This document shows, piece by piece, positions 1-40,979 of a stretch of 40,979 nucleotides of DNA; position 1 is the first letter of the stretch; every line of letters starts with the position of its first letter. A program made the translations under genes and the position numbers. Location of the stretch: contig JAQUPE010000006.1 in NCBI GenBank assembly GCA_028716745.1, positions 1 through 40,979 of the forward strand, read 5' to 3'. Source of the DNA: Minisyncoccota bacterium. Lineage in GTDB: Bacteria; Patescibacteriota; Minisyncoccia; UBA6257; 02-FULL-45-10c. The notes beneath the pieces were generated by a model. It saw nothing but the letters and a program-made list of their open reading frames with translations. It was not told the origin of the DNA and did no database searches.

Positions 1-119
1 TCCTCTTTCGGCCTTAGGCTCATTAAAACCAGCTGGCTGTGCTTTCCCGTATAAAGCACTTTCCGGAAATTATTATTTTCCAGAGTATCTTTTTCTATGT
101 TTGTATTAAATCCTTTCAT
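1..119 (-). CDS. Cupin-domain protein (5' part only, runs off the window edge)
   Basis: Manual translation from ATG at 119: MKGFNTNIEKDTLENNNFRKVLYTGKHSQLVLMSLRPKE, resembling the N-terminus of small CPR cupin proteins. Confidence 0.6.
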   Translation of the reverse strand, partial: MKGFNTNIEKDTLENNNFRKVLYTGKHSQLVLMSLRPKE

Positions 120-163
120 ATTTTTATTATTTATTAATTTAACGACTTATTTTAATTATACCT

Positions 164-400
164 TTATTTTTTAAATTTTTTAACGATATCCACCAAGGCG
201 AAAATAACGCCAATGCCCATTAATCCGTACCCTATCAGCCGGTTCTCTCCAAAAGCAATTCCCGCAATAATAAAAGCAAACGCAATGGCCGCCATTTTAG
301 AAATCGGCCTTTGTTCTTTTTTTCTCACAAAAAACATAACTGCCCCAATTATAGCAAGCGCAACAATAGCTATTAAAATATATGTTTGTGAAGTATTCAT
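164..400 (-). CDS. Small two/three-TM membrane protein, hypothetical
   Basis: 78-aa ORF with hydrophobic segments; TATAAT upstream. Confidence 0.6.
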   Translation of the reverse strand: MNTSQTYILIAIVALAIIGAVMFFVRKKEQRPISKMAAIAFAFIIAGIAFGENRLIGYGLMGIGVIFALVDIVKKFKK

Positions 401-452
401 TTAATTTATCTGCTTTGATTGTCCGTATTTTAATTATAGCAAAATTTTCCGC

Positions 453-1484
453 CTAATGGATGCCAAAAACTCCGTCGCTTTTGTCATATACGCTGTTTTC
501 CTTGCTATCTTCAATAATGACAAGATATTTTTCCGATGCCGGCAAATCCGTTATTCCCCATACTTCCGCGTATAATTCCTGTACCGTCCATTCATAACTG
601 CCCGTATTCAGCGTATTTGAAACAATGGCGGCGTTGAAATTCTGGCTGTCCGGATTTCCGGAAATTTCCAGCCGTATATTCACGCTTTCCACCGAATCCG
701 GCGCGCTCCAAGTTATTTTTACTTTTTGCCCCTTAGCCCAGCTTTCCCCTCCCTTGGGAGATAAAACTTTTATTGAAGGCAAATCAAAAATCTTAAAAGT
801 AGAAATTATTTTATTAAAAGCATCCAGTCTTTGCTTATCCTCCGGATATTTAGCAAAATCTGTTTTATACATCAGATACATGTTAAATACCCTGCCGTTT
901 TTCTCAAAACTGACGCTTTTTATTTCGGTCGGTTCCATTGACGCTTTCGGCAATATGCTGATTACGGCGTTTTGTTCATTTATCTCTGCTTCCGTTTCGG
1001 AAACAGAACCCGATTCCACCCTAGAATTAAATTCTTTTACAAAATCTTTCAATGATTGTCCGGACGAAAGAGTTCCGATAAATTCAACTCCGCCATATCC
1101 GCTCTCATTTGTGGCTCCCGGCCCGAATAAAGCATTTTTGGGATTATATTTATTAGCTTCCGCATTCCATTCTTTCGGATATTCAAACGAATATCCGCCT
1201 TCTTTATTTATATAAGTAGAATTTATATGATCATCAGATTCATTTATAGTTTGAATCTTATTATTGAAAAAATTAAAGACAACTCCTGCCTCAGCTATCA
1301 CTAAAATAATAGCTGTCCCTAAAATAATTTTTTTCTTGCTTTTTATCAGCCCCACAATGCCAATAATAAACGCTATTAGTCCCATTAACTGTCCACCGGG
1401 GCTATCATCATATCCGCCATATATAAACATAAACACCCCAAATAATGCTGCGAAAATGGATAATATTATTATCTTTATATTCAT
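453..1484 (-). CDS. Membrane-anchored protein with PsbP-like region and C-terminal Kre9/KNH-like (Ser-Thr-rich GPI-type) domain
   Basis: ORF; start revised to MNIKIIILSIF at 1484 because the upstream 32 aa overlap the neighbouring pilin ORF; C-terminus IKVLSPKGGESWAKGQKVKITWSAP... is Kre9/KNH-like. Confidence 0.7.
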   Translation of the reverse strand: MNIKIIILSIFAALFGVFMFIYGGYDDSPGGQLMGLIAFIIGIVGLIKSKKKIILGTAIILVIAEAGVVFNFFNNKIQTINESDDHINSTYINKEGGYSFEYPKEWNAEANKYNPKNALFGPGATNESGYGGVEFIGTLSSGQSLKDFVKEFNSRVESGSVSETEAEINEQNAVISILPKASMEPTEIKSVSFEKNGRVFNMYLMYKTDFAKYPEDKQRLDAFNKIISTFKIFDLPSIKVLSPKGGESWAKGQKVKITWSAPDSVESVNIRLEISGNPDSQNFNAAIVSNTLNTGSYEWTVQELYAEVWGITDLPASEKYLVIIEDSKENSVYDKSDGVFGIH

Positions 1485-1495
1485 ACAGTTTATTT

Positions 1496-3001
1496 TTATC
1501 GGCAAAGATGCTCTCCGCCCAAAACTTTTGCGTAATGTTCGCCTATTTCTCCTCCGCATGCACCACTGCCAACCGTACATCCGCCATTTGTAAGAGCTGT
1601 ATTAAAGATAGCAACCTCATCTATTTTTCCATTAATATATCTTCCCGAACCAAAAGTAGATTTTCCTATCAGCATAGTAACTGTTGAATGATCAAGGGGC
1701 AACGCAGTATTTATAACTAAATCCGCTTCTCCATTTACATATCCGATAAATTTGCTGCCATCATAAGTAAATGCAAGATAATACCACCGGCCAGTTTCTA
1801 AAGTATGAGAACCACTGCCGTCATAAGTTCCAACGGCTGGATCTTCTACATACATAGCTAATTTTCCGTTAGATTTTATAAGCAAAGTAAATCCTTTACC
1901 GCTTGATTCTTTGGCGACAACTGAATTATAAGATTCCGTATAGCCATTAATATAAACCCAAGCTTCAAATGTCATATAAGGAGAAGGACTCAAGCTAGCA
2001 TCATGAGGCACGCTGATATAATCACCTCCGCCATCTAAACTAAAAGCATTGCCGACTATTCCGGCTCCGCCCGCCGTTGCATTGTCCTGCAACGTTCCCT
2101 CATTAGTTCCATAATAATCCGTAGCATCTCCTTCTCCCTGCCAATAAGAAACTAAGCCATCTGTATTTCCTGATCCGCACGATAATACCGCTTTACATTC
2201 CCCTCCGAAACAATAATCTGATGAACAATCCCCATCCACCGAACAAGCTAATCCTTCGGCGCATGGATCGCAGATGTCTCCTCCGCAATCTACATCTGTT
2301 TCATCCTGATTTTTTTCGCTGTCTATGCAACTATCAGGAGCAGCTAATGTCCAAGCCTGATTTGCAATAAGATTTCCGCCGCTTCCAATTTCAAATCGCG
2401 TAGAAGTCGCCCCGCCATCATTAACAGCGTTGTCTGCGAGGAATTTAGCTGACTCTATGCCTGCAGATAGAGCCCAGGAGCCTTTGACGTATGTATAGTA
2501 GAGTCCGCCTGTGGCTGTGTTGGTGGGGTCTATAGGTAAAGCTGCAAATAGAGATCCTGCTGAGGTTTGGACTTGGGTGAAGTCTACGGGGATCCAGCCT
2601 GTGCCATCTATCTTTCTGTAGTTAGTAGATGTCTTGCAGGCATAGGACCATCCTGCTGGGAGAGCTGCTAGTCCGAGGTCTGAGCAGTCTGCTGCGTTAC
2701 TAGGTAGAGATATATATACGGTATTGGCTGTGCCGGTTAGGGTGTAGTTATATGATTGAAATAGACCTATGGCGCTGTTTATTGTTTGGAGATCTGAGAG
2801 TCTTTGAGCGTCTCTAGCTTGTCTGTTTAACTCTGTGGGGTTGATTACTAATATAGTTACTGTGGCTAATATAGCTAGGATGCCTAGGACGACTACGAGT
2901 TCGACGAGGGTGAAGGAGGATTGGAGGTATTTGGAGACGCGGACTGTTCTTTTCCTGCAAAAAAATAAACGAGGAAAATAGAAAGTTATTAGCCTTATCA
3001 T
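1496..3001 (-). CDS. Type IV pilin-like protein with Cys-rich linker and C-terminal LamG/concanavalin-like domain
   Basis: SSFTLVELVVVLGILAILATVT prepilin motif; LVSYWQGEGDATD...FDGGGDYISVPHD...KIDEVAIFNTAL LamG signature. Confidence 0.85.
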   Translation of the reverse strand: MIRLITFYFPRLFFCRKRTVRVSKYLQSSFTLVELVVVLGILAILATVTILVINPTELNRQARDAQRLSDLQTINSAIGLFQSYNYTLTGTANTVYISLPSNAADCSDLGLAALPAGWSYACKTSTNYRKIDGTGWIPVDFTQVQTSAGSLFAALPIDPTNTATGGLYYTYVKGSWALSAGIESAKFLADNAVNDGGATSTRFEIGSGGNLIANQAWTLAAPDSCIDSEKNQDETDVDCGGDICDPCAEGLACSVDGDCSSDYCFGGECKAVLSCGSGNTDGLVSYWQGEGDATDYYGTNEGTLQDNATAGGAGIVGNAFSLDGGGDYISVPHDASLSPSPYMTFEAWVYINGYTESYNSVVAKESSGKGFTLLIKSNGKLAMYVEDPAVGTYDGSGSHTLETGRWYYLAFTYDGSKFIGYVNGEADLVINTALPLDHSTVTMLIGKSTFGSGRYINGKIDEVAIFNTALTNGGCTVGSGACGGEIGEHYAKVLGGEHLCR

Positions 3002-3090
3002 GGTCAGATAATTATAGTATGAGATAAGTTAATTTAAAAATGCCTGCCTCTTTATTTTTTCTAAAAGAACTATTATTATATAAATACTAT

Positions 3091-3162
3091 TCCGGGATAG
3101 CTCAGCGGTAGAGCGGCGCCCTGTTAAGGCGATGGTCGTAGGTTCGATCCCTACTCCCGGAG
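3091..3162 (+). tRNA. tRNA-Asn (anticodon GTT)
   Basis: TCCGGGA/TCCCGGA acceptor stem, GCTC/GAGC D-stem, CTGTTAA anticodon loop, GTAGG TTCGATC CCTAC T-arm; CCA not encoded. Confidence 0.95.
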
Positions 3163-3246
3163 CAAAGATTTCGATTAAAAAATCATCATTGATATGAGGA
3201 GCTTTTATTTGATTTTTTAATGTATTTATGGTATTATAACAACAAT

Positions 3247-3474
3247 ATGAAAACAAAAGATTTATTGGAACTTAATCAAATCAAAACATCCCTTTTAGAT
3301 TTTATGAAATCTTACAACAAAAGCGTCCCCGCCGGCTTTCCTCGCGCATCAGCCAAGATATTGAAAAGCTTTCAATTATTGCACCCTACGCTTTTTAAGG
3401 TTAACGACGAATGGTCCATCGATAAACACAGAAAAAGAGTAATGGACTGGATTCCCTCGAGCTCTAAATTATAA
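3247..3474 (+). CDS. Hypothetical small protein
   Basis: ORF MKTKDLLELNQIK... with TATAAC box 6 nt upstream of ATG. Confidence 0.55.
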   Translation: MKTKDLLELNQIKTSLLDFMKSYNKSVPAGFPRASAKILKSFQLLHPTLFKVNDEWSIDKHRKRVMDWIPSSSKL

Positions 3475-3502
3475 AAAACATCCTGAATTAGGATGTTTTT
3501 TT
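3473..3502. terminator. Bidirectional Rho-independent terminator between convergent genes
   Basis: AAAAAACATCCT GAATT AGGATGTTTTTTT. Confidence 0.85.
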
Positions 3503-3506
3503 ATTA

Positions 3507-4364
3507 TTAAAACTTTATACGCAATAAAATCATGCCAATAACAACAACGGCTGTAGCCAGAATTTTTTGCCTGAAATGTTCTTTTTCTTTGAGAAATATT
3601 ATTCCTCCGATAACGGTTAATAAAGTAACCATTTGTAAAAGCGGATAAGCTAATGTTATATCCATAACGGAAAAAGTCTTAAGAGTAAAATAATAGCTTG
3701 CCGTTTGAATAATCGTTCCCGCAAAAGCAATCCAGCCTTTTGTCCTAAGCAGGTGCTTAAAACCCTCAATGTTTTTCGGCAAAAATACGGCCAATAAAAT
3801 AGTGGGAAATAAATAAACCAAAAAATTATAAACTTCCGGATTAAAATATCCCAGGGAGGCCTTATCCACTATAGCCACAATTGATGCTAATAATGCGCTT
3901 CCTAACGTCCAAAGAATACCGGGGTCTGTAAGCCTTCCCCATTTTCTTTCCGGGTGCCAGATTAAAAGCGAGATACCCAAGAAAATAAGGGCCGTTGCGA
4001 TTGTTTTAAAAATTGTCGCGGTTTCTCCCAAAAGCAATATTCCCAAAATAAAAGTCCATATTATTCTGGATTGGCTTACCGGCTCCCGCAAAGACAGATC
4101 TGTTTTTTTATAAGCGATAAAAGCGGAAACGGCTAAAACTGCCCAAAGAATGCTGGCGATACCAAGAAAAAGTATTGCATTGCCGCTTTTTGGAAAAGAA
4201 AAATTTATAGCCGCCAAAGGCAATGAAATTGCCGCTGAAACCAAATTACCAAAAAAAGCATAGGGATAAGCCTCAACATTTTTAAGAATGTATTTATGAA
4301 TTATTTTAGTGATAACTCCGCAAATTATCGCTATAAATAAAAATATAAAAGCCTGTAGGGACAT
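3507..4364 (-). CDS. EamA/DMT-family transporter
   Basis: 285 aa, about 10 TM segments, paired repeats, EamA-like. Confidence 0.8.
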   Translation of the reverse strand: MSLQAFIFLFIAIICGVITKIIHKYILKNVEAYPYAFFGNLVSAAISLPLAAINFSFPKSGNAILFLGIASILWAVLAVSAFIAYKKTDLSLREPVSQSRIIWTFILGILLLGETATIFKTIATALIFLGISLLIWHPERKWGRLTDPGILWTLGSALLASIVAIVDKASLGYFNPEVYNFLVYLFPTILLAVFLPKNIEGFKHLLRTKGWIAFAGTIIQTASYYFTLKTFSVMDITLAYPLLQMVTLLTVIGGIIFLKEKEHFRQKILATAVVVIGMILLRIKF

Positions 4365-4366
4365 GG

Positions 4367-5341
4367 TTATTTTTTAGCGTATTTTTTCTTAATAATCGCG
4401 TTGAGGATTTTCTTCACTTTTTCAATGCTATCAAAATCGTATATGGAAATAGGCATTACATTGGAATTTAATTTCTTCAAAGTCTCTTTTTTCTTTTTTA
4501 ACGCAGCCGCGCTCAACACATCGCTTTTTGTAAGAAACAAATATTCTTTCTTTTTTAATAATTCCTTATTATAGGCGCCGAGCTCTTTCCTGATAATTTT
4601 ATATTCTTTAACCGGACTAGTGGATTCCGCCGATACCAAATGAAACAATATCTTTGTCCTTTCCACGTGGCGTAAAAACTTAATGCCCAAGCCCTTTCCC
4701 CCCGAGGCGCCCGCAATAATTCCCGGGATGTCCGCCAAAATCAATTCATAATAAGCGCCCAAATGCGGCTCCAGCGTGGTAAAAGGATAATTTGCTACTT
4801 TACTTTTGGCATTGGTCAATTCATTTATCAAGCTTGATTTGCCGGAATTAGGAACGCCGATTAAGCCGACATCGGCGATAAGCTTAAGCTCCATCCGCAA
4901 AACAAATTTTTCTCCGGCTAAACCTTCCTGAAATCTTCTTGGGCTGGTATTGCGCGGAGAACGAAAAAGAAAATTGCCCTTTCCCCCATGACCTCCTTTT
5001 GCCACGACTACCCGCTCCCCGATAGCGGTAATTTCCTGGTCAATTTTAGTTTCCAAATTATGAATAACCGTTCCCACCGGAACTTTTAAAATCAAATCTT
5101 CGCCATCCTTGCCGTCAACAAACTGCCCCCTTCCGTCCTGCCCTTTTGTCGCGGTTAAATCTTTTTTATAGCGGAACTGCCTCAACGCTCCGAGATCAGC
5201 AACTCCTTCGCAATAAATACTGCCTCCGTCCCCTCCGCTTCCGCCGGCAGGCCCAAGGCTCATAACGTTCTTATTAAAAGCCACGGCGCCTTTCCCGCCG
5301 TGTCCCGCAGAAACTGTAATTTTTATATCATCTATAAGCAT
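4367..5341 (-). CDS. obg: GTPase Obg/CgtA
   Basis: Gly-rich Obg fold (GHGGKGAVAF, GGSGGDGGS), GVPNSGKSSL G1, ADIPGI G3, TKSD G4. Confidence 0.95.
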   Translation of the reverse strand: MLIDDIKITVSAGHGGKGAVAFNKNVMSLGPAGGSGGDGGSIYCEGVADLGALRQFRYKKDLTATKGQDGRGQFVDGKDGEDLILKVPVGTVIHNLETKIDQEITAIGERVVVAKGGHGGKGNFLFRSPRNTSPRRFQEGLAGEKFVLRMELKLIADVGLIGVPNSGKSSLINELTNAKSKVANYPFTTLEPHLGAYYELILADIPGIIAGASGGKGLGIKFLRHVERTKILFHLVSAESTSPVKEYKIIRKELGAYNKELLKKKEYLFLTKSDVLSAAALKKKKETLKKLNSNVMPISIYDFDSIEKVKKILNAIIKKKYAKK

Positions 5342-5409
5342 TTTACTATTCTAATCTAAATCGCTTATAAAAGCCAAAAAATCCTTAAATTGCTATAATA
5401 AATTAATAA

Positions 5410-6906
5410 ATGCTTAGTCTTCCATTTGTTTTATCAATTATTCCTTTTGCGGTTTTTCTTCTGCTTCTGCTTTGGAGAAAAATGACGCTTCTTAAAGTTT
5501 CCGCTCTGACGCTGGTTATAACGGCAGCGCTGACGCTTTTTTACTGGAAAATAATCCCTGCACTGCTTTTAGTTTCTTTTGCCAAAGGATTTTTCGTGGC
5601 TCTGGATATTTTTCTCATAATTTTGGGCGCCATATTCTTTTTGGAAGTCCTCAGGGATTTAAAGGTCATAGACAATATTTCATATTATTTGGAATCTTTT
5701 TCAAAAGACTACAGGATACAAGTAATAATCTTGGCGTGGTTTTTCGAAAACTTTTTGGAAGGAACGGCAGGCTTTGGAACCGCATCGGTAATTGTCGCGC
5801 CGCTTCTTATCGGCCTCGGATTATCGCCCCTTAAAGCAATTATTATCTCCCTTTTGGGAAACAGCACCTCCGTAGTTTTCGGCGCCGCCGGAACGCCTAT
5901 ACGCGTCGGATTTGCCGGCCTGGATTATTCAACTATCCCGCAATTATCCGCTTGGATAAATTGCATCGGATTTATAGTCCCTATTTTTATGCTCTTAACC
6001 TTGGTGGCCGATAAACAAGATAAGAAAAAACAATTTTGGGAAGCGCTGCCTTTCGCCATTTGGGCGGGAATTGCCTTCGTAATTCCTTCCGCATTGGTTG
6101 TTTTTCTTGGCCAGGAATTCCCTTCCATTCTGGGCTCTGTTATAGGACTGCTATTGGTTTTACTGACAACTAAGCTTGGGATTTTCTCTCCAAAAAATAT
6201 CCGCACCGCCCACGAAATATGGGAACCCAAACAAACGCTTTCTTATTTCAGGGCATTCTTTCCGTATTGTCTTTTAATTATTGCTCTTATTCTGGGAAAA
6301 ATATTTCTTGGTTCAATAAATTTTTCTATTCCGCTTGATATCAATCACAAATTCAATTTATTCAATCCGGGATTTGCGTTTCTTATTGTAGGATTGCCGG
6401 TCGCTCTCTTTTGGGGCTCAACAAGACACAAAATAGCCCTTCAGGCCATAAAAGTAGCGATTAAAAGCTCCATTGAACCATTTTTAGTTATTGCTTCCAT
6501 TTCTATAGTCGTTCAATTGATGATTAATTCCGGACAAAATTTAAGCGGTCTTCCCTCTTCAATAGCGCTGATAGCGAAAAATTTTGAAACGGCGATGCTT
6601 CCTTTCTGGGCTCCATTTATCGGCGCCTTCGGAAGCTTCATTACCGGCAGTGCAACTATTTCCAATATCATGTTCGGTAATTTTCTTAATTTTGCCTCCC
6701 AGGCAATAAATATGGACTCAGCAAAAGTTCTGGCGCTGGCGCTGGTAGGCGGAGCCTTGGGAAATATGACTGCATTAGCCGACATGCTTGCCGCCGAAGC
6801 TGTTGTCGGATTAAAAAATCACGAAAGGCATGTTTTAAAAGGAGTTATTATCCCCTGTCTTATCTGTCTGATTCTTACAGGAATCATAGGAGTTTTAATA
6901 ATTTAA
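5410..6906 (+). CDS. L-lactate permease (LctP family)
   Basis: FFENFLEGTAGFGTASVIVAPLLIGLGLSPLKA...GAAGTPIRVGF. Confidence 0.88.
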   Translation: MLSLPFVLSIIPFAVFLLLLLWRKMTLLKVSALTLVITAALTLFYWKIIPALLLVSFAKGFFVALDIFLIILGAIFFLEVLRDLKVIDNISYYLESFSKDYRIQVIILAWFFENFLEGTAGFGTASVIVAPLLIGLGLSPLKAIIISLLGNSTSVVFGAAGTPIRVGFAGLDYSTIPQLSAWINCIGFIVPIFMLLTLVADKQDKKKQFWEALPFAIWAGIAFVIPSALVVFLGQEFPSILGSVIGLLLVLLTTKLGIFSPKNIRTAHEIWEPKQTLSYFRAFFPYCLLIIALILGKIFLGSINFSIPLDINHKFNLFNPGFAFLIVGLPVALFWGSTRHKIALQAIKVAIKSSIEPFLVIASISIVVQLMINSGQNLSGLPSSIALIAKNFETAMLPFWAPFIGAFGSFITGSATISNIMFGNFLNFASQAINMDSAKVLALALVGGALGNMTALADMLAAEAVVGLKNHERHVLKGVIIPCLICLILTGIIGVLII

Positions 6907-6924
6907 TTTTGTTATAATTAATTT

Positions 6925-7341
6925 ATGAATAAATTTGTTTGGACTCCTAAATATAGCGTCGGCATAGATTCTATAGATGATCAGCACAAGCATTTTTTTG
7001 ATATGGCTAATAAAACTATGGAATTAGCCGGCGAATCAAAAACCGAACCAAGAACAATTTTTGAGGCACTGGAAGAACTTGGCGACTATGCCTTCTATCA
7101 TTTTGGAACCGAAGAAGATTATTTTGACAGCCTTCATTACACTGAAGCCGATGCGCACAAATCAATCCATAATACTTTCAGGCAAAAAATCCAAAACATA
7201 ATGACTTCCGCCCGAGAAGGAGAAAATATCCATAAAATAGCCAAGGAAGCCGCTTCTTTTGCCGGCGATTGGCTTTTCAATCATATTCTGGAAATGGATA
7301 AAAAATACGCCGTATTTTTTCACGAACACGGAGTTAAATAA
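6925..7341 (+). CDS. Bacteriohemerythrin
   Basis: W.PKYSVGIDSIDDQHKHFFDM, HFGTEEDYF, HKSIHNTF, FNHILEMDKKY iron-ligand pattern. Confidence 0.93.
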   Translation: MNKFVWTPKYSVGIDSIDDQHKHFFDMANKTMELAGESKTEPRTIFEALEELGDYAFYHFGTEEDYFDSLHYTEADAHKSIHNTFRQKIQNIMTSAREGENIHKIAKEAASFAGDWLFNHILEMDKKYAVFFHEHGVK

Positions 7342-7355
7342 TTTCCTTTTTTACA

Positions 7356-7384
7356 TTGACAAAAGGCTGTTTTAATGCTATTTT
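7356..7384 (+). promoter_or_regulatory. Sigma-70 type promoter of the sigma-factor gene
   Basis: TTGACA (7356-7361), 17-bp spacer, TATTTT (7379-7384). Confidence 0.65.
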
Positions 7385-7436
7385 ATTAGTAGTTACATTT
7401 ACATCTGTAAAATCTATGCTTTTGGAGGAGCACTAG

Positions 7437-8261
7437 ATGATAAGAGAATCGGAGGTCGTAGAGAAAATCGTGTTCGACGTCTTAAATGACGGCTTGAGCG
7501 CGAGAGCAAAGAAAAAGCTCAGGGAAAGAATCATTTCTGCGTCCCGGCCGTTCATCAGACACATTTCCCGCCGCTATGATTTTGGCGTGGTCCCCAAGGA
7601 GGACTTGATCGCGCATGGAGAGGTGGGAGCGCTGGAGGCGCTGGAGAAATTCCGTCCTGAGCTCGGCTACAAGTTCACGACTTTCGCCGGGTATTACATA
7701 AGGAAAGAGATGCTGAAGGCCATAGGCCTGTTTTCCAGAGACATCGTATTGCCAGCGTGGATACTCGATGAAATCAGAAAACTGGAAAAGACCAAAAATC
7801 TGCGGCGACTGAATTTCGCCGAAGAAGAAAGGCTTTACCAGCTCATGGAGTTCCTGGCTGAAAGCAAGACGATATCCCTAGATACTCCCTTCAGGGATTC
7901 CGACTACTACAAGTTCGGATTTGGCCTGATCGACAGGGAGGATGAGGAGCTGGACACGGAAGAGCTGGAGTCTCTGAAAGAGATTCGCTTTACCGACGTC
8001 CTGTCCGACAAGACAAAAGGCATCGAGACCATCCTGGAGGAAGAAGAGATCAAAAGATTCTTCCGCAAAGCCAAACAACTGCCCGAAAAGGAGAGGGCTG
8101 TTGTGGCAATGAGATTCGGTTTCGAAGATGGGAAATTTCACCTCATCTCCGAAATAGCGGAAGAGCTTGGCTTCTCCGAAGGAACCGTGTCCAGGCACCT
8201 CAAGAGAGCCCTGGATCATCTCGGATGGATTCTCTGCAGGAAGTACCTGTGCATCCGTTAA
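7437..8261 (+). CDS. Sigma-70 family RNA polymerase sigma factor
   Basis: Region 2 (DLIAHGEVGALEALEKFRPELGYKFTTFAGYYIRKEM) and region 4 HTH (ISEIAEELGFSEGTVSRHLKRAL); GGAGGA SD 7 nt upstream. Confidence 0.9.
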   Translation: MIRESEVVEKIVFDVLNDGLSARAKKKLRERIISASRPFIRHISRRYDFGVVPKEDLIAHGEVGALEALEKFRPELGYKFTTFAGYYIRKEMLKAIGLFSRDIVLPAWILDEIRKLEKTKNLRRLNFAEEERLYQLMEFLAESKTISLDTPFRDSDYYKFGFGLIDREDEELDTEELESLKEIRFTDVLSDKTKGIETILEEEEIKRFFRKAKQLPEKERAVVAMRFGFEDGKFHLISEIAEELGFSEGTVSRHLKRALDHLGWILCRKYLCIR

Positions 8262-8266
8262 CAAAA

Positions 8267-8297
8267 GGCCCGCATTTACCGCGGGCCAATTTTTTTA
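8267..8297 (+). terminator. Rho-independent terminator after the sigma-factor gene
   Basis: GGCCCGC ATTTACC GCGGGCC AATTTTTTT. Confidence 0.92.
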
Positions 8298-8298
8298 T

Positions 8299-10536
8299 TT
8301 ATTTATCGCATCCTCCAGCTACGCAAGCCAGTTCATGAGAACCCTTGCTCTCGTCTTCTTTTTCATAAAGCAATATCTGAGCAAAATCTATAGTCGGTAT
8401 TCTGGAAACCAAGTCCTGATAAACTTCTTTGCTTATTTCTTCATAAGGAGCCAGTGCATAGGCATGATCTTCCTTGGGCAAGAAAGAAAGTCCTCCAACC
8501 ATATCCCAATTTTCATAAAGCCAATGCGCCACCAAGAGCCACTCATTTTCCCCTACTGTAATTGTTACGGAAGGATTATGTTCGGTAAAGCTTGTTTTAA
8601 CCAGCTTCCAATATTCAAGCTGCTCCAAAGCGGTAAAATCTTTTCTAAAATTAGAATCGGACGGCGCCTTGATAGGAAATTCCAAAACGTAAGTTGTCGC
8701 GGTATCAAGAGTCTGTCCAACTTCAGGATAATAAGGAACTTTTTGATCCCTTAACATTCTGAACAAGCTATCCGTAGCAGAGATACGAACTCTCCTAATA
8801 TAATACGGCGCATAACGAGAATGCAGTCCCGAAGCCGCATCTACCAGCTGCGAAACTGTTCCTGACGGCTTAACGCAGGTTATGGCGCGCGCAGCATTAA
8901 TTCCAAACCTTTTTGCATAAACTTTATTAACCGCAATCGCCTCTTCTCTCATCGCTTCCAAAGTTTCTTTTTTGCGCACTACATCGCAATCCCATTGTCC
9001 GGTGATAGAAACCCCGAGCAATCTTTCGTCCTCGCAATTCTTTTTCCATTCTTTTGAAAGATATTGGAAATTGGTAAGAGTTGCCTGATAGGTTCCCAAA
9101 ATAGTCGCTAAACGGACTTTTTCCAATAATGTCTTTTTAGTTTCTCCGTCCCGCGCTATAACTTCCGTAAGATTGCAGAACTCTTTTGATTTCAAAATAA
9201 TTTCTCCGCAAGGGTTAGTTCCTGCCGTAGCCACGTCTTTTTCGAAGCCCTTCCAGCGGCGAGCCGGCATTTGATATTTAAGTCCTCCGCGATTCAAAAG
9301 ACCCCTTTCTCCTGTTCCGCTTTTAGCCAAGGCCATCCATTCATCCAAAAACTGGACTGAGCCCGGCTTCTCGCTGTAAGCGGTAGAATTATTGGCCATG
9401 CTTCTCTGCGGTTCAGTAAGATAGAACTGACCCTTTTTGCAATCGCGCATCTCCTGATCGTCCAAATCGGAAAGAGACAAAAGCGCGCTGCGGCGAACCC
9501 CTCCCATAACAACTACTTCTCCTATTTTGCAAATAATGTCATGAACATCCAGAGACGTCAGTCTTCTTCCTTGCCTCGCCAAAATTTTTCTGCGGCAAAA
9601 ATCCAAAACTTGCCTTAATGGTCCCGGACCGGCGCTCTTCCCGCCCATAGTTCTTAAGCGCGAACCGGCTGGACGGATTGTTGAATAATCAAAAGACACA
9701 TCTTTCCCGTCAAACCACGCTTCCATTCCGGCAAGCAAAGCATCTGCCCATCCCTCTTTGCTGTCCTCTACAGGTACTGGAGCCAATTTTTTTCCTGTCT
9801 GGCGTTTTATCTGAGGCAATTTTTGAACCGTTTGCTGCTCAACAGAAAAACCGACTCCTGTTCCGCACATTAAAATATATAAAATTTCCGCAAAATCTCT
9901 CAGTTTTGTCGGCGCAATAAAAGAACAATTATATGCGGCTACATTGCTCTTTCTCGCTGCCGGACCGGATGCCCACATGAGTCTCATTGAAGGCATTACT
10001 TCCTGTTTCAAAATTGCTTCGTGCAATTCCTTATATTCTTCTTCCTTTATCTTGTCTCCCATATTCTCTTTCATGAAATCCATATAGCGCTGGACAGTTT
10101 CAATCCAGGTCTCTCTCCTGTTTTCATCCTCTATCCAACGGGCGTAAGAACGATAATAAACAAACTCCGCGAGAGCGTTGCGGAAATATTTTTTGCTTTG
10201 ATCAGCCAATTCTTTTACGCGTTCAGGAATTTTTCTTGATTGTTCCCTTAGCCTGCCTCTTTCCTGGCGATAAAGAATATATGCCTTTGCGGCCTTAGGA
10301 AAATCAGCCAAAATAGTTTCCTGCTCAACAATATCCTGTATGCCCTCAACCGTAGGGATGTCGCGGCCGCCGGAATACTTCTTTTCCATTTCCTTAACAA
10401 CACGGTCGCAAACTTTCTCCGCATCTTCTTCTGTTCCCTCGGAAGCGGCGATCATCGCCTTTAAAATAGCTGTTGTAATTCTGCTTTTATCAAAAGGAAC
10501 TACGTTCCCCTCTCTTTTTCTTATTGATTTAATCAT
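8299..10536 (-). CDS. nrdJ: Adenosylcobalamin-dependent ribonucleoside-triphosphate reductase (class II) with N-terminal ATP-cone
   Basis: ATP-cone start (SIRKREGNVVPFDKSRI); NCSF, NPCGE; C-terminal ELACVAGGCDK; GTGVGFSVE. Confidence 0.92.
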   Translation of the reverse strand: MIKSIRKREGNVVPFDKSRITTAILKAMIAASEGTEEDAEKVCDRVVKEMEKKYSGGRDIPTVEGIQDIVEQETILADFPKAAKAYILYRQERGRLREQSRKIPERVKELADQSKKYFRNALAEFVYYRSYARWIEDENRRETWIETVQRYMDFMKENMGDKIKEEEYKELHEAILKQEVMPSMRLMWASGPAARKSNVAAYNCSFIAPTKLRDFAEILYILMCGTGVGFSVEQQTVQKLPQIKRQTGKKLAPVPVEDSKEGWADALLAGMEAWFDGKDVSFDYSTIRPAGSRLRTMGGKSAGPGPLRQVLDFCRRKILARQGRRLTSLDVHDIICKIGEVVVMGGVRRSALLSLSDLDDQEMRDCKKGQFYLTEPQRSMANNSTAYSEKPGSVQFLDEWMALAKSGTGERGLLNRGGLKYQMPARRWKGFEKDVATAGTNPCGEIILKSKEFCNLTEVIARDGETKKTLLEKVRLATILGTYQATLTNFQYLSKEWKKNCEDERLLGVSITGQWDCDVVRKKETLEAMREEAIAVNKVYAKRFGINAARAITCVKPSGTVSQLVDAASGLHSRYAPYYIRRVRISATDSLFRMLRDQKVPYYPEVGQTLDTATTYVLEFPIKAPSDSNFRKDFTALEQLEYWKLVKTSFTEHNPSVTITVGENEWLLVAHWLYENWDMVGGLSFLPKEDHAYALAPYEEISKEVYQDLVSRIPTIDFAQILLYEKEDESKGSHELACVAGGCDK

Positions 10537-11738
10537 GATTTTTTATTTTTATTTCTGCGAAGAAACGCTGGTACTTCCCAAATTTCGGCAGAATCTTTTT
10601 TAGACGACTTTGTTGATTTATCTTTTTCCAACTTATCCTTTTCTTTCTTAGAGTCCATTATGATTGGAGGGCTGGAATACTCGTGAAGGCTAACCTTGTC
10701 CGGAGGCGATGAATTAAAAAGACTGTCCATCTGAGAAGGAGTCTTTGTCATGCCTAAGCCGTTAAATCCAGTGGCTATAAGCGTTACTTTTATGTTTCCA
10801 GGCTTAACTTTTTTATCATGATAAGCTCCAAAAATAACTTTTGCGGATGGATCTATGGACTCCGCTATAATTCTCGCTATATCGCTAACTTCGTTCATCT
10901 TTAAATCTTTACTGCCCGAAATTCCAAACAAAACTCCTTTGGCTCCGTCTATTGAAAGTTCCAAAAGCGGAGAATGAATTGCCTGATTTATGGCCTTCAT
11001 TGCTCTATCCTGGCCGGAAGCCATGCCAAGCCCGATAATGGCCGTGCCCGCATCCTGCATGATCGCTTTAACATCGGCAAAATCAACGTTCACTATTCCC
11101 GGCAAAGCAATTAAATCCGCTACTCCCTGAACCGCATGCCTCAAAACATCATCAACGACTTCAAAGGCTTTCATTACTGGGGTTTCTTTATTTATAACTG
11201 TAAAAATTCTGTCGTTGGGAACGATTATTAAAGTATCAACTTTATCTTTAAGTTTTAAAATTCCTTCCTGCGCTATTTTTGCGCGCTGAGAACCTTCAAA
11301 AGAAAAAGGCTTGGTAACAATTGCAACCGTCAAAGCACCCAGCTCTCTGGCTGCTTCCGCAACAACCGGAATAGCTCCCGTGCCTGTACCTCCGCCCATG
11401 CCTGCAGTTATAAAAACTAAATCAGCTCCCTTGAGCGCGTCTATGATTTCAGCTTTTGTTTCTTCCGCAGCCTGCCTTCCCAGCTCCGGATTCATTCCGG
11501 TTCCAAGTCCTCTAGTTAAATTCTTTCCAATATGAATTTTATGTTTAACATCGCAATAATCTAAATCTTGAATATCCGTATTGATAGCGACAAAATCAAC
11601 GCCTCGGCAAAAATGATCTCTCATTCTATGAACAGCATTGCCTCCTCCTCCTCCGACTCCCACTACTTTTATTTTCGCGGGGCTTCCTCCTAATTTTGCG
11701 CTAGCGCTTTTTTTGTTTTTTGTCTCTGATTTTTTCAT
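10533..11738 (-). CDS. ftsZ: Cell division protein FtsZ
   Basis: GGGGGNAVHRM, GGGTGTGAIPVVA, C-terminal VPAFLRRNKNKK; TGA overlaps nrdJ ATG. Confidence 0.97.
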   Translation of the reverse strand: MKKSETKNKKSASAKLGGSPAKIKVVGVGGGGGNAVHRMRDHFCRGVDFVAINTDIQDLDYCDVKHKIHIGKNLTRGLGTGMNPELGRQAAEETKAEIIDALKGADLVFITAGMGGGTGTGAIPVVAEAARELGALTVAIVTKPFSFEGSQRAKIAQEGILKLKDKVDTLIIVPNDRIFTVINKETPVMKAFEVVDDVLRHAVQGVADLIALPGIVNVDFADVKAIMQDAGTAIIGLGMASGQDRAMKAINQAIHSPLLELSIDGAKGVLFGISGSKDLKMNEVSDIARIIAESIDPSAKVIFGAYHDKKVKPGNIKVTLIATGFNGLGMTKTPSQMDSLFNSSPPDKVSLHEYSSPPIIMDSKKEKDKLEKDKSTKSSKKDSAEIWEVPAFLRRNKNKKS

Positions 11739-11762
11739 TTTGTTTAAATTATTTAAAATTTG

Positions 11763-12992
11763 TTATGGCAATATAAAACTTTTTATTTTTCTAACCAAAG
11801 ACTTAAAACTTCCATCTGTCATATCCACTGTCATTCGGCTACTTCCCTCAAAAACCAGTCCTAAAGCGCAAGAAAACTCGGGATCTTCAATTTGAACATT
11901 CAATTCTCCGCTTGAAACCTCTATTTGCGAAGAATCGGGTATTCCCAGCTGCACCGGCAGGCGCAATTCCTGCCTCGCCAGATCAATTATACCCGGCATC
12001 TTCGATCCGCCGCCAACCAGCACCGCTCCTCCGGGTAATTTTCCAAGCTTATCAATAACTTTAAGTTCATTATTAACAAATTCAAAAATTTCAGCAAGTC
12101 GATCTTCGGTAATTTCGGCAATAAATTTTCTGGTAGTAACAACTTTTGAATTAGAATCTATTTTTTTAAGATCCACCGATTCGCGAGCGGAAATTCCTTT
12201 GGAACTTGCCGATCCGAAAGACATTTTTACAGTCTCCGCCAGGTCCACAGGGATTCTCAGTCCTATCGCTATATCATTAGTAATATTTCCGGCTCCGACA
12301 GGCATAACAGCCGCATGCAATAATTTATTTTCTTCGTAGACGCACATGCTGGTAGTGCCGAATCCGATATCTATTAAAACAACTCCCAAATCTTTTTGAT
12401 TTTTTGAAAGAACAGAACGCGCATCGGCAAGCGGAGCCAAAACTAAACCGCCGATTGTTCCGCCGGCCATTTCAACGGCTCTAGTTAAATCTTTTATTGC
12501 CGGGCCGAAAGCATCAAGGATTAAGCTGTTTACTTCCAATCTATTTCCAACCATTCCCAATGGATCGCGGATATTTTCCACTCCATCAACGACATATTCC
12601 TTAGTAATAATATGAATTATTGCGCGATTTGGCGGAAGCTTGAGAGCTTGCGACGCCTGAACCACTCTTTCCATATCTTCTTTTGTAATTTCAAAATCAG
12701 CGCGAGATACCGCGACTATCCCGCGGGAAGTTTGCGCATTAATATCGGCGCTTCCAATATTCAAAAAAATATTTCTTAAAGCCGGACGAGAAAAACTTTT
12801 TATTTCTGCAAAAACTTGATTCAACGCTCTGATTAATTCCGTAAAATCATCAACCGATCCTCTTTTCATTCCGCCGGAAGGATATTTTAAAACTTTTATC
12901 AGCGATAATTGGCCGTCTTTTTTAACTCCAGCAACAACCGCCTTGATGGCGTTGTCTCCAATATCTAAACCGGTGATATAAGTTTGCGACAT
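11763..12992 (-). CDS. ftsA: Cell division protein FtsA
   Basis: TGLDIGDNAIKAVV, SHS2 region, DIGFGTTSMCVYEE, GGAVLVGGGSKMPG; upstream of ftsZ. Confidence 0.95.
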   Translation of the reverse strand: MSQTYITGLDIGDNAIKAVVAGVKKDGQLSLIKVLKYPSGGMKRGSVDDFTELIRALNQVFAEIKSFSRPALRNIFLNIGSADINAQTSRGIVAVSRADFEITKEDMERVVQASQALKLPPNRAIIHIITKEYVVDGVENIRDPLGMVGNRLEVNSLILDAFGPAIKDLTRAVEMAGGTIGGLVLAPLADARSVLSKNQKDLGVVLIDIGFGTTSMCVYEENKLLHAAVMPVGAGNITNDIAIGLRIPVDLAETVKMSFGSASSKGISARESVDLKKIDSNSKVVTTRKFIAEITEDRLAEIFEFVNNELKVIDKLGKLPGGAVLVGGGSKMPGIIDLARQELRLPVQLGIPDSSQIEVSSGELNVQIEDPEFSCALGLVFEGSSRMTVDMTDGSFKSLVRKIKSFILP

Positions 12993-13048
12993 AATTTAAA
13001 GTTTGAATAAATAAAAAAAGGCCGGAAAATTTATAGCCGTCGGAGCTA

Positions 13049-13435
13049 TTATTCCGACTGGCTAAGCCTCACTCTTTTAAAAACTTCCGCTTCCTTTTTT
13101 TCCATCTTCATTCTATCATTTTTCTTCTTGTGGTCATATCCCGCGATGTGCAAAACTCCGTGCGTCAGCATGTAAATTAAGTCCCACTTGCTCTTTTTTA
13201 TGAAAAATGGGTTTAAGTGTATTTCTCCCAAAAACTTCTTTTTCAAATCCGGCCTGGGAAAATCCCCCTTAGCACAATAAGACAGGACATTTTTCTCCAT
13301 CTGCCTGTTGCCCACCAGATAAACCTCGAGGTAGCCCCTTAAGCGCAAAATTTTGGCCAGCTCTTTGGCCTTTTTCAGGATTATGGCCTTGTATTTTTCG
13401 GCCCTGGGATCTATAACAAAAACTTTAATTTCCAT
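13049..13435 (-). CDS. ybeY: rRNA maturation RNase YbeY
   Basis: HGVLHIAGYDH motif; start moved to MEIKV at 13435 because a TATAAT box lies 9 nt before that ATG. Confidence 0.88.
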   Translation of the reverse strand: MEIKVFVIDPRAEKYKAIILKKAKELAKILRLRGYLEVYLVGNRQMEKNVLSYCAKGDFPRPDLKKKFLGEIHLNPFFIKKSKWDLIYMLTHGVLHIAGYDHKKKNDRMKMEKKEAEVFKRVRLSQSE

Positions 13436-13528
13436 ATTGCTCCAATTATAATCCATTTCACGGCATTATAAAGTCCCAGCCCCTCCGCACCACCCTTCGC
13501 CCCTTCCGCCCAGCCCCCTCCCTAAAAA

Positions 13529-13568
13529 CCTGTATACTATATGTTACAATTATCATATAATATACAAG
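13529..13568. repeat. Palindromic repeat copy 1 (18-bp imperfect stem, CAAT loop)
   Basis: CCTGTATACTATATGTTA-CAAT-TATCATATAATATACAAG; similar to 31235-31272. Confidence 0.85.
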
Positions 13569-13612
13569 TTAGATTAAAGGATTAAGAGGTTTAATTAGAG
13601 AATATTATCAAT

Positions 13613-13640
13613 AAAAAAGACCCCCTAGGGGGTCTTTTTT
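13613..13640 (-). terminator. Rho-independent terminator for the rpsU-yqeY unit
   Basis: 28-bp perfect palindrome AAAAAAGACCCCCTAGGGGGTCTTTTTT. Confidence 0.9.
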
Positions 13641-13650
13641 AATTTTTAGA

Positions 13651-14094
13651 TTAACCTAATTTTTCTTTTATCTTGTCGCTGATAATCTTTGCATCCGCCT
13701 TCCCCTTCAATTCCGCCATCACCGCCTTCATAACCATTCCGAAATTGCTCTTGTCGGCTATGCCAGCCAAAATCTTTTCAACTGCCGCGGAAACCTCTGT
13801 TTCGCTCATCTGCGCCGGCAAATAAACCTCGATCATTCCAAGCTCAATCTTTTCCTTGTCGGCTAATTCCGGACGGCCTCCTTTATTAAAAGCCTCTATC
13901 GATTCTTTTCTTTTTTTTGCTTCACGGCTTAAAACTTGAACCTCTTCCTCTTCCGATAAAACAGCGTCTTTTCCTTTTTTAATTTTTTCGTTAAGCAAAG
14001 AAGAATTAAGCATTCTTAAAACGCCAACCTTATCGGCAGCGCCGGCTTTCATAGCCTCTTTTAAGTCCTTGAGAATTATTTCTTGGATGGCCAT
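13651..14094 (-). CDS. GatB/YqeY domain-containing protein
   Basis: 147 aa; MKAGAADKVGVLRMLNSSLLNEKI, ELGMIEVYLPAQMS, GMVMKAVMAELKGKADAK. Confidence 0.92.
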   Translation of the reverse strand: MAIQEIILKDLKEAMKAGAADKVGVLRMLNSSLLNEKIKKGKDAVLSEEEEVQVLSREAKKRKESIEAFNKGGRPELADKEKIELGMIEVYLPAQMSETEVSAAVEKILAGIADKSNFGMVMKAVMAELKGKADAKIISDKIKEKLG

Positions 14095-14095
14095 T

Positions 14096-14305
14096 TTAGG
14101 AAATTCCTAACTTTTTATTTCTTTCAGTTTCTTTTCTTTTCACTTCGCGATGGATAGCAGAAAGACGCCTTTTAATACGGCTGATTGGGCGGTCATGAAA
14201 ACGCCTTTTTCTGGCTTCTCTTAAAATACCGCTCTGCATAACTTTTTTGGAAAAACGAAATATCAATGAATTGGCCGTTTCCCCTTCTTTTTTCTGTACG
14301 TGCAT
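14096..14305 (-). CDS. rpsU: 30S ribosomal protein bS21
   Basis: 69 aa basic; SLIFRFSKKVMQSGILREARKRRFHDRPISRIKRR. Confidence 0.85.
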   Translation of the reverse strand: MHVQKKEGETANSLIFRFSKKVMQSGILREARKRRFHDRPISRIKRRLSAIHREVKRKETERNKKLGIS

Positions 14306-14350
14306 AGTTCTTTTATACTATATTATTTCAAGCCCATTTGTCTAGTCTGA

Positions 14351-14737
14351 TCAAATTAGGTCTTCTTTTCGAGTACTTTTAAAAAAATCTCTATGATTTT
14401 CCCTTATTTCAGAATCACCCTTCCATCCGCCCATCAAATGAAGATGCAAGTGGTCAACTATTTGCCCGCCCTCTCTTCCAACATTAAAAGCTAATTTATA
14501 GCCCTTTAAATTAAGCTTAGAAGCTAAATCTTTAGCCGAATAAATCAAAGACGCCAAAACATCGCGATGATTTCCCTCTAAATGCGCTATTGATTGGATG
14601 TGCTCTTTTGGAACAATTAAATAATGAATTGGGGCGGACGGCTTAATGTCCTTAAACGCCACCAATTTATCATTTTCTAAAACAAAATCCGCCGGAATTT
14701 CCCTATTTATTATCTTGCAAAATATACAATCTGCCAT
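14351..14737 (-). CDS. HIT-family hydrolase
   Basis: CIFCKIINREIPA start; GGQIVDHLHLHLMGG HIT motif. Confidence 0.95.
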   Translation of the reverse strand: MADCIFCKIINREIPADFVLENDKLVAFKDIKPSAPIHYLIVPKEHIQSIAHLEGNHRDVLASLIYSAKDLASKLNLKGYKLAFNVGREGGQIVDHLHLHLMGGWKGDSEIRENHRDFFKSTRKEDLI

Positions 14738-14750
14738 TGAATAAAAATTC

Positions 14751-16052
14751 CTATTTTAGGCGCTTCTTAACTTCGGCTACAGCCTTCTTAATAAGCACCG
14801 TTTCCTGAACCCCCGACTTCATATCCCTAATAATTACAGAGTCGCTAAAAGCCTCCTTTTGACCCAAAATTAGGGCTATCTCAACCCCTTCCTTGTCGGC
14901 AGCCCGCAATTGGGCATTTAGAGAATCCTTGCCGAGAGACTCGGACGCCCTAACTCCCGCACGAATAAAATCTTCTAAAAGCGCCAAGCTCTTTTTTCTC
15001 GCTAAATCTCCGATATTAATCAAAAACACTTTCGCTTTCGGTCTTGCGCCAAAATTTATTTTTAAAAGCTTTAAAGCCTCGACTATCCTTTCCACTCCAA
15101 TCGCGCCTCCGGTAGCAGAAGTTGATCTGCCCCCAAGCATTTCCGCCAAATAATCGTAACGTCCTCCTCCGGCCAATGCCAAATCAAAACTTTTTCCCTC
15201 CTCCGAAACACCGCTGGTAAAAATTTCAAAAACTGTGCGATTATAATAATCCAATCCGCGGACCAAATGAGAATCTAATTCGTAAGGCAAGCCCAATTCT
15301 TCCATATATTCCAAAAAACTCTTGAAATGCTTGTGGCAATTATTGCAAAGATCATCAAGAATCGCAGGCGCTTCTTTTCTTATCTCGGCGCAATCCGAAT
15401 TGGAACAATCCAAAAGACGCAACGGGTTATCCTCAAATCTTCTATTGCAGTCTTTGCAAAGATCTTTCTGATGATTTTTATAATATTCGATCAGCTTTTT
15501 CCTATATGCCGGACGGCAATTTTTACAGCCAATGGTATTAACATGAATAATTAAATTCTTTATTTTTAAATTTTCCAAAAGCCTGAAAATCGGAAGAATT
15601 ACCTGAATGTCATAAATCGGCTCATCGCCCCCTCCGATAATTTCAAAACCCGCTTGATTAAACTGCCTATATCTTCCCGCCTGCGGCTGCTCATAGCGGA
15701 ACATCGGTCCGTCATAATAAAGCTTCAACGGCTGGCCCAAATGAGACAAGCCATATTGAATATAAGACCTCATAATCCCCGCAGTTCCCTCCGGGCGCAA
15801 AGTTAATTTGTCTCCTCCCCTGCTTTGGAAAGTAAACATTTGTTTTTCCACAATATCTGTCGTCTCTCCCAAAGAACGCTGAAATAAATCCGAATTTTCA
15901 ACTATCGGAGTATCTATTCTCAAAAAATTATAAGCTTCGGCAGTTTCTTTGAGTTCTTTTCTTATTTTTTCCCAATACAATTGCTCGGAAGGCAAAATGT
16001 CATGCATTCCTTTTATGGATTGGAAACTAGAATTCTTTTTTGTCTTTGGCAT
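14751..16052 (-). CDS. hisS: Histidyl-tRNA synthetase
   Basis: GMHDILPSE, LTLRPEGTAGIMRSYI, FRYEQPQAGRYRQFNQAGFEIIG, RGLDYYNRTVFEI, AGGGRYDYL. Confidence 0.97.
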   Translation of the reverse strand: MPKTKKNSSFQSIKGMHDILPSEQLYWEKIRKELKETAEAYNFLRIDTPIVENSDLFQRSLGETTDIVEKQMFTFQSRGGDKLTLRPEGTAGIMRSYIQYGLSHLGQPLKLYYDGPMFRYEQPQAGRYRQFNQAGFEIIGGGDEPIYDIQVILPIFRLLENLKIKNLIIHVNTIGCKNCRPAYRKKLIEYYKNHQKDLCKDCNRRFEDNPLRLLDCSNSDCAEIRKEAPAILDDLCNNCHKHFKSFLEYMEELGLPYELDSHLVRGLDYYNRTVFEIFTSGVSEEGKSFDLALAGGGRYDYLAEMLGGRSTSATGGAIGVERIVEALKLLKINFGARPKAKVFLINIGDLARKKSLALLEDFIRAGVRASESLGKDSLNAQLRAADKEGVEIALILGQKEAFSDSVIIRDMKSGVQETVLIKKAVAEVKKRLK

Positions 16053-16054
16053 AA

Positions 16055-16618
16055 TTATTGAGCCTCAAATAAAAGAGGCGCGTTATTATAAACTTGAGCT
16101 TCTGTAACCGGCAACAACCTCAACCTGACCAAGCCCAACAAATTCTTTTCCGGAAGAGGGCCCCAGCTTCTGGAATCATAGCTAAAATCTCTATTGTCGC
16201 CCATAACAAAATACTGTCCTTTATCAAGAGTTACATCTAAAGTATTTTCCATTTTTAAGCTAGCCTCCAAATAATGTTCATTTAAAACGAATCCCTCCGG
16301 ATGCTCTTTGGTAAACAAATGAACCTCGCCATTATTTATTAATACCCTTTCTGTAGGCAAGCCTATAATTCTTTTAATATAATAAACCGACGGATTGCCG
16401 GGCGGCCTGAAAATAACTACCTCTCCCCTTTGAGGCTCCCTGAAACGATATGTTATTTCATCAACAAGAAGATAATTTCCGCTGGAAAAGTTAGGCTCCA
16501 TGCTGGCGCCGCTTACTAAAAATGGCTGAGCCAAAAAAGTCCTGACAACAAAGACAGTCACAGCAGCTACCAAGACAACTTCTGCTACTTCCCAGATTGC
16601 TAATAAAAATGCCTTCAT
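16055..16618 (-). CDS. lepB: Signal peptidase I
   Basis: SGASMEPNFSSGNYLLVDE, VYYIKRIIGLPTE, YFVMGDNRDFSYDSRSWGP. Confidence 0.95.
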   Translation of the reverse strand: MKAFLLAIWEVAEVVLVAAVTVFVVRTFLAQPFLVSGASMEPNFSSGNYLLVDEITYRFREPQRGEVVIFRPPGNPSVYYIKRIIGLPTERVLINNGEVHLFTKEHPEGFVLNEHYLEASLKMENTLDVTLDKGQYFVMGDNRDFSYDSRSWGPLPEKNLLGLVRLRLLPVTEAQVYNNAPLLFEAQ

Positions 16619-16665
16619 TTAATTAGAAAATAGTTAAATCTCTATTATTTTACTATAATATAGCT

Positions 16666-17193
16666 ATGCATTACAAGATTGTCGTCGGCCTCGGAAATCC
16701 CGACAAAAAATATGAAAAAACCTATCACAACGCCGGTTTTCTGGCCATCGATTTTTTGACCAAAAACAACAGTGAAAAATGGCAAACCGCCTCCTCAAAA
16801 GATTTCGAGTATTTGAAAACAAATGGATTAGTTTTTGCTAAAACGCTTGTTTATATGAACGAATCCGGCAAAGCGTTGAAATCAATAATTAAATATTTTA
16901 AGGCAGATCCAAAAGACCTGTTAATTGTTCATGACGACTCGGATATTGTTTTGGGAAACTATAAGCTCTCCAATAATCGCGGCGCAGCCGGACATCATGG
17001 CATAGAAAGCGTTCAGCAACATATAAAAAACAATGATTTCGGGCGTTTAAGGATCGGTATTAGGCCAATGCCAAAAACAGACACAGCCCGAAGGGTGAAA
17101 GCGGAGGAATTTGTTCTCAAAAAAATATCCCGCCCCAGCATGGCAATATTAGAAAAAACTTTTCAAAATATTTCCAAAGAATTATTTAGTTAG
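16666..17193 (+). CDS. pth: Peptidyl-tRNA hydrolase
   Basis: VGLGNPDKKYEKTYHNAGFLAID, YMNESGKAL, HDDSDI, GAAGHHGIES. Confidence 0.95.
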   Translation: MHYKIVVGLGNPDKKYEKTYHNAGFLAIDFLTKNNSEKWQTASSKDFEYLKTNGLVFAKTLVYMNESGKALKSIIKYFKADPKDLLIVHDDSDIVLGNYKLSNNRGAAGHHGIESVQQHIKNNDFGRLRIGIRPMPKTDTARRVKAEEFVLKKISRPSMAILEKTFQNISKELFS

Positions 17194-18696
17194 CTTGAAA
17201 GATAAAGTAAAGGTAACGCTCCCGTCGGAATTAGCTGTAATTCCGGATAAGGGCAATAAAACGTCCTTGAAATTTTTGTTGTCGGCAACATTATTCTTAA
17301 AAACAATAGCTTTTTCTTCCGAAGTGGCAGTGGCTATAATTACCAGCGCTTTTGCCGGAGAATCAAAAGAGAATCTTTGTATGGTAATATTGTCCCCTGC
17401 GAGAGCCCAAATGCTTTCTATAAACGATGAATATTTATTAGATTTTGATTTTGCCGCCAAAGCCTTGCTTATCAACTGATTGAATTCCTGCGCTTTCTTT
17501 TGCAAGTCAATCACCTCCTTATTGTCTTGATGCAGCGTAATTGTAGAAAAATCTCTTTCCAAGTTGCTTGATATGGTCGCCAAAAGCCTATCGCTGAAGA
17601 AAAATACTAAAAGTAAAAAGCAGAACGTTGTTAAAAGAGCATTCCTCCAAATTTTTACAAACGACAAAATTTGCTCCTCCAAAAATCTTTCTTCGGTTCC
17701 GATGGCCATCAAGCTTATAAAAAAATCTTTGGACCTAGGAATTATGCCTCTTAAGGCGCTGCCTAAGGCGGCAAACCAAATCGCCGGCATTTCGGCAAAA
17801 TGATTTTCTAAAACAAGCGGCTGCGTATTAAGAGTTGGAAAACCTTCCTTTAAAATTTTTATTACTTCCTGCTGAAGACCGCGCGATACCAAAATAAGGT
17901 CTCCGACCTGATCGTTCCAATGGCTGCTGTAAAAAGTAAGAATTTTTTTAACCTCCTGAATAATAATGTTCTTAAACATCTCCTGAGACACCTGCCTTTC
18001 TTGTCCTGAAATCCACGGCACAAAATAGTGAAAATATAATTTGCCATTTCTAACTATTAAAAAATTCAATCCTTCGGTCGATAAATTCATAGCCACATAA
18101 GGCCTATTTTGATCTATGCCCACCCCCTTTTCTTTTATCAAACGAGCTATTGATAGGCTGGAAAACTCGACTGCAACCGTCCTAAAACCCGCCTGCTTAA
18201 ACGCCGAAACATAATCTTCTATAACCTGTTTATTTATAAAAGACCCTAAAATTTCCAGTCTTTCGCCCTCTTTCTTGGAGTCTCCCACTTTTTCCCAGTC
18301 AAAATAAGCGGTCTTAATATCTATCGGAGATATAAGCTGAAGATTTAGCGCCGCCGCTTCTTGTATATGCTTTTCACTAGTTATCGGAGGAAGATTGAAT
18401 GATTGAGTATAGACATGATTCGGCGGAATCGAAGCAATAATACAAACTTTGTCGTCCGCTTTGCTAATTCCAACTTGCCTTCTGATTTGTTCCAATGCCT
18501 CGGCAAACTTGGCGCCATTTTTTAATTTTCCGTCTTCAATAATTCCGGGCGCCAAAGAAATACTGGCCTTTTTAAAATCTCCATCGCTCAAGACTACATA
18601 ATTTACCGAAAATTCGCTGATGCTTAATCCTCCGATAACCGGCTGAGGATTTATTAATTTCAATAATTTTTTTAAAACAGAATTAAAATCCATCAT
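17182..18696 (-). CDS. Type IV pilus assembly protein, PilM-PilN fusion
   Basis: N-terminal PilM actin-like module (GLSISEFSVNYVVLS, IASIPPNHVYTQSFNLPPI); C-terminal TM plus PilN-like tail. Confidence 0.78.
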   Translation of the reverse strand: MMDFNSVLKKLLKLINPQPVIGGLSISEFSVNYVVLSDGDFKKASISLAPGIIEDGKLKNGAKFAEALEQIRRQVGISKADDKVCIIASIPPNHVYTQSFNLPPITSEKHIQEAAALNLQLISPIDIKTAYFDWEKVGDSKKEGERLEILGSFINKQVIEDYVSAFKQAGFRTVAVEFSSLSIARLIKEKGVGIDQNRPYVAMNLSTEGLNFLIVRNGKLYFHYFVPWISGQERQVSQEMFKNIIIQEVKKILTFYSSHWNDQVGDLILVSRGLQQEVIKILKEGFPTLNTQPLVLENHFAEMPAIWFAALGSALRGIIPRSKDFFISLMAIGTEERFLEEQILSFVKIWRNALLTTFCFLLLVFFFSDRLLATISSNLERDFSTITLHQDNKEVIDLQKKAQEFNQLISKALAAKSKSNKYSSFIESIWALAGDNITIQRFSFDSPAKALVIIATATSEEKAIVFKNNVADNKNFKDVLLPLSGITANSDGSVTFTLSFKLTK

Positions 18697-18697
18697 A

Positions 18698-18828
18698 CCA
18701 GGCAGTGAAAATTCGATTAATTTTAAACGACGACCCTAACTTAATAATTGTATCAGACAATAAAACTTTTGCTTAATTTTTAAATTTACTCCAACCGTTG
18801 CCAGGGCAATCGAATTTCTACTGCCTGG
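18698..18828. repeat. 21-bp inverted repeats (19/21) flanking 89 bp with a putative promoter
   Basis: CCAGGCAGTGAAAATTCGATT (18698-18718) and AATCGAATTTCTACTGCCTGG (18808-18828). Confidence 0.85.
18747..18755 (-). promoter_or_regulatory. Putative extended -10 promoter directed at pilMN
   Basis: Minus strand TGATACAAT; -35 weak. Confidence 0.45.
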
Positions 18829-18873
18829 CATAATTTAAAACCTAATCATTAAACGGCCAAATCACCGAACGCC

Positions 18874-19314
18874 TTACAGCGCTACCTCCTTCATGGACTC
18901 AGACGTTATCTGTCCGGTATTTGGATTAACGGCAATAACAGCTTCCATTTTTTTCTTCCTAGTAAAAGAGGTTCCTATTGAAGAAATTTTATATTTCCCG
19001 CTGCCGCCGCACTCTGCCGTATCTTTACAAATAACAACAAACGCGCTCGAACGCTTTCCGATATTGCTGATTGTATATCCGCTAGACGTAAAAGACTTAT
19101 CTCGAGACAAGCGCATAATTCCGTCCTGAATTCCAGCCTTAGCGGCGCCAAGAGATTCTGCCGACAATCTAACGCCATAATCGGTTTTGTTTAAGTAATA
19201 AGCTCCTGCCGTGACAATCAATGCGGTATCAAAAACTGCTCCGCCTAAAATTAAAAGTGTCGGCAGCGCCGCTATTCCCATTATTCTCTTTTTTGTGAAC
19301 AATTTTTTAAACAT
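18874..19314 (-). CDS. PilX-like pilus-associated protein, hypothetical
   Basis: 146 aa with N-terminal TM, located in the pilus gene cluster. Confidence 0.55.
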   Translation of the reverse strand: MFKKLFTKKRIMGIAALPTLLILGGAVFDTALIVTAGAYYLNKTDYGVRLSAESLGAAKAGIQDGIMRLSRDKSFTSSGYTISNIGKRSSAFVVICKDTAECGGSGKYKISSIGTSFTRKKKMEAVIAVNPNTGQITSESMKEVAL

Positions 19315-19316
19315 TT

Positions 19317-21416
19317 TTATAAACTGTAATTTACCGTAACGTCCGTAACTGTCGGAGTTTGGTTTCTCGCCGCGTTGGTACTCAAGAAAATTTTATATCT
19401 GAAATATCTGTAGTTATAACAATTTTTGACCGTAAATAAAGTCGGAATATCAACAAGGGCTGAGCCGGAACTTGGATAATAAGTGGAATCGGTTCCGTCA
19501 TAACCTTCGAAATTCCACGGGCCGGTAGAGCTATTTGAAGTCGCAAATTGAAACCTTACCGTAGTTCCCGAAGGCAAAGTGCCCTGGTACATAATAGAAT
19601 TGAAAGCAACGCCGCCAGTACGCTCCGTATCAAAAGTGCTTGATTCCAAATAGCCAGTCATTGTATTCGGGGTCCAGGCATTTTTAACTTTATAACTCAC
19701 TCCTGGAGTAACACATCCATTTGTTTCTGCATTGGCACAATTAAAACTAATCCAGCCGACAATATCATTCCACGCCCATCCGGAAAATTCTCCATTGGTA
19801 TCAATAACAACTTTATAGTTAGAGTGAACGCAATTATCTGTGGTATCGGCGCAGTTAAAACTTATCCAGCCAATATTATCGTTCCAAGCCCAACCGCCAA
19901 GCGTTCCGCCATCGTTTGTTACCTTCCAATTTCCCGCTCCTCCGCTGCATATATCTCCATTAGGGGTGGTATTGCAATTGAAGGCAATATTCCCCACCGA
20001 AGAAGAGGCATATCCCTCAAGACGGTTATAAAAAACATTTACATTGTCAGTAGAATAAAGATCCCACCAGCCCATCACATCATTCCACGCCCAGCGATTT
20101 GAAGACTCTATGGTGGTATTTCCACTCGGCGGGGCTTCTTCCTGAGCTTCTAAATCTATTGCTATGGAGCCGCCGGTTCCCGCGTAATCAATAATATTTG
20201 AGCCAAAAAATGTATCTGAAAAATTAGTTATTGGACCCGCAGCTCCGCTTCCCCCGGACCAATCGGTCTGAGTTACAGTAGTATTTACCCAGCGAGTTAA
20301 ATAACCATTTGCATCCACAGAATTACTGACTCCATTTAAGGTCCAAGTTGTGGCAACAGAAACTTTTTGAGTCGACGGATCATCATTATTTACATTATAA
20401 GTTGATTCTATATTCTGGCTGGAATCACGAGAAACATCTTCGATGTAGAAGGAACGGGTATAAATAACGCTGGTATAAATTCTTGAAATTTCTTCGGCGG
20501 ACAAAGCACGATTATAAATACGGACATCATCAAGATTTCCACTAAAAGCACCTGAGCCCGGCCACCTCCCTAATGTAGTTTGATTAATATTTACATCTCC
20601 TAAAGTACTAATATCTGTATTGCAAACATCGGTATTTCCATCTATATAACAACGTAAACGACCGGCTGACGCATCACGAACTAACGCAAATAAATGCCAA
20701 TTATTATCGGCATAATTTCCAGAAATGGTCGGCTGAAAACTGTTAGCATTTTCATCTCTGACATAAGCTCGCAGTGTTCCACCGGAAAACATACCTGTCA
20801 CAGCACGAGAATTCCCACCATTTATTTGATTTATAAAAGAAGCGTTTGTTGCCTGTCCGGCAATATTAGTTTTAAACCAAACAACTTGCGAAAAAGAATT
20901 TGTTCTTGGATTTAAATTGCCCTCTAATCCAATATCAACATAATCATCTGAGCCATCAAAACTTATACATTTCCCTGCCTTACAGCCGCTAGAATCAACT
21001 CTTGTTGGGCTATTAACTAATGTTCCTTTGTGATTTTCTCTCGAAAAATCTTGGGCAATATTGCCACTTCCTTCATCAAATTTCCAATAACCTATTAATC
21101 CATCAACAATATCGTTATGTATAATACTTTCTTCTCCCAAAACCGCTATTGTCGTTGTCGGAGTCTGTACAAGAAAATATTTATTATTTATTCCCTTTAA
21201 AAGAGAATGCGTATTTTCCCAATATGCCTCAGTCATCAGCACCACTTTGTCATAAAGAGCATTTGCATAAGAAGCAGCTGTCTGGCTTTGGTCGGTTGTT
21301 TTTCCGGCCCTAGAAGCAAGCATAATACCGCCGGTCGTAGCGCCGATCATAACCAAGCTAACACCCAGGCCGAGAGCCAATTCAATTAAAGACTGCCCCT
21401 TATTTCTCTTTGGCAT
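19317..21416 (-). CDS. Pilin-like surface protein with class III-like signal (GQSLIELALG), LamG domain and GWAWN/IGWISFNC repeats
   Basis: LIGYWKFDEGSG...FDGSDDYVDIG...LDDVRIYNRALSAEEI; repeated GWAWND.IGWISFNC. Confidence 0.82.
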   Translation of the reverse strand: MPKRNKGQSLIELALGLGVSLVMIGATTGGIMLASRAGKTTDQSQTAASYANALYDKVVLMTEAYWENTHSLLKGINNKYFLVQTPTTTIAVLGEESIIHNDIVDGLIGYWKFDEGSGNIAQDFSRENHKGTLVNSPTRVDSSGCKAGKCISFDGSDDYVDIGLEGNLNPRTNSFSQVVWFKTNIAGQATNASFINQINGGNSRAVTGMFSGGTLRAYVRDENANSFQPTISGNYADNNWHLFALVRDASAGRLRCYIDGNTDVCNTDISTLGDVNINQTTLGRWPGSGAFSGNLDDVRIYNRALSAEEISRIYTSVIYTRSFYIEDVSRDSSQNIESTYNVNNDDPSTQKVSVATTWTLNGVSNSVDANGYLTRWVNTTVTQTDWSGGSGAAGPITNFSDTFFGSNIIDYAGTGGSIAIDLEAQEEAPPSGNTTIESSNRWAWNDVMGWWDLYSTDNVNVFYNRLEGYASSSVGNIAFNCNTTPNGDICSGGAGNWKVTNDGGTLGGWAWNDNIGWISFNCADTTDNCVHSNYKVVIDTNGEFSGWAWNDIVGWISFNCANAETNGCVTPGVSYKVKNAWTPNTMTGYLESSTFDTERTGGVAFNSIMYQGTLPSGTTVRFQFATSNSSTGPWNFEGYDGTDSTYYPSSGSALVDIPTLFTVKNCYNYRYFRYKIFLSTNAARNQTPTVTDVTVNYSL

Positions 21417-21465
21417 TTAATTAAATTATATCACAAATAAAATTAAATCAGGGCAAACTTGTGCA

Positions 21466-22590
21466 CTATTTTCCGTTATAATAAGCGGCATATATTTCCG
21501 CAGGAGAAAGAGCACGGCTATATATAGCAATTTCGTCTAAATTTGCTTCAGTCGAAGCAGAGCCAGCGCTTCTTGATCCGATAAAAAGACCGTTTGCCGA
21601 AGTATTTATTGTTCCGCTGCATCCAGACTGGGTTCTAACCAAAGAACCATCTATATACAATTTATTATCAGCGCCATCATAAGTTGCCGCAAAATGATGC
21701 CAACCATTTAAAAGACTGGCATAACTTACACCGGGGTTTAAACATGTACCGCCTGTAGTGTAAAAATAAATTTCAAAAGTTGAAGAATAAAAATTAACTA
21801 TAAAAGAAGCTCCTCCTCTGCTTACAACTGTGTGATGCCCAGCCGCATTACTTGTCTTATACATCCAACCCATTACAGTCATATAACTTACATCAAATAC
21901 ATTAGTGGCGTCTGAAACATATAGAAAATCATCTATTCCATTAAACTGCCCTGCATAAGTTCCAACTTTCCCGGCAGTATAATGAGTTCCAGATCCATTC
22001 CATGTTCCGTCAACTCCCATAAAAGTACTGGTCGCTGTTAAACCACCGCCTTCGTCAAATTTCCAATAACCAATTAAGTCGTGCGTCGATGGCAAATAAC
22101 AATTTGAATGAAGCGTAATATTTCCGTATGAATTTATTTCTAAAATTTTACATGAAGTTAAAGTGCCGGTCAGACTCATAGAAGTCGTAGTTGCAGAAAC
22201 GGGATATCCGGTAAGCCGTTCAAAAATAATTTCTTTAACTTCCCCTTGCGGAGGATCGGTAAACTCAACTTTTTGGTCAACGTCAATCATGCTACTCATT
22301 ACCCCATCGGCAAAACTGTCTCCATAAAAAATTTTATAATAATCTTTTGCCCCAGAAACTGCATTTATATAAATTCCCCAATCGCTGCTCTCTTCTTGAG
22401 AAACCGCGTTTTGCTGAGCAACGCGCAAATTGCCGAGCATGCTAAGCGCCGCTTCATCCAACTTCACGCGCCCCTGATAATTGGTCAAGCTATAAGCGGC
22501 CATGCCGGTTGAGATAGCCATCAGTCCGACATAAAGCAAAACTTCCACAAAAGTCATCCCAAGCTCTCTTTTATTTTTCATTTTCTGCAT
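21466..22590 (-). CDS. GspH/pseudopilin-like protein with C-terminal LamG domain
   Basis: GMTFVEVLLYVGLMAISTGMAAYS prepilin motif; DLIGYWKFDEGGG...NLDEIAIYSRALSPAEI. Confidence 0.83.
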   Translation of the reverse strand: MQKMKNKRELGMTFVEVLLYVGLMAISTGMAAYSLTNYQGRVKLDEAALSMLGNLRVAQQNAVSQEESSDWGIYINAVSGAKDYYKIFYGDSFADGVMSSMIDVDQKVEFTDPPQGEVKEIIFERLTGYPVSATTTSMSLTGTLTSCKILEINSYGNITLHSNCYLPSTHDLIGYWKFDEGGGLTATSTFMGVDGTWNGSGTHYTAGKVGTYAGQFNGIDDFLYVSDATNVFDVSYMTVMGWMYKTSNAAGHHTVVSRGGASFIVNFYSSTFEIYFYTTGGTCLNPGVSYASLLNGWHHFAATYDGADNKLYIDGSLVRTQSGCSGTINTSANGLFIGSRSAGSASTEANLDEIAIYSRALSPAEIYAAYYNGK

Positions 22591-22618
22591 CTTAATTTAT
22601 ATTATCCGGCGTTTAACT

Positions 22619-23827
22619 TTAAATATTTCCTACTAATTGATACATCGGAACAATAATAGCCAAAGCAATAGCGCCGATAATTAAACCTATAAATAAAAGC
22701 AGTACCGGCTCCAAAAAAGAAACCAAGCTTTTTACCATTGAATCAATTTCTGATTCATAAAAGTCGGATATTGTTTTTAAAATATCTTCCGTATGGCCAG
22801 CTTTTTCCGAAACTGCGATTAAATTGCTTATAACCGAAGGAAAAGCCGGCTCTCGCCTAAAAGCCTCACCAATAGTCATTCCCTTAGCCACTCCTTCCCG
22901 CGCTATGCGCTGCAAGCTTTCTCTAAAATCATCATTACCCACCGCACCAGCAGTAATTTCCAGCGATTCAAGAATCGGCAAACCAGACCTCATAAGCAAA
23001 GAAAGCGTAGAGGCAAATCTCTGCAAGGCCATTTCTTTTAAAACGCTTCCTAGCGCTGGGACTCTGGTTAAAAGACGAAATAAGACTTTTCTTACAATCA
23101 CAACCTTTGAAATCAATGCCCAAAGGCTCAAAACTAAAGCGACGAAGCCAATCATTATCACAATTCCATGCGCGTTCAAAAAAAGGCCTATTGTGAAAAC
23201 AATTCGGGAGAAAGTCGGGATCTCAAAGCCAGAATTAGTAAAAACCGCCGCAATTTTAGGCAAAGAAAAAGTAACCATCAAAATAAGAATTACCAAAGAT
23301 ATGCTGAGCAAAATAATCGGATATACCAAAGCTGAGCGGACTTTATTTTTTAATTCCTGTTCTTTTTCCAAAGCAGTGCTTAAATTAACAAGCACTGATT
23401 CAAGATTTCCTGATGATTCTCCCGCCTTTATCAAATTTATAAAAACCGGAGAAAAATACTTCTCGTACTTCATAAAGGTGGAATAAAAAGGCTGTCCTTT
23501 TTCTAAATTACTTTTTATTTCAATTAAAACTGCCTTCAACGCCGGCCTATTTAAATCCTGAATTAAAATATTTATAGCCTTAAATAAATCTGTTCCCGCC
23601 CGTAACATCAATGCGAGATATTTTGTAAGAAAAACTTTGTCTTCTATTGTTATGCTTTGTCCAAAAAATGTAATTGCCTTTCCCTCCCCGGCTCTTGCCA
23701 ATCTAATTGAAACAGGCCTCAGCCCTTTTGCAGACAAAGCCGCTAAAGCCTCGGCAGTGCTTCCAGATTCAATTTCTCCTTCCGCTATTTTTCCTCTTAT
23801 GTCCGCGGCTGTGTATCTAAATTTCAT
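22619..23827 (-). CDS. pilC: Type IV pilus inner-membrane platform protein PilC (T2SS F family)
   Basis: LTKYLALMLRAGTDLFKAI, FINLIKAGESSGNLESVL, EPVLLLFIGLIIGAIALAIIVPMYQL. Confidence 0.93.
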   Translation of the reverse strand: MKFRYTAADIRGKIAEGEIESGSTAEALAALSAKGLRPVSIRLARAGEGKAITFFGQSITIEDKVFLTKYLALMLRAGTDLFKAINILIQDLNRPALKAVLIEIKSNLEKGQPFYSTFMKYEKYFSPVFINLIKAGESSGNLESVLVNLSTALEKEQELKNKVRSALVYPIILLSISLVILILMVTFSLPKIAAVFTNSGFEIPTFSRIVFTIGLFLNAHGIVIMIGFVALVLSLWALISKVVIVRKVLFRLLTRVPALGSVLKEMALQRFASTLSLLMRSGLPILESLEITAGAVGNDDFRESLQRIAREGVAKGMTIGEAFRREPAFPSVISNLIAVSEKAGHTEDILKTISDFYESEIDSMVKSLVSFLEPVLLLFIGLIIGAIALAIIVPMYQLVGNI

Positions 23828-23845
23828 ATATTAATTATAACTTTT

Positions 23846-25549
23846 TTACTCTCGAATAACCCTCAGCACTTCTTCCAATGTCGTCATTCCCAATTCCGCC
23901 TTTCTTAGTCCATCTTCAAACATTGAAATCATGCCTTGTTTTCGTGCCAGATTTTTTAAATTATCCAATGTAAACTCGGGGCCTACGATTAATTTTCTGA
24001 TTTCTTCGGTTACCTCCAGCACCTCATAAATACCCATTCTGCCTCTGTAGCCGCTGCCTCCGCAAGCCGGACAACCCTTGCCCGCATACAAAACTTGCGG
24101 CAATTTATAAGTCGTATCGATTTTTAATTCCTTGAGCTGCCTTTCTATTATTATCTGAACATCTTTCGGCGCAGTTATGGAATAAATGCATGATGGACAC
24201 ACTTTTCTCACCAGCCTCTGAGCCACAATTATATTAAGAACCGCCGCCACCAAAAACGGCACAATATTCATATCTACCAAACGAGGAATTGTTGTTGTGG
24301 CATCGTTGGTGTGCAAAGAAGATAGAACCAAGTGACCAGTTAAGGCAGACTGCACGGAAATGCCGGCTGTCTCTTCGTCGCGGATTTCACCGACTAAAAT
24401 TATGTTCGGATCTTGCCTCAAAATAGAACGCAAACCGTTGGCAAAAGAAATTCCCGCCTGCGCATTAATCTGCGTTTGATTTACATATTTAATATCGTAT
24501 TCGATAGGATCTTCAACTGTAACTATATTTACCTCCGGCTTATTCAACATGTTCAACAAAGAATACAAAGTCGTTGTTTTACCGGAACCGGTAGGACCGC
24601 AAACCAATACCATGCCGTAGCTTTTTTTAATATTTTCATAAACTATCTTGCTCATATCGTCCAACATGCCAAGTTCCTGAAGAGACAAAGGACGCTGGGC
24701 AGAAGCCAAAAGCCTCATTTCCACCTTCTCTCCATAATAAGTAGGAATAATTGAAACACGGATATCCAGCACATCATTGCCTATCTTAACGCGGAAACGT
24801 CCGTCTTGCGGCTTATAATGTTCGTCGATTTTTAAATTTGATAAAAGCTTTACGCGCGCGACAATCGCCGCATGAACTTCTTTCGGAATTTTAACTACTT
24901 CATGCAAAACACCGTCTACCCTGTAACGGATTAAAATTCCATCTTCAAATATTTCAAAGTGAATATCAGATGCTCTTGAAGAAAATGCGTACGAGACCAA
25001 AGTATCAACTATGGCCACTATCGGAACTTCTGCCGCCGCCTCCTCTCCTCGCTTTCCAAGACGCAAAGACTCATTAATATTTGCCTCAATAATTTTCTTG
25101 AAATTTTCGGAAAGACGAAGGCCATACATTGCATATCCCTTATTTAAATCTCCTTCTTGCGCGAGAAACGGCCTCACTTTTCCTTTAAGATAGCTCTCTA
25201 AAAATCCTATTGTTTCCAGGTTTCCCGGATCTTCCAATGCCACATCAAAAGAACCGTCGGGTTCTTTATTAAAAGATATGGCTCTTTTCTGCCTGGCTAT
25301 TTCCTCAGGCAATAATTTTAAAACTTCCTCGTCAATCGGCCGGCGGCTAAGATCAACTTTCTCGACGCCAAAATAAGAAGAAAGAAGATCATTAAAATAG
25401 GTCTGGCTGATTATCCCGCGGGATATTAACATGTCGGCGATTTGATATCCCTTCCTTTGAGCCTCTACCGCCACGGCATCAAAATTAGGCTCAGCTATAA
25501 GCCCCTCTTTAATGAGAATCTCCTTTAATTTTTGATCTGGAATTTGCAT
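23846..25549 (-). CDS. pilB: Type IV pilus assembly ATPase PilB (GspE family)
   Basis: VCGPTGSGKTTTLYSLL Walker A, ILVGEIRDEETA, LSSLHTNDATTTIPRL, CPSC...CPACGGSGYRGRMGIYE. Confidence 0.96.
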   Translation of the reverse strand: MQIPDQKLKEILIKEGLIAEPNFDAVAVEAQRKGYQIADMLISRGIISQTYFNDLLSSYFGVEKVDLSRRPIDEEVLKLLPEEIARQKRAISFNKEPDGSFDVALEDPGNLETIGFLESYLKGKVRPFLAQEGDLNKGYAMYGLRLSENFKKIIEANINESLRLGKRGEEAAAEVPIVAIVDTLVSYAFSSRASDIHFEIFEDGILIRYRVDGVLHEVVKIPKEVHAAIVARVKLLSNLKIDEHYKPQDGRFRVKIGNDVLDIRVSIIPTYYGEKVEMRLLASAQRPLSLQELGMLDDMSKIVYENIKKSYGMVLVCGPTGSGKTTTLYSLLNMLNKPEVNIVTVEDPIEYDIKYVNQTQINAQAGISFANGLRSILRQDPNIILVGEIRDEETAGISVQSALTGHLVLSSLHTNDATTTIPRLVDMNIVPFLVAAVLNIIVAQRLVRKVCPSCIYSITAPKDVQIIIERQLKELKIDTTYKLPQVLYAGKGCPACGGSGYRGRMGIYEVLEVTEEIRKLIVGPEFTLDNLKNLARKQGMISMFEDGLRKAELGMTTLEEVLRVIRE

Positions 25550-25561
25550 AAATCTTACTCT

Positions 25562-26146
25562 TTAAATTTTAAATACCTGCACCCAATGCAATACAAAACA
25601 TTTATTTATAATTATAGTAAAAAAAGCCGTTGGCAGCCAAAAATAATATAAAGAAAGGCGCCCATCTTTGTTTTTAAGAGAGTAAATTGCAGACGACAGC
25701 AAACTTATAAATAAAGTAAGAATAAGATAGGTTATCCATCCAGGATGGCTGGTTAAAAAAATCGCCAGAGCCAAAAAATAACATTCTTCCCGCTCCAGAA
25801 ACCTTTCCTCATATTTTTTATTGAAATATTTTACTCCGAAAAACGCCAGCAAGCTCATCGCCAAAGAAATCAAATGGGGCGCCCAAAAACGCGTAAACGC
25901 ATATTCAATGAAATAATTAATTTCCTGATAAGGAGGGAGTAAATATTTGGCCGATGCCGGTGAATTTTTCCAAACAGAGTACTGCATTATTGACCAATAT
26001 AAAGCGAATCCAAAAACTACCGCTATGGATATAAAAAAAACTGTCCTATATATAGCCGGATATTTGGACTGATATTTCTTTAAAAAAAACTGCATTCCGA
26101 ACGCCGCGGCAAAAATACCCAAAATACAATAATCAGTTAAGGTCAT
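25562..26146 (-). CDS. Multi-TM membrane protein in the pilus locus, hypothetical
   Basis: ORF with several TM segments; start taken as MTLTDYC; no GxGD prepilin-peptidase motif. Confidence 0.6.
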   Translation of the reverse strand: MTLTDYCILGIFAAAFGMQFFLKKYQSKYPAIYRTVFFISIAVVFGFALYWSIMQYSVWKNSPASAKYLLPPYQEINYFIEYAFTRFWAPHLISLAMSLLAFFGVKYFNKKYEERFLEREECYFLALAIFLTSHPGWITYLILTLFISLLSSAIYSLKNKDGRLSLYYFWLPTAFFTIIINKCFVLHWVQVFKI

Positions 26147-26164
26147 AAAATTATTATAACAGAA

Positions 26165-26212
26165 AAAAACAGCCTGCTTCCACCGTCTAGCGGACAACAC
26201 AAGGCTGTTTTC
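26165..26212 (-). terminator. Rho-independent terminator after the pilin at 26234
   Basis: Minus strand AAAACAGCC...GGCTGTTTTTTT, long loop containing CCG/CGG. Confidence 0.7.
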
Positions 26213-26233
26213 ATATTTTTAACGTTAAATTCA

Positions 26234-26827
26234 CTATAAATCCAAATCTGCGTCTGTTCCCACTTCATAATAACTGACTGAATTGCCTCCGTCCCCCGTT
26301 TCTTTATCTTGGTCTCCTCCGGTTTTATAACGATTACTCTCTATGTCCGCATCTAATTCAAAAGTTTTTTCTGTATTATCACAGGCATAAGAATAAAAGT
26401 AGGTAGTGTCATTAACCGGATCTATAGGCAGCGCCGAAATCGGCGATCCGCCGCTTGAATCAATAAACCTTACCGGTATCCACCCGGCACCATTTACGCT
26501 TCTGAGGGGTATCACAGTCGAAGTTTTTCCAGGATGTCTTCCTCCGCAGCTTGCGGCTGTTTCAGCTACATATGTAAAACAAAGGCTTGAGCATCCTACA
26601 TAAGTTCCATCCAAATCTGTTGTTGAAGCAGTTGATAGATAAAAAGAAAGCGCATTGCCTATATTGGTTAAATCGGTAAATCTCTGCGAATCGCGCGCCT
26701 GCCTAAAAAGCTCAACCGGATTCAATACTATAAGAGTCGCAGTGCTGAGAACAACTAAGATACCAATAACAACGAGCAGCTCTACTAATGTAAAACCGCG
26801 TTTTTGCTTTTTTTGAAAACTATCCAT
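26234..26827 (-). CDS. Type IV pilin (pilin A)
   Basis: KRGFTLVELLVVIGILVVLSTATLIVLNPVELFRQARDSQR. Confidence 0.88.
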   Translation of the reverse strand: MDSFQKKQKRGFTLVELLVVIGILVVLSTATLIVLNPVELFRQARDSQRFTDLTNIGNALSFYLSTASTTDLDGTYVGCSSLCFTYVAETAASCGGRHPGKTSTVIPLRSVNGAGWIPVRFIDSSGGSPISALPIDPVNDTTYFYSYACDNTEKTFELDADIESNRYKTGGDQDKETGDGGNSVSYYEVGTDADLDL

Positions 26828-26901
26828 TTCTTTCTATTATGATAACAAATTAAAAGACGATGTGAAAACTATAATTGTTAATAGACTGATATACGGATAT
26901 A

Positions 26902-26925
26902 AAAAACTCCGGCCAAAACCGGAGC
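26902..26925 (-). terminator. Rho-independent terminator after the pilin at 26941
   Basis: Minus strand CTCCGG TTTTGG CCGGAG TTTTTT. Confidence 0.9.
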
Positions 26926-26940
26926 TTTCAAAATCGTTTA

Positions 26941-27522
26941 TTAGAGGTCTAATCCAGGATCATTACCTACTTCATAAACCGATGAGGAGCTTCCTCCATC
27001 TGTTGATTCTTTATCGTTCGCGCCGCTGCTGGCATAACGAGTGCTTTCCATGTCCGCGTCTAATTCAAAAGTTTTATTTGTGTTGTCGCAAGCATAGGAG
27101 TAAAAAAGATTGCCGCTGCTTGAAGGATCTGTCGGCAAAGCCGAAATAGGAGCACCGCCGGTAGCCATGTTAAAATTGACGCCAATCCAACCGCTCTGAT
27201 CAACAGCCCTAGAATTTATTCCTTGGCTTGTTCCAGAGTGCCTGCCCAAACAGTTCGCTGCCTGTGTGTTTCCATAATTGAAACAGTTAGAGCAAGAACC
27301 TGTCGAACCATACATCTGAGTCGTTGTGGCAGTAGAAAGATAAAGAGAGATGGCGCTGTTCAATGTTGATAAATCAGAAACTCTCTGTGAATCGCGCGCC
27401 TGAGCAAACATCTGCGCAGGATTTAATACTAATAAAGTAACTGTAGCCAAAATAGCTAAGATACCGAGAACGACGACTAGCTCAACTAACGTGAAACCTC
27501 TTTTAAGTTGTTTTGTGTTCAT
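26941..27522 (-). CDS. Type IV pilin (pilin B, tandem paralogue)
   Basis: KRGFTLVELVVVLGILAILATVTLLVLNPAQMFAQARDSQR; C-terminal half parallels the ORF at 26234. Confidence 0.88.
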   Translation of the reverse strand: MNTKQLKRGFTLVELVVVLGILAILATVTLLVLNPAQMFAQARDSQRVSDLSTLNSAISLYLSTATTTQMYGSTGSCSNCFNYGNTQAANCLGRHSGTSQGINSRAVDQSGWIGVNFNMATGGAPISALPTDPSSSGNLFYSYACDNTNKTFELDADMESTRYASSGANDKESTDGGSSSSVYEVGNDPGLDL

Positions 27523-27590
27523 AATTTTATTAGTTAAATTATAGCAAACTTATTCTTTTACACAAAGAGACGATGTTAATAACTTGCCCC

Positions 27591-27974
27591 CTAAACGGCT
27601 GGCTTGGGCTTCAAAAACTCCTTAGTCTTTTCAACCAAAAAATCAATAGAAACCCTGGTTTTAATAAGATAATCAACCGCGCCCAAATCTTTACCCTTCT
27701 GGATATCGCTCTCCTGTCCTAAATTAGAAATAATCATCACCGGTATTTTAGAGGACTGCGGATCGGATTTAATTGCTTCTAAAACTTCAAATCCTGATTT
27801 GCCCGGCAATATTAAATCAAGCAAAATTAAATCAGGCTTTGTATCTTTACTTAAAAGACTCAGCGCTTCGTTGCCGTTCAAGGCAGGAACAACATCAAGC
27901 CCTTCTTTTATAAGCCTATTTTTTAACAAAGACGATAAAAACTGGTCGTCTTCAACTAAAAGCACTTTGTTCAT
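27591..27974 (-). CDS. CheY-like response regulator receiver protein
   Basis: VLLVEDDQFLSSLLKNRL, DLILLDLILPGKSGFEVL, VMIISNL, GAVDYLIKT. Confidence 0.93.
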   Translation of the reverse strand: MNKVLLVEDDQFLSSLLKNRLIKEGLDVVPALNGNEALSLLSKDTKPDLILLDLILPGKSGFEVLEAIKSDPQSSKIPVMIISNLGQESDIQKGKDLGAVDYLIKTRVSIDFLVEKTKEFLKPKPAV

Positions 27975-28164
27975 AATTTACATTTATAAAATAATTTTAA
28001 TTATAGCAAAAAACAGCAATTTCTGAAAACCGCTCTTAAATTAAACCGAGAATAATAGAAAACTTTTTAGTTGACCCAACCTCGTTTTTTAACGAGTTCT
28101 GTTTAAGGCACAGATATAAGCCTTTTACCAACCGAGGCTTCTAGCAACGGTTGTCCTAAAATTT

Positions 28165-29652
<1,488 letters not shown>

Positions 29653-30059
29653 AAAGATTCAGCTTAAATCCAGTACTAGGATTAAAATTGAATCCTTCGA
29701 AATTTGATTACTTTAATCAATTGTGAATTTCAGCGCTAGGACTTTCGCAAATCCCGCGCAATTCCGAATTATCGACCGGAAAAATTCACATCATATTGGG
29801 ACAACTAAAAAATTCTCTATATTATTATTTGGACTCGCGAATTTAACTTAGAAAAATTAAATTCACGATATTGCACAATTTACTAATTGTTAATTTTCCA
29901 ATTTTAACTTATCAAAGCGGCGAATATTATCTCTGCTAAATTAGCAGAAAATAATACACCCATCTCGATGTCCTTAATTTTTTATTAATGGCGCCGAGAC
30001 GGATGTACTAAGCCTAGGTATTCAATTTTCAATTTATGGGTGATATTTCATGTCTTTCT

Positions 30060-30087
30060 ATTATATATAAATAGAATCCCCTGTCAA
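30060..30087 (-). promoter_or_regulatory. Putative 16S rRNA promoter
   Basis: Minus strand TTGACA-16 bp-TATAAT, about 400 nt upstream of the mature 16S 5' end. Confidence 0.75.
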
Positions 30088-30171
30088 CAACGATTAAGAG
30101 TAATAATAGCTCTTATAAGGGCGAGGGGTCAAACTTGATATATCCAATAACTTGTGTATAATATTCCTATT

Positions 30172-30426
30172 ATGAAACCAGACATACATCCAGAATATTA
30201 TCCGAAAGCGAAGGTTAGATGCGCCTGCGGCGCAGTCTTTGAATTAGGATCTACCAAGCCTGAAATTCAGGTTGAAATCTGCTCAAAGTGCCATCCGTTT
30301 TTCACAGGCAAAGAAAAACTTATAGATACTGCAGGTAAAGTTGAGAAATTCAAAGCGCGCAGAGCCAAAGCCGACGCTGCTCCAAAAATCTCTAAAAAGG
30401 CCAGAGTTAAAAAGAATAAAAAGTAG
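30172..30426 (+). CDS. rpmE: 50S ribosomal protein bL31 (zinc-ribbon form)
   Basis: [27 protein letters not shown]...[32 protein letters not shown] 9 nt upstream of this ATG. Confidence 0.95.
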
Positions 30427-30442
30427 CTCGCTTGAGCAACTG

Positions 30443-30470
30443 AAAACTGGTGGTTAGCCACTGGTTTTTA
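30443..30470 (+). terminator. Rho-independent terminator after rpmE
   Basis: AAAACTGGTGG TTAG CCACTGGTTTTT (with G-U pairs). Confidence 0.7.
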
Positions 30471-30495
30471 TTTGTATTAAAATAAAACTATCAAT

Positions 30496-31230
30496 ATGAT
30501 ACAAAAACTTATTCTTGAAATACGAGCGGGGGCAGGAGGAGATGAAGCCGCAATTTTTGCCGGCGAAATGGGAAGGATGTATCAAAAATATTCCGCTAAA
30601 CGCGGATGGTCTTTTTCAATACTCGATAGCAACTCCACTACTCTGGGCGGATTTAAAAGCATGGTCGCACAGATAAAAGGAGAAAGCGCTTATGACGATT
30701 TAAAAAATGAATCCGGAGTGCACCGCGTCCAGCGAGTTCCTAAAACCGAAAAAGCGGGGCGCGTTCATACCTCAACTATTTCCGTTGCGGTTCTTCCCGA
30801 GGTTGAATTAAAACAGGTAAATATAAAACCGAGCGATTTGGAAATTACCACTTTCCGCTCCTCCGGCCCGGGCGGACAAAACGTCCAAAAAGTGGAATCA
30901 GCTGTCAGAATTTTGCATAAACCGACCGGCGTAGTAGTCGCCTCTCAAAGCGAACGATCCCAGCTCCAAAACAGAGAGTGCGCGATGTCTATTTTGTGTT
31001 CAAAAATATATGAAGCCCAGCGAAACGCCGAAGCGGCTAAGCTTGGCGCCGACCGAAAAGAACAAATCGGCACAGCCGACCGTTCCGAAAAAATGAGGAC
31101 CTATAATTTCCCCGACGATAGAATTACCGACCATCGCGTCGGCAAAAAATTCCATAATATAGAAAAAATCCTTGAAGGAGATCTCGATCCAATCGTCAAA
31201 GCCTTTAAAAAGCAGCAAGCCCCCTCCTAA
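30496..31230 (+). CDS. prfA: Peptide chain release factor 1, N-terminally shortened (244 aa)
   Basis: LEIRAGAGGDEAA, HRVQRVPKTEKAGRVHTST, SSGPGGQNVQKVESAVR, DDRITDHRVG. Confidence 0.9.
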   Translation: MIQKLILEIRAGAGGDEAAIFAGEMGRMYQKYSAKRGWSFSILDSNSTTLGGFKSMVAQIKGESAYDDLKNESGVHRVQRVPKTEKAGRVHTSTISVAVLPEVELKQVNIKPSDLEITTFRSSGPGGQNVQKVESAVRILHKPTGVVVASQSERSQLQNRECAMSILCSKIYEAQRNAEAAKLGADRKEQIGTADRSEKMRTYNFPDDRITDHRVGKKFHNIEKILEGDLDPIVKAFKKQQAPS

Positions 31231-31234
31231 AAAC

Positions 31235-31272
31235 TTGTATAGTATAAGATACAATTATCATATACTATACAA
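31235..31272. repeat. Palindromic repeat copy 2 (12+4 bp stem, CAAT loop)
   Basis: TTGTATAGTATA-A-GATA-CAAT-TATC-A-TATACTATACAA. Confidence 0.9.
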
Positions 31273-31281
31273 CTCGGGTTT

Positions 31282-32562
31282 TTATTTGGTGGCGTTGTAG
31301 AGAGCCAGAATTTCCGCGGCGGAAAGAGCGCGGTTATAAAGCCTCATCTCATCAATAATGCCGTTGAAAAAACGCGTGCTATTAATCAGCGATCCAACGG
31401 ACATTGTATTGGTAACGCTTCTTAAAGTTTTAGTTTGCGCCGTACTATTATCATAAGCTCCATTAATATAAATCGTTACGGCTGAGCCGTTATAGGTTGC
31501 TGCTATATGATACCAATTTCCAGTTCCATCTGTTACCGCCGAAACACTGTGTAATGATGTTGCGCTATTATCTGTATAATCAGTCTGAACAAAAGCATAA
31601 TTACCTGTATAATTCCAACCAAGCTTATAATAATCATAAGAATCTTGAATGCTAAAAATATTATTATCGGCTCCATCACTGGTCCCATGGCCTTCTATAT
31701 ATACCCAAGCCGCCATAGTAATTTTATTAGTACTTAAGCTCACGCTTGGACTTGCTTTGTTAACTGAATCATTTGATCCATCAAAATCTAAAGCTCCTCT
31801 TTGTTTACTAAAATCTGTCCAAACAGGAACACTGGCAAAAGTTAAATTATTTCCAATACCGCTCACATCATAAACAGTCGTTCCGCTCCCCTCATCAAAT
31901 GTCCAATAGCCGATAAGGGATGAATCTCTTTTGTATTCTTCAACTGCTGTAGGGGTTAATGTGAGAGTTGTTCCTACTTCAAAGCTGGCAATGGATGTTC
32001 CTCCGTCTGTCATGGATGCGCCTCCGTTTACGCTGGAGAACTTTTCTGATTCTGCTCTGGCTGTCATCTCCCATGAGGCTCCGGTTACATATGTGTAATA
32101 ACCGTCTGCCAATGTGTTGATTGGATCTATAGGTAAAGCAGCAAACATCTGGCCTACTGTGGTGGAGACAGATGTGAAGTTAACGGGTATCCAGCCTGTT
32201 CCGTCTACCTTGCGGTAGTTGGTAGCTGTCTTGCATGAGTAGGTCCAGCCTGCAGGTAGGGCTGGGAGGGCATATGAGGCACAGGTGGATGAGTTATCGG
32301 GGAGAGATACATAGACTATATTAGCTGTTCCATAGCTTGTTCCCTCTACGGATCTGTAGAGTAATAGAGCTTTATTGATTGATTCTAGGTCTGAGAGTCT
32401 CTGGGTATCTCTGCTTTGTTTGAAGAGTTGATCTGGTCTGACTACTAATAGAGTTACTGTGGCTAATATAGCTAGGATGCCTAGGACGACGACGAGTTCG
32501 ACTAATGTAAATGATGATCTGTCTTTAATAATAACTTTAGTTAGCCGAAAATCTATTTTCAT
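31282..32562 (-). CDS. Type IV pilin-like protein with C-terminal LamG domain
   Basis: SSFTLVELVVVLGILAILATVTLLVVRPDQLFKQSRDTQR; LIGYWTFDEGSGTTVYDVS...IIDEMRLYNRALSAAEILALYN. Confidence 0.86.
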   Translation of the reverse strand: MKIDFRLTKVIIKDRSSFTLVELVVVLGILAILATVTLLVVRPDQLFKQSRDTQRLSDLESINKALLLYRSVEGTSYGTANIVYVSLPDNSSTCASYALPALPAGWTYSCKTATNYRKVDGTGWIPVNFTSVSTTVGQMFAALPIDPINTLADGYYTYVTGASWEMTARAESEKFSSVNGGASMTDGGTSIASFEVGTTLTLTPTAVEEYKRDSSLIGYWTFDEGSGTTVYDVSGIGNNLTFASVPVWTDFSKQRGALDFDGSNDSVNKASPSVSLSTNKITMAAWVYIEGHGTSDGADNNIFSIQDSYDYYKLGWNYTGNYAFVQTDYTDNSATSLHSVSAVTDGTGNWYHIAATYNGSAVTIYINGAYDNSTAQTKTLRSVTNTMSVGSLINSTRFFNGIIDEMRLYNRALSAAEILALYNATK

Positions 32563-32578
32563 TTTCCTTAAATTAAAA

Positions 32579-33886
32579 TTAGCTATTTAGAACATCTATA
32601 TCGGCCTGGAATTGTTTGGCATGTTCAACAACGGCTCTGCCATAAACATTTGTACAAGTATATCTATTCCAGCTTCCTCCGCAATAATATTTGGCTGCAG
32701 CAATTCTTTCATTTGTTTTAGCACCTGCATCTTTCAAATAAAGACCGGTTGCAACAAAAGCATCTCCATTTCTCCACGGAGAAGGAGGATTGCTACCCGT
32801 AATACTTTGAACCCTATCTCTATACATCTTCCAAGTAGAAGGGATAAATTGCGAAGGGCCCATTGCGCCGCCATAAGCTCCGTCTTTGTTGGCGCAAGAA
32901 ACCATCATTGATTCCGGATTTAAACCCAACTCCGAACATAAAGCCAAAAATATAGGGATGTCTCTGGTTGGATGCATTGCGGTTTTATAATTACATCTGC
33001 CTACATTTTGTCCAAGCGCCGATTCCCTATCAAGCACGGCTAAAATCAAAGCCGCCCTAACACCGGTAGACTGCTCGGCAAATTTGGCAAATTTATATGC
33101 CTCTTCAAAAGTCATTTCTCCTCCGCCCAACATTTCGAATATTCTGCTTCTAATCTGCGCGGCCGTTTTTTGAGTTTCTTTGACTAGCTCCTGATATTTT
33201 GATTCCTGCCCCTTGGTAACCTTAAGAAGGCTATCCTTTTCAACCTTAGTGCCGCTCAAAGAAGTTTTTTGAGAAAGCTGGTAATTTTTTAAAGAAGCAG
33301 TATCTGTCTTTTTTATAACCAGCTGTTCTTTTTTATCCACTAGATCTTTCCGCAATTCTATAATTTTATCTAAAGATACTTTTATGTTGTCCTGGATATC
33401 CATCAAATTATTCAGGTCATTAAAAAAATCGGAAAGCTGCGGCTTCTGAAAAATAATTTCCATCATTCCAAGATTTTCATTGGCATAAATGCTTTGAAGA
33501 GCGTTTGAAAGAATTCTCTTATTTTTATCTATTTCGCTTTCGGTACTGACTATTTCTTTTTGCGTACTTCCTATTTCATAATCTAATTTCTGAAGAGTAA
33601 GATTTACTGCTTTTATCTGTAAATTGATTTGGGCAATTTTTGTATCCAGCTTCTTAATTTCTCCGGACAAGCTATTCCCTTGAGTACGATACTGATCTAC
33701 GGTCTTTTGATATTCATCTATTTGCGCTTCTAATTGCGTCAATTGGGCCTCTAATTGAGCCCTTTCTTCTTCGCTTTGAGACGCAAAAACAGGCGAAAAA
33801 CCGCCTAATCCAAAAATAAAATTCAGAACAAGAGCCGATATGAAAGCTCTTTTAAAAAACAACAAAATCCTGAGATTAGTTCTCAT
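32579..33886 (-). CDS. Secreted coiled-coil (EnvC/PcsB-like) protein with C-terminal MltB/SLT_2-type lytic transglycosylase domain
   Basis: Signal peptide, long heptad coiled coil, then [18 protein letters not shown]...[18 protein letters not shown]. Confidence 0.85.
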
Positions 33887-33914
33887 TTTTTAATTATAAC
33901 AGACAAATAATACT

Positions 33915-34619
33915 TTATTTAGCAGGAGGAGTTTTCGCACCAGGCGCGGGCTGTCCGGCAGGGGCAGCTGCAGCTTTTTCGGCATCTCTTTCAGCTTTCT
34001 TTTCTTCTGTTTCAACTTTAACCTCTTCAACCTTGGCTGCGCCTTCTTGCTGCATGGCCAACTCTTCTTCTTCGGTAACCTTAGCAGTAATAGTTGCAAC
34101 AATTGTATCTAAAGAAATTTCTACTTTTACGGAAGATGGGATGTCCAAATCTTTAATATGAATGCTCTGTCCTATATCGGCTAATTTTGTCAGATCAACT
34201 TTGAAATTATGAGGAATGTTTCCTGGCAAGGCTTCGATTTCAATTTCGTGCAAAGATTTAACGAGGACTCCGTTCTTTTCCTTAACACCAGGAGCAATAC
34301 CGATAAATTCCATCGGTACTTTAACTTTAATCTTTTCGTCCATTTTAACTCTATAAAAATCAACCGCCAAAAAATCGCCGCTAATTCCATCATAAGCAAC
34401 GTCATGTATTAAAACAGGGTATTTTTGGTTATCAACTAGAACGTTAATAATCGTATTTTCGCCGGCTTCTTTAAAAATCTTTCTAAAGTCTTTTGTTGGA
34501 ACACTAACATGTATGTTCTCAAGCCCCTTTCCATAAAGTTCGCCTGGAACCAAGCCCTTCTTGCGAAGACCCCCAACCAATCTGCCCAATATTCCCCTTT
34601 TTTGAACCTGTAAATCCAT
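33915..34619 (-). CDS. rplY: 50S ribosomal protein bL25 (Ctc form)
   Basis: MDLQVQKRG...LRKKGLVPGELYGKGLENIHVSV...IHDVAYDGISGDFLAVDFYRV; acidic/Ala-rich tail. Confidence 0.9.
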   Translation of the reverse strand: MDLQVQKRGILGRLVGGLRKKGLVPGELYGKGLENIHVSVPTKDFRKIFKEAGENTIINVLVDNQKYPVLIHDVAYDGISGDFLAVDFYRVKMDEKIKVKVPMEFIGIAPGVKEKNGVLVKSLHEIEIEALPGNIPHNFKVDLTKLADIGQSIHIKDLDIPSSVKVEISLDTIVATITAKVTEEEELAMQQEGAAKVEEVKVETEEKKAERDAEKAAAAPAGQPAPGAKTPPAK

Positions 34620-34629
34620 AGGTGTTTTA

Positions 34630-35493
34630 TTATACCAACTTATTGAACAATTTCAAGCGCGCCCTGACCACCTTCTTAATTTCCTCAACTGCTTCAGGCA
34701 AAATCTTATAAGGCGCTACTTCCTTGGGATTTTCCGCCAACCCCTCCTCAACCCCTTTCCTCCAGGCAATTCTCAGCTCTGTATTGATATGTATTATGGA
34801 AACTCCCGCTTCAATCGCCGAAATAAAATCTTTATCACTAATTCCAGAACCGCCATGAAGAACGATGGAGGCTCCGGCCGTTTTACAAATTTGTTTTATT
34901 CTTTCAATATCTAAATTTGGATTACCCGATGAAATAATTCCATGAATATTGCCAACGGCCGGCGCAAGCAAATCAACTCCCGTTTCTTTAACAAAACGCT
35001 CAGCTTGTTCCTGTGTAGTCAAATCTTCCGGCTTAATAGAAACCCCTTCCGGCACCCCTTCAAAAATCTTGGAGGAAGTTCCGATATATCCAAGTTCTCC
35101 CTCAATCAGAATATTGGGATTAACCGATCTGACATAATCAACGACTTCTTTTGTTTTTTTAATATTTTCTTCAATCGGCAATTTCCCTGCGTCAAATAAA
35201 ACAGCATCGTATCCGGCCGCCACCGCCTTCTTAATTCCTTCCAAAGAATGAAAGTGGTCTGCATTCAAAAAAATTGGAAAATTATGTTCTTGCCTTAAAC
35301 TTTTTATTAAAGCCGCCGTCTGTTCAATATCTACAAAGCCCGCCTCTCCCTCCGAGGTTCCGATAATTACAGGAACATTTAATTCTTGCGCCGACTCAAA
35401 AATCGCTTTCAGCGCTACCAAATCCGATATATTAAAATGTCCGATGGCAGTTTTTTTATTTCCCGCCTCACGGATTATTTCTTTTAAATTCAT
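34630..35493 (-). CDS. Class II fructose-bisphosphate/ketose-bisphosphate aldolase
   Basis: AIGHFNISDLVALKAI, NADHFHSLEGIKKAV, EGELGYIG, IVLHGGSGISD, HINTELR. Confidence 0.92.
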   Translation of the reverse strand: MNLKEIIREAGNKKTAIGHFNISDLVALKAIFESAQELNVPVIIGTSEGEAGFVDIEQTAALIKSLRQEHNFPIFLNADHFHSLEGIKKAVAAGYDAVLFDAGKLPIEENIKKTKEVVDYVRSVNPNILIEGELGYIGTSSKIFEGVPEGVSIKPEDLTTQEQAERFVKETGVDLLAPAVGNIHGIISSGNPNLDIERIKQICKTAGASIVLHGGSGISDKDFISAIEAGVSIIHINTELRIAWRKGVEEGLAENPKEVAPYKILPEAVEEIKKVVRARLKLFNKLV

Positions 35494-35510
35494 GCTTACA
35501 AAGTAAAAAC

Positions 35511-37238
35511 TTATTTTGCCACGTCTCCAACCTCCTTCTTGACGTATTTATCCATTTTATCAATGGTTTCGTCTATATGATTTATCAGCTCTTCGTCATC
35601 AAAAGTTCCCGGAGTCTTAATAGCCCTTTTTAATCCTTTTAAATCGCCTTTTACCGAATCAACAATTTTTGACACGTCTCTTTGGGTAATAATAATCCTC
35701 CGGCTTATTTTTTCTTGTTTCATCTTAAAATATAAATATCCCGCAATAAACCCTCCGGCTAAAACCGCGAGAAGAAAAATTATTACTCCCGTCAAAGTAA
35801 GATTAACAAATCCCAAAACAAAAACCGGCTTGCTTGAAACCTTAAAATCTTTTGATACCCATTCGCTCAGCGCCTTCCGCGAATCCTGGGTTCGGACCAT
35901 AACCTTATAAGAACCGTTTTGGAGGCTTTGCGTAAAACCATAATCAAAACGCCCATTGCTATCAACTGTAGCCATTCCATTGGCAACAGACAATCCGCCG
36001 TCCTGTTTATTGATTGATAATAAAACAGATTTATTCGGCAAAGTTGATCCTGACACCTGGAAAACATTATCTGAATCGGAATATAAAGGCTGTGTAATAA
36101 ATTCTATTTTAGGAGACGCAATCGGCAAAATTTTTATATCCAAATAGGCCTCGGATGTATTACCTGCCTTATCATAAGCGGTTATTTTAATACTGTGAGA
36201 TCCGGGTTCCTGAGGATCAAGTTTTAAAAAACCCTTATCATTTCTTATTGTTTGCTGATCATCTATTGATAATGAATAATAATCAATTCCCGAAAAGCTA
36301 TCGCTTCCATGAAATTCCAATACAGGAGAAGGATTATCGGACTGGCCGCTATCGCTTGAAGTTATTTGAAATGACAATGGCGGAGTTACATCAATAGAAA
36401 TTTTATGAGTAAAAACCGGCCCTACGCCAACATTATTTTTGAAGCGAACATGGGCATACCAAACCCCCTCCTTAAGAATTCCAAAATTTTTGCCATTAAA
36501 TAATTCCTTTTCAAAACTTGCCGGCACGCCATTAGGATTTTGATCTATTGATGCTCCAATAGCAGTAACATCTACCGGAACATTCCAAAAAACAACAACT
36601 TCTCCAAGATGATTATACCAAGCAGTTTCGTCGGGATATAAATTTACATCAACAGTAGGAGCCACCGGCAATTTCCCCGTTGGAACCGGCTTTCTTTCAA
36701 TTTTTTGAGGCACAACTACCGCTGCTGTCGAGGCCGCCGGAACAGAAGTTGAGACCCCGGAGATATCAAAACTGGTCGCTACCGTCTTTGTTAAGACATT
36801 GGTTCCCAGCCCGTCATTAGAAGCAACAGATCCATCAGAAAAACTTATTGTGGCCTTCCCCACTCCGGTAACTTTAAATTTCATATTCAAAACTTCCAAA
36901 GAATTTCCCGACACTCCCTGTGTCGTTCCTCCGATAAAGCTCATCTTTCCGGTTACATTAGAAAAATTAGGATCTTCAACCCAAAAATTAAATATCGAGG
37001 TGTTTCTGTCGACAGATGTCAATTGAATAGTCTCCGGAGAAAAATTGACTATTCCCTGCGCCGAATTAATATTTACTCCCTGACTATCAATAATTAAGCT
37101 AACCGTAACTGTATCTCCTACTCCGGCCGCCTGCCTATCCGGAACCAAAGTAATTGTTGCCGCATAAGTTTTTGAAGCCAGCAAAAAAATACTTAAAGCT
37201 AGCAGGCTTATAAAATATTTGGTTTTTTTATTTAACAT
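35511..37238 (-). CDS. Surface protein: signal peptide, N-terminal cohesin domain, Ig-like region, C-terminal TM and cytoplasmic tail
   Basis: ITLVPDRQAAGVGDTVTVSLIIDSQGVNINSAQGIVNFSPETIQL...; TM LTLTGVIIFLLAVLAGGFIAGYLYF. Confidence 0.82.
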   Translation of the reverse strand: MLNKKTKYFISLLALSIFLLASKTYAATITLVPDRQAAGVGDTVTVSLIIDSQGVNINSAQGIVNFSPETIQLTSVDRNTSIFNFWVEDPNFSNVTGKMSFIGGTTQGVSGNSLEVLNMKFKVTGVGKATISFSDGSVASNDGLGTNVLTKTVATSFDISGVSTSVPAASTAAVVVPQKIERKPVPTGKLPVAPTVDVNLYPDETAWYNHLGEVVVFWNVPVDVTAIGASIDQNPNGVPASFEKELFNGKNFGILKEGVWYAHVRFKNNVGVGPVFTHKISIDVTPPLSFQITSSDSGQSDNPSPVLEFHGSDSFSGIDYYSLSIDDQQTIRNDKGFLKLDPQEPGSHSIKITAYDKAGNTSEAYLDIKILPIASPKIEFITQPLYSDSDNVFQVSGSTLPNKSVLLSINKQDGGLSVANGMATVDSNGRFDYGFTQSLQNGSYKVMVRTQDSRKALSEWVSKDFKVSSKPVFVLGFVNLTLTGVIIFLLAVLAGGFIAGYLYFKMKQEKISRRIIITQRDVSKIVDSVKGDLKGLKRAIKTPGTFDDEELINHIDETIDKMDKYVKKEVGDVAK

Positions 37239-37251
37239 TGTCTTACTGAAA

Positions 37252-40200
37252 TTATAAGCCTTTTAACGCTTTCAAGAAAATGCTTAAATCGCTTGAATCA
37301 ATTTTCCCGTCGCTATTCATATCTAAAGTTTTCTTAAGATTTTCATCTAAAGATTTCCACCTAAAAAGGAATATGCTCCAGTCTTTGGCGTCTATAACAC
37401 CGTCATTATTTAAATCCGCCTTAGGATAAGCCAATAAAGAGACTGTAAAGTTTTTTACCGGGGAAAAATTGCTTGATATATCTTTTGAATCTATCTGCCT
37501 AACAGTAATCGTATGGCTCTTTACTCCGAATCTCTGAGAATCCAAAACTATTTGATATTTACCGGCGCTATCAGCCACGCCTTTATAGTTAATAATGTTA
37601 TCCAATCTCGCCTCAATCGTGCTGCCGGGGGTCGCATATCCTGAAACCGTTAATTGTTTGCCCTTGGTAATTACCGATGAACTCAAAGCTATAGTCGGCG
37701 GAACAAATATGTCTTCAGCCACCAGCTTATTGCCCGACAATAAATCTGCGGTAAATCCAAGTATGCCGCCGCTTCTGCCGTCTTTATCTATTGCTTCCAC
37801 GGCAAACAAATAATTTGACTGTATAACTGCCGTAAACTTTTTATTAAAAGTTCCATCGGCCGCAACGCTTATTTCGTTGTCTGGCAGATAAGTATTTTTA
37901 TAAATCGATTCAATTAAGCTTCTTCGATAAACTTTTACCGTACCGCCAGGATACGCTCTTCCCGCAAATGAAATACTGGTTGGCTCAACCGGCGGCCCTA
38001 CGGAAGGCGTTGAAGGCGTAACGCCAGGAAGAGAAGGCGTAAGAGTTGCTAAATTAACTATATTGGAAATATCCCCGATATTGTTTACTTCATCGATCGC
38101 TTTAATTGCAAAATAATACGTAGTGGCTGAATTTAATCCGGAAACCACTATACTTTGTACCGTTCCCGCAACCAAAGGAGTCGGCTCTCCGCTAACCTGA
38201 ATTGCAGAGTCAAAATTTCCCGGCGTAAGCTCTGAAGTTGAATATCTTAAATCATAGCTGGTGGCCGTTCCTATATTGGCATCGTCTCCTGTCGCAGTCC
38301 AGGTTACAGTAATTGAAGAAGTAGTCGGAGCGGATAAAACTAAATCGGTAATTGCTGCTGGCGCAATAATATCGCCGGCAATAGGAACACCAACTGCAAA
38401 TTCAGAAAAACTATTCACCGTAAACTGGCATATTCCGCTATTAATTAAACATGTGGTAATCGGCACCCAGGTAGTTGCCCCTGTCGCCTTTTTAAGAACA
38501 GTCAGCGTTTGTCCGTTATAGCTTGTATTTACCGCAATTGATATTGTTATCGCCGCACTAGAAGACAAAGATGAGGCCGGCAAACCAAACCCTACCGCTC
38601 CAACAGGAGTATAGGAAGAAGATATATCAGAAGTTGAAACAGTAGTTGTTGCGCTTAACTGGCTGAAATCAGAACCGGAAACCGTATTTAAATTAGTCGT
38701 AACAGGAATAATAATTTCCGTTCCTCCGCCAAAATTGATACGTGTCTCCTGATTGAAAATGACTTGAGTCGTAGAAGCCGCAGTACCGGAAGTAGGCGTT
38801 ATCACGCCCGTACTAAATAAGTTGCTTATTTGCGCCGGCGGAATTTCTATATATGTAATCGTAATCGAAGCACTCATGCTTGAAGAAACATTTCCAGCAG
38901 CATCTTTTGCCCAAGCATAAAGAGTTTTATTTCCCGCATTAGAAAACGTATAGCTTGTAGGCGCAGCCGCAACCCATCCGGAGGCGGTAGGAGAAGGCGC
39001 TGTTGCCGATTCTTTTATTAAATATCCGGTTACGGCAGTGTCATCGGTAGCAGTAAAACTCGTTATTGATATGGTTAATAAATCAGAAGATGAAGGAATG
39101 GAAAATGCCGTAACCGTAGGAGCAGTTATGTCCGGAGCTATAACCGTAAATGTTTGAGCATTTGATGTTCCTCCGCCAGGAGTGGAATTGAAAACTGTAA
39201 TGTAAGCAGTAGAAGTCGCTACAATTAAATCAGAAGCCGGAATTATTGCCATTAATTGTGTTGAGCTGGCGTAAGTCGTTGTTCTGTTTGAGCCGTTGAA
39301 TCTGATGACTGAGCCATTTACAAAATTTGTTCCATTTACAGTTATTGTAAATTGAGCATCATTAATATTTTTAGTTGCTGGATCAATATCCGTCGTAGTA
39401 GGAACGGGGTTATTTACAACGAATTGTTTAGAATTTGAAACAAATGTGTCTGTAACCACCGTAATAAATGCCGATGAAGTAGCTGTGAGAAGATCTGATG
39501 CGGGAATAACAGCCGTCAATTCAGTTTGGCTTACATATGTAGTAGTCCTAGCAGAACCATTGAAATTTACGATTGAATTAACAAAGAAATTAGAACCGTT
39601 AACGGTCATTGTAAATTGAGAATCTCCGGCGATAGCGCTATCAGGCGAGATTGAAGAAATTACCGGCGTAGCATTTACCACAACAAACGTCTGCGCATTA
39701 GATTCGGCCAATACAGGAGACGGGTTGGCAACGGTGATTTGGAATGTTCCTGCAGAAGTTAAATCGGTGGAAGGGATTATAGCGGTGAGCTGAGTGGAGC
39801 TTACAAATGTTGTAGTTCTATTTGAACCATCAAATTTAATTGTGGCGCCATTCACAAAATTAGTTCCATTTACCGTTAAGGTAAATTGGGAATCGCCAAC
39901 GTTTTTGTTTGTTGGAGACATAGATGTTGTTGTCGGGGTTGGGTTATAGACTGTAAATGTCTGGGAATTGCTGAGTCCGCCTCCTGGTGTTGGATTGAAG
40001 ACTGAAATATATGCAGTTGAGGTGGCGGCAAGCAAGTCAGAGGCTGGGATTGTAGCTGTTAATTGAGTGGAATTTATATATGTAGTTGTCCTGTTGGAGC
40101 CGTTGAATCTGACTATTGAATCGAGAATAAAATTAGTTCCATTAACAATTAATATAAATTGAGCATCGCCTATTGTTTTAGAAGTTGGGAATATATCTGT

Positions 40201-40979
40201 AGTAGTTGGAATTGGATTGCCGACAGCAAATGTCTGCGCATTGGATTCAGCCAGCACAGGCGATGGGTTGGCAACAGTTACTAAATAATTTCCTGTAGAA
40301 ATAATATCCGAAGCAGAAATAATTGCTGTTAGCTGGGTAGAATTTATAAATATAGTGGATTTATTGTTGCCATCAAATTTCACAACCGCTCCGTTCACAA
40401 AATTTGTTCCGTTTACTGTCATTGTGAATTGGGAATCACCGGCATTCTTGTTTGTCGGAGATATAGATGTAGTTGTAGGAGTTGGGTTATATATTGTAAA
40501 TGTTTGCGTATTTGATATTCCGCCTCCTGGTGTTGGATTGAAGACTGAGATGTACGCGCTGGAAGTTGCTGCTGTTAAATCGCTGGCTAATATTGTCGCT
40601 GTTAGTTGGGTGGAATTTACAAATGTTGTTGCTCTGTTTGAGCCATTAAACCTTACTGTTGAGCCGGAGACAAAGTTTGTGCCATTAACGGTGAGAGCAA
40701 ATTGGGAGTCGCCGAGCGTTTTGGATATTGGAGAAATATCCGTAGTTGTTGGAACCGGATTATTAATAGTAACAACAGGAGAAGATGCTATATTCACTAG
40801 CGTTCCGGAATCAGAACCTCGCGATTGAGTCGTAAATGTATAATTGCCCGTAGTCCCCGGCGCTGTAACTCCGCTGGATCCTCCTCCTGCTCCGTATGTA
40901 ATGGTTAATGTTTGATTGTTTGCGAGTTCAAGAATTCTTGCGCTGATTACTCCTCCGCCTGGGAAGGTTGGGACTCCTG
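37252..40979 (-). CDS. Large surface protein (5' end outside window): six TIG/IPT repeats, Ig-like and FN3 domains, C-terminal type I dockerin
   Basis: Frame remains open from 40797 to 40979 (GVPTFPGGGVISARILELANNQ...); repeats PTTTDISP...GDSQF.LTVNGTNFV; C-terminus ADLNNDGVIDAKDWSIFLFRW...DMNSDGKIDSSDLSIFLKAL. Confidence 0.88.
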   Translation of the reverse strand, partial: GVPTFPGGGVISARILELANNQTLTITYGAGGGSSGVTAPGTTGNYTFTTQSRGSDSGTLVNIASSPVVTINNPVPTTTDISPISKTLGDSQFALTVNGTNFVSGSTVRFNGSNRATTFVNSTQLTATILASDLTAATSSAYISVFNPTPGGGISNTQTFTIYNPTPTTTSISPTNKNAGDSQFTMTVNGTNFVNGAVVKFDGNNKSTIFINSTQLTAIISASDIISTGNYLVTVANPSPVLAESNAQTFAVGNPIPTTTDIFPTSKTIGDAQFILIVNGTNFILDSIVRFNGSNRTTTYINSTQLTATIPASDLLAATSTAYISVFNPTPGGGLSNSQTFTVYNPTPTTTSMSPTNKNVGDSQFTLTVNGTNFVNGATIKFDGSNRTTTFVSSTQLTAIIPSTDLTSAGTFQITVANPSPVLAESNAQTFVVVNATPVISSISPDSAIAGDSQFTMTVNGSNFFVNSIVNFNGSARTTTYVSQTELTAVIPASDLLTATSSAFITVVTDTFVSNSKQFVVNNPVPTTTDIDPATKNINDAQFTITVNGTNFVNGSVIRFNGSNRTTTYASSTQLMAIIPASDLIVATSTAYITVFNSTPGGGTSNAQTFTVIAPDITAPTVTAFSIPSSSDLLTISITSFTATDDTAVTGYLIKESATAPSPTASGWVAAAPTSYTFSNAGNKTLYAWAKDAAGNVSSSMSASITITYIEIPPAQISNLFSTGVITPTSGTAASTTQVIFNQETRINFGGGTEIIIPVTTNLNTVSGSDFSQLSATTTVSTSDISSSYTPVGAVGFGLPASSLSSSAAITISIAVNTSYNGQTLTVLKKATGATTWVPITTCLINSGICQFTVNSFSEFAVGVPIAGDIIAPAAITDLVLSAPTTSSITVTWTATGDDANIGTATSYDLRYSTSELTPGNFDSAIQVSGEPTPLVAGTVQSIVVSGLNSATTYYFAIKAIDEVNNIGDISNIVNLATLTPSLPGVTPSTPSVGPPVEPTSISFAGRAYPGGTVKVYRRSLIESIYKNTYLPDNEISVAADGTFNKKFTAVIQSNYLFAVEAIDKDGRSGGILGFTADLLSGNKLVAEDIFVPPTIALSSSVITKGKQLTVSGYATPGSTIEARLDNIINYKGVADSAGKYQIVLDSQRFGVKSHTITVRQIDSKDISSNFSPVKNFTVSLLAYPKADLNNDGVIDAKDWSIFLFRWKSLDENLKKTLDMNSDGKIDSSDLSIFLKALKGL
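39135..40760 (-). repeat. Coding repeat array of six TIG units in alternating A/B pattern
   Basis: Units about 88 aa, order A-B-A-B-C-A, visible at protein and DNA level. Confidence 0.85.

Follow-up and report, generated by a model that had tools for sequence, protein, structure and literature searches.

The window, which is the whole stretch of 40,979 nt that was analysed, carries a 16S rRNA gene in the middle of a 41-kb contig, near the genes for bL31 and a release factor (Table 1). Most bacteria use the anti-Shine-Dalgarno (aSD) sequence at the end of this RNA to find gene starts. The gene is covered from end to end by the Rfam model RF00177 (29652-28165, model positions 1-1533, 1400.5 bits in cmscan), and its 3' end reads GGATCA-TTTTATTAAAAT. 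According to the original prediction, helix 45 and the following GGATCA are intact, the usual tail is replaced, and no CCTCC occurs before the next gene. All of this was confirmed: the quoted minus-strand sequence is present, the Rfam match is full-length, and the nearest downstream CCTCC is 2,242 nt away, within the protein gene at 25936. The AT-only tail is predicted to be unpaired. If the aSD has been lost, the mature 16S rRNA would end in ...GAUCAUUUUAUU.

The genome assembly of this tiny bacterium of parasitic type (661 kb, 15 contigs, 98.3% complete) contains a single 16S locus according to the Rfam search, and no further copy with CCUCC was found in it. Within the portion of the genome that was read (636 kb), the 16S-like sequence GATCACCTCC does not recur. 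Shorter tail-like strings occur in the genome, none of them adjoining a 16S helix 45. The 23S rRNA gene is located on a separate contig (C3:70321-72511), and is thus unlinked from the 16S gene. KsgA, which modifies the loop of helix 45, is encoded on contig C12 (TIGR00755, 198.9 bits).

The 16S gene is flanked on both sides by type IV pilin-like proteins with the N-terminal methylation motif, one of which has a laminin G-like domain, and is followed by a response-regulator gene. The release factor encoded downstream of bL31 (244 aa, with PCRF and RF-1 domains) begins in the middle of the PCRF domain, at profile position 101, and therefore appears to be devoid of the usual N-terminal domain. 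The missing part was not seen in any frame of the 300 nt upstream.

Table 1. Features of the window discussed in the text
Feature	Position	Strand	Basis and remarks
Sigma-70-family protein	7437..8261	+	The one ORF of the window for which an upstream SD-like motif (GGAGGAG) was scored
bS21 (rpsU), retained	14096..14305	-	PF01165, 38.8 bits, E 7.4e-10
Type IV pilin-like proteins, first side	26234..27522		N-terminal methylation motif
AT-only tail TTTTATTAAAATTTTAGG replacing anti-SD CCTCCTTTCT	28155..28172	-	
16S rRNA gene	28165..29652	-	Rfam RF00177, cmscan; sole copy found in the genome, not linked to 23S
Conserved GATCA linker after helix 45	28173..28177	-	Sequence and comparison with relatives
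Helix 45, intact	28178..28201	-	10 pairs, GGAA tetraloop; KsgA substrate
Release factor	30496..31230	+	PCRF and RF-1 domains
Type IV pilin-like proteins, other side	31282..32562		N-terminal methylation motif

16S tails in the order, the class and the phylum

An unbiased Rfam search for genomes of the same order yielded 26 with a readable 16S 3' end, from independent assemblies. Comparison of these ends did not reveal a single CCTCC (0/26), so that the loss is common to close relatives. CCTCC is absent from the 16S end of the genome of the same genus (G001) and from those of relatives in the same family. Relatives with the same kind of 16S end belong to the Paceibacteria (Parcubacteria; Patescibacteria/CPR), and the named ones are Harrisonbacteria, Liptonbacteria, Jorgensenbacteria, Wolfebacteria (L117) and Paceibacter. 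The sequence of the tail is conserved in part. ATTAA follows GATCA in 13 of the 26 order tails and ATTAAAC in 10, counted in the set L001-L029 only; L061-L117 had been fetched with a pattern requiring GATCAWTTNA. Within the family of the window, the tail varies between TTTTATT and ATTAAAC.

Most of the phylum retains CCUCC: in the sample, CCTCC is found after helix 45 in 166 of 287 genomes. A base other than C at the first aSD position is present in only 21 of the 287, 12 of them in the class of the window (2 in its order); the 9 outside the class have eroded tails of the UCUCC, UUUCC or UCUCU type. Among the 44 class tails listed, 21 are canonical, 10 are partly eroded (UCUCC, UUCUCC, CUUCU and UCUCU among those listed) and 13 consist of A and T only. 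A tree was built from 123 16S genes with the tail left out, and it requires at least six changes between canonical and non-canonical tails. The number six is approximate, the tree being a quick one in which some branches are long and some rows (e.g. L030) are probably misbinned; that there was more than one loss in the class is secure. Judging from these comparisons, the loss of the aSD turns out to be old and repeated within the class, and is shared by every relative checked in the order.

The 16S 3'-end pattern is matched twice in each of two genomes, G234 (family f28, contigs C2 and C6) and G396 (family f162). In G234, one match has CCTCC and lies at a contig edge, and the other has an AT tail. 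Both genomes are probably mixed bins. A natural pair of aSD-plus and aSD-minus genes as in G234 would be of interest, if true. In family f101 of another class (G162, G217, G237, G255 and G198), the tails are nearly uniformly GGAACAUCUCCUUACCAGGGAGU and pairing with the trailer is kept; in G198 both arms are altered (UUUCC...GGGAA). From their sequence, the f101 tails would be a case of independent, partial aSD erosion. Relatives with an aSD frequently have pairing of the type CCUCC...GGGAG, with apparently compensatory changes in some of the variants (CUCC/GGAG versus UUCC/GGAA). A conserved hairpin between aSD arm and trailer is not claimed here, because pairing is not general in the order of the window.

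Translation starts and the distribution of SD motifs

Open reading frames were predicted from the first ATG in the genome of the window, as well as in five further CPR genomes (a 400-kb piece of each), of which G047 has masked stretches. Genes with a homologue in another set are termed conserved; orphans are genes without a match in the five partial CPR genomes only. An SD motif at positions -16 to -4 was found for 7 of 397 conserved genes of the genome, compared to 6 and 3 in the control windows. The aSD-bearing genomes gave similar counts, with 4/213 (controls 2 and 2) for G431 and 4/210 (controls 2 and 4) for G087. SD motifs are thus not enriched before conserved genes, either in this genome or in the five other CPR genomes. 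The native genes of all six seem not to use SD motifs, whether the aSD is kept or not. The original prediction that canonical SD:aSD pairing is unavailable agrees with these counts and with the absence of CCTCC from the only 16S gene found.

A different signal is present upstream of the start codons. In all six CPR genomes, the motif TANNNT has its maximum precisely at position -12 relative to the ATG, with 13.7% versus 3.1% elsewhere in the genome of the window, 12.6% versus 1.6% in G217, and the weakest peak in G047 (11.6% versus 5.6%). The commonest -12 motif is TATAAT or TATACT, with TATAAT foremost, and corresponds to a -10 element spanning roughly positions -12 to -7 relative to the start codon. 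In addition, the start codons of those genomes that are AT-rich are preceded by A-rich sequence. The pattern is consistent with leaderless mRNAs in a minority of genes, the others having A-rich leaders. The -12 peak is equally strong upstream of genes inside operons. As the -10 signature is limited to a minority of genes and does not weaken in operons, leaderless starts alone cannot cover most genes, and, given the peak inside operons, one has to consider internal promoters or a different role of the motif.

A dispersed repeat, approximately GGTATAATTAATCGAATTTCTACTACCCGGT, ends exactly at the start codons of unrelated genes (C1:15683, C4:8641, C4:43792 and C10:9137 in the genome of the window) and carries a -10-like box. 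It may be a mobile or duplicated leader element.

SD motifs are nevertheless present in the genome, but nearly all of them on orphan genes. GGAGG, AGGAG or GGGAG at textbook spacing, with a peak at -9 to -14, precedes 53 ORFs (about 9%). Among orphans the count is 41/185 (controls 2 and 4), and the orphans of the family relative G003 yield 15/91 (controls 0 and 0). When ORFs of at least 120 aa are considered, a homologue in the five CPR sets is found for 6 of 42 SD genes and for 358 of 490 others (Fisher p ~5e-14). The median GC content is 0.478 for SD genes and 0.393 for the others. Reciprocal-best pairs between the genome of the window and G003 have no SD site in common. Aspartate-semialdehyde dehydrogenase, prolyl-tRNA synthetase, a DegT aminotransferase and radical SAM proteins are examples of SD genes, and the window itself contributes one ORF (Table 1). 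Contamination was considered as the source, but chimeric contigs are unlikely, because the SD-bearing genes are interspersed with conserved ones along long contigs. The GC-rich orphan genes with SD motifs are probably recent imports. The precise spacing of their SD motifs would be odd if they were not read in the cell.

Era, bS21 and possible explanations

The binding site of the GTPase Era is GAUCACCUCC beside helix 45 (PMC10582724). Few CPR bacteria have Era (PMC10582724, PMC12641178). Only 1 of 208 genomes of the class has an Era match above the curated cut-off, and this match, a 471-aa frame with two GTPase matches, looks like Der. In the genome of the window, TIGR00436 (Era) was matched only below the curated cut-off. 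Era is missing both in class families that keep CCUCC and in those that do not. Its absence therefore permits the loss of the aSD, but is insufficient as an explanation on its own. The retention of bS21, also part of the original prediction, holds true (Table 1). The profile search matched bS21 in 136 of the 208 genomes of the class, aSD-bearing and aSD-less ones alike, and its presence therefore does not discriminate. Occlusion as in Bacteroidia, where CCUCC is held by bS21, bS18 and bS6, does not apply here, since CCUCC is absent from the 16S rRNA though bS21 is present.

We consider it highly likely that the aSD has truly been lost throughout the order and repeatedly in the class, and that native genes start without rRNA pairing. 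In this scenario, CPR lineages would first have ceased to use SD motifs for native genes. Era, the reader of GAUCACCUCC in 30S assembly, would next have been lost in the entire class. With the SD and Era constraints both gone, CCUCC could then have decayed to AT-only tails, with UCUCC and UUCUCC as intermediate stages. Native mRNAs would initiate without rRNA pairing, many of them as leaderless transcripts with a -10 box ending beside the start codon, and the remaining ones through A-rich unstructured leaders. Residual SD sites would be found mainly on recently imported genes, without a 16S partner.

The alternatives that question the loss itself have to explain a whole order. The contigs are MAG-derived and 16S genes are prone to misassembly, so that one may think of an error just past GGATCA or of a chimeric 16S gene. 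Against this, CCTCC is missing in the same genus (G001), in the same family and in the remainder of the order, all assembled from unrelated samples. Furthermore, the changes of the tail follow the 16S tree through intermediate states, and the gene is located mid-contig. Because 26 of 26 same-order ends from independent assemblies are without CCTCC, chance and assembly error are excluded, and an assembly or binning artefact deserves hardly any weight. There is also only a slim chance that CCUCC is restored (end AUUUUAUU) by a second 16S gene, a split rRNA exon or a post-transcriptional change. Introns are frequent in CPR 16S genes, and a divergent second copy is conceivable in an unclosed assembly, but Rfam finds one match, GATCACCTCC is missing from the sequence read, and at least 25 other genomes of the order are in the same state, so that the whole order would have to hide such a gene. 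A second 16S gene or hidden CCTCC exon was looked for in the genome of the window, and none was found.

Other alternatives accept the loss and assign a role to what is left. The recurrence of ATTAA in 13 of 26 order tails, 10 of them with ATTAAAC, exceeds expected drift and could point to a novel anti-SD and a correspondingly novel SD as its pairing partner. We regard this as very improbable: duplex energies of each genome's own tail with the -20 to -4 regions are no better than those of shuffled tails, the tail differs within the family (TTTTATT versus ATTAAAC), and no enriched upstream word complementary to it was recognised. The tail of this genome was therefore rejected as a new anti-SD, for lack of excess complementarity to upstream regions. 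The sharp SD peak that the orphan genes of two genomes without aSD show between -9 and -14 would be accounted for if SD sites were kept by selection and read by a non-16S route, for example by a protein such as bS21 or bS1. This is decidedly unlikely, since SD sites are not shared between orthologue pairs of the window genome and G003, and the high GC content and few homologues of the SD genes fit recent import. Finally, the order tail (GAUCA-AUUAAAC in many families) could be a functional replacement, with a role in 16S maturation or start selection, and imported SD sites could be read without the 16S 3' end; we think of this combination as very unlikely. True loss of the aSD thus remains the preferred explanation.

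If it is correct, loss of the aSD is no longer a curiosity of insect endosymbionts and Flavobacteria, but has happened commonly and repeatedly in one of the largest bacterial radiations, where living lineages display intermediate states (UCUCC, UUCUCC). The two candidate constraints on CCUCC, SD pairing and Era binding, become separable, because Era is gone class-wide while some families keep CCUCC. Gene callers trained on SD motifs and annotations of CPR 16S 3' ends call for care. An SD site in such genomes may even be a practical marker of a recently imported gene.

Comparison with known systems

Initiation on leaderless mRNAs is familiar from archaea, Deinococcus and Mycobacterium. The -10 box directly before the start codon is alike, but here there is a sequence signature alone, and it is found in aSD-bearing CPR genomes as well. 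In Bacteroidia, the anti-SD is kept but occluded in a bS21/bS18/bS6 pocket, and in F. johnsoniae single CCUCC mutations are harmless and multiple ones tolerated (PMC9976891, PMC8710568). As in the Bacteroidia, ribosomes here seem not to use SD motifs, and leaders are A-rich. In contrast to the Bacteroidia, where proteins hide CCUCC, the sequence is gone in the genome described here.

The original prediction left open whether the loss is documented for the clade. It is, for at least one close relative. Table 4 of a 2024 paper (PMC10783764) includes SD-scarce CPR genomes without CCUCC, namely Wolfebacteria, Campbellbacteria, Peribacter and Absconditabacteria SR1. The phenomenon is the same, and Wolfebacteria (L117) is among the relatives with a window-like 16S end, so that the loss is not peculiar to this organism. 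As far as the accessible part of that paper goes, it covers single CPR genomes, one or two per group, whereas the extent here is order-wide. The accessible open-licence literature contained no paper on SD and aSD in Patescibacteria as such. Neither the order-wide extent and the repetition in the class with intermediate tails, nor the independence of aSD loss from Era and the confinement of SD motifs to imported-looking genes, were found in this part of the literature, and earlier work may exist elsewhere.

The genome of the window is thus a much broader case of a known phenomenon. Loss of CCUCC is documented for Flavobacteriia (Weeksellaceae, Blattabacterium), hemotropic Mycoplasma, and the insect endosymbionts Hodgkinia, Carsonella and Nasuia (Lim et al., PMC3522020; Amin et al., PMC6107228; PMC10783764). 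As in those bacteria, helix 45 is intact, there is no copy with CCUCC, native genes lack an SD signal, and close relatives are alike. Unlike in those bacteria, the loss extends over an entire order of ultra-small CPR bacteria, it has recurred in a single class, and SD sites persist on genes that look imported.
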